Assembly: GCF_963675165.1 (NCBI RefSeq)
Contig: NC_087386.1
Coordinates: 6,454,066-6,518,065 of the forward strand
Length of the DNA stretch: 64,000 nucleotides
Source of the DNA: Halichondria panicea
Taxonomy: Eukaryota; Porifera; Demospongiae; Suberitida; Halichondriidae
Direction of reading: 5' to 3'
Part shown: in pieces, positions 1-64,000 of the stretch
How the letters are laid out: the number at the start of each line of letters is the position of its first letter
How positions within the stretch are numbered: position 1 is the stretch's first letter
Translations under genes and position numbers: made by a program
The notes under the pieces: model-generated
The model's input: only the letters and a program-made list of their open reading frames with translations
Told to the model about the DNA's origin: nothing
Databases searched by the model: none

Positions 1-120
1 GCAGCACCGCGGGTGCTGATGCCTCGGTGGAGGTGTAAAAATTAACTACAGCTACTATATAGCTATTATAGCAATAACTTTTATACACTGTCACACATTG
101 ATTATGATTATCATGATGAA

Positions 121-588
121 CATTTATACATTTTGCTGCATGTAGAACAGAGAAGCTCAACGAGTGGGTATTGATCGGCCATGATTGTTGTTAAAAACGA
201 TCGATGCCAAAAGTCCAAATGGCTGCTAGTATAGTAGCATCAGCAGAGCCTTGCAGCTCTCTTCTCACTCTTGCAGCTACCAATAGCTAGTGTTCTAGCT
301 AACTACTAAGTAGAGTAGCAACACTCGGTGAATAAGTTTTGCTACATACTCTTCTGAAAAGGCTGCAATGGCATTCCAAGTAAGCAAAACTAGGCATAAC
401 TCGAGAACGAAGCTTTATTTTGCAAATCCACAAGTTAATGTCCAAGAAAATGTTACTAGAAGCCCATAGAAACTCTTACTTCAAGTTCATTGATCCTTGA
501 GCAGCAGTCTACACACACACACACACACACAAACATATACTATACCGTATACCTCGCTTGCGCATGCGCACCGAGGTATAATGAATAG
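121..588. repeat. Composite (CA)n / GC-palindrome repeat
   Basis: A spacer block (GCAGCTCTCTTCTCACTCTT region), a conserved core containing GGCATAACTCGAGAACGAAG, a (CA)n run near 512-531, and an end CCGTATACCTCGC...CGAGGTATAAT. The same order recurs at about 23,140-23,833, 29,330-30,032, 41,500-42,378 and 55,885-56,253. The first 40 bases of the window and 121-310 resemble spacer blocks of the ankyrin cassettes in inverted orientation. Confidence 0.7.
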
Positions 589-714
589 TGTAAGCAATTT
601 CTATATAGCTATAGTAATTGTAGAGCGAGGTTCTGCATTAGGTGTGTATTTTATAAATAGGTGGTACAGGCTGGCCAATGCTGCCCTTCTTTAATTGCCC
701 CATACAGGGGCGGA

Positions 715-1023
715 TCCAGGAATTTTGAAAAGGGGGGGCAGTTTGAAGAAAATTTTTACTAAAAGAAAGGTCAACAGTTTTTAAAAGCCCAATCAGTGTA
801 ACTTTTCTGATCACGGATTGATTGATGACCGTATGACATACATAGTAGCAGGAGATAGCAGAAATGGATGAAATCTTGCTCTTCAGCTTCAAAACTCTAC
901 AACTAGAGATCGTCTGCTGTTCTGCATGCTGCAATAATTGATTGTTGCTCTAAGCCACACCCACTTCGTGAGCCAGAAAGGGGGGACACATGCCCCTTGT
1001 GCCCTGCACTGGATCCGCCACTG
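715..1023. mobile_element. hAT-like non-autonomous element, 309 bp
   Basis: Ends CAGGGGCGGATCCAG and CTGGATCCGCCACTG form inverted termini. Flanks CCATA (710-714) and CCATG (1024-1028) resemble a 5-bp target duplication with one mismatch. Confidence 0.7.
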
Positions 1024-1028
1024 CCATG

Positions 1029-1488
1029 CAGTGTGAAGTCGAAAAATATGGCCGACTAGCTAGTAAACTATGGCATTTTTCTTCAGTTTGTAGATAGATA
1101 GGAGCAAGAACTCTTCGAGCCGCTCTCAGGAATATCATAAACTGCTGGTAGGTCACTGTTTAGTTCTTGTTAGAGTCTTTCTTTGTCTAATATTTGACGA
1201 CTAAAATCGGCAATGACCACACGATCTTTGTGGCAAATTTTTTGCCATCTAGTTAGCGTACTGATAGCTAGCAAGCGCTGTAATAGTTACTTATGAGTAG
1301 TGCAACAGTATAGACACATCAAATAATAGCAATATCTTCCTTTCTCACAAAAAACAAAAAACAAAAACTCATGAATAATTCATGAGCAAACACTGCATCG
1401 TAACCTTAAGCAGACTTTTAGCGCAAACTTTTGGACCATTTATATGTGGGTCTGTGATGAGTGATCACACTATATTAACTCTGTACAG
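1029..1488. other. Spacer before the first visible ankyrin exon
   Basis: No exon, start codon context or repeat that I recognise. The last 50 bases are the conserved intron upstream of a exons, so at least one more exon lies upstream in the transcript. Confidence 0.6.
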
Positions 1489-2763
1489 GATGGAACCACT
1501 GCATTGTATGTAGCTGCTCGGAATGGTCATGTGAGGGCAGTGGAATTGTTGATTGCAGCAAAAGTTCAAGTTAACATTCAACAAAAGGTGATCATTACTG
1601 CTAGTCAGCTCTTAGTAGTACTATTTGGATTTGTACAGGATGGTTGGACAGCATTGTACATTGCCAGTCAGGAGGGTCACTGTGGAGTTGTTAGAATGTT
1701 GTTGGAGGCCAAGGCTGATATCAACGTCAAGACTAATGTGAGTCACGCTGCATGGTGGTGTTTGTGTACTCTGATTCCATGGTTGAGTGTGTGTACTGTC
1801 ACCTCTGTGTTAGCCTCGTTTCCAGGTCGATTTTTTTCGAAGGGGGAAAAGGCCTGGTGTCCATTGCTTGGGTGTTAGTGCGCATGGTAATCGTGCACTA
1901 TAATGTAAAACGTTTGCAAACTAGTCCGTTTACTAGGAATATGTTCCGTAATACGTACTTCCATACTGAAGCTGTGGCTTATGCCCTCTATTGCGTTGGC
2001 CAAGAAAGCTGGCCGGTACACTTAGTCTGAAGTCTGAGGGTTCTACGATGGTCGTATTGTCGGGTTGTCTTCTCTAAGCAGTTAGGAGTACCACAGGAAG
2101 CACAAGGACTTGCTATAGTCCGTCTTTCCAAGCTCAGACATCCCGACCATACGACTGTCTTGAGGTAGACGAGAGCCTCTTCTGACTTCAGACTATATAG
2201 TGTGCAAGCCTTCTTGATCAACATAATAGAAGCACAGCATGGTAGATAGGGGAAAAAGAAGGGGATTCCCCATATTTTACAGCATAACTAAGCGTATGCG
2301 CACTATCAGTGGTCACCAGGCCGCAATTTTCCCCCTTCCATTCCTTACAAAAAAATTGGCTTGGGAACGAGGCTACCTCTGTGTATGAGTAGACTGAGTA
2401 GTGGAGAGTGTACAATTAGCTGGTCCAGTTGCTGTGACATATAATTATATATTTATGGTCTATAACAGAACAACTGGACAGCTCTGCATGTAGCCAGTGA
2501 TAAGGGACATGATGAGATAGTGAGAGTCCTCTTAGCAGCCAAGGCTACAGTCAACGCTCAGGACAAGGTTGGTTTTGTTGTACAATTCCCATAACACTAG
2601 TTGTGCAAACACATTTCCCACAACATGCTGTTTACATTGTTTTCCTCCTATGTACTGTATACAGTCGGGACAGACCCCTCTTTGGAGAGCCAGTCTCAGT
2701 GGTCACCAGAAATGTATGGAGCTCCTAATCGATGCTGGGGCAAATATTGATCTACCAAACAAG
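1489..2763 (+). CDS. Ankyrin unit 1: exons a, b, c, d
   Basis: Exons: a 1489-1587, b 1639-1737, c 2469-2567, d 2665-2763, each 99 bp and phase 0. Introns: a-b 51 bp; b-c 731 bp (holds a 565-bp MITE); c-d 97 bp. Donors are GTGATC (a), GTGAGT (b), GTTGGT (c) and GTGAGT (d); all acceptors end in CAG. Repeat c begins NNWTALHVAS and d begins SGQTPLWRAS. This is the first of three tandem copies of about 1.5 kb. Confidence 0.85.
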
Positions 2764-5700
2764 GTGAGTGTAAGTAGCTGTACACACATCTCAGAGGCCA
2801 CTAGCCACAGAGCCTCCCCATATCATGTTCTGTTGACCTGGTCCATTAGAAACCAGAGTGTTTGGTATAGTCTCCTGACATTATAGTGTAGATAGATATG
2901 CCTCGAGGCGTAGCTGCACGAGGTATACGGTAAAGCTGTATGAGTGATGTTGTGTAATGAGTGGATCTGTACTATCTTGACTCTGTACAGGATGGATTCA
3001 CTGCGTTGATTGTAGCTGCTCAGAATGGTCATGTGAGGGCAGTGGAATCATTAATTGCAGCAAAAGCTATAGTTGACATTCCACGGAAGGTGAGATTTAC
3101 TACTTGTCTGTTAGTAATTATTTGGATGTGTACAGGATGGATCCACAGCATTGTACATGGCCAGTCAGCGTGGTCACTGTGGAGTTGTTAGAATATTGTT
3201 GGAGGCCAAGGCTGACGTTCACAACAAGACTAATGTGAGTCACGCTGCATGGTGGTGTTTGTGTACTCTACTGATTCCATGGTTGAGTGTGTGTACTGTC
3301 ACCTCTGTGTTAGCCTCGTTTCCAGGTCGATTTTTTTCGAAGGGGGAAAAGACCTGGTGTCCATTGCTTGGGTGTTAGTGCGCATGGTAATCGTGCACTA
3401 ATGTAAAACTTTTGCAAACTAGTCCGTTTACTAGGAATATGTTCCGTAATACGTACTTCCATACTGAAGCTATGGCTTATGCCCTCTATTGCGTTGGCCA
3501 AGAAAGCTGGCCGGTACACTTAGTTTGAAGTCTGAGGATTCTACGATGGTCATATTGTCGGGTTGTCTTCTCTAAGCAGTTAGAAGTACCACAGGAAGCA
3601 CAAAGACTTGCTATAGCCCGTCCTTCCAAGCTCAGACATCCCGACCATACGACCGTCTTGAGGTAGACGAGAGCCTCTTCTGGCTTCAGACTAGTGTGCA
3701 AGCCTTCTTGATCAACACAATAGAAGCACAGCATGGTAGATAGGAGAAAAGAAGGGGATTCCCCATATTTTACAGCATAACTAAGCGTATGTGCACTATA
3801 AGTAGACACCAGGCCGCATTTTTCCCCATTTCATTCCTTACAAAAAATTTGGCCTGGGAACGAGGCTACCTCTGTGTATGAGTGGACTGAGTAGTGGAGA
3901 GTGTACAATTAGCTGGTCCAGTTGCTGTGATATATAATTATATATTTATGGTCTATAACAGAACAACTGGACAGCTCTGCATGTAGCCAGTGATAAGGGA
4001 CATGATGAGATAGTGAGGGTCCTCTTAGCAGCCAAGGCTACAGTCAACGCTCAGGACAAGGTTGGTTTTGTTGTACAATTCCCATATAACACTAGTTGTG
4101 CAAACACATTTATCACAACATGCTGTTTACATTGTTTTCCTCCTATGTACTGTATACAGTCGGGACAGACCCCTCTTTGGAGAGCCAGTCTCAGTGGTCA
4201 CCAGAAATGTATGGAGCTCCTAATCGATGCTGGGGCAAATATTGATCTACCAAACAAGGTGAGTGTAAGTAGCTGTACACACATCTCAGAGGCCACTAGC
4301 TACAGAGCCTCCCCATATCATGTTCTGTTGACCTGGTCCATTAGAAACCAGAGCTATAATCGTGTTTGGTATAGTCTCCTGACATTATAGTGTAGATAGA
4401 TATGCCTCGAGGCGTAGCTGCACGAGGTATATACGGTAAAGCTGTATGAGTGATATTGTGTAATGAGTGGATCTGTACTATCTTGACTCTGTACAGGATG
4501 GATTCACTGCGTTGATTGTAGCTGCTCAGAATGGTCATGTGAGGGCAGTGGAATCATTAATTGCAGCAAAAGCTATAGTTGACGTTCAACAGAAGGTGAG
4601 ATTTACTACTTGTCTGTTAGTAATTATTTGGATGTGTACAGGATGGATCCACAGCATTGTACATGGCCAGTCAGCGTGGTCACTGTGGAGTTGTTAGAAT
4701 ATTGTTGGACGCCAAGGCTGACGTCCACGTCAAGACTAATGTGAGTCACGCTGCATGGTGGTGTTTGTGTACTCTACTGATTCCATGGTTGAGTGTGTGT
4801 ACTGTCACCTCTGTGTTTAGCCTCGTTTCCAGGTCGATTTTTTTCAAAGGGGGAAAAGGCCTGGTGTCCATTGCTTGGGTGTTAGTGCGCATGGTAATCG
4901 TGCACTAATGTAAAACTTTTGCAAACTAGTCCGTTTACTAGGAATATGTTCCGTAATACGTACTTCCATACTGAAGCTATGGCTTATGCCCTCTATTGCG
5001 TTGGCCAAGAAAGCTGGCCGGTACACTTAGTTTGAAGTCTGAGGATTCTACGATGGTCATATTGTCGGGTTGTCTTCTCTAAGCAGTTAGAAGTACCACA
5101 GGAAGCACAAAGACTTGCTATAGCCCGTCCTTCCAAGCTCAGACATCCCGACCATACGACCGTCTTGAGGTAGACGAGAGCCTCTTCTGGCTTCAGACTA
5201 GTGTGCAAGCCTTCTTGATCAACACAATAGAAGCACAGCATGGTAGATAAGAGAAAAGAAGGGGATTCCCCATATTTTACAGCATAACTAAGCGTATGCG
5301 CACTATAAGTAGACACCAGGCCGCATTTTTCCCCCTTCCATTCCTTACAAAAAAATTGGCCTGGGAACGAGGCTACCTCTGTGTATGAGTGGACTGAGTA
5401 GTGGAGAGTGTACAATTAGCTGGTCCAGTTGCTGTGATATATAATTATATATTTATGGTCTATAACAGAACAACTGGACAGCTCTGCATGTAGCCAGTGA
5501 TAAGGGACATGATGAGATAGTGAGGGTCCTCTTAGCAGCCAAGGCTACAGTCAACACTCAGGACAAGGTTGGTTTTGTTGTACAATTCCCATAACACTAG
5601 TTGTGCAAACACATTTATCACAACATGCTGTTTACATTGTTTTCCTCCTATAAACTGTATACAGTCGGGACAGACCCCTCTTTGGAGAGCCAGTTTCAGT

Positions 5701-6379
5701 GGTCACCAGAAATGTATGGAGCTCCTAATCGATGCTGGGGCAAATATTGATCTACCCAACAAGGTGAGTGTAAATAGCATCTCAGAGGCCACTAGCCACA
5801 GAGCCTCCCCATATCATGTTCTGTTGACCTGGTCCATTAGAAACCAGAGCTATAATCGTGTTTGGTATAGTTGGTGTACAGTAGACTCTCGTTAATCCGG
5901 CCACCCTTGGGACCATGCAGCTTGGCCGGAATAGCGAGGTGGCCATACTTCAGATAATTAGCCGCGGCTTAAAAACGACCTTACCTCGAATCTAATCACT
6001 GATTTGCAGTTCTTGTCTCGAGGATAATGAAAGATAATGAATCATTCTGCTCTCTATTTAAGTGTAATCCAATTTTATTTACTAAACCAGACCCAAAACA
6101 TCATATCCGGCCGTAATACACATATAAAATTACATTGACAACGTTATTTGGGACAGCCAGCACTGGCCGGTAAACGGAATAGCGAGTGGCCGTACTTCAG
6201 GGTGAGTTTTGTGCAGTAAACATAGAGGTAGTATTCCTGCCAAACCAAATGGCCGGTATATCGAGGTGGCCGTACTTCAGAGAGCCGGAATAGCGAGAGT
6301 CTACTGTATATCTCCTGACATTATAGTGTAGATAGATATGCCTCGAGGCGTAGCTGCACGAGGTATACGGTAAAGCTGA

Positions 6380-6436
<57 letters not shown>

Positions 6437-9400
6437 TGCGTGTTCCAGTTGTAACCGAAAACTATGTTCAGCTTCTGTATTTAAAGAAAAAGAAGCCAGT
6501 TTCATAATAGTGGCTATTTTAAGCTTATTTGTTTGCTGGCATAGCCAAAGATAACTGGTCCAGACACTGTCTAGAGCTAGTTGTTTTTTCTGGCTGGTTG
6601 CTGCATGCAGTAGGTACGTGGAGGGAGGGGCTGACTAATTGCATCAAGAGGGGGAGTGGCTCTGTACCGTTCGCTTGGAGGGAGGGGCTGGCTGCTCATA
6701 TTCTGTCCACGCTGTGCAAGGCTTTGAGTGTGGACAGGAGCCTTGGTGTGGACGAGCTCTCTTTTTCCTAGTTGTCTTCTTGTTTGAATAGTGTTGCTAT
6801 GTGGTAGTCATGCAAGCTTATATAACTGGATGCAATCAGATGAGACAATGCACAGTGCCTCGGGGTTTATGACAGTAAACCCCTCTACACTGTACATTAA
6901 CTAATACATATACCCCACTTGGGGTCTGTATCATAGTAACTACCATAAACTCCCTTGCCTTGAGGACGCACTGATTTTATACTAGATGTACGCAGCCAAT
7001 AAAAGCTAGACACTTACTAGGGCAGGACAGATAGGTGGGGCTCGCTAAACACCAGGAAGGCTGGAGGAAGGGGAATTACTGATTGGACATTGACAAGTTA
7101 GTGCGTAGAGCTAGAAGCTTAGCACTGGCTACAAGCTATACTAGGAGTGCATGAATGAATACATGCACTCTTGGCTATACGCACAAGCTTTTTGTTGAAT
7201 AGTTTTTGAGACTGTTAGCTAGTTGTATCCAAGGTAAAGTAGCTTGGGTAGCAAGTACTTTTCATTCCAGTGGGTATAATTATAACACTTAATTATTGTC
7301 CACGTTGCACTATACATTCGAATTTATGGCAAACGTAAACCATATTTGGTCTTAGGGCTTCGCTCTTGTCCTCGGAGGTTTACTGCCATAGGTTCTGCTG
7401 TAGTGGACAATAAGTAACCAATCACCTTCACTTCCAAGCTGCGTTACTTCTAAGTGGCCTCATCCGGGTTAGTAGTGACCTCTGACCTTCCTAACTAGGA
7501 AGTGAATTGCCCTAATGGGCTTCCGTAGGTTAGGGTTGTGGTGTTTGAGTACTCTGCTGATTCCATGGTTTAGTGTGTGTACTGTCACCTCTGTGTGTGA
7601 GTGGACTGAGTAGTGGAGAGTGTACAATTAGCTGGTCCAGTTGCTGTGATATATATGGTTTATGGTTTATGGTCTATAACAGGACAACATGACAGCTCTG
7701 TATGAAGCCAGTAGGAATGGACATGATGAGATAGTGAGGGCCCTCTTAGCAGCCAAGGCTACAGTCAACATTCAGCGCAAGGTTGGTTTTGTTGTACAAA
7801 CATATTTCCCACAACATGCTGTTTACATTGTTTTCCTCTTATATGTACAGCCGGGACAGACCCCTCTTTGGACAGCCAGTTTCAGTGGTTACCAGAAATG
7901 TATGGAGCTCCTAATCGATGCTGGGGCCAATGTTGATATACCCAATGAGGAGGTGAGTGTAAGTAGCCGTACACACATCTCAGAGGCCACTAGCCACAGA
8001 GCCTCCCCATGTTCTGTGTAGAGAGCACTCAGAGGAGGTCTGACAACCTGTGCGCCTAACATTAATTTTTGCTGAATCAGCATTTTCATATAACTTGCCT
8101 TTAGAGGTACGTGTAGACTCCTCTGTCTTGTATTGTTAGGTCTAGTTTTAGTAATAGGAGCTCTAACTCTCTCAAGTATAAAGACAATTTCAGCAATTTT
8201 AATTCTAGGCGTACGGTTGTCGGACCTCCTCTAGATCTGTATAGTGTAGATAGTCATGTGATATTGTATAATGAGTGGGTCTGTACATGTGCATGGTGAG
8301 TGATGGTTCACCTGCTCACACTATCTTGACTCTGTACAGGATGGAACCACTGCGTTGTTAGTAGCTGCTCGGAATGGTCATGTGAGGGCAGTGGAAGTGT
8401 TGATCGCTGCGAAAGCTCAAGTTGACTATCAAGATAAGGTGAGATTTACTGCTCAGTTGTCTGTTAGTTATTATTTGGATGTGTACAGGGTAGAGGGACG
8501 GCATTGCACTTTGCCAGAGTCCCTGTTGAGTTGTTAAAATAGGGTTAGCTAGGGTTAGGGTTGTGGTGTTTGAGTACTCAGCTGATTCTATGCATGGTTG
8601 AGTGTGTGTACTGTCACCTCTGTGTATGAGTGGACCGAGAGTGTCCATTTGCAGTGATATATAATTATATGGGTAGCGGAGAGTGTCCATTTGCAGTGAT
8701 ATTATGATATCTGTGCCAGTAACTACACGAGTGCCTGCAAGGCACGAGTGACAGTTACTATAGACACGGACGAGTGATAATCATCAGTATCCATGGGATA
8801 ATGCATTTATTGCTTAGCAACCAAAATGCAGGTTGAATCTGCGCATGCGCGACATGTGGTTGCTTTATCAATCACAAGGATGCGTAGCAATAAAATTGAG
8901 TTTCTCCTAGTTGAAGACGAGTTTAAGAGAAAGAAAACAGACAAAGAAATAATACTCTAGAACAACAGGAGAGCTTGCAGAAGGCTACTAAAAGATTTTG
9001 TAAAGAAAAAAAGACAAGAAAAACGTTGACAACCAGCAATCCCGTTTTGAAAATAGATAGTTCTGAATTCGAAGGATAAACAGCATGTGCTTGCTTTCTA
9101 TCATGCTCCAGTGTATCAGAAGAGGAAACATGGACCGCTATAGCAAAAGAAAAGTGTGACAACCGTTTTGTTGCAAACGAATTACAAAAGCCTGAACAGG
9201 CTTAAATAATGGTGGTGCAGTACACTTCTACATGTGCAGTATTCCGCTCAAAGCACTCATTCCCAATACTGATGCCTGTTAGATGCATTAAATATGACTG
9301 CTGAAACTGAACACTGACAACCTCCTGACCCTCAGCCTCACTGCAAAAGAGCAAAGAAGTTATACAGAGCATCAGAAAACATGAAAAGATACTGATGAAC

Positions 9401-12400
9401 ATTGCATTGCATGATCATAAGTGTGTAAACTATTGTTCTCTCACTGCTGAAAACGTTTCATTCCAATTAAGAATCACTTCCTAGTGTGCATAACAAGTGT
9501 GCAATAATACTTCCGGGTGCATGTGCGATATGGAAAAATATCTTCACAGTCGGTGATGAGTCGCTTCCTGTGCAATTTGAATGTAAAACGCTGATGTCAG
9601 CACTTATTAATAATTAAATGGGTAGTGGAGAGTGTCCATTTGCATATGGGAGGTGATCACTGCCAAAATTAGCAGTAAAAAATGATGCTGTTTTTTTTAC
9701 AGAGGTGTTTTTAAAAAATGATGCTGTTTTTTTACAGAGGGTTTTAAAAAAATGGTGCTGTTTGTTTCACAGAGGTGTGTTTTACAAAATGATGCTGTTT
9801 TTACAGAGGGTTTTAAAAAATGGTGCTGTTTTTTTACAGAGGGTTTTATGTTCCTTTTTGTAGATCTATTTTGTAGAGAGCTAGTTGTCTTGAATTCTGG
9901 CGTTTTATTGTCAGCAATATCTCAAAGAGCGCTTGGCCGTGAGATAGTGAATGACTTTGCAGCCTTTAGACTACTTGAGGTATGAACAGTATTTTGTGGA
10001 TAACGTTTGAACGGTGTATATTCAACAATGGGTTCAATGCATTTGTCGGCAAAATCACACTGTTCTGGCTGTTGAATAGCATCACGATTGACTAGATAAA
10101 TACCAGTGGTATGAAAACCAGCAACAATGCATGTTGCTGGTGGTCATGGACTCCAGCCAGGCTTTACTAAAGAGCCTCCCAAAGTTGTAGTCACAAATGA
10201 CTTTCTCAGGGTGGGTGGTTTTAAAGTCATGACAAACTCTCTTCCAATGTTGTTTGAACGGACTAAAACCCCCTTTGTCCAGTGGCTGGGTTAAATGAGT
10301 TGTGTTTGGTGGCAGCAAAAAAAAATAAGTATAAGTATAAAAAAAAGAGAGAGATAGAGTATAACCCCATTTTCAGCAGCAAAAGCAACGGTGTCAGGGA
10401 AATAATGAGAAGTATGACCATCCATGAACAGAATTATAGGTCTGCTTGCAGGAGCATATCTCATAAATAGTTTCCTAAACCACGAGTCAAAAGTAATGCT
10501 GTTTGTCCACCCATTCTTCGAAAATCCATAAACAGTTCCTGGTATTTCCCCAGTTACCATTTCGGGGACCATCGTTTTTCTTTTCCAAACGATCAAAGGT
10601 GGGATCACTTGGCCAGCAGCACTGACACAAGCAATGACTGTGACTTGCGCCTTAGATCCACTGGAAATACAAAAGGCATTCTTCTCTCCACGAATATGAA
10701 TAGTTTTGTTTGACTTGGGATCAAAAGCAAAGCCAGTTTCGTCCATATTATAATAGAGAGCTGGATAATCAGCAAGTCTTGTTTCTTGAAGGGTAGTCTC
10801 CAAAAGATTGAAGTAACTATCGATGCTCTGGCTCTGGAAACTGATAGTGTTGCAGGAGTTCGGCTATCCAAAAGGGGGTGCCGACAGATGAATTTGCTCT
10901 ACCACCCGTTAGTCACACTACGCTCCACACCTTTACGAGCTAGCAATCTAGACACAATATTAAAAACATCTTTCTTTGTGCGGCCATAGCCAACATCGGC
11001 AGAAGTGAGCAGAAACTTAACAAGGTCTCTTTCTTCTGATGAAGACAGTAATGATCGAGGACCTGGCCTCACACCAGGTAATATTTTTCCCAATTTCTGA
11101 TCATTTAGGGTTGTTCAGGGAATCCCATAGAGTTCAGAGGCTTTGGAGACACTCATACCACTATAAACAGCTTCCATTGCCTCCCGCATAGATATATCAG
11201 ACCACTGTCTATATGTGCTGGAACTTTCATTGTCGGTATAAGTTTATGGTGGTTCCGGTATCTTAGTGGACTATGATCCCTCAGTGTAGGGAGTAAACAG
11301 GCTCTATAAAAACAGTAACATTAATATAGTCACTCCGACTCAGTTCAACCTACCTGTTTTCTCTTTGAGCTGCAAAATCCATACAGTGATGCATCACTAA
11401 CCATGATAATGCTAACCAGAGCTGTGGTAACCTAGACTACCTTCTGGGCTGTACTGTACCCCTAGCTTGTTGAGTAGAGAGGATCACTGACCATAGGGCC
11501 TTGCGCCTGTGGCAATTTATAGAGCGCAAGCTTTATTTACCAAAGTTGTGCATTAATAATTATTACCTGCAACTGAGTGTTAAGTTTGTTGGGAGGGAAC
11601 AGCTCGGGAAGCTTCCGTGACAGTTTTTCGTCATGCTCTACCAGGGTGGGGCTCACATTCAGCTGTTGCTGCTTTGCCCCCTAGTAGTGCTCACTAGCTA
11701 GAGTTATGCCAAGAAGTATAGTTATATACCGTATAGCGCGAAATTTTCGAGGGGCTTAATTTTCGCGGATTTCGTGGGTTGGAATTCTACACAAAAATTA
11801 AGTCCACGAAAAGTGTTCGTTAATAAGAATTACCTGCTACATGCAAATATTTAAAGGCGTGGCTTCCGGTAAACAGTCATTCCGCGAACATTGTGCAACG
11901 AAATGGCTTTTAGAGGCCAATCCACGAAATATAAGTGCCTCGAAAATTTCGCGCTATACGGTAGTTCTGGTAGTTTCGTTGCTTGGTGAGTATGCAAAGA
12001 CGGAGATAAATGTCGGTCTGACGAAAATTGAACTATTCGGCAGCTCACTTCGCATGACCACCATTCCGTCTGCAAGCAAGTTATTCTTTCTAACTTTTTG
12101 GGAGCTGTTTCTCTCATACCCGTCTATAAGTCCATGCAGTTAGTTTTGTAGAAAATCGTCTTGTACTTCGTGCAATAGCCGCCGATTATAGGTGTCTGAC
12201 GAAGTCGATTACTTACTCTAGTTGAAAGCACAAAGCTGCTGCTAAAGGCTTTTGACAGACTCGAGTGCAAGAGCAAGGGGGAGGGTAGGGCAAGCTCAAG
12301 TGCCTTAGCGGTGCCGTCTATGCCTACGTCCTCTAGCTCTACGTCTGCTTCCCAAACCCAAAGTGCCTCAAAGTTGGAGATGAACAAACTCTTTAATTGG

Positions 12401-15400
12401 AGTAGTGGGAGCAATCCTGAGGTCTAGGGTGTCTTTGTCTTCCATCTCTAGCTCTCTTAGCAAAGCCATGTGGGAGAATGTCCTTCTTTTTTGCCTCCAC
12501 CATGTGCTTAAAAGTGGAGACAAGAAAGAAGATTTCACTCAGTGCATGTACAGTGTCACAATTTTTTTTAAACCTCTGTAAAAAAACAGTACCATTTTTT
12601 TAAAACCCTCTGTAAAAAAAACAGCATCATTTTTTAAAACACACCTCTGTAAAAAAACAGCACAATTTTTTTAACCTTAATACATCTGTGATAAATCTAT
12701 GAGCCTTCTAACCTACAATGCATGAGGATCAATGCCTGCTCTGAGTCAGCTGCATATGCTACAGCAGTACAGTAGACACCCTCAATACAGAGCTGAGATC
12801 TGCTTGTTTGCACAATTAAGACGTTAAAATCTTTAAATTCTTGTCTTGTGAATGCTTTGAAGATAGAGGCAATCATTTATGGAAACGCTTTTATCAGCTG
12901 AATCATTCAGAAATGCTTGGCTTGCTTTAGTAAGCCAAACAAAGCCCTCTCTGTCAACATATTTGCTCAATATACCAATTAAAGTGAAATTCTGTGATGA
13001 TGAGAGATGGCAGGTGATTAAGAAGACGAAGAGAGAGAGGAAGTGAAGAGTGAAGAGTGAACTAGACAGAGGAGGCTTGTGGCATATCAGTGACAGAACG
13101 TACAACCTATTCTATACGACATCTGAGCTCTTATTTACAACCCAGTTTAATTGTCAACCCAAGTAAATCAATTCAGTTATGCCAAACCTCTCAATGGAGC
13201 ATGTTTGGGGGTAACTTAGACAATTATGACAGAAAAGAACTACTGGAAAAGGTTGTTAGGAAACTATACTGCAGCTAAAAAAAGGAAAGGACTACATATT
13301 ATATCGATACTGTTAGTTCAAATTGTTTATTCCCTTGTTTGTCTACAATTAAGGATCGAGTGGTTCATCCATTTTGATGACAAGGGACTTAGACTTTCAA
13401 TATAGACCCTTTTCTCTGCATGTTGAAAGAGACGACAAATGCATCCTTCGAATTCTCTGCTTTATAATTTATATGCTTTGGAATTTTTCGCCTGATACAT
13501 CCCAAGATGAAACTTCCTCGGCATACTCAAATCAACTGCACAAAATGACTGGGGATAGAGGACACTTTTGATACCGATATGTTTCAGTTTAATAAATACC
13601 CTATAATTACATAATGTACCTATCAATGTATTGCCCTACTACCCCCCCCAAGGACATGCGGGGAATTTGACTTGAAACGGGGGATTCTACCTGGCCTTGC
13701 ATCGTAAAGACTACAACCTGTGCAACTGCTTGGGGCTCAAAAAACCCCATGTTGATGGGGGGGGGATATTGAACCCACCATGAGGAATTTAACATGGGGT
13801 ATACAGGAGCATAGCCAGGATTTTTTGGAAAAGGGGGCAAAATGTATCAGCCGCGCAGCGCCGAAATTTTGACCATAAGCCACGCCTTTTAATTATGACA
13901 TCATAATTGACTTCTCTATTAGTTGGGTGCGGCCTTATGCATAGAAGAAGCTAACGGTAGCAAAGAACAAGAACTGTCTATAGATTTAGACCAGAATAGC
14001 TCACAGTTTAGGGACTAAATCGTTTTGCTTGCCTACTAGCTAGCTAACTGCAGCAAGATTCGGAAGAAAGGGAGTGCTCAGCAAGATAATTAACCTGAGC
14101 TGAGTATAGTAGAGATCCAGAAAAAGGGGGGGCATTTGCCCCCTTTGCCACCCACTGGCTACGCCACTGGTATACGTATGGTCAAGTTCTCCATGTTAGC
14201 TCCACCCCTCCCTAGGGGAGGGGGGTAGTGGGGTAACACATTGATAGGCGTATAAGTATTTCTCAGTTACGTCCATATCCAAGCCACATAACTTTAAAAC
14301 TGAACTTTCAACCATTATTAGTAAAACCAGTAGGTTTTACATAGGATTGGCAGTGGGTATGCCTGTGTTTAGCACATATTTTAACTCCTGCGCTCAGGGA
14401 AAGGCCACATCAAGAAACTGAATGGATCGACAGATAGTTTAGTTAGCCTTTACTCTCTTTGTATCTCTCATTTCATAATTCATGAACGTTTTAATAAACG
14501 AATATTGTCATTTTAAAAATTGTACTATTTCGACGTTTCACCGCTATTTGTCTGACTGACTAGGTAAGTAAGTAAGTTTCTTGCCCAGCATTTGCTCCAA
14601 GTACAGCCATCTCCAGGACATTCTGCACAGGGTTTCTAAACGACTACAACCTGGATTACAAAGCGCTTCTTCAGATTTGCGATTGCTTCCACAAGGCAGA
14701 TGACCTCTCAGGCTCTACTTCTCTTACCTAGACAATTCCGCCATCTTTAATGACTCAGCAATTGTGTTGTGGCCAAATAATAGATAAGCGTGGCTAAGAA
14801 ACCTGAACCTGTTGTGCCACAAATTCTGAATTCAGTGCTGTGCTTGCCTGAGCCAGAGGTGTTGCTTTTCTTCACACTGTTCAGCTCTAGCTCCCTTCCT
14901 CTGACAGGTATGCTATATGCACTGGCTAGATATCATGCTCTTGAAATAACTTAAACATATCAAGCAATAATTATAAATAATTACTCATTACTATGTTAGT
15001 CCGGTATTCTCTTCATGAACTTCTGTACTGCCTCTTAACGTTCCACTTATGCATGTCATGATATGTAAATTTATACTTCTGTACTGAAAAAGAAAGGGAA
15101 TCCGACTATAAAAAAATTTGCAATGTGAACAATTGCTAGGATTGGCCGGGAGAACCACCAAAAAGCGTGGAAACAAAAAATCAGACGAGAGTATAACTCC
15201 AATCCGTTACAAGGTCATGAACATGTACAAAATACATTATATATAGACTGTGTTCCAGATCCATCTACCAGCTTCCATCACCACATCATTCCATGCAGGT
15301 CACCAGTACTGCATGTCACTACGCAAGGATGGACTGCATGTGTATCAGTGGCAGATCCAGAAGGGGTTCTTTGGGTTCAATTGAACCCCACTTTGAGAAA

Positions 15401-18400
15401 GAAATGAAATGTGTATCCCCTGACACTGATTAGTGTAGATAGTCATGTGATATTGTATAATGAGAATAGTTGGATGGCATTGCACTTCGCTCTGCACTAG
15501 AACGCTAGCTATTGGTAGCTGCAAGGCTCTGCTGACTTGCAACCATTAATTTTAGACTTGAACTTTGGCATCGATCATTTTTAACAAAAATCATCGTCGA
15601 TCATTAGAGTTTCCCTGTGATTCTAGATTATGCATGCAGCAAAATTAAACATGTTCTCATAATCAGGGGCGGATCCAGGAATTTTGAAAAGGGGGGGGCA
15701 AGTTTGAAGAAAATGTTTACTACAAAAAATGTCAACAGTTTTTTTAAGCCCAGCCAGTGTGATTATGGATTGATTGATGACAGTATGACATACATAGTAG
15801 CAGGAGATAGCAGAAATGGATGGAATCATCTTGCTCTTCAGCTTCAAAAGTCTACAACTAGAGATCGTCTGCTGTTCTACATGTGCAATAATTGATTGCT
15901 GCTCTAAGTCACACCCACTTCATGAGCTAGTTTTATTCGAGCTGGTCAGAAAGGGGGTGCACGTGCCCCTTGTGCCCTGCACTGGATCCGCCACTGATAA
16001 TTGTAATCAATGTGTGTATAAAAGCTAGCTTAATTATATGTAGCTTTGGCACCTCCACCGAGGCATCAGCGCTTTCATTGGTTTTGTTGTACAAACACAT
16101 TTCCCACAACATGCTGTTTACATTGTTTTCCTCCATGTACAGTTTGGACGGACCCCTCTTAGGACAGCCAGTGTTAGTGGTCACCAAAAATGTATGGAGC
16201 TCCTAATCAATGCTGGGGCCAATGTTGATATACCCAATAAGGTGAGTGTAAGTAGCTTTATATACACACATCTCAGAGGCCACTAGCCACAGAGCCTCCC
16301 CATGTTCTGTTGACCTGGTTCATTAGACACCAGAGCTAGTCATGTTTGTGTAGAGAGCACTCAGAGAAGGTCCGACAAACTGTGCGCCTAACATTAATTT
16401 TTGCTGGATCAGCATTTTCATATAACTTGCCTTTAGATGCTTTAGAGGTACGTGTAGACTTAGTCCTCTGTCTTGTATTGTTAGGTCTAGTTTTAGTAAT
16501 AGGAGCTCTAAACTCTTTCAATAACATCTGTATAAAGACAAATTTAGCAAATTTTAATTCTAGGCGTACGGTTCTCGGACTTCCTCTGGAGAGCACTGGT
16601 AGTTGGTGTATCCCCTGACATTAGTGTAGATAGTCATGTGATATTGTATAATGAGAATAGTTGGACGGCATTGCACTTTGCCATGGTTGGTAGTTAGCTC
16701 TGCACTAGAACGCTAGCTATTGGTAGCTGCAAGAGTGAGAAGAGAGCTGCAAGGCTCTGCTGACTTGCAACCATTAATTTTAGACTTGAACTTTGGCATC
16801 AATCATTTTTAACAAAAATCATCGTCGATCATTAGAGTTTCCCTGTGATTCTAGATTATGCATGCAGCAAAATTAAACATGTTCTCATAATCAGGGGCGG
16901 ATCCAGGAATTTTGAAAAGGGGGGGGCAAGTTTGAAGAAAATGTTTACTACAAAAAATGTCAACAGTTTTTTTAAGCCCAGCCAGTGTGATTATGGATTG
17001 ATTGATGACAGTATGACATACATATAGTAGCAGGAGATAGCAGAAATGGATGGAATCATCTTGCTCTTCAGCTTCAAAAGTCTACAACTAGAGATCGTCT
17101 GCTGTTCTGCATGTGCAATAATTGATTGCTGCTCTAAGTCACACCCACTTCATGAGCTAGTTTTATTCGAGCTGGTCAGAAAGGGGGTGCACGTGCCCCT
17201 TGTGCTCTGCACTGGATCCGCCACTGATAATTGTAATCAATGTGTGTATAAAAGCTAGCTTAATTATATGTAGCTTTGGCACCTCCACCGAGGCATCAGC
17301 GCTTTCATTGGTTTTGTTGTACAAACACATTTCCCACAACATGCTGTTTACATTGTTTTCCTCCATGTACAGTTGGGACAGACCCCTCTTTGGACAGCCA
17401 GTGATAGTCATCTCCAAAAATGTATGGAGCTCCTAATCGATGCTGGGGCCAATGTTGATATACCCGAAGAGGTGAGTGTAAGTAGCTGTGTACATACATC
17501 TCAGAGGCCACTAGCCACAGAGCCTCCCCATGTTCTGTTGACCTGGTTCATTAGACACCAGAGCTAGTCATGTTTGTGTAGAGAGCACTCAGAGAAGGTC
17601 CGACAACCTGTGCGCCTAACATTAATTTTTGCTGAATCAGCATTTTCATATAACTTGCCTTTAGAGGTACGTGTAGACTTATTCCTCTGTCTTGTATTGT
17701 TAGGTCTAGTGCTCTAAACTCTTTCAATAACATCTGTATAAAGACAAATTCAGCAAATTTTAATTCTAGGTACGGTTCTCGGACTTCCTCTGGAGAGCAC
17801 TGGTAGTTGGTGTATCCCCTGACATTAGCGTAGATAGTCATGTGGTATTGTATAATGAGAATAGTTTGACGGCATTGCACTTTGCCATGGTTGGTAGTTA
17901 GCTCTGCACTAGAACGCTAGCTATTGGTAGCTGCAAGAGTGAGAAGAGAGCTGCAAGGCTCTGCTGACTTGCAACCATTAATTTTAGACTTGAACTTTGG
18001 CATCAATCATTTTTAACAAAAATCATCGTCGATCATTAGTAATAACTGATGGAGATTATAGCTTTGTTGGGAGAAGTAGGATTGAGTGTAAGTAGCTGTA
18101 CACACATCTCAGAGGCCATTAGCCACAGAGCCTCCCCATTTTCTGTTGACCTGGTCCTTTAGACACCAGAGCTAGTCATGTTTGTGTAGAGAGCACTCAG
18201 AGAAGGTCCGACAACCTGTGCGCCTAACATTAATTTTTGCTGAATCAGCATTTTCATAGCTGGTCCAGTTGCTGTGATATATAATTATATGGTTTATGGT
18301 CTATAACAGAACAACCAGACAGCTCTGCATGTAGCCAGTAGACATGGACATGATGAGATAGTGAGGGTCCTCTGCTGTGACATTAGTGTAGATAGTCATG

Positions 18401-21400
18401 TGATATTGTATGAGTGATATTGTGTAATGAGTGGATCTGTACTATCTTGACTCTGTACAGGATGGATTCACTGCGTTGATTGCAGCTGCTCAGGAGGGTC
18501 ATGTGAGGACAGTGGAATTGTTGATTGCGGCAAAAGCTGGAGTTGACATTCAAAATAAGGTGAGATTTACCGCTTGTCTGTTAGTAATTATTTGGATGTG
18601 TACAGAATGGATCCACAGCATTGTACATGGCCAGTAAGAATGGTCACTGTGGAGTTGTTAGAATGTTGTTGGAGGCCAAGGCTGACGTTCACAACAAGAA
18701 TAATGTGTGCATGGTGGTGTTTGTGTACTCTGCTGATTCCATGGTTGAGTGTGTGTACTGTCACCTCTGTGTTAGCCTCGTTCCCAAGCCGATTTTTTCG
18801 AGGGGGAAAAGGCGTGGTGTCCATTGCTTGGGTGTTAGTGCGCATGGTAATCGTGCACAAATAATGTAAAACTTTTGCAAACTAGTCCTTTTACTAGGAA
18901 TATGTTCCGTAATAATTATGTACTTCCATACTGAAGCTATGGCTTACGCCCTCTATTGCGTTGGCCAAGAAAGCTTGTACACTTATAGTCTAAAGTCTGA
19001 GGCCAGTAGTCTCTCATCTACCTCTAGTTCTACGATGGTCGTATGGTCGGGTTGTCTTCTCAAGCAGCAGTTAGAAGTAGACGAGAGCCTCTTCTGGCTT
19101 CAGACTAGTGTGCAAGCCTTCTTGATCAACACAATAGAAGCACAGCACGGTAGATAGGAGGGAAAGAAGGGAATTCCCCATAGAGCACTGGTAGTTGGTG
19201 TATCCCCTGACATTAGTGTAGATAGTCATGTGATATTGTATAATGAGAATAGTTGGACGGCATTGCACTTTGCCATGGTTGGTAGTTAGCTCTGCACTAG
19301 AACGCTAGCTATTGGTAGCTGCAAGAGTGAGAAGAGAGCTGCAAGGCTCTGCTGACTTGCAACCATTAATTTTAGACTTGAACTTTGGCATCAATCATTT
19401 TTAACAAAAATCATCGTCGATCATTAGTAATAACTGATGGAGATTATAGCTTTGTTGGGAGAAGTAGGATTGAGTGTAAGTAGCTGTACACACATCTCAG
19501 AGGCCATTAGCCACAGAGCCTCCCCATTTTCTGTTGACCTGGTCCATTAGACACCAGAGCTAGTCATGTTTGTGTAGAGAGCACTCAGAGAAGGTCCGAC
19601 AACCTGTGCGCCTAACATTAATTTTTGCTGAATCAGCATTTTCATAGCTGGTCCAGTTGCTGTGATATATAATTATATGGTTTATGGTCTATAACAGAAC
19701 AACCAGACAGCTCTGCATGTAGCCAGTAGACATGGACATGATGAGATAGTGAGGGTCCTCTGCTGTGACATTAGTGTAGATAGTCATGTGATATTGTATG
19801 AGTGATATTGTGTAATGAGTGGATCTGTACTATCTTGACTCTGTACAGGATGGATTCACTGCGTTGATTGCAGCTGCTCAGGAGGGTCATGTGAGGACAG
19901 TGGAATTGTTGATTGCGGCAAAAGCTGGAGTTGACATTCAAAATAAGGTGAGATTTACCGCTTGTCTGTTAGTAATTATTTGGATGTGTACAGAATGGAT
20001 CCACAGCATTGTACATGGCCAGTAAGAATGGTCACTGTGGAGTTGTTAGAATGTTGTTGGAGGCCAAGGCTGACGTTCACAACAAGAATAATGTGTGCAT
20101 GGTGGTGTTTGTGTACTCTGCTGATTCCATGGTTGAATGTGTGTACTGTCACCTCTGTGTTAGCCTCGTTCCCAAGCCGATTTTTTCGAGGGGGAAAAGG
20201 CGTGGTGTCCATTGCTTGGGTGTTAGTGCGCATGGTAATCGTGCACAAATAATGTAAAACTTTTGCAAACTAGTCCTTTTACTAGGAATATGTTCCGTAA
20301 TAATTATGTACTTCCATACTGAAGCTATGGCTTACGCCCTCTATTGCGTTGGCCAAGAAAGCTTGTACACTTATAGTCTAAAGTCTGAGGCCAGTAGTCT
20401 CTCATCTACCTCTAGTTCTACGATGGTCGTATGGTCGGGTTGTCTTCTCAAGCAGCAGTTAGAAGTAGACGAGAGCCTCTTCTGGCTTCAGACTAGTGTG
20501 CAAGCCTTCTTGATCAACACAATAGAAGCACAGCACGGTAGATAGGAGGGAAAGAAGGGAATTCCCCATAGAGCACTGGTAGTTGGTGTATCCCCTGACA
20601 TTAGTGTAGATAGTCATGTGATATTGTATAATGAGAATAGTTGGACGGCATTGCACTTTGCCATGGTTGGTAGTTAGCTCTGCACTAGAACGCTAGCTAT
20701 TGGTAGCTGCAAGAGTGAGAAGAGAGCTGCAAGGCTCTGCTGACTTGCAACCATTAATTTTAGACTTGAACTTTGGCATCAATCATTTTTAACAAAAATC
20801 ATCGTCGATCATTAGTAATAACTGATGGAGATTATAGCTTTGTTGGGAGAAGTAGGATTGAGTGTAAGTAGCTGTACACACATCTCAGAGGCCATTAGCC
20901 ACAGAGCCTCCCCATTTTCTGTTGACCTGGTCCATTAGACACCAGAGCTAATCATGTTTGTGTAGAGAGCACTCAGAGAAGGTCCGACAACCTGTGCGCC
21001 TAACATTAATTTTTGCTGAATCAGCATTTTCATAGCTGGTCCAGTTGCTGTGATATATAATTATATGGTTTATGGTCTATATATAACAGAACAACCAGAC
21101 AGCTCTGCATGTAGCCAGTAGACATGGACATGATGAGATAGTGAGGGTCCTCTGCTGTGACATTAGTGTAGATAGTCATGTGATATTGTATGAGTGATAT
21201 TGTGTAATGAGTGGATCTGTACTATCTTGACTCTGTACAGGATGGATTCACTGCGTTGATTGCAGCTGCTCAGGAGGGTCATGTGAGGACAGTGGAATTG
21301 TTGATTGCGGCAAAAGCTGGAGTTGACATTCAAAATAAGGTGAGATTTACCGCTTGTCTGTTAGTAATTATTTGGATGTGTACAGAATGGATCCACAGCA

Positions 21401-24400
21401 TTGTACATGGCCAGTAAGAATGGTCACTGTGGAGTTGTTAGAATGTTGTTGGAGGCCAAGGCTGACGTTCACAACAAGAATAATGTGTGCATGGTGGTGT
21501 TTGTGTACTCTGCTGATTCCATGGTTGAGTGTGTGTACTGTCACCTCTGTGTTAGCCTCGTTCCCAAGCCGATTTTTTCGAGGGGGAAAAGGCGTGGTGT
21601 CCATTGCTTGGGTGTTAGTGCGCATGGTAATCGTGCACAAATAATGTAAAACTTTTGCAAACTAGTCCTTTTACTAGGAATATGTTCCGTAATAATTATG
21701 TACTTCCATACTGAAGCTATGGCTTACGCCCTCTATTGCGTTGGCCAAGAAAGCTTGTACACTTATAGTCTAAAGTCTGAGGCCAGTAGTCTCTCATCTA
21801 CCTCTAGTTCTACGATGGTCGTATGGTCGGGTTGTCTTCTCAAGCAGCAGTTAGAAGTAGACGAGAGCCTCTTCTGGCTTCAGACTAGTGTGCAAGCCTT
21901 CTTGATCAACACAATAGAAGCACAGCACGGTAGATAGGAGGGAAAGAAGGGAATTCCCCATAGAGCACTGGTAGTTGGTGTATCCCCTGACATTAGTGTA
22001 GATAGTCATGTGATATTGTATAATGAGAATAGTTGGACGGCATTGCACTTTGCCATGGTTGGTAGTTAGCTCTGCACTAGAACGCTAGCTATTGGTAGCT
22101 GCAAGAGTGAGAAGAGAGCTGCAAGGCTCTGCTGACTTGCAACCATTAATTTTAGACTTGAACTTTGGCATCAATCATTTTTAACAAAAATCATCGTCGA
22201 TCATTAGAGTTTCCCTGTGATTCTAGATTATGCATGCAGCAAAATTAAACATGTTCTCATAATCAGGGGCGGATCCAGGAATTTTGAAAAGGGAGGGGCA
22301 AGTTTGAAGAAAATGTTTACTACAAAAAATGTCAACAGTTTTTTTAAGCCCTGCCAGTGTGATTATGGATTGATTGATGACAGTATGACATACATAGTAG
22401 CAGGAGATAGCAGAAATGGATGGAATCATCTTGCTCTTCAGCTTCAAAAGTCTACAACTAGAGATCGTCTGCATGTGCAATAATTGATTGCTGCTCTAAG
22501 TCACACCCACTTCATGAGCTAGTTTTATTCGAGCTGGTCAGAAAGGGGGTGCACGTGCCCCTTGTGCCCTGCACTGGATCCGCCACTGATAATTGTAATC
22601 AATGTGTGTATAAAAGCTAGCTTAATTATGTAGCTTTGGCACCTCCACCGAGGCATCAGCGCTTTCATTGGTTTTGTTGTACAAACACATTTCCCACAAC
22701 ATGCTGTTTACATTGTTTTCCTCCATGTACAGTTGGGACGGACCCCTCTTTGGACAGCCAGTTTCAATGGTCACCAGAAATGTATGGAGCTCCTAATCGA
22801 TGCTGGGGCCAATGTTGATATACCCGAAGAGGTGAGTGTAAGTAGCTGTGTACACACATCTCAGAGGCCACTAGCCACAGAGCCTCCCCATGTTCTGTTG
22901 ACCTGGTTCATTAGACACCAGAGCTAGTCATGTTTGTGTAGAGAGCACTCAGAGAAGGTCCGACAACCTGTGCGCCTAACATTAATTTTTACTGAATCAG
23001 CATTTTCATATAACTTGCCTTTAGAGGTACGTGTAGACTTAGTCCTCTGTCTTGTATTGTTAGGTCTAGTTTTAGTAATAGGAGCTCTAAACTCTTTCAA
23101 TAACATCTGTATAAAGACAAATTCAGCAAATTTTAATAGTCCTATTCGTTTAAGAGCCTGGAATTTTGATTGCTATTTGAACGCCCACTAACTACTTCCT
23201 GTATAGCTTCCGCAGTAAAATTGTGCTGAGCTGGCACACCCTTTTACATTGTGTACATGCATATTGTTATCTATATTGTTATATGGTAGTGTTTTGTGGC
23301 TTACCAGGCCCTCAAGACAAAGATGATTCTGCCAGGAGGATCTGGATCTGGATCTTGGATATTATTTTCTCACACATAGGGGAATGAGCGCGCATGCGCA
23401 TTACATCCACGGGAATAATTAAAGGGTGTGTCCAAAGAGATCAATTTCACAAATGGCTACGGCTAGCTAGCTGTTTTAACAGATATTTTCTGAGTATTGT
23501 AGCTAACAAAAAGCTAGCGCTTTAGTGCAAGGCTAACTCATATGTTGAATAGAAAGTTTGTGCGGACAGATGATGCTATGAAAGATTCTGAAGAGACTGC
23601 AACAGCCTTCAATGTGAGTCAAACTAGCCATAACTCGAGAAAGAAGCTTTAGTTTGCAAAATCCACGAATCAAAATCCAAGAGAACGTGGCTAGAAGCCT
23701 ATAGAAGCTGTTAGCTTTCGTCGCATTGCAACCGTTGAGCAGTTACAGCTGGAACAAACACACAGACAGACAGACACATACACACACACAGTCAGCTTTA
23801 CCGTATCCCTCGTGCGGCTACGCATCGAGGCATAATAACTGATGGAGATTATAGCTTTGTTGGGAGAAGTAGGATTGAGTGTAAGTAGCTGTACACACAT
23901 CTCAGAGGCCATTAGCCACAGAGCCTCCCCATTTTCTGTTGACCTGGTCCATTAGACACCAGAGCTAGTCATGTTTGTGTAGAGAGCACTCAGAGAAGGT
24001 CCGACAACCTGTGCGCCTAACATTAATTTTTGCTGAATCAGCATTTTCATAGCTGGTCCAGTTGCTGTGATATATAATTATATGGTTTATGGTCTATAAC
24101 AGAACAACCAGACAGCTCTGCATGTAGCCAGTAGACATGGACATGATGAGATAGTGAGGGTCCTCTGCTGTGACATTAGTGTAGATAGTCATGTGATATT
24201 GTATGAGTGATATTGTGTAATGAGTGGATCTGTACTATCTTGACTCTGTACAGGATGGATTCACTGCGTTGATTGCAGCTGCTCAGGAGGGTCATGTGAG
24301 GGCAGTGGAATTGTTGATTGCGGCAAAAGCTGGAGTTGACATTCAAAATAAGGTGAGATTTACCGCTTGTCTGTTAGTAATTATTTGGATGTGTACAGAA

Positions 24401-27400
24401 TGGATCCACAGCATTGTACATGGCCAGTGAGAATGGTCACTGTGGAGTTGTTAGAATGTTGTTGGAGGCCAAGGCTGACGTTCACAACAAGAATAATGTG
24501 TGCATAGTGGTGTTTGTGTACTCTGCTGATTCCATGGTTGAGTGTGTGTACTGTCACCTCTGTGTTAGCCTCGTTCCCAAGCCGATTTTTTCGAGGGGGA
24601 AAAGGCCTGGTGTCATTGCTTGGGTGTTAGTGCGCATGGTAATCGTGCACAAATAATGTAAAACTTTTGCAAACTAGTCCGTTTACTAGGAATATGTTCC
24701 GTAATACGTAATTCCATACTGAAGCTATGGCTTACGCCCTCTATTGCGTTGGCCAAGAAAGCTTGTACACTTATAGTCTAAAGTCTGAGGCCAGTAGTCT
24801 CTCATCTACCTCTAGTTCTACGATGGTCGTATGGTCGGGTTGTCTTCTCAAGCAGCAGTTAAAAGTAGACGAGAGCCTCTTCTGGCTTCAGACTAGTGTG
24901 CAAGCCTTCTTGATCAACACAATAGAAGCACAGCACGGTAGATAGGGGGGAAAGAAGGGGATTCCCCATAGAGCACTGGTAGTTGGTGTATCCCCTGACA
25001 TTAGTGTAGATAGTCATGTGATATTGTATAATGAGAATAGTTGGATGGCATTGCACTTTGCCATGGTTGGTAGTTAGCTCTGCACTAGAACGCTAGCTAT
25101 TGGTAGCTGCAAGAGTGAGAAGAGAGCTGCAAGGCTCTGCTGACTTGCAACCATTAATTTTAGACTTGAACTTTGGCATCGATCATTTTTAACAAAAATC
25201 ATCGTCGATCATTAGAGTTTCCCTGTGATTCTAGATTATGCATGCAGCAAAATTAAACATGTTCTCATAATCAGGGGCGGATCCAGGAATTTGAAAAGGG
25301 GGGGCAAGTTTGAAGAAAATGTTTACTACAAAAAATGTCAACAGTTTTTTTTAAGCCCAGCCAGTGTGATTATGGATTGATTGATGACAGTATGACATAC
25401 ATAGTAGCAGGAGATAGCAGAAATGGATGGAATCATCTTGCTCTTCAGCTTCAAGTCTACAACTAGAGATCGTCTGCTGTTCTGCATGTGCAATAATTGA
25501 TTGCTGCTCTAAGTCACACCCACTTCATGAGCTAGTTTTATTCGAGCTGGTCAGAAAGGGGTGCACGTGCCCCTTGTGCCCTGCACTGGATCCGCCACTG
25601 ATAATTGTAATCAATGTGTGTATAAAAGCTAGCTTAATTATGTAGCTTTGGCACCTCCACCGAGGCATCAGCGCTTTCATTGGTTTTGTTGTACAAACAC
25701 ATTTCCCACAACATGCTGTTTACATTGTTTTCCTCCATGTACAGTTGGGACAGACCCCTCTTTGGACAGCCAGTTTCAATGGTCACCAGAAATGTATGGA
25801 GCTCCTAATCGATGCTGGGGCCAATGTTGATATACCCGAAGAGGTGAGTGTAAGTAGCTGTGTACACACATCTCAGAGGCCACTAGCCACAGAGCCTCCC
25901 CATGTTCTGTTGACCTGGTTCATTAGACACCAGAGCTAGTCATGTTTGTGTAGAGAGCACTCAGAGAAGGTCCGACAACCTGTGCGCCTAACATTAATTT
26001 TTGCTGAATCAGCATTTTCATAGCTGGTCCAGTTGCTGTGATATATAATTATATGGTTTATGGTCTATAACAGAACAACCAGACAGCTCTGCATGTAGCC
26101 AGTAGACATGGACATGATGAGATAGTGAGGGTCCTCTGCTGTGACATTAGTGTAGATAGTCATGTGATATTGTATGAGTGATATTGTGTAATGAGTGGAT
26201 CTGTACTATCTTGACTCTGTACAGGATGGATTCACTGCGTTGATTGCAGCTGCTCAGGAGGGTCATGTGAGGACAGTGGAATTGTTGATTGCGGCAAAAG
26301 CTGGAGTTGACATTCAAAATAAGGTGAGATTTACCGCTTGTCTGTTAGTAATTATTTGGATGTGTACAGAATGGATCCACAGCATTGTACATGGCCAGTA
26401 AGAATGGTCACTGTGGAGTTGTTAGAATGTTGTTGGAGGCCAAGGCTGACGTTCACAACAAGAATAATGTGTGCATGGTGGTGTTTGTGTACTCTGCTGA
26501 TTCCATGGTTGAGTGTGTGTACTGTCACCTCTGTGTTAGCCTCGTTCCCAAGCCGATTTTTTCGAGGGGGAAAAGGCGTGGTGTCCATTGCTTGGGTGTT
26601 AGTGCGCATGGTAATCGTGCACAAATAATGTAAAACTTTTGCAAACTAGTCCTTTTACTAGGAATATGTTCCGTAATAATTATGTACTTCCATACTGAAG
26701 CTATGGCTTACGCCCTCTATTGCGTTGGCCAAGAAAGCTTGTACACTTATAGTCTAAAGTCTGAGGCCAGTAGTCTCTCATCTACCTCTAGTTCTACGAT
26801 GGTCGTATGGTCGGGTTGTCTTCTCAAGCAGCAGTTAGAAGTAGACGAGAGCCTCTTCTGGCTTCAGACTAGTGTGCAAGCCTTCTTGATCAACACAATA
26901 GAAGCACAGCACGGTAGATAGGAGGGAAAGAAGGGAATTCCCCATAGAGCACTGGTAGTTGGTGTATCCCCTGACATTAGTGTAGATAGTCATGTGATAT
27001 TGTATAATGAGAATAGTTGGACGGCATTGCACTTTGCCATGGTTGGTAGTTAGCTCTGCACTAGAACGCTAGCTATTGGTAGCTGCAAGAGTGAGAAGAG
27101 AGCTGCAAGGCTCTGCTGACTTGCAACCATTAATTTTAGACTTGAACTTTGGCATCAATCATTTTTAACAAAAATCATCGTCGATCATTAGAGTTTCCCT
27201 GTGATTCTAGATTATGCATGCAGCAAAATTAAACATGTTCTCATAATCAGGGGCGGATCCAGGAATTTTGAAAAGGGGGGGGCAAGTTTGAAGAAAATGT
27301 TTACTACAAAAAATGTCAACAGTTTTTTTAAGCCCAGCCAGTGTGATTATGGATTGATTGATGACAGTATGACATACATAGTAGCAGGAGATAGCAGAAA

Positions 27401-30400
27401 TGGATGGAATCATCTTGCTCTTCAGCTTCAAAAGTCTACAACTAGAGATCGTCTGCATGTGCAATAATTGATTGCTGCTCTAAGTCACACCCACTTCATG
27501 AGCTAGTTTTATTCGAGCTGGTCAGAAAGGGGGTGCACGTGCCCCTTGTGCCCTGCACTGGATCCGCCACTGATAATTGTAATCAATGTGTGTATAAAAG
27601 CTAGCTTAATTATGTAGCTTTGGCACCTCCACCGAGGCATCAGCGCTTTCATTGGTTTTGTTGTACAAACACATTTCCCACAACATGCTGTTTACATTGT
27701 TTTCCTCCTATGTACAGTCGGGAGAGACCCCTCTTTGGACAGCCAGTTTCAATGGTCACCAGAAATGTATGGAGCTCCTAATCGATGCTGGGGCCAATGT
27801 TGATATACCCGAAGAGGTGAGTGTAAGTAGCTGTGTACACACATCTCAGAGGCCACTAGCCACAGAGCCTCCCCATGTTCTGTTGACCTGGTTCATTAGA
27901 CACCAGAGCTAGTCATGTTTGTGTAGAGAGCACTCAGAGAAGGTCCGACAACCTGTGCGCCTAACATTAATTTTTACTGAATCAGCATTTTCATATAACT
28001 TGCCTTTAGAGGTACGTGTAGACTTAGTCCTCTGTCTTGTATTGTTAGGTCTAGTTTTAGTAATAGGAGCTCTAAACTCTTTCAATAACATCTGTATAAA
28101 GACAAATTCAGCAAATTATAATTCTAGTCGTACAGTTCTCGGACTTCCTCTGGAGAGCACTGGTAGTTGGTGTATCCCCTGACATTAGTGTAGATAGTCA
28201 TGTGATATTGTATAATGAGAATAGTTTGACGGCATTGCACTTTGCCATGGTTGGTAGTTAGCTCTGCACTAGAACGCTAGCTATTGGTAGCTGCAAGAGT
28301 GAGAAGAGAGCTGCAAGGCTCTGCTGACTTGCAACCATTAATTTTAGACTTGAACTTTGGCATCAATCATTTTTAACAAAAATCATCGTCGATCATTAGA
28401 GTTTCCCTGTGATTCTAGATTATGCATGCAGCAAAATTAAACATGTTCTCATAATCAGGGGCGGATCCAGGAATTTTGAAAAGGGAGGGGCAAGTTTGAA
28501 GAAAATGTTTACTACAAAAAATGTCAACAGTTTTTTTAAGCCCTGCCAGTGTGATTATGGATTGATTGATGACAGTATGACATACATAGTAGCAGGAGAT
28601 AGCAGAAATGGATGGAATCATCTTGCTCTTCAGCTTCAAAAGTCTACAACTAGAGATCGTCTGCATGTGCAATAATTGATTGCTGCTCTAAGTCACACCC
28701 ACTTCATGAGCTAGTTTTATTCGAGCTGGTCAGAAAGGGGGTGCACGTGCCCCTTGTGCCCTGCACTGGATCCGCCACTGATAATTGTAATCAATGTGTG
28801 TATAAAAGCTAGCTTAATTATGTAGCTTTGGCACCTCCACCGAGGCATCAGCGCTTTCATTGGTTTTGTTGTACAAACACATTTCCCACAACATGCTGTT
28901 TACATTGTTTTCCTCCATGTACAGTTGGGACGGACCCCTCTTTGGACAGCCAGTTTCAATGGTCACCAGAAATGTATGGAGCTCCTAATCGATGCTGAGG
29001 CCAATGTTGATATACCCGAAGAGGTGAGTGTAAGTAGCTGTGTACACACATCTCAGAGGCCACTAGCCACAGAGCCTCCCCATGTTCTGTTGACCTGGTT
29101 CATTAGACACCAGAGCTAGTCATGTTTGTGTAGAGAGCACTCAGAGAAGGTCCGACAACCTGTGCGCCTAACATTAATTTTTACTGAATCAGCATTTTCA
29201 TATAACTTGCCTTTAGAGGTACGTGTAGACTTAGTCCTCTGTCTTGTATTGTTAGGTCTAGTTTTAGTAATAGGAGCTCTAAACTCTTTCAATAACATCT
29301 GTATAAAGACAAATTCAGCAAATTTTAATAGTCCTATTCGTTTAAGAGCCTGGAATTTTGATTGCTATTTGAACGCCCACTAACTACTTCCTGTATAGCT
29401 TCCGCAGTAAAATTGTGCTGAGCTGGCACACCCTTTTACATTGTGTACATGCATATTGTTATCTATATTGTTATATGGTAGTGTTTTGTGGCTTACCAGG
29501 CCCTCAAGACAAAGATGATTCTGCCAGGAGGATCTGGATCTGGATCTTGGATATTATTTTCTCACACATAGGGGAATGAGCGCGCATGCGCATTACATCC
29601 ACGGGAATAATTAAAGGGTGTGTCCAAATAGATCAATTTCACAAATGGCTACGGCTAGCTAGCTGTTTTAACAGATATTTTCTGAGTATTGTAGCTAACA
29701 AAAAGCTAGCGCTTTAGTGCAAGGCTAACTCATATGTTGAATAGAAAGTTTGTGCGGACAGATGATGCTATGAAAGATTCTGAAGAGACTGCAACAGCCT
29801 TCAATGTGAGTCAAACTAGCCATAACTCGAGAAAGAAGCTTTAGTTTGCAAAATCCACGAATCAAAATCCAAGAGAACGTGGCTAGAAGCCTATAGAAGC
29901 TGTTAGCTTTCGTCGCATTGCAACCGTTGAGCAGTTACAGCTGGAACAGACACACAGACAGACAGACAGACAGACACGTACACACACACAGTCAGCTTTA
30001 CCGTATCCCTCGTGCGGCTACGCCTCGAGGCATAATAACTGATTGAGATTATAGCTTTGTTGGGAGAAGTAGGATTGAGTGTAAGTAGCTGTACACACAT
30101 CTCAGAGGCCATTAGCCACAGAGCCTCCCCATTTTCTGTTGACCTGGTCCATTAGACACCAGAGCTAGTCATGTTTGTGTAGAGAGCACTCAGAGAAGGT
30201 CCGACAACCTGTGCGCCTAACATTAATTTTTGCTGAATCAGCATTTTCATAGCTGGTCCAGTTGCTGTGATATATAATTATATGGTTTATGGTCTATAAC
30301 AGAACAACCAGACAGCTCTGCATGTAGCCAGTAGACATGGACATGATGAGATAGTGAGGGTCCTCTGCTGTGACATTAGTGTAGATAGTCATGTGATATT

Positions 30401-33400
30401 GTATGAGTGATATTGTGTAATGAGTGGATCTGTACTATCTTGACTCTGTACAGGATGGATTCACTGCGTTGATTGCAGCTGCTCAGGAGGGTCATGTGAG
30501 GACAGTGGAATTGTTGATTGCGGCAAAAGCTGGAGTTGACATTCAAAATAAGGTGAGATTTACCGCTTGTCTGTTAGTAATTATTTGGATGTGTACAGAA
30601 TGGATCCACAGCATTGTACATGGCCAGTGAGAATGGTCACTGTGGAGTTGTTAGAATGTTGTTGGAGGCCAAGGCTGACGTTCACAACAAGAATAATGTG
30701 TGCATGGTGGTGTTTGTGTACTCTGCTGATTCCATGGTTGAGTGTGTGTACTGTCACCTCTGTGTTAGCCTCGTTCCCAAGCCGATTTTTTCGAGGGGGA
30801 AAAGGCCTGGTGTCATTGCTTGGGTGTTAGTGCGCATGGTAATCGTGCACAAATAATGTAAAACTTTTGCAAACTAGTCCGTTTACTAGGAATATGTTCC
30901 GTAATACGTAATTCCATACTGAAGCTATGGCTTACGCCCTCTATTGCGTTGGCCAAGAAAGCTTGTACACTTATAGTCTAAAGTCTGAGGCCAGTAGTCT
31001 CTCATCTACCTCTAGTTCTACGATGGTCGTATGGTCGGGTTGTCTTCTCAAGCAGCAGTTAAAAGTAGACGAGAGCCTCTTCTGGCTTCAGACTAGTGTG
31101 CAAGCCTTCTTGATCAACACAATAGAAGCACAGCACGGTAGATAGGGGGGAAAGAAGGGGATTCCCCATAGAGCACTGGTAGTTGGTGTATCCCCTGACA
31201 TTAGTGTAGATAGTCATGTGATATTGTATAATGAGAATAGTTGGACGGCATTGCACTTTGCCATGGTTGGTAGTTAGCTCTGCACTAGAACGCTAGCTAT
31301 TGGTAGCTGCAAGAGTGAGAAGAGAGCTGCAAGGCTCTGCTGACTTGCAACCATTAATTTTAGACTTGAACTTTGGCATCGATCATTTTTAACAAAAATC
31401 ATCGTCGATCATTAGAGTTTCCCTGTGATTCTAGATTATGCATGCAGCAAAATTAAACATGTTCTCATAATCAGGGGCGGATCCAGGAATTTGAAAAGGG
31501 GGGGCAAGTTTGAAGAAAATGTTTACTACAAAAAATGTCAACAGTTTTTTTAAGCCCAGCCAGTGTGATTATGGATTGATTGATGACAGTATGACATACA
31601 TAGTAGCAGGAGATAGCAGAAATGGATGGAATCATCTTGCTCTTCAGCTTCAAAAGTCTACAACTAGAGATTGTCTGCTGTTCTGCATGTGCAATAATTG
31701 ATTGCTGCTCTAAGTCACACCCACTTCATGAGCTAGTTTTATTCGAGCTGGTCAGAAAGGGGGTGCACGTGCCCCTTGTGCCCTGCACTGGATCCGCCAC
31801 TGATAATTGTAATCAATGTGTGTATAAAAGCTAGCTTAATTATATGTAGCTTTGGCACCTCCACCGAGGCATCAGCGCTTTCATTGGTTTTGTTGTACAA
31901 ACACATTTCCCACAACATGCTGTTTACATTGTTTTCCTCCATGTACAGTTGGGACGGACCCCTCTTTGGACAGCCAGTGTTAGTGGTCACCAAAAATGTA
32001 TGGAGCTCCTAATCAATGCTGGGGCCAATGTTGATATACCCGAAGAGGTGAGTGTAAGTAGCTGTGTACACACATCTCAGAGGCCACTAGCCACAGAGCC
32101 TCCCCATGTTCTGTTGACCTGGTTCATTAGACACCAGAGCTAGTCATGTTTGTGTAGAGAGCACTCAGAGAAGGTCCGACAACCTGTGCGCCTAACATTA
32201 ATTTTTGCTGAATCAGTATTTTCATATAACTTGCCTTTAGAGGTACGTGTAGACTTAGTCCTCTGTCTTGTATTGTTAGGTCTAGTTTTTAATAGGAGCT
32301 CTAGCTAACTCTCTCAACAATATCTGTATAAAGGCAAATTCAGCAATTTTAATTCTAAGCATACGGTTGTCGGACCTCCTCTAGATCTGTAGTGTAGATA
32401 GTCATGTGATATTGTATAATGAGTGGGTCTGTGATGAGTGATGGTTCACCTGCTCACACTATCTTGACTCTGTACAGACTGGAGCCACTGCGTTGATGGC
32501 AGCTGCTCGGGAGGGTCATGTGAGGGCAGTGAAATTATTGATTGCTGCGAAGGCTCAAGTTGACTATCAAAATAAGGTGAGATTTACTGCTTGTCTGTTA
32601 GTAATTATTTGGATTTGTACAGGGTAGAGGGACGGCATTGAACTTTGCCAGAGTCCCTGTTGAGTTGTTACAATAGGGTTAGGGTTAGGGTTGTGGTGTT
32701 TGAGTACTCAGCTGATTCCATGCATGGTTGAGTGTGTGTACTGTCACCTCTGTGTGTGAGTGGACTGAGTAGTGGAGAGTGTTCATTTGCAGTGACATAT
32801 AATTATATGGTTTATGGTCTATAACAGGACAACCTGACAGCTCTGTATGCAGCCAGTAGGAATGGACATGATGAGATAGTGAGGGTCCTCTTAGCAGCCA
32901 AGGCTACAGTCAACACTCAGACCAAGGTTGGTACAAACACATTTCCCACAACATGCTGTTTACATTGTTTTCCTCCATCTACAGTTGGGACAGACCTCTC
33001 TTTGGACAACCAGTTTCTATGGTCACCAAAAATGTATGGAGCTCCTAATCGATGCTGGGGCCAATGTTGATATACCCGAAGAGGTGAGTGTAAGTAGCTG
33101 TATACACACATCTCAGAGGCCACTAGCCACAGAGCCTCCTCATGTTCTGTTGACCTGGTTCAATAGACACCAGAGCTAGTCATGTTTGTGTAGAGAGCAC
33201 TCAGAGAAGGCCCGATAACCTGTGCGCCTAACATTAATTTTTGCTGAATCAGCATTTTCGTATAACTTGCCTTTAGAGGTACGTGTAGACTTAGTCCTCT
33301 GTCTTGTATTGTTAGGTCTAGTTTTAGTAATAGGAGCTCTAAACTCTTTCAATAACATCTGTATAAAGACAAATTCAGCAAATTTTAATATAGTCCTATT

Positions 33401-36267
33401 CGTTTAAGAGCCTGGAATTTTGATTGCTATTTGAACGCCCACTAACTACTTCCTGTATAGCTTCCGCAGTAAAATTGTGCTGAGCTGGCACACCCTTTTA
33501 CATTGTGTACATGCATATTGTTATCTATATTGTTATATGGTAGTGTTTTGTGGCTTACCAGGCCCTCAAGACAAAGATGATTCTGCCAGGAAGATCTGGA
33601 TCTGGATCTTGGATATTATTTTCTCATACATGGGGAATGAGCGCGAATGCGCATTACATCCACAGGAATAATTAAAGGGTGTGTCCAAAAGAAATCAATT
33701 TCACAAATGGCTACTGCTAGCTAGCTGTTTTAACAGATATTTTCTGAGCTAACAAAAAGCTGCATACGACCGTCTTGAGGTAGACGAGAGCCTCTTCTGG
33801 CTTTAGACTAGTGTGCAAGCCTTCTTGATCAACACAATAGAAGCACAGCATGGTAGATAGGGGGAAAAGAAGGGGATTCCCCATATAATACCAACCTTCT
33901 CCTGAGTGTTGACTGTAGCCTTGGCTGCTAAGAGGACCCTCACTATCTCATCATGTCCCTGGATACTGGCTACAAACAGAGCTGTCTGGTTGTTCTGTTA
34001 TAGACCATAAACCATATAATTATATATCACAGCAACTGGACCAGCTAATTGTACACTCTCCACTACTCAGTCTACTCATACACAGAGGTAACCTCGTTCT
34101 CAGGCCAATTATTTTGTATGGTATGGAATGGAAGGGAGGAAAATGCGGCCTGGTGTCTACTGATAGTGCGCATGCGCTTAGTTATGCTGTATGGTTTTGT
34201 TGTATAAATACATTTCCCACAACATGCTGTTTACATTGTTTTCCTCCTATGTACAGTCGGGAGTGACCCCTCTTTTTGCTGCCAGTTTCAATGGTCACCA
34301 GAAATGTATGGAGCTTCTAATCGATGCTGGGGCCAATGTTGATATACCCAAAGAGGTTAGTGTAAGTAGCTGTACACACATCTCAGAGGCCACTAGCCAC
34401 AGAGCCTCCCCATGTTCTGTTGACCTGGTCCATTAGACACCAGAGCTAGTCATGTTTGTGTAGAGAGCACTAGTAGTTGGTGTATCGAGGTACGACACGC
34501 ATCTCGTGATCTCTCTTTTAATTGCATTCCAAAAATTTTACAATGTAATGCACAATAACTTTGACTAAGGCTGAAGGGTAGTATAGTTTAGACCTAGATC
34601 TAACTGTTTCCGTCGCTGAACCTCAGCTTCCATTAAAGATAAGGACTGCTACTGACTGCTTGCGCATGAATATTTTTCTTGTATTTTTATCAGTAAAAAT
34701 ATCCTGCCCGCAAGAATACAAATTCTTATTGAAAGTCATACACAGAGCTATATATAGCTAGCTAGCTAGAGACAGAGCTATAGGCTTGTTGTATAGCTAT
34801 TCTTTCAGTAGCAGTAGTATAGTAGACTTTCATCGAAGTTAGTATTAGATTGGCGTGGCCTGTCCATATAGGCTATTGTCAGCCTTCACTCCCTTCAGAC
34901 GATTGTCATAGACACTGTTGCTGGCTACGAGTCTTTTTTTAACATAGCAGGCTAAGGGTAGCTATCAGAATGCTATCTGATGGGCTAGAAACCTTCAATC
35001 AAACTTTCTATACTGTATAGCGCGAAATTTTCGCGGATTTCGTGGGTAAGCAATCCTACACGAAAATTAAGTGGACGAAAATTGTTAGAATTATCTGCTA
35101 TAACAAAGATTAAAAGGCGTGTCTTCCGATAAGCAGTCATTCCACAAACATTGTGCAACGAAATGGTTTTAGAGGCCATTCCACGAAATATAAGTGCCTC
35201 GAAAATATTGCGCTATACGGTATGTGACATCATTGTCAAATTCTAGGCGCACATTTGTCAGACCTCCTCTAGATCTGGAGAGCACTGGTAGTTGGTGTAT
35301 CTCCAGACATAGTGTAGATAGTCATGTGATATTGTATAATGAGTGGGTCTGTGATGAGTGATGGTCAGAAGAGGAATAGCGTCGCTTTCTTAAGGGGATT
35401 ATGAAAATTAACATTTTTGTTCTGGGTTCTTGACCTTAATTTGCTGCATATAGCAGCTAACGCTTCTGTTTAATCGTTTATTTGCCTGCTTGAAAAGCTT
35501 ATTATCTAGATCTATCCACGCAGCAAACACCAGTACATCAAAATGCATACCCTAGTCACAGAAGGTTAAGTTTCTGGTTTCAAATAAAAGGTCAAAGGTT
35601 GCAATTAAGTCCTCTCAAGTTAGTTTGTCTGGATCAGCTGATTTCTGTTGTATTAATTGGTGATGTATAAACTTAGGGGCGCGAGGGTGAACTCAGTTTT
35701 ACATCTCTAGCCGGTATTTTAATAAATAACCTTTTGACCCTGGCACTCCTCTGAATAATGGTTCACCTGCTCACACTATCTTGACTCTGTACAGACTGGA
35801 GCCACTGCGTTGTATGCAGCTGCTCAGAATGGTCATGTGAGGGCAGTGGAATTATTAATTGCTGCAGAGGCTCAAGTGGACATTCAACAAAAGGTGAGAT
35901 TTAAGTTATAATCTCACTCTATACTGCTTATCTGTGTTAATTATTATTTGGTCTGTACAGGATGGTTGGACGGCATTGCACGTTGCCAGTCACCAGGGTC
36001 ATTGTGGAGTTGTTAGAATGTTGTTGGAGGCCAAGGCTGTCAACAAAAAGACGAATGTGAGTCCCAGTGCATGTCTATAATTATGATAATGTAGCATTTG
36101 TTCATAACCGTGGCAACTGTGTATCAGTGGTTGTTTGTAATTACTGTTAAATTCCTTATTTCCCTTCATCACTAACTGCTCACATACCCACTATACAGGA
36201 CGGACATACTGCCTATGATATGGCTAGTAGGAAGGGACACACTCAAGTGTGTGAACTACTACACTGA
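1489..36267 (+). CDS. Ankyrin-repeat gene, array 1 (multi-exon, 3' end in window)
   Basis: About 41 intact exons, nearly all exactly 99 bp, each flanked by AG and GT and phase 0 at both ends, encode one ankyrin repeat of 33 residues apiece. Four subtypes recur: a (D-G-x-T-A-L, then GHVRAVE-LIAAKA), b (A-S-x-x-GHC-VVRMLLEAKAD), c (TAL-x-x-A-S, then GHDEIVRVLLAAKATVN) and d (TPLW-A-S, then GHQKCMELLIDAGAN). The TAL/TPL, A-A/A-S, GH and LL/AKA positions are classic ankyrin signatures. Ankyrin stacks bind other proteins; no partner is visible here. The array ends in a half-repeat with a stop at 36,265-36,267; a possible ATTAAA poly(A) signal lies near 36,362. No start codon or non-ankyrin 5' exon was found before 1,489, so the 5' end is probably outside the window or lost. 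Symmetrical phase means exons can be duplicated, lost or skipped without frameshift. Whether all exons form one mRNA is unknown. Confidence 0.75.
1811..2375. mobile_element. MULE-like MITE with 9-bp target duplication, copy 1
   Basis: The element begins TAGCCTCG and ends CGAGGCTA, with longer imperfect inverted ends of about 75 bp. It is flanked by CCTCTGTGT at 1802-1810 and 2376-2384. Empty paralogous introns near 8,610, 32,745 and 61,690 read CCTCTGTGT once and continue directly. A 9-bp duplication fits Mutator-like elements. The middle also folds back on itself. Confidence 0.8.
2991..4258 (+). CDS. Ankyrin unit 2: exons a, b, c, d
   Basis: Exons: a 2991-3089, b 3136-3234, c 3962-4060, d 4160-4258. 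Repeat a begins DGFTALIVAAQNGH and b begins DGSTALYMASQRGH. Structure and intron MITE match unit 1; the a-exon start is 1,502 bp downstream of that in unit 1. All reading frames are open. Confidence 0.85.
3311..3868. mobile_element. MULE-like MITE, copy 2
   Basis: Same element in the b-c intron of unit 2, duplicated with the unit; flanking CCTCTGTGT at 3302-3310 and 3869-3877. Confidence 0.8.
4497..5763 (+). CDS. Ankyrin unit 3: exons a, b, c, d
   Basis: Exons: a 4497-4595, b 4642-4740, c 5469-5567, d 5665-5763. The a exon starts 1,506 bp after that of unit 2. The unit is nearly identical to unit 2 (for example E to D in LLDAKAD of exon b). Just downstream the unit is cut by a pogo-like MITE at 5,879. 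Confidence 0.85.
4817..5375. mobile_element. MULE-like MITE, copy 3
   Basis: Same element in unit 3; flanking CCTCTGTGT at 4808-4816 and 5376-5384. Confidence 0.8.
5879..6306. mobile_element. pogo/Tigger-like MITE, 428 bp
   Basis: Inverted ends: left CAGTAGACTCTCGTTAATCC, right (reverse complement) CAGTAGACTCTCGCTATTCC. TA flanks both sides (5877-5878, 6307-6308). Related spacer without the insert reads GGTGTATC..., as near 16,610. Confidence 0.8.
6378..6442. repeat. (TG)n-(CGTG)n microsatellite
   Basis: Perfect TG run followed by TGCG repeats, at the end of an inverted tail of the composite repeat (GATATGCCTCGAGGCGTAGC at 6,337 onward). Confidence 0.9.
6443..7610. other. Non-coding insertion between ankyrin units 3 and 4
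   Basis: About 1.17 kb absent from units 1-3. Two GGAGGGAGGGGCTG motifs occur near 6,630-6,690. No convincing ORF, exon or inverted end was seen. Normal array spacer resumes near 7,540. Confidence 0.5.
7683..8438 (+). CDS. Ankyrin unit 4: exons c, d, a
   Basis: Exons: c 7683-7781 (DNMTALYEASRNGH), d 7851-7952 and a 8340-8438 (DGTTALLVAARNGH). The d exon is 102 bp because its end reads PNEE, one extra codon compared with other d exons, so frame is kept. The expected b exon follows at 8,489 but is decayed. Confidence 0.82.
8489..8542 (+). pseudogene. Decayed b-type ankyrin exon
   Basis: After an intact acceptor (GTGTACAG at 8,481-8,488) the sequence still reads GTALHFA, then loses the GHC block and most of the second helix and reaches TAG after VELLK. 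No donor site remains. Compared with b exons at 1,639 or 56,534 this is an internal deletion plus truncation. The same damaged form occurs at 32,623. Confidence 0.75.
8701..9650. other. Non-coding spacer with short flanking repeat
   Basis: Bounded by two copies of GGGTAG(C/T)GGAGAGTGTCC (about 8,669 and 9,620). Starts with a dyad (ACACGAGTGCC/GGCACGAGTG). No gene recognised. Confidence 0.45.
10082..11230 (-). pseudogene. Tigger/pogo-type transposase (Psq HTH, CENP-B HTH, DDE), broken
   Basis: In order on the minus strand: a pipsqueak-like helix-turn-helix (MREAMEAVYSGMSVSKASEL, about 11,200-11,110); a CENP-B-like HTH region (GRTKKDVFNIVSRLL, about 11,000-10,940); then a DDE catalytic region with MDETGF (about 10,740), LFMDGHTSHY (about 10,400) and NTTHLTQPLD (about 10,300). 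Damage: TGA after ELYGIP, TAG after TNGW, a frameshift near 10,815 (RARASI to SYFNLLE), and a low-complexity A/TATA insert at about 10,316-10,360 between the second and third catalytic blocks. The family cuts and pastes DNA into TA sites. It could have served as the source transposase for CAGTAGACTCTCG MITEs, but the ends were not shown to match. Confidence 0.8.
11729..11961. mobile_element. TA-flanked MITE with CCGTATAGCGCGAAA ends, nested
   Basis: 233 bp; left CCGTATAGCGCGAAATTTTC and right GAAAATTTCGCGCTATACGG are near-perfect inverted ends, flanked by TA. It lies inside the Tigger/pogo element, so it is younger than that insertion or moved with it. Mariner/Tc-like by TA target. Confidence 0.8.
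11970..12560. other. Interior of the Tigger/pogo element, non-coding
   Basis: Short frames occur on both strands but none carries a recognisable domain. Probably transposon 5' region. Confidence 0.4.
12673..13798. other. Non-coding spacer
   Basis: No exon or inverted repeat recognised. A near-palindromic CCCCATG/CATGGGG segment occurs near 13,745-13,800. Confidence 0.4.
13804..14169. mobile_element. hAT-like non-autonomous element, 366 bp, diverged
   Basis: Begins CAGGAGCATAGCCAGG and ends CTGGCTACGCCACTG; perfect 5-bp duplication GTATA at 13799-13803 and 14170-14174. Confidence 0.75.
14175..15540. other. Non-coding spacer
   Basis: No gene recognised. One hAT-like end (CAGTGGCAGATCCAG) appears alone near 15,348. 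Array-type spacer resumes near 15,420. Confidence 0.4.
15664..15996. mobile_element. hAT-like non-autonomous element, 333 bp
   Basis: Begins CAGGGGCGGATCCAGG, ends GGATCCGCCACTG, flanked by ATAAT at 15659-15663 and 15997-16001. Open frames inside it occur on both strands and are not genes. Confidence 0.8.
16143..16241 (+). CDS. Ankyrin exon d
   Basis: 99-bp phase-0 exon reading FGRTPLRTASVSGHQ, ending in PNK before GTGAGT. It has R in place of the usual W after TPL and N in LLINAG. It lies in the first of two tandem 1.23-kb units that have no a, b or c exon. Confidence 0.8.
16892..17226. mobile_element. hAT-like element, duplicated copy
   Basis: Copy of 15,664-15,996 carried by the 1.23-kb tandem duplication; same ATAAT flanks. 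Confidence 0.8.
17373..17471 (+). CDS. Ankyrin exon d
   Basis: 99-bp phase-0 exon, 1,230 bp after the previous d exon. The conserved S-G-H-Q turn is altered to S-H-L-Q, so the glycine of the ankyrin beta-turn/helix junction is lost. It ends in DIPEE before GTGAGT. Confidence 0.8.
18310..18704 (+). CDS. Ankyrin tandem unit 1: truncated c, intact a and b
   Basis: A c exon starts at 18,310 after an intact acceptor (NNQTALHVASRHGHDEIV) but stops being homologous at 18,372 (GTCCTC), where it joins spacer DNA with no donor. Intact a 18461-18559 (DGFTALIAAAQEGH) and b 18606-18704 (NGSTALYMASKNGH) follow. The b donor is GTGTGC rather than GTGAGT. First of three near-identical 1.39-kb units. Confidence 0.8.
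18773..19181. mobile_element. 3'-truncated MULE-like MITE (six related copies)
   Basis: Starts with the same TAGCCTCG end after the same target sequence but breaks off near GAATTCCCCATA and lacks its right terminal repeat. Parallel truncated copies start near 20,161, 21,553, 24,566, 26,537 and 30,766. The shared breakpoint predates the amplification. Confidence 0.75.
19698..20092 (+). CDS. Ankyrin tandem unit 2: truncated c, intact a and b
   Basis: Truncated c 19698-19760, a 19849-19947, b 19994-20092, exactly 1,388 bp after unit 1. The coding exons are identical to unit 1 as far as I can read. Confidence 0.8.
21090..21484 (+). CDS. Ankyrin tandem unit 3: truncated c, intact a and b
   Basis: Truncated c 21090-21152, a 21241-21339, b 21386-21484. 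The unit is 4 bp longer than unit 2 because of an extra ATAT just before the c acceptor. The a and b exons are identical to those of units 1 and 2. Confidence 0.8.
22264..22588. mobile_element. hAT-like element, duplicated copy
   Basis: Same element and ATAAT flanks, with a small internal deletion near the GTCTGCATGTGC junction. Confidence 0.8.
22733..22831 (+). CDS. Ankyrin exon d
   Basis: 99-bp phase-0 exon reading LGRTPLWTASFNGHQ and ending DIPEE before GTGAGT. It lies between an upstream hAT-like element (22,264-22,588) and the composite (CA)n repeat. Confidence 0.83.
23140..23833. repeat. Composite (CA)n / GC-palindrome repeat
   Basis: About 690 bp including GGCTTACCAGGCCCTCAAGA, CATAACTCGAGAAAGAAGC, a CAGA/CA microsatellite and the terminal CCCTCGTGCGGCTACGC...CGAGGCATAAT. 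It separates a d exon from the next cassette. Shorter tails of the same end occur near 2,895, 4,397, 6,337 and 53,526, and an inverted copy near 43,075. Confidence 0.75.
24103..25843 (+). CDS. Ankyrin cassette: truncated c, a, b, d
   Basis: Truncated c 24103-24165 (no donor), a 24254-24352 (GHVRAVE, whereas the 18-22 kb copies have GHVRTVE), b 24399-24497 (ASENGH), d 25745-25843 (LGQTPLWTASFNGHQ). It repeats at 30.3-32.0 kb with an offset of about 6.2 kb. Confidence 0.8.
25272..25600. mobile_element. hAT-like element, duplicated copy
   Basis: Same element and flanks; shorter G-run after the left end. Confidence 0.8.
26074..27816 (+). CDS. Ankyrin cassette: truncated c, a, b, d
   Basis: Truncated c 26074-26136, a 26225-26323, b 26370-26468, d 27718-27816 (SGETPLWTASFNGHQ). 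The a/b part matches the 1.39-kb tandem units; from 26.1 to 28.1 kb it parallels 21.1-23.1 kb at an offset of about 4,984 bp. Confidence 0.8.
26077..28113 (+). repeat. Segmental copy of about 21,093-23,128
   Basis: About 2.0 kb parallel to 21,093-23,128 at an offset of 4,984-4,985 bp. The copies diverge near 23,130/28,115, where one continues into the composite repeat and the other into spacer. The d exons differ slightly (LGRT versus SGET). Confidence 0.75.
27248..27572. mobile_element. hAT-like element, duplicated copy
   Basis: Same element and flanks, with the internal deletion seen at 22,264-22,588. Confidence 0.8.
28456..28780. mobile_element. hAT-like element, duplicated copy
   Basis: Near-identical to 22,264-22,588, as expected from the 3.5-kb segmental duplication. 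Confidence 0.8.
28925..29023 (+). CDS. Ankyrin exon d
   Basis: 99-bp phase-0 exon, copy of the d exon at 22,733 (offset 6,192 bp). The conserved A-G-A-N turn reads A-E-A-N here (GGG to GAG), which would disturb the ankyrin loop. Confidence 0.82.
29330..30032. repeat. Composite (CA)n repeat, segmental copy
   Basis: Copy of 23,140-23,833 carried by the 3.5-kb duplication; extra GACA units in the microsatellite. Confidence 0.8.
30303..32047 (+). CDS. Ankyrin cassette: truncated c, a, b, d
   Basis: Truncated c 30303-30365, a 30454-30552, b 30599-30697, d 31949-32047 (LGRTPLWTASVSGHQ, then LLINAGAN). The a/b part duplicates 24.1-24.5 kb; the d exon resembles the one at 16,143, so the cassette is a mosaic. 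Confidence 0.8.
31472..31802. mobile_element. hAT-like element, duplicated copy
   Basis: Same element and flanks as at 25,272. Confidence 0.8.
32478..33083 (+). CDS. Ankyrin exons a, (decayed b), c, d
   Basis: a 32478-32576 (TGATALMAAAREGH, with V-K-LLIAAKA), c 32828-32926 (DNLTALYAASRNGH), d 32985-33083 (LGQTSLWTTSFYGHQ). The b exon between them (32,623) is decayed. This block is more diverged than the 18-31 kb cassettes and resembles unit 4 at 7.7-8.5 kb. Confidence 0.8.
32623..32676 (+). pseudogene. Decayed b-type ankyrin exon
   Basis: Same damage as at 8,489: acceptor kept, GTAL kept, GHC block deleted, stop at TAG after VELLQ, then a TTAGGG-like run. The shared lesion shows the two loci descend from one damaged copy. 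Confidence 0.75.
33390..33763. repeat. Composite repeat, 3'-truncated
   Basis: Same left half as 23,140; broken off near CTAACAAAAAGCT and joined to an internal piece of the MULE-like MITE (from about 33,765), marking one rearrangement breakpoint. Confidence 0.75.
33896..33994 (-). pseudogene. Inverted c-type ankyrin exon
   Basis: Read on the minus strand this is a complete 99-bp c exon (NNQTALFVAS, then GHDEIVRVLLAAKATVN) with acceptor and GTTGGT donor. It sits inside an inverted block (about 33,890-34,100) in a + strand array, so it cannot be spliced into the + strand transcript. Confidence 0.8.
34257..34355 (+). CDS. Ankyrin exon d
   Basis: 99-bp phase-0 exon reading SGVTPLFAASFNGHQ and ending DIPKE. 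Its donor is GTTAGT rather than GTGAGT. It is the first + strand exon after the inverted block. Confidence 0.82.
34445..35760. other. Enlarged intron with insertions
   Basis: Array spacer interrupted by unrelated DNA (34,490-35,000), the MITE at 35,013 and a second foreign block (35,370-35,755). No exon seen. Confidence 0.5.
35013..35220. mobile_element. TA-flanked MITE, second copy
   Basis: 208 bp; CTGTATAGCGCGAAATTTTC and ATTGCGCTATACGG ends, TA flanks at 35,011-35,012 and 35,221-35,222. It lies in an enlarged intron between the d exon at 34,257 and the a exon at 35,795. Confidence 0.8.
35795..36056 (+). CDS. Ankyrin exons a and b near the 3' end
   Basis: a 35795-35893 (TGATALYAAAQNGH) and b 35961-36056 (DGWTALHVASHQGH). 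The b exon is 96 bp: one codon is missing after LLEAKA, where others read ADV. Frame is preserved. Confidence 0.83.
36199..36267 (+). CDS. Terminal ankyrin exon with stop
   Basis: After acceptor TATACAG, 22 codons read DGHTAYDMASRKGHTQVCEL and end LH then TGA. This is a capping half-repeat typical of the C-terminal end of ankyrin stacks, unlike the a-d subtypes. It defines the 3' end of array 1. Confidence 0.8.
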   Translation, partial: DGHTAYDMASRKGHTQVCELLH

Positions 36268-36699
36268 CTCTGTACCTTATTAACTGTACTGTTACCATGG
36301 CAGCTAGCCTCTGATAGATACGTTGATTGCAAATTTATACACTACATCATTTTGTCTTATAATTAAATTTTTTCTATATACGGTTTCTCATGTATTTCAC
36401 CAAGTTACATTCTGATCATGTAAAACTTGAAAGTTAATTGGTCAATAATGGGAAATGTGCAAAATTAATAACCTGAAACTAGATTGAATTGTTTGTCTAA
36501 AGGTGCGGCCTGGAATCGAGGCTATATAATTATATAGGTGCTTGATTCTCAATCACATCTTGAGATAGGAATCCCACTTGTAGTAGATAAGAGATGACAG
36601 CATGATGATCACATGACACAGCTGTAGAGGAAATACAATCACGAATATAATTATAAGGAATTCAAAAAGAGACAATAATTATTACCGCGAATAAATCTA

Positions 36700-37091
36700 A
36701 TAACCAGCTCAACTTACTACACAATCTAACTGACACAATCTAACTGACTTCCCAAACAACCCAGCAACCAAGAGAAATATGACGTACAGTAGTAGAACTG
36801 TTAACTGTTTTACTCTGGTCCCCTACCAATGTAGAACATCCTTTTACAAATTCTCATTTTTTCCGCATGCAATCACAATATGGAATAGGCTGGTTAGCCA
36901 CAAGGACTTTACTTTAGTAGACTGTACTAGTATAAGTTCATTTAAGTCTCATCTGTATTCACATCTAGTTGACATGTTGTAACTATTAAAGCGTATGTTA
37001 TAGGACTCACTTCACCCTAGCTTTGTAGCTATTTGTGTATCCTTGCAATTAATTGCTAAATCTTTCATAAAAAAAAAAAAAAAAAAAAAAA
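36700..37091 (+). mobile_element. LINE 3' fragment with poly(A)
   Basis: Encodes a typical non-LTR reverse-transcriptase C-terminal tail: RTSFYKFSFFPHAITIWNRL followed by SFKSHL, stop near 36,982, then an A-run at about 37,069-37,091. 5' end approximate. It lies just downstream of array 1. Confidence 0.7.
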
Positions 37092-37310
37092 CTTCTACAG
37101 CTATAGGGTATAATATGTTTCCTCGATCACCATCATTAATGCAAATACAAAAAGATCTCCAAGGTTACCATAGATACACAGCCAAACTGACTTCCCTCAC
37201 TATTCAGTAGAGGGAGCATTGGACTCAAACAAAGATCTACAAACAGACAGCTAGCTTCAACATGTATTAACACACAAGCACCCTCTGTAAAGGAATACTC
37301 CATCTCTCAC

Positions 37311-37776
37311 CGTAATGAAGAGGTGTCTGATTGTCTGTGTCCCGGCTCAATATTAACATCTGCTCCCCTCTTCACAAGTAGTTTCACCATGTTCAGGTTG
37401 CCACGGTCACAGGCCCAGTGAAGAAGACCCATCCCCTGTATCATGAAATGCATCTCTATAATTATACATGTGCAAGTATGTGTACAGCATTCTACAATTA
37501 GCATTAGTCTCAAACATTAAACACGCTCAGTTAGTTCAAATTATACAGCAATTTTCTTATAATTGGAGAGTCTTTTCAGAATGTGTATATCAACTATATA
37601 ACTATTTTGGCACATAATTACAGGAATGAACTATATTATAACATTATTAACCTGTCTACTCACCTCTTGGTCAGTTTGATTGACATTGGTGTCAGAGAGT
37701 AGAGATCGTAATTTATTTTCATTCCCCTCCTTACACCAGTCGAACATTGTCGTCTTGTCGTCAGTTAGTGCCTCCT
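37311..37776 (-). pseudogene. ACBD6-like ankyrin exons (acyl-CoA-binding protein fragment)
   Basis: Two minus-strand exons: 37776-37664 (TMFDWCKEGNENKLRSLL, donor GTGAGT) and 37435-37311 (GLLHWACDRGNLNMVKLL, then RGADVN, donor GTGAG). FDWCKEGN and LLHWACDRG are hallmarks of the ankyrin part of ACBD6-type proteins, which bind long-chain acyl-CoA through an N-terminal domain not seen here. The second exon has a one-base frameshift after VNIEP: the expected DNQTPLHY lies in the next frame. The unit follows the SLC27A remnant by only a few bases and on the same strand. Confidence 0.65.
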
Positions 37777-37784
37777 CTGTGTCT

Positions 37785-38869
37785 CATCCAGCCAGAGTGC
37801 TCCCCTGCATGACCAGAGTCCCCACAATGGCAGCCATTCCAGCACGCCCCTCGTTACCAGGCACCTCAACACCGTGCACCACCACATCCGTCAACTTCAA
37901 CACAGTAGCAATACGAGTCTCAACCTCTGCCATGGATACGTTCTCCCCCTTCCAACGAAACGTGTCCCCAGATCGATCACAGAAATACACCAAACCTTCC
38001 TCGTCAATGTGCATAATGTCTCCAGTTCTGAAAAAGCATTTCCTGCTTTGAAACAATTCCTAAGAATTTTTTTGCCGAGTTCTTTTTATTTCGATACCTG
38101 TAGAAGGGAGAGACTTTAGTAATCTCACAAACAGTTTCACCAGGTTCCCTCACACCACACTCGACACAGAAACCATTCTCATCTCTTAGGTAACCACCAG
38201 TCTCCGGATGAAGCTTCAAGATAGTGACGTTTTGAAGGGACGGTACAAACAGTGGGAGAGCTCCAACAGATCCTGGCTTGTTGTAAATGTTGATGATACC
38301 AAAGTTGCCCTCAGTAGAGCCATAAAACTCGATAATATGATCCACTTCAAATCGTTTCTGGAACTCCAGCCACAGCTCTTTTCTGAGTCCTGCAGTGATG
38401 ATTAGACGTACTTTGTGTTGTGTGTCAGTGGGTTGAGGGGGTTGGGCCAACACGTAGTGATTCAACTCCCCAATCGTGCATACCATCTGCACAGTGGGGG
38501 AGTAAGTGGATATAAATGAAGTGATGTCACCCGTACACAGTGATACATAGCTCAAGTTGTGTATATAGTGAAAGCAAAGGCAGGAATAGCTGAAAGCATA
38601 ACAACACGTACTGTCTATCTAAGACATTAATGTAAGTGGGTCAGCCCCAGTCAATTAGCCAACTCACAGTGCAGTTGTACTTCGCACTATCGGTCCAAAA
38701 GTTTTTGGCAGAGAACTTTTTCCTAATGACGAGAGTGGCTCCTGTGTAGATCATAGGCCCTCCACCGTGTGCGAGGCCGTGGGAATGGTAGAGGGGCAGG
38801 ACAGAGTACACACAGTCACTGTCAGTCACTCCTCCGGCAATCCCAAAGAAAGTAGGAGAACGAAACAAT
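37785..38869 (-). pseudogene. SLC27A-type fatty acid transport / acyl-CoA synthetase fragment
   Basis: Two minus-strand exon blocks. The first, 38869-38668, contains LPLYHSHGLAHGG and a GTGAGT donor. The second, 38486 to about 37,790, contains TAGLRKELW, the adenylate-forming motif EFYGSTEGN, a YRYRNKKNSAKK segment, FRTGDIMHIDEEG and DRSGDTFRWKGENVS. These match the AMP-binding core of FATP/very-long-chain acyl-CoA synthetases, best the SLC27A2-like branch. The frame shifts twice (near the A-run at about 38,075 and the T-run at about 38,034). The C-terminal 60-70 residues expected after GRAGMAAI are missing, with a TGA after STLAG. A LINE sits about 15 bp upstream of the first exon, and no earlier exons are visible. 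Most likely a pseudogene; homopolymer sequencing errors could explain the two shifts but not the missing ends. Confidence 0.75.
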
Positions 38870-38889
38870 CTGAGAGAGAGAGGGACGGG

Positions 38890-39612
38890 ATTAGTACACA
38901 AGTGATTTCTCCTGGACCAAGCATATTACTTCTACATGCAATAAATCGAGAAAACTTATTGGCATGCTCCACAGGAGCTTTTACAAATACTCGAAACCTG
39001 ACTCTACCTCAAAATTATACAAATCACTAATTAGACCTCATTTAGAATACGCCTCTGCTGTCTGGAGTCCCCACTTGGCTAAGGACATCAAGTTACTGGA
39101 GGACACCCAGATGTTTGCCCTAAAAGTGTGCACCAAGAAATGGGATGAGAATTATGAGACACTGCTAACCATGTGCAACATAAAAACGCTAGCTATGCGT
39201 CGGAGTATAGTCAGACTCTGCCTACTCTTCAAGATCATATCAGGGGATATATCCTATCCCAATCTTCCATTCACCATTAGAGTCCAGCCGTACCAATTAA
39301 GACATTTGAACTCTACACAGCTTTCTGTCCCATTCGCGACTTCTAATAATTTCAAATATTCATTCTTCGCAGATACTATAACCATAATTATGGAATAAAT
39401 TAGGTTTTGACACAGACGGTATTTCTCTTGCATTCTTTAAATATCAGTTACTGTAGATTAATTAAGTGTAATTTACATGTTCTGTTGTAGGTTGTTGTGT
39501 ATTGTTTTTTGTGTAGGTAACTGATTTGAATTAGCTACTATTCTGCTATTTTCTGTTACCTTTGCTGTATGCATAAATTTGTTTAATAAAATAAAAAAAA
39601 TAAAAAAAAAAA
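38890..39612 (+). mobile_element. LINE 3' fragment (reverse transcriptase C-terminus) with poly(A)
   Basis: Open frame reads FSWTKHITSTCNKSRKL, LIRPHLEYASAVWSPHL, then RRSIVRLCLLFKII, as in CR1/Jockey-type non-LTR reverse transcriptases. Ends in AATAAAATAAAAAAAATAAAA (about 39,587-39,612). 5'-truncated; inserted into an SLC27A intron. Confidence 0.75.
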
Positions 39613-39790
39613 GAGTCGCCCTCCAGTAAGTCTTTAGGCATCGAATACTGGTCAGAAAGACAACCTGGAAGCTATGCAGTCAACAAAACTTGACGCTAAA
39701 ATTTTCAGTTTTTACTGCTGTTTATCAATAAAGTGGGTGGATCAAGGCGTGGTTTATTTATTCGATTATCCGGCATATTCACTTATCCGG

Positions 39791-39838
39791 CTAGCCTCGA
39801 ATCCACGCCGATTAAAATATCGGCGTGGATTCGAGGCT
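39791..39838. repeat. Perfect inverted repeat (hairpin)
   Basis: TAGCCTCGAATCCACGCCGAT and its reverse complement separated by about 6 bases. Confidence 0.9.
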
Positions 39839-39939
39839 ATTATCCGGCCTGCTTCTGGAACCAAGGTCAGAGGAGGCGCGAAGCACTTAACCTTTGCTCA
39901 TTAGGTCTCTAATTGCCGTTGTGTTAATTGCATGCCAGT

Positions 39940-40000
39940 CTCATGAATTAGCCGCCCTTCCTAAGTGAGAGACCTAGGAAGGGCGGCTGATTCGTGAGAC
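39940..40000. repeat. Inverted repeat (hairpin)
   Basis: Arms AGCCGCCCTTCCTAAG and CTAGGAAGGGCGGCT with extended imperfect pairing (TCTCATGAATT / GATTCGTGAGA) around an 8-base loop. Confidence 0.85.
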
Positions 40001-40399
40001 TATAACCAACAAGCTGAAAGACATCATGCAAGACAGCCTGGAGCAAAGAGCTTGCCATCAATAGAATCATGTCAGGGAACACTCCAAAACAACCAGCTAT
40101 AAGAAGCCATCATCTATGATTAAAAGAAGTTATATCCAGGACCATGCATGTACCACAGCAGAAGAGCCTGAGGCCTCCTTTTACAATGTATATACGTATA
40201 AAGTGGACCGTACATGCATGCTACATGCAACAAAGGCCAGCTATTGAGAAACCTGGCCAAAATCTCATCCGCCCTGTGTTCGACTGTGGGAGGGAGCAGC
40301 TCAATACTTGACTGAAAGTGGTCGCAAAGCAGCTAGGCTAAACGCACAAGTTAGTTTTATTCTCTGTTTTACGTTTTAATAATCCATTCTCGTTCACAC

Positions 40400-40941
40400 A
40401 GTTAATGTGCATGTGACGCTCATTCAACTCCAAAATGATCTTGTTGTTGCCAAACCAGTTCAAGATACGACAAGAAATGAAGATTTTGATGAGCTCGAGC
40501 ATTCTTCATCATTAGTATTCACACCTGAGTTTGCCAATGTGGTCAATGTCGATGGATTGAGACGGCAAGGTGTTTGTTATTTGGAAGTGGCAGGTGCTAC
40601 ATCCACAAGACAAGACGGTAATAATAGTGAGGGGAATTGCTGTTTGTTTTCGGCCAACGGAACCCCGGACTATTCAGACGCAGAGTCTGAAACAGTCACA
40701 CACCATACCTTTCAAGGTGATCGGATGTATTAAGGAAAAACTATATCCAAAAGTACTCTGAAAAGCAAGTGTACTTATTGACGAAGGTGTCCCTGTACCT
40801 ATACATAGAAGTACATGTTGAACCTGACAATCCTGCGACTCCAAATGCAATTGCGTTGTAGACGGTTCCTTTGGATACATAGTGAAGGAAACACGGGATG
40901 CTGTGTACGATGCCCTCATAAGGAATGACATTACTGTTTAA
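40400..40941 (+). pseudogene. HIRAN-like domain remnant
   Basis: An open frame (about 40,407-40,733) runs into, in shifted frames, IGCIKEKLYPKVL, ASVLIDEGVPVPI, EVHVEPDNPA, then VVDGSFGYIVKETRDAVYDAL. The order (G-x-P-V-P, E-P-D-N-P, G-Y-V-K-E) resembles HIRAN-type modules, known from DNA-processing enzymes and some mobile elements. Several frameshifts and stops mean it is not functional as read. The N-terminal 100 residues were not recognised. Confidence 0.45.
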
Positions 40942-40944
40942 CAT

Positions 40945-41500
40945 TCAAGTGGGTCAAATATGTCAGTGACTGGTATATACCGTATGGGCCCAGGGTTTTT
41001 TTGCTAACATAACAACGAAAGGTGTATGGCCGTCAAATTAATGTTGAAGTACACATTAAGTACTGTTGTCGCCTAACCTAATTTTGCGTTGATGACTGCA
41101 TTAATGTAACACTCGCACGACTATAAACAATCATGCTCTAATAGCATTGTTCATTGCTCATGTCATTTTTTGTTGTACATTTCTATTGAAATTCGACCAA
41201 GTGCAGCAATAACATGTTATAACTAGTGTTCAAGCTGGCGCTGTGCTAATGCCTCTCGCCATGTTTTTGCTTTCGCTCAAAAGTATTAGAGTAGTTTCTA
41301 TAATGAATTTTATATTAAAGGTAGCTTATCTATATAAAGTCACTGAGAAGAAAAGACTTATTTATATGCATCTATTGTTGTTATTGTATTATGTGGCTTA
41401 CCAGGACCTCAAGAAAGAAGAAAATTGATTCTTCCAGGATCCAGTTCAGTGTATATAATATCTAAGAAGAAAAGATCTGTGTACATGCATATTGTTATCT
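40945..41500. other. Non-coding spacer
   Basis: No recognised feature. Confidence 0.4.
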
Positions 41501-42378
41501 ATATTGTTATATGATAGTGTTTTGTGACTTACCAGGCCCTCAAGACAAAGATGATTCTGCCAGGAGGATCTAGATCTGGATCTTGGATATTATTTCTCAC
41601 ATGGGGAATGAGCGCGCATGCGCATTACATCCACAGGAATAATTAAAGGGTGTGTCCAAAGAGATCAATTTCACAAAATAATGGCTACTGCAGCTGTTTT
41701 AACAGATATTTTCTGAGTATTGTAGCTAACAAAAAGCTAGCGCTTTAGTGCAAGGCTAACTCATATGTTGAATAGAAAGTTTGTGCAGACAGATGATGCT
41801 ATGAAAGATTCTGAAGAGACTGCAACAGCCTTCAGGTGAAAGCAGCGATCCGATTACGGCAGATGTTTTTAATATATCTGATGATAGATCTTGATTAGTG
41901 CTCTCTAGTGGTGGTCTTGGATTTCCAGTGCCTTGCTTGGTTCTCTAGATATGAAGGCCGAAAGTAGCTGGGCGTGGTCTGGCGAGTGGGTAAAGGGTCA
42001 TACCTAGCACCTTTTACCCACTCGCCAGACCACGCCCAGCTACTTTCGGCCTTCATATCTAGAGAACCAAGCAAGGCACTGGAAATCCAAGACCACCACT
42101 AGAGAGCACTAATCAAGATCTATCATCAGATATATTAAAAACATCTGCCGTAATCGAATCGCTGGCTATACCTTCAATGTGAGTCAAACTAGCCATAACT
42201 CGAGAAAGAAGCTTTAGTTTGCTAATCCACGAATCAAAATCCAAGAGAACGTGGCTAGAAGCCTATAGAAGCTGTTAGTTTTCGTCGCATTGCAATCGTT
42301 GAGCAGTTACTGCTGGAATACACACACACACACACACAGTCAGCGTATCCCTCGTGCGGCTACGCCTCGAGGCATAAT
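41500..42378. repeat. Composite (CA)n repeat, copy interrupted by a foldback
   Basis: Matches 23,270-23,833 and 29,470-30,032 except for a 336-bp insertion at 41,835-42,170. Confidence 0.8.
41835..42170. mobile_element. Foldback (palindromic) element, 336 bp
   Basis: Two arms of about 160 bp (41,835-41,996 and 42,010-42,170) are near-perfect reverse complements around a loop of about 13 bases. CCTTCA occurs at 41,829-41,834 and 42,171-42,176. Uninterrupted copies read GCAACAGCCTTCAATGTGAG, so CCTTCA is a 6-bp target duplication. No coding capacity. Confidence 0.85.
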
Positions 42379-44280
42379 TATACAAGTATTAAACAAGCAT
42401 GCTGACTATAAAAGGGCGTGCCGTGGGCAGCTCCGACCGGAAGCAACCAAAAAATGACAAAATGGCAACAATGAATATTCTTGAGTCTTGCAAAAAGACG
42501 CCCTTGACAGTTATAATGCACATTCTTTACATTTTTACATTCTTCTTTTGATACGCCTTCTTCCGCTCTCTCACGAGATAGTAGACACAAACTAAACAAA
42601 AAATGGCTGTCAAAAGTTTATTTCAAGACGTCTGTTCTCAACCTCAAAAGAAGCCAACTGGGGGTTCCACAGGAGCTAAAGTTCGAGACTGAAGATACCA
42701 AGCAAGTCTTTGTAGGTATAATTGACAGTGCTAATCGTTATCTTGCTGCCAGAGATGCATTGGCCCAACATAAGGATATGACAAACTGATGCTGTTGTTG
42801 AAGATGTGGACATAATAACTCAAGTAAGTAGTCCATAGGTCTATAGTAAAAGTACTAGTCTAGTATAAAGTAATGTGACTTCATCAACCTGCGAACGCTT
42901 TTTCGCTTTTTAACTTGTTCATTTTTCATGGATAAAGTAACGAAGAGGAGAGTTGAAAGTCTGTAGGGAAGGAGCTTTGTATAAAGTAACAAAGAGGAGA
43001 GTTGAAAGTCTGTAGGGAAGGAGCTTTGTATAATATCTATGTGCAGTTTGTTTGTTTATATATACAGTCATTATGCCTCAGTTGGGCATGTGCAAGGTAT
43101 ACGATAGTGTGTCTGTGTGTGTGTAGATAGACTGTTACAGCTGCTCGATGATAAATGAAGCTCGAAGAGTTTCTGTGTAATTATTGTAGGCTGCTAATCA
43201 TAATTATTTCTTGAATTGCAATTAGTTGGGTTTGCAAAATAATGCCTATTGTTATGTTTGCTTACTTTGAAAGCTAGTACAACTTGTGTGTAGCAAAATA
43301 GGGGAATAACGAGAGAATAAAGTAAAATAAAAAGAATTAAGCATTATCCACCAGGGCCGATGAATCCATCTAAAATGTTGTAAATTATATGTACAGTGTG
43401 TTCATTAATAATGGTACTGCATGTAGCTTCATTGCCTACACTGAGGCATCATCACCCTTTCAGTAACATTCATTTTTTTCCTCAGGTCGCGTTGAAGGAC
43501 GCTTTGAAGGGCTGCGACTGCCTTTGCTTGTTGACAGTCTCCCTGGGTACACCATCAACCTATGTAGAAAATGTAAGTATTACTATCTGTATCAAGCAAT
43601 AATTATTATATCCCTAGCTCTTTGCTGGAGGCAGGAGAGCCTCACTGTCTGGTGGCATGCACTCCACTTGCCCTATTAAAATGGTATAGTAAAGAATTTG
43701 TTTGATATATCTACTGATATTCATATAAATCCTTTTCAGAATCGAATTTTCAGTGAATTTCCACAATGGCACAGTTTCACAGTTTCAATGCCGTCTATTA
43801 TGCAAGAAAGCAAGCTTCCTAACTCTTCCACAACGTTCCCTGGAGTATGCTCACTGTAGCTGACTTGGAGCTGAAAAGATTCCTTTATTGTGCATTGCCT
43901 TTTGCTGTATCTATACATAAAGTATTTGTCAGCCATTTATTTTATTTTTTTGTTCTGCTTCTGGTAAAAAAGAAAAACTACCAAGAATGTATTTCCATTC
44001 CCCCTTTGTGTATATTTTTTAGTGTTTACAGTGTGTAGTGAATGGGTTCTGAGCGCTTTTGCGCAAGAGAAAAAAAGAGCTCGTTACTAAGGCTTGAATG
44101 AACATTTTGGGGTCAAAGGTCGCGCCCACGGCAGCTCTTTTTATACTCAAAACTCGCTCCGGGATCCGGAAGTGGCTAATCCGGTAATTAAAGCCAACAT
44201 GCTCGTTTAATAGCTGTTAGCCATGATATAATGCTCACATGATTATCAATGTCAAATTTTTTAATAGTTGTGGTCAGTTA
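42379..44280. other. Mostly non-coding; one possible orphan exon
   Basis: A possible exon at about 43,487-43,572 after CTCAG reads VALKDALKGCDCLCLLT and ends at GTAAGT. It faintly resembles an NmrA/atypical-SDR segment, but nothing around it supports a gene. A direct repeat of about 45 bp (AACGAAGAGGAGAGTTGAAAG...) occurs at 42,938 and 42,979. An inverted tail of the composite repeat lies near 43,075. Confidence 0.35.
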
Positions 44281-44318
44281 TATTGCAGTAACTTGTGAGG
44301 GAGGATGATCAACTGGCA

Positions 44319-44816
44319 CATTGTAGTATATATTCGCACGCACAATATGAAACCGACCCTCCTGCTACCTCTAAATATGAAACCGACCCCCCTGCTACCT
44401 CTAAATATGAAAGCGACCCTCCTGCTACCCCAAGATACGAAACCGACCCCCCTGCTACTTCTAAATCGAAACCAATCCCCTTGCTACCCCTGAATACAAA
44501 ACTATCTGTAGCTACCAAATGGATCTGACAAAGAGGCTCTCTAATTGCTTCCAATATGTAGCTAAATACTTACATCAGAGTGGAGCACTGACTGACATAC
44601 AATACCAGATAATCATCAGGCATAGAGACGGTGCTGAGAAGCTCATGGAGATTATTGTTGTTGGCATCAAAGACCCAGACACCACATTGGATGCTTTTGC
44701 CGACTTTGTGAGAGCAATGAAACGAAGTGGGAACAAATTCTTGCAAACATTTGTCAGAGAAAAAATTGAATCGAAACGAAAACAGTTGTATAGAGAATTG
44801 CTCACAGTTCCACCAG
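44319..44816 (+). CDS. Proline-rich leader and CARD-like domain
   Basis: From about 44,340 the frame encodes four copies of a ten-residue repeat (YETDPPATSK). From the ATG at 44,519 another frame encodes MDLTKRLSNCFQYVAKYL, then LTDIQYQIII, KLMEIIVVGIKD, LDAFADFVRAM and KFLQTFVREKIESKR, about 100 residues with the six-helix hydrophobic spacing of a CARD/death-fold domain. The exon ends at 44,816 (phase 1) and splices to the TIR exon. Leader and CARD are offset by one base near 44,465; in the second frame the upstream residues read ATPEYKTICSYQ before the ATG, matching the paralog at 62.6 kb. Either the ATG is the true start or the leader is frameshifted. CARD modules recruit signalling partners by like-like contacts. 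Confidence 0.65.
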
Positions 44817-44873
44817 GTATGTGGTATAAATAGTTAATGATGATATGATCATGTTGATTTCCCATATTCACAG

Positions 44874-45292
44874 GTTTCCGAGCATCTCAGGAATACGACG
44901 TCTTCATCAGCTACAGTCGTGAGGCTGACACTATGCGCACAGTCGACACTCTTTTGCGCCCTCGACTAACACAAGAAGGCCTCACTGTGTTTGTAGACAG
45001 AGATGGCGTTCGTCCTGGGGACAGATGGCGATCTGAGATTGCCTCCGCTATCAAAACCTGCAAAGCCTTTGTTTGCTCACTAAATGCTACGTGAAGTCCG
45101 TGTACTGCAACGGAGAGCTGTACGAAGCAGTGGCTCTTGACAAGCGACTGTTCCCAGTGGTGTGTGAGCATGGTTGGGGAGATGTGCCTGGAGGTGCTCC
45201 TGTGACGGAGGTGGTACAAGAGGTTCAGTTAGTGTCGCTAGTAGCAGAGGACAGGGAGACACAACTGACAAGACTGGTCCAAAGTATCAAAG
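44874..45292 (+). pseudogene. TIR domain exon, frameshifted
   Basis: After CACAG the exon reads FRASQEYDVFISYSREAD (TIR box 1), VFVDRDGVRPGDRWRSEI (box 2) and ASAIKTCKAFVCS. Near 45,075-45,085 the frame changes by one base to CYVKSVYCNGELYEAVA, then FPVVCEHGW, ending in LVQSIK at the GTCAGT donor. All three TIR boxes and the conserved glutamate in C-N-G-E-L are present across the two frames, but as read the protein stops at a TGA after SLNAT. TIR domains act in immune signalling or as NAD+ hydrolases. A one-base sequencing error is the alternative to pseudogenisation; the next exons also have problems. Confidence 0.8.
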
Positions 45293-45376
45293 GTCAGTCA
45301 TTGCATTGCAATCACTCTCATAGTGTTACTGAACTTATTTTGAAGTACTTTGATGATATCATTATTCATTTTGCAG

Positions 45377-45646
45377 AAACTGTGGCACCTTTATTACCTG
45401 TTGCAGTAGCTCCAGGCTCGTCTAATCTACCCACCGACCATGCAGGCTGGTAAGATGATGCTATATTTACTTGTTATTGTTGGTGCATAATGTGTTATTA
45501 TCCCTCATGCAGGTCCCTCGTCCCCTGTAATGGAAGGTGTGTGTAAGAAGACTGGAGTGAGTGATCAACAACTAGATCAATAAATCCCTGAGAGTGACAT
45601 CATTCTATTAGCGGAGAAATTTCCTCACCTACTGAGCGTGCACAAG
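45377..45646 (+). pseudogene. Linker and partial death-fold exons after TIR, disrupted
   Basis: Exon 45377-45449 (ETVAPLLPVAVAPGSSNLP) ends at donor GTAAGA. Exon 45513-45646 reads GVSDQQLDQ, then TAA, then IPESDIILLAEKFPHLL before GTAGAC. The two exons do not share phase as spliced, and the second has an in-frame TAA. The second exon may be the start of the first death-fold module. Confidence 0.5.
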
Positions 45647-45907
45647 GTAGACAGTACATATAAATTATATATGCAACTTGTTGTCCTGACATTTTGGTGA
45701 GAAGAGAAATGGTGTTCATGTGTATGGGGGATTGATGACATGTATCTAGAGGGTTCGGGGTATGCCCCCAGGAACTCATTACTACCTGCTATTAAGAATA
45801 TTGTTCACCAGAACCACTCAATTGTATTCCCATCGAGTTTCTTCTAGAAGGTATTTCCGAGGCAACTCCCACCAAATATAACCCTGTTGATTGTTGCTTT
45901 TGTACAG

Positions 45908-46491
45908 GCTTTGACAATTAACGATCTGCAACATGTTTACGAGAAACTACACACTGCACATGAAAGTGCCAGCCCTCACTGGTTCAATCTGGGATTGGCT
46001 CTAGGTCTGACTCATTTTATTCTCACCAATATCGATAGCAAGCATCATGGTGATAATGTGTCATCATTGCGTGAAATGTTGGCTGAGCTCCTGCGTACGA
46101 AAGATGTAACATGGAGTCTCCTGTCAGATGGTCTCAAAAAGCCCACGGTGGAGCTCATCAATTTGGCTGATAGCGTCACAGGTAACCATTTTCAGTGTTT
46201 ATGCATATGGTATATACGTACATTTAACGTCATTTTATCTTTTTTCTTTGCACAGCCACAACTCCTAACCTGCTCGATCGACTCAACCTCACCCCAGCCG
46301 ACCTCGGTGATGTAACTGATGTCACACGTCGTTATGGCAATCAAGCTGGAGTGGATTATGCATTGAGAGTGTGGCAAAGAGTGAATCCTTCCAGAGCTAC
46401 CTTCAGGGCCTTGGTGGAAATTGCCATAGGACTGAGAAGAGGAGACACTGCTGTAGACATTTGTAGATTTATTGTAAAGGAACTAAACTGA
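45908..46491 (+). CDS. Two death-domain-like exons, 3' end of the TIR gene
   Basis: Exon 45908-46181 (phase 0 to 1) reads LQHVYEKLHTAHESASPHWF, NLGLALGL, LREMLAELL and TWSLLSDGLKKPTVELINLA: death-domain layout with the conserved W and LADSV end, homologous to the domain at 50.6 kb. Exon 46256-46491 (frame continues as ATTPNLLDRL) reads LTPADLGDVTDVTRRYG, YALRVWQRVNP, FRALVEIAIGLRRGDTAVDI and ends LN-TGA: a second death domain. Both exons are intact and in frame with each other. A possible AATAAA lies near 46,733. The protein would be CARD-TIR-death-death if the upstream lesions were not there. Confidence 0.75.
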
Positions 46492-47080
46492 GCTTAACAA
46501 TGTTTATAAACATTTTTTGTCTGTCTAATTAGTACGTGGGCGTAGGTGTTCCAGCATATGTCATATTAATTATAACATTGTTTTCTGCAGGAGCACATTA
46601 CAGAAGGAGCGTCTTACCTCGGGAATCGCATCTCGTGGAAGTTTGCAAAGCATGGCCTTATATGCAAAACCACTAAGTGGGTCTGCGGGCGAGTGCTAAT
46701 TGAGCTGACGGTGCACTTTTACCAAGCATAGGTCAATAAAAGTGAAAAGCTACAGCTAGCTAGCTAGCTATAGGCCTGGTAGTAAGCTCTCTCTTCTAAC
46801 AACCCCAGTAAGACTCCCTACTGCAAAAAAAAAACGCCTAGTATGTGTTAGTCTAAGTCTAACAAACTTCTCTGTACAAAGTGACTGGATATGCTCCTAT
46901 TCTGTACCTTACCGATGACAGTCTCTTCCATGATGTATACCAACATCCATCAAAGATCTAGCTATTCATTTTAGCTCTTTCTGGCTCAACCTAGCTCTCC
47001 TGCTGCTGCACTACATACAAAATCCGTTCATAATGATATTCACAGGCTGACCGCGGTCTGTAATTTATGTACACAGTACC
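46492..47080. other. 3' flank of the TIR gene
   Basis: An acceptor-like CTGCAG at about 46,590 precedes an open stretch (EHITEGASYLGNRISWKFAK) of unknown meaning. GCTA microrepeats at about 46,750. No other gene. Confidence 0.35.
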
Positions 47081-47096
47081 TAGATGATACAGTACT

Positions 47097-48313
47097 TTTT
47101 TTTTTTTTTTTTTTTTTTTTGAGGTTAATTATACAAAAACAAGTGAAAGTAAAAAAGAGGTTAAAAAAAAAAAAAAAAAAAAAAAATAAGTTAGTGTTCT
47201 AGGTTAGTGTTCTAGGTGTCCCTCCACAACTTGGACCTCGATTGGCTCAAGAAGTACATCCTTAGCTGGTCTGTTTCTTGATGACCTGGCACCCCTAATT
47301 GCCATAATGGATGCCCTCAGTAGAGCGAAACTCAGCTGGCATCGTATCCATCCTATCATTGTATTGTAGGGTACATCTCTCTTCTCACTGAACATCGACG
47401 ACAGTCTCTTGTAGAAAGTTGTTGCAGCTCTTCCCATGCCTCCAGTAGATGAGAGGACTAGTGGTGTGAAAGTTGAGTGTTCCACTTCCCGAATACGCTG
47501 TTCATAGTGGCGTTTCTTTTCCAGCTCATGTCTTCTGTATGTAGATGCTAGAGAGGTTTGTTGATTCGATTGGGCACTTGGGTTAAATACCCTTACATCA
47601 AGGAATGCCTTTTCGAATCTGCCTCCCCAGAAGCCGCATACTGCGATGTCTAGTCTTGATTGGTCTTCTGTGTTGGCTGTTCTGTGGGACAAGGATTCTC
47701 CCCTAATAGGTTGAAGGTGTGGCTCTATTGATACACTGTGGCATACTTTCGTCAGCAGGGAGGCAGTAATATCTCGAATTTCGTTATGCCTAATTGATGG
47801 ATATCCTCCGGTCGGACACGACATGGCATGTGCGATACCGAAAGTGTGGCCACAGCTGCAGTGTGATGGTGTGTTCTTTAGAGCCCAGCCATAGCGGAGG
47901 GATAGGGCATCCCGGAACGCAGCCTTATGGAGAGCGAAGCCATGGTTCTCGATGGGTAGTGCTGTCAGCCAGGTTGACGCACCTTTCTCTTGTGAGAGCT
48001 CCATGCTGCGTTGGAGCGGGATAGGGAGTTGTTCCAGCAAGTTTTTGGCTGATTGTTTTAGTCTGTTTTGTTTCTCTGATCTAGTTGAAGCCTTTATTTT
48101 TCTTTGAGTTTCCGAGCATTCAGCATTCTGGTGGTCTTGTTTCAATACCAGTTCTACAAGTGGGGCACTGATTTTCCTTGACGTGTAGTGCTGACTTGCT
48201 GATACACATAGAGGATTGATCAGGCCTATGCCTCCATATTTAGGAGGAAGTGTAAGCAGTTCTCTAACCAGGTCCCCTGGTGGGCTGTGTCCCGTAAGAG
48301 CAGGAATGAATAG
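47097..48313 (-). mobile_element. 5'-truncated LINE with 12-bp target duplication
   Basis: Flanked by TGATACAGTACT at 47,085-47,096 and 48,314-48,325. Minus-strand orientation with its A-tail seen as a T-run at 47,097-47,120. Inserted into the left terminal repeat of the TIR transposon, so it is the younger of the two. Confidence 0.88.
47204..48313 (-). CDS. LINE ORF C-terminus: RT tail, CCHC knuckle, restriction-like endonuclease
   Basis: Open for 369 codons from the insertion boundary to a stop. It starts with an RT C-terminal segment (LPPKYGGIGLINP). A zinc-knuckle follows (C-S-C-G-H-T-F-G-I-A-H-A-M-S-C), then R-H-N-E-I-R-D and a nuclease-like R-L-D-I ... F-L-D-V-R-V pair resembling the PD-(D/E)xK fold of R2/NeSL-type restriction-like endonucleases. 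The rest contains FTPLVLSSTGGMG and a basic tail. In this class the nuclease nicks target DNA for target-primed reverse transcription. The 5' part is missing, so it cannot move by itself; the intact frame suggests recent insertion. The family assignment rests on motif order only. Confidence 0.7.
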   Translation of the reverse strand, partial: LFIPALTGHSPPGDLVRELLTLPPKYGGIGLINPLCVSASQHYTSRKISAPLVELVLKQDHQNAECSETQRKIKASTRSEKQNRLKQSAKNLLEQLPIPLQRSMELSQEKGASTWLTALPIENHGFALHKAAFRDALSLRYGWALKNTPSHCSCGHTFGIAHAMSCPTGGYPSIRHNEIRDITASLLTKVCHSVSIEPHLQPIRGESLSHRTANTEDQSRLDIAVCGFWGGRFEKAFLDVRVFNPSAQSNQQTSLASTYRRHELEKKRHYEQRIREVEHSTFTPLVLSSTGGMGRAATTFYKRLSSMFSEKRDVPYNTMIGWIRCQLSFALLRASIMAIRGARSSRNRPAKDVLLEPIEVQVVEGHLEH

Positions 48314-49839
48314 TGATACAGTACTGACGTGGATGTGAAACGGCCTAGTATCCGGAGGGGTCCACGGGAATTGTCTGAAGCTATCATCGTAACAAGCAGA
48401 TTATGTTAGAAACCCTGTAACTGTCATGTTTATATAGCAACCAGAGCGTAGTAAACAGTGTTCCGTGTCTGAAAACTGGTGAAAATGACCGGCACACATT
48501 GATACTTGCAGTGGGCTTGTAGGTAAGACTAGTTTCTCTAAGCTCATGGGAGAATATCATATTTTAGCATAAATTTTCCTGTAAAAATACTTTGTGTGAG
48601 ATTTTTGGCTTGGACAGTAAATATTCAGGTTACCATTCAGTAGTAATACTTGAAGTACACTGTAAACTACGAGGAGAATCTATGTTTGACAACTGTTATG
48701 AAAGTTTAAGTGCTATAGAAAGGGCTAAAGCATGAGTTAGTTGCACTTTTGCGTGAGATTATTTCTAAACCTGTTGAGCCTATTTTTTGCATATTTAGCT
48801 GATGAAAACCTTCGTGTATTGATGCAGCAGGAGAATCTATTAACTAAGCATACAGTAAAGTTATTGGAAAAATACAGCCTCAAGAAAAATATGTAAAATC
48901 TATGTACATGTTAAACAAAAATTAATCCTATGTTCTTATTACAACTAACTACTATTATGATTTCTATCAATAAGTTCACACGTACATGTACATGTCATTA
49001 ACTTTCCAAATTGCAGTGTTGTCTTTCGCTGAGCTAAGATATCAATTGCCAAATGTTAGCTAATTATACTATCAAGTGAAATTTATCCCAGAACCTACTC
49101 GAGTGCTACTTCTCTAGGCAACACCATCGGTGAAGACAGCAATTAACGTCCAACCTCTTTTCAAGTGCCGTGTATCTACACTTGTATAGGAATTTCGAAC
49201 CGGCAAGTTGGAATGTGTCTCTCTCATAGCCACTTCGTAAACGATCAAGAAACAGTTTATCGTGTACTATAAATTAATACTCTCAGACTATTATAAAATT
49301 CTATTAGCATGTACACGTACACGTACACGTACAGATCATCAACAATTTTCACCCGTTTGCTTATCTCATGCTAGTGTTATGAGTCAGCCACACTTCTTTT
49401 GATCTACATGCATGCTACCAACATTGAGTGACTTGCTTTTGGATATAATTACATGGGTACAGGGGTAGATCTACTATAAAATAATAATTATAGACTTAAT
49501 TAATTAATAGTTAATATCATCTTGCACTGGACTGTACTTCCTCTACTCATTCTACCTCCTCACAGTCACTACTACTGTCTTCGCTTAATACACTTGCAGC
49601 ATCAATATCCTCTCTGTTAATACATAGATTCTCTTTTATCTGTCTCTGGCCAGTTCTGCCAACTCACTCACAGCTGCTTGGTATAACCTCGATAATTTCC
49701 TCGGCGTTTATTTGGAACAAATTGCCTAATTTACGGAAACTAGTAAATTACCTCGGATATGCCCGTTACTATGATAGCTTCAAGCAGAATACCGGAATCC
49801 AGAAACGTTTCACATCCACGTCAGTACTGTATCATCTAT

Positions 49840-50229
49840 GACAGTACTTACACACTTTTCTTATAAGGCAATGCGGCGTTTAGGAAAGCACACGAGATGC
49901 GATTTCGGAATCCATGCACAGTTAGACGCTCCTTCTGTAATGTGCTCCTGTTTTCTGTAATGTGCTTTTTTCAACACATTGTTGTGGTAAATTATTGAGC
50001 ATGCGCAGTAGGAACACAACAACGCCCACATAATTTGGGAATTCAGGGTGGCATATGCATGTCTAGGAGTTTTCCCAGCTGAGCTCAACAAGTGCTCCCT
50101 TGAGATCCCTGCTTTGGCTAGCTATGAAATACCAAGGTCAGCAAGGCGTTTTATTGTGCGTGAGTATCTAGATCTACTGGTACCCCTCTAAATACAAAGT
50201 CATTTGTAGCTTTCGTTATCGAAAATAGA
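49840..50229. other. Upstream region of the 2A/death-domain gene
   Basis: No exon recognised; contains the putative promoter. A repeat of TTCTGTAATGTGCT occurs near 49,935-49,965. Confidence 0.4.
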
Positions 50230-50970
50230 ATGGGGATCACAGTGGAGTTGTGGAGAGCTCGCATTGGGCAGTTCAGTGGTGGGAGGGGATCACGACCACA
50301 CAGTAAAGCTCCCTCGACAAAACAGCCTCTACACTTCAGTGATACAGTGGGTACTACTGCAAAAGTTGTTCAAGGAGGCTTGCTTTTATTGTTAATTCTC
50401 AAGTTTCTGAGTTCTCACGACAAATCACTTTTGCTAAAACGCACAAGAAATGCTGGTCTCCTGATGATTGCCATTGTTGGGTTGGTCCACTCTCTTGCCC
50501 ATCTCTTGCTGCTAGCTGGAGACATTGAGAGCAATCCTGGGCCACAAATGGGTAAGTTGTATGATTTATATTGTGAAGGTGGATGTTTCTAAATTTTCCA
50601 TATTATTGTTACAGACGAAGTTCTGGCTCTCCATGAGCATCTAGAGGACGCTTACAGCAAGCTGTTCAAGGCTCGTACAGAATGGTTCAATATTGGGCTA
50701 ATTCTAGGTGTCGATGGCAAGACTCTTACTGCTATCCGCCAGGAGCATTCTAGTAACCATGGTGACTGTCTCCGAGATATGTTGGCTCATCGTATCAAAA
50801 CAATGGATTCACTCACTTGGGGAGATCTGTGCAAGAGTCTTAGACATGTCACAGTAGGACGCAGTGATGTGGCTGATGAAATCGAAGCAGGTATTTTTAG
50901 TACAGGTATAGCTGAACCTCTCCAACAAAAATGTGTCAGTATATGGCACTCGTTTGTTTGTGATATCTGA
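50230..50970 (+). CDS. 2A-leader/death-domain protein (two exons)
   Basis: Exons 50230-50551 and 50615-50970 join in phase 1 to give 225 codons. The N-terminus reads MGITVELWRARIGQF, then a basic/serine region, a hydrophobic stretch (GGLLLLLILKF, about residues 52-62) and a second one (LLMIAIVGLVHSLAHLLLLA) directly before G-D-I-E-S-N-P-G-P (residues 97-105). D-x-E-x-N-P-G-P is the 2A ribosome-skipping signature; separation is expected between G104 and P105. Downstream, PQM leads into a death domain: LALHEHLEDAYSKLF, EWFNIGLILGV, CLRDMLAHRIK, LTWGDLCKSLR and GRSDVADEIEA. 2A leaders before immune receptors and in LINEs are known in several invertebrates. The leader may be a targeting signal when skipping fails. 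A GTATTT donor at 50,891 may offer an alternative end; as read the last exon stops at 50,970 and an AATAAA lies at 51,040. Confidence 0.75.
50518..50544 (+). promoter_or_regulatory. 2A ribosome-skipping motif (coding)
   Basis: Encodes GDIESNPGP just after a hydrophobic helix in the first exon. All residues of the D-x-E-x-N-P-G-P core are present. Confidence 0.85.
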
Positions 50971-51039
50971 GTATGCTGACCTGGATTCCATAGTGCTGTG
51001 TTTATAGCATGCATACCTTCCCATTAAAGTTTGTTGTCA

Positions 51040-51045
51040 AATAAA
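51040..51045 (+). terminator. Poly(A) signal AATAAA
   Basis: 70 bases after the stop of the 2A/death-domain gene. A related block with AATAAA occurs at 63,947-63,952. Confidence 0.6.
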
Positions 51046-51224
51046 AGCGAGCAAAAGCTGAACTTGCACGTTGACTGCATGGCTAGCTAGATCTAGCTAG
51101 CTATACACGCCGCTTTTATTCGAGGTACGTATTTTCAGCTGTTTTATTTCTTTTTCCCTAAGACTCCTAGTCTCAAAGCTAGACTCCTCCCTAGGGGTCA
51201 AGTTCCTATGTGTGAAACTCATGT

Positions 51225-51386
51225 TAGAAGTCCACGAATTTCTTGGACTGGTATAATTAACCGCACAGGACGTGCATGCCCACTATCTGCCATGAACATG
51301 ATCCTTATATTCATGACTAATTGTGGGCGTGTATGTCTTGTGCGGTTAAATTACCGTTCAAGAAATTCGTGGACTTTTAACAGGCG
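51225..51386. repeat. Foldback, about 160 bp
   Basis: Arms of about 60 bp starting GTTAGAAGTCCACGAATTTCTT and ending AAGAAATTCGTGGACTTTTAAC, both containing a GCGGTTA/TAACCGC block, around a 40-base centre. Confidence 0.8.
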
Positions 51387-51448
51387 TTTCATTAGAGGAA
51401 CACTTAACCAGACTATCTCTATATCCCCTAAGTAGGAGCAAAAGTGCA

Positions 51449-51876
51449 TAAGAAGAGAAGAGTGTCGAACTACTGATATCTACACAAACACTGTGCACAA
51501 AGTAACATGACTCACACGTGATAAAGTATTGTAAACATACTAGTAATCTCCTAGTAAATGTTAACCGTGACGTTTTTAGGGGTGTGGTATCTAGCTAGTT
51601 GTTTGTGTTTAACGTTTAGAGCTCATGGAGCTGCTCACGCACACTGATAGGAGACGATCTCTTCACAAAAATCATCTAAATAGAGACAATAGTCGAGTTG
51701 ATCCTCTTCACTTGCACTCTTTATTCACTATTAACAACTTCTGTGCATTGCGTAATTATGCGCAAACGTCATCAATTGCGATACTCACGTGCAATTGACA
51801 GGATGTCACGTTACTTTGTGCACAGTGTTTGTGTAGAGGTATCGGTAGTTCAACACTCTTCTCTTCTGCCTGGCCT
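51449..51876. repeat. Foldback, about 430 bp
   Basis: Arms AGAAGAGAAGAGTGT...CACAAACACTGTGCACAAAG (51,449 on) and its inverted, slightly diverged copy (51,795-51,876). No coding capacity seen. Confidence 0.75.
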
Positions 51877-51879
51877 CGA

Positions 51880-52260
51880 GACTACAAGACTTTGCTGTGT
51901 TCTTAATGCACCACTGAAACTCAGCTATCAAAGTTCAGCATGCCTGTGATGCTCTTGTTACTTGCTGCTTACTAGCCAGCTTTCATGCTCATACATACAT
52001 CTGCATTTATTGTGTAACACTCCTATAGTACATAATTATGATCTGAGTCAGATACCACACCGTACACTACAATGTGACTAGAGCAGGTATGTTTCAAGGG
52101 TATTAACTTTTGGAATGACCATGCATGCATGGCTAAGGCAGGTGGGCTGCCATCAGAAATTACGCTATTAACCACAGTATGGTTGTAGACACTAGTATGA
52201 CATGCGGCGACCTTATGCACTTACCTTTTTATTGCCAATTATTAATTTTGGCGACACTCA
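51880..52260. other. Non-coding spacer before array 2
   Basis: No recognised gene; ends in a MITE remnant (GGCGACACTCACC, near 52,250) next to the c exon. Confidence 0.4.
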
Positions 52261-52325
52261 CCTTGATTTGCCAAAATTACCCGCTATATATATATGGTAT
52301 GGTTTATGGTCTATATATATAACAG

Positions 52326-52584
52326 GACAACCAGACAGCTCTGTATGCAGCCAGTAGTCATGGACATGATGAGATAGTGAGGGTCCTCTTAGCAGCCAAG
52401 GCTACAGTCAACACTGAGGACAAGGTTAGTTTTGTTGTACAAACACATTTACCACAACATTGATGTATGCGCATGCATGCAGGATGGACAGACCCCTCTT
52501 TACATAGCCAGTTACATTGGTCATCAGAAATGTATGGAGCTCCTAATCAATGCTGGGGCCAGTGTTGATGTGACCACAGAAGAG
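52326..52584 (+). CDS. Array 2 exons c and d
   Basis: c 52326-52424 (DNQTALYAASSHGH) and d 52483-52584 (DGQTPLYIASYIGHQ). The d exon is 102 bp, ending DVTTEE, and its c-d intron is only 58 bp and lacks the usual tract. Confidence 0.82.
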
Positions 52585-55500
52585 GTGAGTGTAAGCATAG
52601 ATTGAAAAGGAAGGGGATTGGAAACGACCAGGCCTCCCTGTGTAAATGGTTGAAACACTCCGCGTTATGATTTCGCGCTCGCGATTATTTTTGTTTTGAC
52701 CGTACTCTGGTTGTATTTCAACTGTTTCTAGCTCTCCTATCCACTAGCGATCACTCAGAGGCTGGGAGGTTACTCTAGAGAAGTAAGTTTACACCACTGA
52801 CAAGCTCTAACTTGTCTAAGTCCGCTGTCTTTACTCTGTTTTTAGTTTTTGTTGAGTATAGCTTGAATTACTCCATGTCAACTTTTCTCTTTCCCTGCTG
52901 CAAAGCCTAAACAGCAAAAGACATTGCTTGACTTGGTTATTATGTATCTAAGTGCTATATAGAATGGTTTCATGCCATGGATAAGCTTTACTGTTCATAA
53001 ACGTTTGCAGTATAGTCCTTCAAACTGCTTTAATATACTTTTAGACACACCACGGGCCTTAACCTCTCACGACTTCATAGTAAGGGCTGTTCCTTCTTTT
53101 ATAGCATTTATTTGTTTAGTGATAGTGGTTGCGTTGCTTAGTCGACCTTTTAGAGCTATATTCTCTTTACTTTTTAGAATATTCAACATTAAAAGTGATC
53201 AATTTCACCATTTCTATGTACAGCACATTGTATGGCAGCCAAGACAGGTAATGAGCATGCTGATTATAAAATAATCCCTTGTAGTTTTAGCCACACCCTA
53301 TAACGCGGAGTGTTTCACGCAAAAATTTTCGTTTCCAATCCCCTTCCTTTTCAATCTATGGTGTAAGTAGCTGTACACACGTCTTATAGAGATCACTATA
53401 GCCTATACAGAGCCGTCCCATGCATGTTCTGTTTACCTGTGTTGCTGGCACCAGAGTTAGTCACATGTTTTTGCATGTAGAGAGCACTGGTATAGTTGTG
53501 TATGATGTAAATGTATAGTCACGTGATTGCCTTGAGGCGTAGCCGCACGAAGGATACGGTAAAGCTGACTGTGTAGTTCTACGGTGGCCCTGAGCACTAC
53601 TAGTAGTTTACCTTAGCTACTTGATAGTTCAACTACCTTAGCTACTTTGAAGTTGACCTTTGAACTGTATGTTAATGCTGCTGTAGCCATGCTCTACATA
53701 GCGACTAGAGATCAATAATGAGAGCTACATATATATATACAGGTACTGAGGATTATCTGCAGCCGGTCAGTTCTACCCTATGGGTAACAACAATGCAAGA
53801 CGAGAGTACCACACTTGATTCATTTGGAAGTTACATGTTATTCAACAAAACTATAGTCTAATAGCTTGGGGGCAAATCAATAGGATTAGGATACCACTTT
53901 CTCCTCTTCCCCTTCCCCTCCCCCTCTGAGAAAAGGTCTGGCCACCATGCAGACTAATACAATACATGCAGTTCAAGTTCTCTGTGTATCTATAGGTCTA
54001 TGCCTAATCCACAATTGCAGCACAAGAATTCTGTCTATACAATGGTTCTGGTGTGGTACTCTCGTCTTACATTGCTGTTAGATAATCCTCAGTACCTGTA
54101 TACATATGTAGCTTAGTCTCGAGTTCCAGCCAGTTCTCATTGTAAGCGTGGGAGGGAGAGAACCATCTGGTGACTCTGGGGGCAGAGCGTTCTGTCAGTC
54201 AGGAATGTAATCATCCTGTTAACCAGGTGGATAATAACCCACAATTAGAACTGTGTATTCTCGAAGCTATCTTATATTCTTGTGGGTAAGGCTCCAATGA
54301 ATATACTCTACCAACATTCTGTCCGACGACAGATGCCCAGAGTCACCAGACGGTTCTCTCCCTCCCACGCTTACAATGAGAACCAGCTGGAATTCGAGAC
54401 TAATATGTAGCTCTCATTATTGATCTCTAGTCGCTATGTAGAGTATGGCTACAGTAGAATTAATGTACAGTTCAAAGGTCAACTGCGAAGTAGCTATAAG
54501 GTACTTGAACTATCAAGTAGCTAAGGTAGGTAAACTATCAAGTAGCTAAGGTGAACTACTATAGCTAGTAGCACGCTCAGGGCCACCATATTCAAAATGA
54601 GTTAGTAAAGCGCTAGCCTCGAGACCAGGCTGATTAATTAAAATACGGCCTGGTCTCTATTGCATGGATGATAGTGCACATGCGCGAACTGAGTTACCCA
54701 GAATCTGGGTAACTCGTTATACTTTAGTAAACCTTTGGAAAATTATACCATAAACTAGTTTGTTTACTACTTTCTTTCCGTATTAATTTTAACAAATACT
54801 TGTCTCCGGTGAAGCCGTGGCTTATGCTCTCTATTGCCTTGTCGAGAAGACTTGCTGGCTAGCTGTGGCCCTCTATGGTGTTGTTGAGAAAGAACATATT
54901 AACTACGCTGCAATGAAGGCATCCAAAATCCTGAACCTACTAAGGAGGAACCTCCACCACTCTTCTAAGACAGCCAAATCTAAAGCCTACACTGGACTAG
55001 TCCACCCTAACCTGGAGTATGCAGCTCCAGTTTGGTCTCCGCACAAAGTGTGCGACATCAGTAATCTGGAAAAAGTGCAGAAAAGGGCAGCAAGGTGGAT
55101 AGGGGCCAAATGGAATAGAACACAATGGGACAAATCTTACGAGGAGTGTGCAGACATAATCTCAACTGGCTCACCCTGACTAAACGTCATGAGTTTCTAA
55201 TCTGCTGTCAGACATTTAAAATAATGAACAAAATGGATTGCCTCCAATTCTCGGATTTTTACTCCTTCAATACTTTAAACACTCGTTCTCATAGTCTTTC
55301 TTTAGTTTGTAAATACGCTAGTTTAAATAGCTATAGATTTTCTTTTTTTGTTAATAGTATTTTCCTGTGGAATTTGTTACCCGCTACAATTGCTTACAGT
55401 TGTTCGTATAGTATTTTTAAATCTAACCTTAAGACTTACTTTTTTAATAGTTTTCTAGTTTTTAGCCTTTTAAAATGTCTTGGTTTGTTTGTTCTGTTCT

Positions 55501-58500
55501 TGTTGTTTGCTTTTTGTTTTGTTTATTTATTTGTTTGTTTGTTTGTTTGTGTAATGGGGAGCACCTTTGTAAGGCAATATTGCCTATGTGTGACCCTTTC
55601 CCCTAGCTGTGGATAAATTTATTCAATTCAAGAAGGCTTGCACACTAGTCTGAAGCCAGAAGAATTAAGCTCTTATTTGTACAGAAACCAAGTTCAAAAC
55701 ATCACGACCATCCAACCATCATAGAGGTAGATGAGAGCCTATTCTGGTTTCAGACTAGTGTGCAATTAAGCCTTCTCGACAACACCATAGAGTGCCACAG
55801 CTATAGCTATAGCTAGCTAGGCTATAAAGCTTCATATTATCAAGGGCGTATGAATAGAAGAGGGCATGCAACTACAATCTATCGTATTACAAATGGGCTT
55901 GCAGTTCTCTTCTTACTCTTGCAGCTACCAATACTAAGCGTTCTATAGTGCAGAGCTAACAACTACTAAGTAGAGTATACCAGAACTCGGTGAACAAGTT
56001 TTGCTACGCAGTCTTCTGAAAAGGCTGCAATGGCATTCCAAGTAAGCTAAACTAGGCATAACTCGAGAACGAAGCATTATTTTGCAAATCCACGAATTAT
56101 AATTCAAATAAACATGACTAGAAGCCTATAATTATATAGAAATCTTTACTTGCACTTGATTGATCCTTGAGCAGCTGTAGCAGTTTACACAGACACCCAG
56201 ACACACAAACACACTACCGTATACCTCGCTTGCGCATTTGTATCAAGGCATAATTATCTGTGCTAGTATATAGATATGTTATGTAGATTTGACACATCTA
56301 CCAAGGCATCAGCACCCGCGCATTATATAATGAGTGGGTCTGTGATGATTGATGGTTCACCTGCTCACACTATCTTCTCTGTACAGGATGGAGCCACTGC
56401 ATTGTATGTAGCCGCTCAGAATGGTCATGTGAGGGCAGTTCAAGTGTTAATCGTGGCAAAGGCTCAAGTGAACATTCAAAAGACGGTGAGATTTACTACT
56501 TGGGTGCTATTATAATTATTTGGGTGTGTATAGGATGGTTGGACAGCATTGCACATTGCCAGTCAGGAGGGTCACTGTGAAATTGTTAGAATGTTGTTGG
56601 AGGCCAAAGCTGACGTCAACATCAAGACTACTGTGAGTCACGCCGCATGGTGGTGTTTGTGTACCTTGCTGATTCCATGGTTGAGTGTGTGTACTGTCAC
56701 CTCTGTATGTATGACTGCATGGAAGTCACTCAGTATAGTTGTATTGTCAACTTGGTGTTCTGTACTTGAGCTTTGCTAGTTGAGTCTTCGCTAGTTAGTG
56801 ACCTTTTGTTGGTAACATGCGGAGACTATAAATGACAAGCAACTTGTAAGAATAGCTAGCTAACCAGCCACTAAAGTGAAGTAAGAAAAAATGCTGATGT
56901 GACTAGTGAACCTGTTGACATAGATCTGCATGTCTGGTATTCACTGTGCATGCAATCTTCATCACTTATTGGGCTGCTCTCACATTGTCATATTCTTTCA
57001 CATTATAATGCAGAACATGAAATTGCTATATTTCTGTACAACTTGTCGATCTAGTTGTTAATTAATTAAGGTTACGGTAAACTAGATGTAGCAGCTAAAA
57101 TGAGTTAGAGTCCAGCTGAAACGCAGTAGTCATTTCATGGCTCGAATCGACTTTTTTACTGGGTATATAGCTTAGGTATACAGTCTACTGTAGCTTCACT
57201 ATATGCAGGGCGGCTCGAGGATATATTTTAAAAAGGCTATACCAAAAGGCTGTTTTCCTTGGCTCAGACCACCATTTACTATTATTTTGTGAGAGTTTTT
57301 TGGCCTGGAAAGAAGAAAAGCCTTGTGAGCTGCCCTCCAGAATGGTAAAAAGCATTGTATAAGAGCAAGAACACAGAGCTAGATATACTAGACATATTTT
57401 TCGAGGGTATTAATTTCTGCTATTTCTGCGAATGATAGTAAAATCATGTATACCCGCAGATAATTGGGATAATGCACTTGTGAGTAATTAGAAATGCTGT
57501 TGATTTTACAATTGAGCCTCGGCAGAATTTAATACATGCAAATTTGACAAATCTACCTGTAAAATATGTAACCTGAAGGTATTTATCACGTATGTGCTTC
57601 AAACTCTGAATTTATAGTTTCATGGGAATATTCATGAGCGAACAGTTTATGCCTATAATTTCTAAGGATAATATTATGGTGTAGTGCTGTGTACAGCTTG
57701 GATCTTGCTATACATGGCTGCTAGCACTTAGCAGATACTTCAATGCAGGTTGCATGCATGGTTTTGTTGCATTTCTCACAACATTATTTACACAGTTGGG
57801 AGCGACCCCTCTTTGGGCAGCCAGTTTTCATGGTCAACAGAAATGTATGAAGCTCCTAATCGATGCTGGGGCCAATGTTGATGTACCCAATGAGGTGAGT
57901 GTAAGTATAGCTGTACACACATCTCAGAGGCCACTAGCCACAGAGCCTCCCCATGTTCTGTTGACCTGGTCCATTATATATAGACACCAGAACTAGTCAT
58001 GTTTGTGTAGAGAGCACTGGTGGTTGGTGTATCCCCTGACATTAATGTAGATAGTCATGTGATATTGTATAGTGAGTGGGTCTGTGATGAGTGATGGTTC
58101 ACCTGCTCACACTATCTTGACTCTGTACAGGCTGGAGCCACTGCGTTGAATGTAGCTGCTCAGAGTGGTCATGTGAGGGCAGTGGAAGTGTTGATTGCTG
58201 CAATGGCTCAAGTGAACATTCAAGTGAAGGTGAGATTTACTGCTTGTCTGCTTAAAAGTATTTGGATCTGTACAGAATGGAGCCACAGCATTGTACATGG
58301 CCAGTCAGAATGGTCATTGCGGAATTGTTAGAATGTTGTTGGAGGCCAAAGCTGATGTCAACATCAAGACTACTGTGAGTCACGCTGCATGCATGGTGGT
58401 GTTTGTGTACCCTGCTGATTCCATGGTTGAGTGTTGTGTGTACTGTCACCTCTGTATGTATATGACTGCATGGACCGGGGCGTGCAGGGGAGGTGCTTTG

Positions 58501-61500
58501 GGCACCCCCACCTGACTCTACTTAAAGCTTACTTAAAGATCCAGTTGAGCTCAGCACTCCAGATTTAGCTTGTTAGCTGCATACTGAACTAGATAATCTA
58601 GCTATTCACCTAAGAGAGTAGTTTTTAGTTAGTAGTTGGACTCGAGTTATGAAAGAATTTGTTGATTTGCATGCTGGTTTTAAATTTTAAACTGCATGGA
58701 AGGTCACAGAGGGTTCAGCTATTCACTTCCTGCATGCATGGGTGGAGCTATATTTGTATGTAGGCTTCTCTATGCATTGGGCCATGCCCAACTATGCAGA
58801 TGATGTCACTAATAAGAGGTGTGGTTTCTGGTCAACCAAATTTCGGCACTGCGCGGCTGAAAATTAGGCGCTTTGCACCATCTTTTATTTATAAAAACAC
58901 CCCCTTCTCCAAAATCCTGGCTACGCCCCTGATGGAGGTCACTCAGTATAGTTGTATTGTCAACTTGGTATTCTGTGTACTTGAGCTTCGCTAGTTGAGT
59001 CTTCGCTAGTTGGTGACCTTTTGTTGGTAACATGCGGAGACTATAAATAACAATAAGAATAGCTAGCTAACCAGCCACTAAAGTAAAGTAAGAAAAGATG
59101 CTCATGTGACTAGTGAACCTGTAGGCGTAGATCTGCATGTCTGGTATTCACTGTGCATGCAACCTTCATCACTTATTGGGCTGCTCTCACTTGTCATGTT
59201 CTTTCACATAATTATAATGCAGAACATGAAATGGCTATATTTCTGTACAACTTGTCGATGTAGTTGTTAATTAATTAAGGTTACGGTAAACTAGATGTAG
59301 CGGCTAAAATGAGTTAGAGTCCAGCTGAAACGCAGTAGTCATTTCATGGCTTGAATAGACATTTTTACCATAAAGCTTAGGTATACAGTCTACTGTAGCT
59401 TCACTATATGCAGGGCGGCTCGAGGATATATTTTGAAAAAAGGCTATACCAAAAGGCTGTTTTCCTTGGCTCAGACCACCATTTACTATTATTTTATGAG
59501 AGTTTTTTGGCCTGGAAAGAAGAAAAGCCTTGTGAGCTGCCCTCCAGAATGGTAAAAAGCATCGTATAACAGCAAGAACACAGAGCTAGATATACTAGAT
59601 ATATTTTTCGAGGGTGTTAATTTCTGCTATTTCTGCTAATGATAGTAAAATCATGTATACTCGCAGATAATTGGAAAATGCGATTAAAATCACTTGTAGA
59701 AAACGCTGTTGATTTTATAATTGAGCCTGCGCAGAATTTAATACATGCAAATTTAACAAATCTACTTGTAAAAATATGTAACCTGAAGGTAGTTAATCAC
59801 GTATGTGCTTCAAACTCTGAATTTATAGTTTCATGGGAATATTCATGAGCAAACAGTTTACGTCTACAGTAGACTCTCGTTAATCCGGTCACCCTTGGGA
59901 CCATGCAGCTTGGCCGGAATAGCGAGGTGGCTGTATTTCGGGAAATAGCCGCAGCTTAAAAACGACCTTACCTCGAATCTAATGACTAATTTTGCGGTTC
60001 TTGTCTCGAGGATAATGAAGGATAATGAATCATTCTGTTCTCTCTTTAAGTGTAATCCTTGCTAAACCACACCCAAAACGCCATATCTGGCCATAATACA
60101 CGTATAAAATTACATTGAAAACCTTGAAAGCACTGGTATACGGAATAGCGAGTGGCCGTACTTCAGGGTGAGTTTTGTGCAGTAAACATAATTATAGCTA
60201 GCATTCCGTGCCAAACCAAATGGCTGGTATATCGAGGTGGCCGTACTTCAGAGAGCCGGAATAGCAAGAGTCTACTGTATAATCCCTAAGGATAATATTA
60301 TGGTGTATAGTGCTGTGTACAGCTTGGATCTTGCTATACATGGCTGCTAGCACTTGGCAGATACTTCAATGCAGGTTGCATGCATGGTTTTGTTGCATTT
60401 CTCACAACATGCATTTACACAGTTGGGAGCGACCCCTCTTTGGGTAGCCAGTTTCAATGGTCAACAGAAATGTATGGAGCTTCTAATCAATGCTGGGGCC
60501 AATGTTAATGTATACCCAATCAGGTGAGTGTAAGTAGCTGTACACACATCTCAGAGGCCACTAGCCACAATGATGAGTGATGGTTCACCTGCTCACACTA
60601 TCTTGACTCTGTACAGGGATACACTGCGTTGTGGGTAGCTGCTCAGAATGGTCATGTGAGGGCAGTGGAAGTGTTGATTGCTGCAATGGCTCAAGTGAAC
60701 ATTCAAGCGAAGGTGAGATTTACTGTTTGTCTGCTTAAAAGTATTTGGATCTGTACAGGATGGAGCCACTGCATTTTACGTGGCCAGTCAGAATGGTCAC
60801 TGTGGAATTGTTAGAATGTTGTTGGAGGCCAAGGCTGACGTCAACATCAAGAATAATGTGAGTCACGCTGCATGCATGGTGGTGTTTGTGTACTCTGCTG
60901 ATTCCATGGTTGAGTGTGTGTACTGTCATCTCTGTGTATGAGTGGACTGAGTAGTGGAGAGTGTACAATTAGCTGGTCCAGTTGCAGTGATATATAATTA
61001 TATGGTTTATGGTCTATAACAGAACAACCAGACAGCTCTGCATGTAGCCAGCAGTAATGGACATGACGAGATAGTGAGGGTCCTCTTAGCAGCCAAGGCT
61101 ACAGTCAGCACTCAGGAGAAGGTTGGTTTTGTTTTACAAACACATTTCCCACAACATGCTGTTTACATTGTTTTCCTCCTATGTACAGTCGGGACGGACT
61201 CCTCTTTGGACAGCCAGTTTTAGTGGTCAACAGAAATGTATGGAGCTCCTAATTGATGCTGGGGCCAATGTTGATGTACCCAATGAGGTGAGTGTAAGTA
61301 GCTGTACACACATCTCAGAGGCCACTAGCCACAATGATGAGTGATGGTTCACCTGCTCACACTATCTTGACTCTGTACAGGATGGAGCCACTGCGTTGTA
61401 TGTAGCTACTCAGAATGGTCATGTGAGGGCAGTGGAAGTGTTGATTGCTGCAATGGCTCAAGTGAATATTCAAGCGAAGGTAAGATTTACTGCTTGTCTG

Positions 61501-62017
61501 CTTAAAAGTAATTGACTGTGTACAGAATGGAGCCACTGCATTGCACATTGCCAGTCACAACGGACAATGTGAAATTGTTAGAATGTTGTTGGAGGCCAAG
61601 GCTGACATTCACAGCAGGGATAATGTGAGTCACGCTGCATGATGGTGTTTGTGTACTCTGCTGATTCCACGGTTGAGTGTGTGTACTGTCACCTCTGTGT
61701 ATGAGTGGACTGAGTAGTGGAGAGTGTACAATTAGTTGCTGTGTGCGTGTCATAGTGAGTAATTATAATTTGGCAAAGGAGGAAATTGAACTATTATTTG
61801 CGATGTTTAATATTTATCACATGCGATATACTGCAAGTTAGCAATTAATGTTTTGGCGACCCTCACCTTGAATCGCCAATTTGTCGCCAAATTTACCCGC
61901 TTTTATGGTCTATGACAGAACAACAGGACAGCTCTGAATGCAGCCGGTAAGAATGGACATAATGAGATAGTGAGGGTCCTCTTAGCAGCCAAGGCTACAG
62001 TCAACACTCAGACCAAG
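52326..62017 (+). CDS. Ankyrin-repeat gene, array 2
   Basis: Fifteen exons of the same a/b/c/d subtypes as array 1, in order: c 52326-52424; d 52483-52584; a 56387-56485; b 56534-56632; d 57796-57894; a 58131-58229; b 58276-58374; d 60423-60523; a 60617-60712; b 60759-60857; c 61023-61121; d 61189-61287; a 61381-61479; b 61526-61624; c 61919-62017. All but two keep phase 0 at 99 bp or a multiple of three; the d at 60,423 is 101 bp. The a exons here share GHVRAVEVLIAAMAQVN, distinct from array 1, so the two arrays evolve partly separately. The last c exon (phase 0) precedes an acceptor at 62,328 leading to a proline-rich/CARD-like exon, which suggests an ankyrin-CARD protein. The 5' end was not identified. 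Confidence 0.75.
52596..53360. mobile_element. TIR element, 765 bp, with 7-bp target duplication
   Basis: Ends CATAGATTGAAAAGGAAGG and CCTTCCTTTTCAATCTATG are perfect inverted repeats continuing for over 30 bp. GTGTAAG flanks at 52,589-52,595 and 53,361-53,367; other d-exon introns read GTGAGTGTAAGTAGC uninterrupted. A 100-codon frame inside (52,972-53,274) has hydrophobic segments but no recognised domain. An inner GAAACACTCCGCGTTAT repeat is also inverted (52,650 / 53,298). Confidence 0.82.
53583..54587. mobile_element. Triple nested foldback element, about 1.0 kb
   Basis: Outer arms 53,583-53,735 and 54,403-54,587 (GGTGGCCCTGAGC ... GCTCAGGGCCACC). Between them are two separate hairpins: about 53,731-54,105 (CAGGTACTGAGGATTATCT / AGATAATCCTCAGTACCTG) and about 54,114-54,403 (TAGTCTCGAGTTCCAGC / GCTGGAATTCGAGACTA). 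No ORF. Confidence 0.8.
54880..55628 (+). mobile_element. LINE 3' fragment (reverse transcriptase C-terminus)
   Basis: Reads MKASKILNLLRRNLHHSS, GLVHPNLEYAAPVWSPH, LEKVQKRAARWI, then after a frameshift near 55,150 WLTLTKRHEFLICCQTFKI and NSYRFSFFVNSIFLWNLLP. It is inserted in a relative of the MULE-like MITE (GCTTATGCTCTCTATTGCCTT at 54,819 and inverted sequence at 55,635-55,800). Confidence 0.7.
56387..56632 (+). CDS. Array 2 exons a and b
   Basis: a 56387-56485 (DGATALYVAAQNGH, ends NIQKT) and b 56534-56632 (DGWTALHIASQEGHCEIV). The b acceptor is TATAG rather than TACAG. Confidence 0.82.
56534..57900 (+). repeat. Segmental duplication in array 2, copy 1 (ancestral form)
   Basis: b exon through d exon, 1.37 kb, homologous to 58,276-60,530. 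This copy lacks both transposon insertions found in the second. Confidence 0.85.
56640..57790. other. Long intron of array 2
   Basis: No exon between the b exon and the next d exon; the c exon expected in the a-b-c-d order is absent. The same sequence is duplicated at 58.9-60.4 kb. Confidence 0.5.
57796..58374 (+). CDS. Array 2 exons d, a, b
   Basis: d 57796-57894 (LGATPLWAASFHGQQ), a 58131-58229 (AGATALNVAAQSGH), b 58276-58374 (NGATALYMASQNGH). The d exons here have GQQK where array 1 has GHQK. Confidence 0.82.
58475..58931. mobile_element. hAT-like insertion, 457 bp, with exact empty site
   Basis: Left end CCGGGGCGTGCAGGGG, right end CTACGCCCCTG; ATGGA at 58470-58474 and 58932-58936. The paralogous segment near 56,715 reads GCATGGAAGTCAC without the insert. 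Confidence 0.75.
59877..60277. mobile_element. pogo/Tigger-like MITE, 401 bp
   Basis: Same family as 5,879-6,306, with CAGTAGACTCTCG ends and TA at 59,875-59,876 and 60,278-60,279. The duplicated segment at 57,640-57,670 lacks it and reads straight across one TA, giving an exact empty site. Confidence 0.85.
60423..60523 (+). pseudogene. Array 2 exon d with 2-base insertion
   Basis: Reads LGATPLWVASFNGQQ and LLINAGANVN, then GTATACCC where its paralog at 57,796 has GTACCC. The exon is 101 bp, so normal splicing would break frame. A new GTATAC at 60,510 could act as a donor giving an in-frame 87-bp exon. Confidence 0.7.
60617..62017 (+). CDS. Array 2 exons a, b, c, d, a, b, c
   Basis: a 60617-60712 (96 bp, lacks the first D codon), b 60759-60857, c 61023-61121 (ATVSTQEK end), d 61189-61287, a 61381-61479 (donor GTAAGA), b 61526-61624 (GQC in place of GHC), c 61919-62017 (AAGKNGHNEIV). 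This is the most regular a-b-c-d run of array 2. Confidence 0.82.
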
Positions 62018-62328
62018 GTTGGTTTTGTTGTACAAACATATTTACCACAGCATGCTGTTTACATTATTTTACTTGTGATCCGTATGCTCTCACCGAATTT
62101 CTTAAACTGCATTCATTAAGCCATCCGATATAAGTTTCTGAGCTCTTCTCTGTTTTGAGCATGCAATGTATGGAATTCGATTGCAAATGCAGCAAACAAT
62201 CTTCTATAATACAAGAAGCATGCTTAGCACAGCTCAACGTGCAACATTCATTGGTTTTAAGATATCTTGAAAACATGCTGCACAAAGTCAACATTACACA
62301 TTGCATGTAATATCCCCCCTCACTGCAG
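62018..62328. other. Intron joining array 2 to the proline-rich exon
   Basis: Begins as a normal c-d intron (ACAAACATATTTACCACAGCATGC), then changes to unrelated sequence near 62,064 where the d exon would be expected. Confidence 0.5.
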
Positions 62329-62968
62329 ATGACTACTGTTACCCCTGAATGCAAAGCCAACTCCCCCGCTACCCCTGAGAACCCCCCTGCTACCCCCTCT
62401 GCTACCCCTGAGAGCCACCCTGCTACTCCCTCTGCTACCCCCTCTGCTACCCCTGAGAGCCCCCCTGAGAGCCCCCCTGCTACCCACTCTGCTACCCCTG
62501 AGAGCCCCCCTGAGAGCCCCCTGCTACCCCCTCTGCTACCCCCTCTGCTACCCCTGAGAGCCCCCCTACTACCCCCTCTGCTACTCCTGCGAACCTCCCT
62601 GCTACCAAAGCCATCTCCTCTGCTACCCCTGAATACGAAGCCATCTGTAGCTGCAGAGTGGAGTTAACCAAGAAGCTCTCTGCGTGCTTCAAAGATGTAG
62701 CTGAATACTTACGTCAGAGTCAATCACTGACTGACGACCAATTCCAGACAATCATTGGCATCCAAAATTCTCAAGACGGTGCTGAGAAGCTTATGGATAT
62801 GATCATTGTCGACATCAAAGAGCCAACAACCACATTGGATGCTTTTGCCGACTTAGTGACAGCAATAAAAAACAGTGGTAACAAACACTTCCAAACGTTT
62901 GTCAAGGAAGTAATTGAATCGAAACGAAAAGAGTTCTATAGGGAATTGCTCACAGTTCCACCAGGTAT
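62329..62968 (+). CDS. Proline-rich leader and CARD-like domain (paralog of 44.5 kb)
   Basis: After acceptor CACTGCAG the frame (phase 0 with the last ankyrin exon) reads MTTVTPECKANSPATPEN and about 50 residues of P-A-T-P-S/E-S-P-P repeats. In a frame one base away a further proline-rich stretch ends SSATPEYEAICSCRVELTKK and continues as LSACFKDVAEYLRQS, LTDDQFQTII, KLMDMIIVDIKE, LDAFADLVTAI and FQTFVKEVIESKRK, clearly homologous to the CARD-like domain at 44,519. The shift lies near 62,521, where one C-run has five instead of six bases. The exon ends PPG at GTATGT (62,968). No TIR exon follows within the window. No ATG occurs at the position of the ATG in the paralog, so here the domain can only be reached through the leader. 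Confidence 0.65.
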
Positions 62969-63617
62969 GTGATAAGGGTAAATGGTGATAATCTATTATC
63001 ATAGTTGATGTAATTACAATGCTAGAACAAGTTCTAATTCCACTTCTGAGTGGCGCATCATCTTTTAAATTGCGTTTAGCCCAGCTGGCGTTATGTTCCA
63101 CATGCTGCTAGTATAATTATATAGACATTAGAGAACTCAGTTTCACTTGCTAGCTAGCTGACACGTGAAAACTACATTTAGGATATCCCTACCAGTGGAG
63201 TACAACAGTTGCCTAGGACACAGGTGATATACATAGGACAACCTCACATGCATATCTAGAGCTGCTCTTTGATGTGTCTGCATACACATAACAAAGCACC
63301 GTTTGACGGTGTAGCTATATATATATATAATATGGATCATGCAGACAACTGTTCAAAAGTGTGAAGGGAAGTCGACCTAGCTAGCGCTAAAAAAAACAAC
63401 GGTATATAGAGAGTCCTTCCAGATGGATATATCACCAGCTATATATATAGCTACCATGACTGTACAAGCTAGCTAGCTCATTGATAGCTAAATGTTTCAC
63501 TAAATAATAAATAACCTTCGCAAAAAGCGCTTCAATTTTGTACAAAAACCTGCAGTTGAGCATGCGCTTAAAATAAAGATACGCTTATAATCGAGTAAGC
63601 TCTCATAATCTAGTTTC
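62969..63617. other. Intron or flank after the CARD-like exon
   Basis: No TIR or death-domain exon recognised; TATA and GCTA microrepeats. Confidence 0.4.
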
Positions 63618-63830
63618 TACGGTAGCTGGTAATTTTCGTGGGATAAAAAAGACGTTATTACATTCCTAGGCAGCCACCGAAAATTTTACACATGAATAAA
63701 CGTAGCCGTGTTTTACCAGAACGCATGCAATTTTAATGCAGCACATACTGAAGTGAACAAAATTCCAAAAATTCCCGCTGATCAACTTTAACGAATTTTA
63801 CCCCACGAAAATTACCCGCTATATGATAGT
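63618..63830. mobile_element. Diverged MITE of the GGTAATTTTCGTGGG type
   Basis: Inverted ends GGTAATTTTCGTGGG (63,629 onward) and CCCCACGAAAATTACCCGC (near 63,800-63,820). Related remnants containing AAATTACCCGCT-like ends lie just upstream of c exons near 52,280 and 61,890. Confidence 0.6.
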
Positions 63831-63834
63831 CCGT

Positions 63835-63965
63835 TGGTTTGTTTGCTTGTCATGATATCTGAGTCTACTCACTAGGCTGCCATAGCGCTGTATTTATATA
63901 GCGTCCACCAACAGTTTTAATAATGGCAGATTTAGCTTCGTTGTCAAATAAAAATGACAATGGAG
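63835..63965 (+). other. Block homologous to the 3' end of the 2A/death-domain gene
   Basis: GATATCTGAGT, CCATAG(C/T)GCTGT, TTATA and GTTGTCAAATAAAA occur in the same order as at 50,955-51,048. It may be the 3' end of the CARD-like gene or of another death-domain gene. Confidence 0.55.
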
Positions 63966-64000
63966 CGGATACAACGAAGCTATGGCTGCTAGCTATGGCT

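Follow-up and report, generated by a model that had tools for sequence, protein, structure and literature searches.

Leaders that end in a 2A peptide are already known on death-fold immune receptors, from sea urchin. In Strongylocentrotus purpuratus, the 2A of SpNLR2A ends a hydrophobic N-terminal leader ahead of death-fold and NACHT domains in an expanded gene family, and the portions of that report used here describe one NLR leader that skips at ~80%, with the skipped product cytosolic and the product of a non-skipping mutant directed to the Golgi (Roulston et al. 2016; PMC4981915). StopGo sequences are frequent in RNA viruses, and their use by cellular genes is rare; in the sections of Li et al. 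2026 drawn on here, p12=D and p15=S accompany the L-rich StopGo motifs 2 and 6, which finish on (A/S/C)G, and activity in vitro is given for one example of motif 6 (PMC12846837). Viral StopGo/2A such as FMDV F2A, as treated in those same sections, has the core octapeptide and the L-rich upstream class described below for a sponge, but it separates a polyprotein and is not the N-terminal leader of an immune gene (PMC12846837). Putative membrane-bound NLRs have been described in the sponge Dysidea avara, in a paper that credits the first report to Amphimedon and whose main text contains no mention of 2A (0 matches for NPGP, ribosom or 2A-like); the transmembrane parts predicted there are comparable to the hydrophobic leaders reported here (PMC12909245).

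We analyzed a window of 64,000 nucleotides from the sponge Halichondria panicea (C10:6454066-6518065 of a 131-Mb, 39-contig genome) that holds a gene with a hydrophobic leader ending in a 2A core. A sequence-only reading of this gene had stated that 2A leaders on immune receptors are known in some invertebrates, and the sea urchin NLRs, in the portions of the report used here, bear this out (PMC4981915). Compared with SpNLR2A, where the 14 urchin leaders of the NCBI set in that paper have 26 residues and stand at the very N-terminus, the window leader has 105 residues; the sponge leaders comprise several unrelated sequences and are also found on death domain (DD)-ankyrin and DD-GTPase-like genes; and skipping, which has been measured for SpNLR2A, is a prediction for the leaders here. 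The extension, which may have been reported before, is to a sponge, to several unrelated leaders, and to genes without NACHT. A literature search of mostly titles and abstract openings, made without Rao et al. 2025 (Cell Rep), which is reportedly a survey of 2As in cellular proteins, returned no recognized account of 2A in sponge immune genes.

Leader Exon, 2A Core, and Splice Junction of the Window Gene

The leader and the exon that follows it have these features:

50230 to 50551, + strand: exon 1, the ORF from ATG 50230, with the 105-residue leader, QM, and one base (phase 1).
50377 to 50412, + strand: first short hydrophobic stretch, the LLLLLILKFL region, read from the sequence.
50458 to 50520, + strand: second hydrophobic stretch, by hydropathy, running into the LLLLAG hexapeptide (50503-50520).
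50521 to 50544, + strand: 2A/StopGo core octapeptide DIESNPGP; the predicted break follows Gly, just ahead of the final Pro (50542-50544).
50552 to 50614, + strand: 63-bp intron, GTAAGT...TTACAG, with the donor from 50552 and the acceptor AG at 50613-50614.
50615 to 50890, + strand: exon 2, a putative death-fold domain, ending at donor G/GTATTT, which matches the donor of paralogues.

Translated from ATG 50230, exon 1 reads MGITVELWRARIG...LLMIAIVGLVHSLAHLLLLAG-DIESNPGP-QM, and the C-terminal end of the leader is LLLLAG-DIESNPGP, confirming the earlier observation that a hydrophobic leader ends exactly in G-D-I-E-S-N-P-G-P. The start Met is directly preceded by an in-frame stop in paralogues L004, L005, L015, and L016. 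The opening ~45 residues of the window leader are not hydrophobic, and the top 19-residue hydropathy, 2.41, is at residue 77; since the hydrophobic parts are not N-terminal, a classical signal peptide is not evident. The core fits the 2A/StopGo pattern (D/G/C/N)(V/I)ExNPGP, and the hexapeptide LLLLAG together with p12 = D fits the permissive L-rich class ending in (A/S/C)G, so that hexapeptide and core match StopGo motifs 2 and 6 as given in the sections used here (PMC12846837). The exon junction that had been proposed at 50,551/50,615 is exact at the sequence level, with the GTAAGT donor at 50552, the acceptor AG at 50613-50614, and phase 1. The spliced frame reads ...NPGP-QM-D-EVLALHEH..., and exon 2 runs on as DEVLALHEHLEDAYSKLFKARTEWFNIG....

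Death-Fold Identity of Exon 2

The exon after the leader had been called a death domain, an identification that stands through its family and fails for the single exon against Pfam. A profile of 24 related exons (A1), from which the Pfam-positive exons of L058 were left out, matches the solved death domains of PIDD (4e-5) and FADD (3.5e-4), whereas Pfam Death does not pick up window exon 2 alone, even with the limit at E 0.1; the exon of L013, a paralogue 74% identical to window exon 2, reaches 0.0065 with Pfam Death, under the cut-off. A structural model of exon 2 made from a two-row alignment has six helices at low confidence (pLDDT 55), and the 12 top Foldseek matches of this low-confidence model are all death domains, at E 0.4 or worse. 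We regard the assignment of exon 2 as a probable death domain as good at the family level.

Copies and Conservation of the Leader

A tblastn search with the window leader gave 35 genome matches, 20 of which were fetched (L001-L020, on C10, C5, C6, and C13). All 20 have a GT donor exactly 7 nt past the last Pro codon, in phase 1, and a death-fold exon downstream (HMM, E<1e-3); DD1 acceptors were displayed for eight copies. An open leader ending in the motif is present in 17 of the 20, and the others are L002 (core kept, one stop in the leader), L019 (two stops and the only changed core, NHGP), and L020 (a frameshift ahead of the core). Over L001-L018, the leader has a dN/dS of 0.35 and its final 14 codons one of 0.14, values to which gene conversion could contribute because the copies are paralogues, recent duplication and gene conversion being able to mimic conservation inside a family. 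Among these 18 copies the core varies by I/V changes only, and the hexapeptide is LLLLAG in 17 and LLALAG in the remaining one. A search for relatives of the window leader in viral contigs found none.

When the 8 residues before the core were removed, blastp (E<1e-3) linked the window, GLG, C15, and C13 leaders, which have a common WRA(R/L)(I/V)G start. The C14, C2, C1, C7, F7, and C11 leaders gave no blastp link at this threshold with the 2A end removed, the upstream ORFs in this comparison having been taken stop to stop and possibly including non-coding residues. Five unlike leader groups have death-fold support, and C7 and C11 are two more in which the downstream domain is weak or unclear. 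The hexapeptide before the octapeptide is L-rich or aliphatic and ends in (A/S/C)G in the leaders read, with the exception of one LLLQRG, and the complete leaders measured (n=5) have 49-139 residues.

These comparisons bear on an alternative in which the leader is a plain signal-anchor or membrane segment whose NPGP end is a non-skipping relic or a structural motif, with the receptors membrane-bound. Such a reading would suit the strong hydrophobic segments of the leaders and the putative membrane-bound NLRs described in a sponge, as reported in the main text of that study (PMC12909245), but we consider it improbable given that leaders otherwise without detectable likeness repeatedly carry the exact D(V/I)ExNPGP behind an L-rich hexapeptide and that dN/dS within the leader is lowest over these final 14 codons.

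Genome-Wide Survey of 2A Sites

A degenerate DNA pattern for D(V/I)ExNPGP found 116 exact sites in 131 Mb, where ~0.2 would be expected by chance (an estimate assuming equal base frequencies), and the reversed pattern found 0, a difference that rules out a chance motif. Context was read for 79 of the 116 sites, comprising 19 of the window family and 60 others; the 37 sites outside this reading are 30 of the 41 on C14 and 7 of the 11 in the C2 7.74-7.84 Mb cluster. The 79 sites split into 66 before death-fold domains, 8 of retrotransposon type, 4 in other genes (L036, L061, L062, and L065), and 1 unclear (L051, with no Pfam match). The assignment to death-fold domains is on firmer evidence for 58 of the 79, the 66 including weaker assignments, and a death-fold exon is detected downstream in 49 of the 79 (E<1e-3) by an HMM seeded from 8 of those same 49 loci. 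About 101-103 of the 116 sites are in death-fold gene families and not in mobile elements, a figure made up of the 66 read (minus the weak C7 pair if wished) and the 37 assigned by cluster rather than context. Dozens of predicted death-domain immune-type genes open with a hydrophobic leader ending in a virus-like 2A signal.

The loci differ in what their downstream exons match. Pfam Death matches lie 4.3 and 2.6 kb downstream of L060 and L076, and L022 and L023 have a CARD-like exon with NACHT. In five F7 copies (L054, L034, L042, L041, and L053) an intron interrupts the death domain; the Pfam Death cut-off is passed by L054 (23.6 vs. 22.6 bits) and missed by L034 (0.0043) and L042 (0.058), and the copies other than L054 are assigned by homology to it, the Pfam scan having covered L054, L034, and L042. 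The best PDB match of the F7 profile is Fas, at E 0.19, and L043-L046 have the first half only of the F7-type split death domain. L066 and L067 belong to the same cluster as L068 and L069, and L066 shows a CARD-like exon. The top PDB profile match for the C2 and C1 families (9.5e-4) is a designed protein based on 1cy5, which we take to be the Apaf-1 CARD; Pfam CARD gives 0.098 for L068 and 0.16 for L066 and has no match in L022 or L069, and we call these exons CARD-like, a full CARD call not being convincing. The C7 pair, L039 and L040, has no significant domain match, one exon downstream of L039 reaching 0.0077 with Pfam Death, under the cut-off.

L061 (C16:2730885), L062 (C16:2740084), and L036 (C6:3064858) make up a third class of 2A gene, which from what could be seen belongs neither to LINEs nor to the death-fold families. 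In their long ORFs the 2A is preceded by hydrophobic segments and followed by a Cys-rich stretch that is alike in all three (CxxC...SH, then FP or IP); two of the three have no Pfam match, and L062 has one match under the cut-off.

The presence of 2A in APE-type non-LTR retrotransposons was reportedly described by Odon et al. in 2013. The retrotransposon 2A has the same core and a hydrophobic context as the leaders do, but its better-preserved copies run in one ORF into a PHD finger and an endonuclease, with no splice to a death domain. Five of the eight LINE-type sites (L024, L026, L028, L029, and L052) have a PHD-like stretch in the same ORF, the other three (L027, L064, and L037) are short pieces assigned by resemblance only, and Pfam confirmed PHD and endonuclease in L024 and L029, the two scanned. 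That the window leader is a fragment of a retrotransposon 5′ ORF, a concern of the sequence-only reading, we consider very improbable: 8 of the 79 read sites are LINE-type with similar hydrophobic 2A ends, and the short 2A end may share ancestry with LINE 2A ends, but the window leader ends in a splice donor, all 20 leader copies read have that donor 7 nt past the motif, death-fold exons follow the leaders, and visual inspection of the listed ORFs downstream of the leader copies showed none resembling PHD or endonuclease. For the leader as a whole, membership of a LINE ORF is therefore largely ruled out by the splice donor and the death-fold exons.

Host Genes Behind 2A Leaders

The host architectures behind 2A leaders are DD-NACHT, DD-ankyrin, and DD-GTPase-like. 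On C14, L084 has a 2A leader, an A1-type DD exon that by itself has no Pfam match, and a 1051-residue ORF with NACHT (1.7e-20); on C15, the 2A leader of L085 is followed by two death domains (Pfam 2.1e-15) and by NACHT (5.7e-23) in an ORF of 1027 residues. Because neither NACHT ORF has an LRR match at E 0.01, we call L084 and L085 NLR-like. NACHT is present in the relatives L023, L084, and L085, whereas a search behind the window copy gave none. In L038, a stretch matching Pfam Gtr1_RagA (6e-5) is GTPase-like.

In L083 (C10:1200500-1210400, − strand), downstream of the 2A-DD gene C10:1211819, exons for a putative P-loop GTPase (WDTGGQP) and for further death-like domains can be made out by eye. 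A similar module of ~180 residues is found behind death domains in several families of 2A genes, in L081 (479 on, + strand), L007 (83-622, − strand), L030, and L047; the L007 copy, the one scanned, has no Pfam match.

Among the 102 NACHT matches listed of 265 candidates, 13 are at most 6 kb downstream of a same-strand 2A, compared with 0.27 expected under a uniform model, and control placements for the listed matches gave 0 upstream and 0 on the opposite strand. Among the 150 Death matches listed of 503 candidates, 5 precede a 2A at close range, the pattern expected of tandem arrays. Since most of the matches listed (89 of 102 NACHT and 142 of 150 Pfam Death) lack a 2A in the 6 kb ahead of them, 2A leaders are a feature of a subset of these genes.

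Proposed Function of the Leader

We think it probable that the leader is a first-exon cassette in which a basic N-terminus leads into a hydrophobic segment of membrane type and then 2A/StopGo, and that this cassette is spliced onto death-fold receptor genes and gives a skipped cytosolic receptor and an unskipped membrane or secretory one. Most ribosomes would skip the NPG/P bond and free the leader as a peptide with a C-terminal hydrophobic segment, while the death-domain protein would begin with Pro and remain cytosolic; with non-skipping ribosomes, the hydrophobic segment would be retained and would direct the receptor to the membrane or secretory path. One message could then give both the leader as a free peptide and a receptor in the cytosol. 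Because the segment adjacent to the core would still be in the exit tunnel at the NPG/P decision, skipping would come before membrane targeting. The sequences themselves establish the anatomy, which agrees with the sea urchin design, along with the phase of the splice, the conserved 2A end, its recurrence ahead of many death-fold genes, and a donor in place of retrotransposon coding sequence behind this leader. We infer the skipping, the two products, and their targeting from the sea urchin (Roulston 2016) and from StopGo work (Li 2026).

If the leaders skip, cellular genes beyond those of sea urchin would be using 2A on a large scale, in connection with innate-immune-type receptors, and predicted membrane-bound sponge NLRs would be read differently; the many natural leader variants are on offer for the study of skipping efficiency and its regulation. 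We suggest tentatively, and at clearly less than even confidence, that StopGo leaders are an immune-receptor design extending from sponges to sea urchins, with several unrelated first exons here having converged on, or shuffled in, a TM-2A end before death-fold genes. The split between cytosolic and membrane-held receptor would then depend on the efficiency of skipping, the sponge "membrane-bound NLRs" might be partly cytosolic with the TM leader shed in translation, and elongation changes in stress or infection could shift the balance.

Exon Sets and the 3′ End of the Window Copy

Exon sets, read within the ~1.5 kb fetched behind each leader copy, are leader-DD1 in L001-L003, leader-DD1-DD3 in L004 and L005, leader-DD1-DD2 in L007, L011, and L013, and leader-DD2-DD3 in L006, L008, and others; these differences among copies are best read as exon shuffling. 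The DD1 and DD2 exons displayed start in phase 1, and DD1 ends in phase 1 where its donor is legible. DD3 ends in phase 0 (two of the four displayed, by eye), which is the phase of the ankyrin exons checked. Behind exon 2 of the window copy there are the following features:

50891 to 50970, + strand: read-through tail to TGA (50968-50970) if the donor is unused; it differs in L003.
52326 to 61991, + strand: exons further downstream with 12 ankyrin motifs (by pattern); those exons checked are in phase 0.
62652 to 62963, + strand: CARD stretch behind the ankyrin array (Pfam CARD, 2.4e-6).

The donor at 50890/50891 corresponds to the DD1 donor of paralogues. Behind it, tblastn gave no match to DD2 or DD3 within the window, and no phase-1 partner for this phase-1 donor was found ahead of the phase-0 ankyrin exons. 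The first two downstream ankyrin exons (52.3-52.6 kb) match Pfam Ank at 4e-7 and 5e-9, and the 12 downstream motifs are candidate exons of the same gene as the window leader. MITE-like inverted-repeat elements are visible by eye at 51190-51900, directly behind the death-domain exon.

The gene of about 225 codons that had been proposed does exist as a spliced frame of 225 aa to TGA, but that frame needs read-through of the donor at 50891; the window copy is without the 3′ exons found in intact relatives, and a minimal 225-codon gene is doubtful. Nor is there support, in the form proposed, for a minimal 2A/death-domain gene being unusual, the leader being multicopy (20 read) and the same design being found on many larger genes. 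With its sister copies L002 (leader with a stop, disrupted DD) and L003 (another tail, and 6 kb of fetched downstream sequence free of ankyrin motifs), which suggest a shortened sub-clade, the window copy looks like a member of a 3′-shortened group. There is nearly an even chance, slightly on the lower side, that it is a decaying partial duplicate, a leader with one DD exon giving no functional protein, with the biology residing in intact relatives. The unpartnered donor, the lack of a DD2 or DD3 match, and the state of L002 and L003 point to decay, but the window copy has an unbroken leader, sound splice sites on both sides of the intron, and an open DD frame, and an ankyrin array and a CARD do follow it.

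Neighboring Loci

Two further features lie upstream of the gene in the window:

1624 to 36045, + strand: 35 ankyrin motifs (by pattern; outer limits approximate).
44516 to 46452, + strand: CARD-like, death-fold, and DD3-like stretches between both ankyrin arrays (tblastn).

Within 44516-46452, Pfam CARD reaches 7e-4, under the cut-off, the death-fold stretch alone has no Pfam Death match, and no 2A leader was found directly ahead. Similar long ORFs at 47204-48400 (− strand) and in L082 (2172-3010, + strand) have a common Cys/His stretch by eye and no Pfam match, and are perhaps a mobile-element fragment. A neighboring leader copy, L005 (C10:6450532), 3.5 kb before the window, heads a leader-DD1-DD3-unknown module, and we infer that the 35-motif ankyrin array belongs to the gene of this upstream 2A leader. 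The array contains near-identical blocks, some recurring every ~1.4 kb (18494, 19882, and 21274), as if it had grown by tandem duplication inside a gene.
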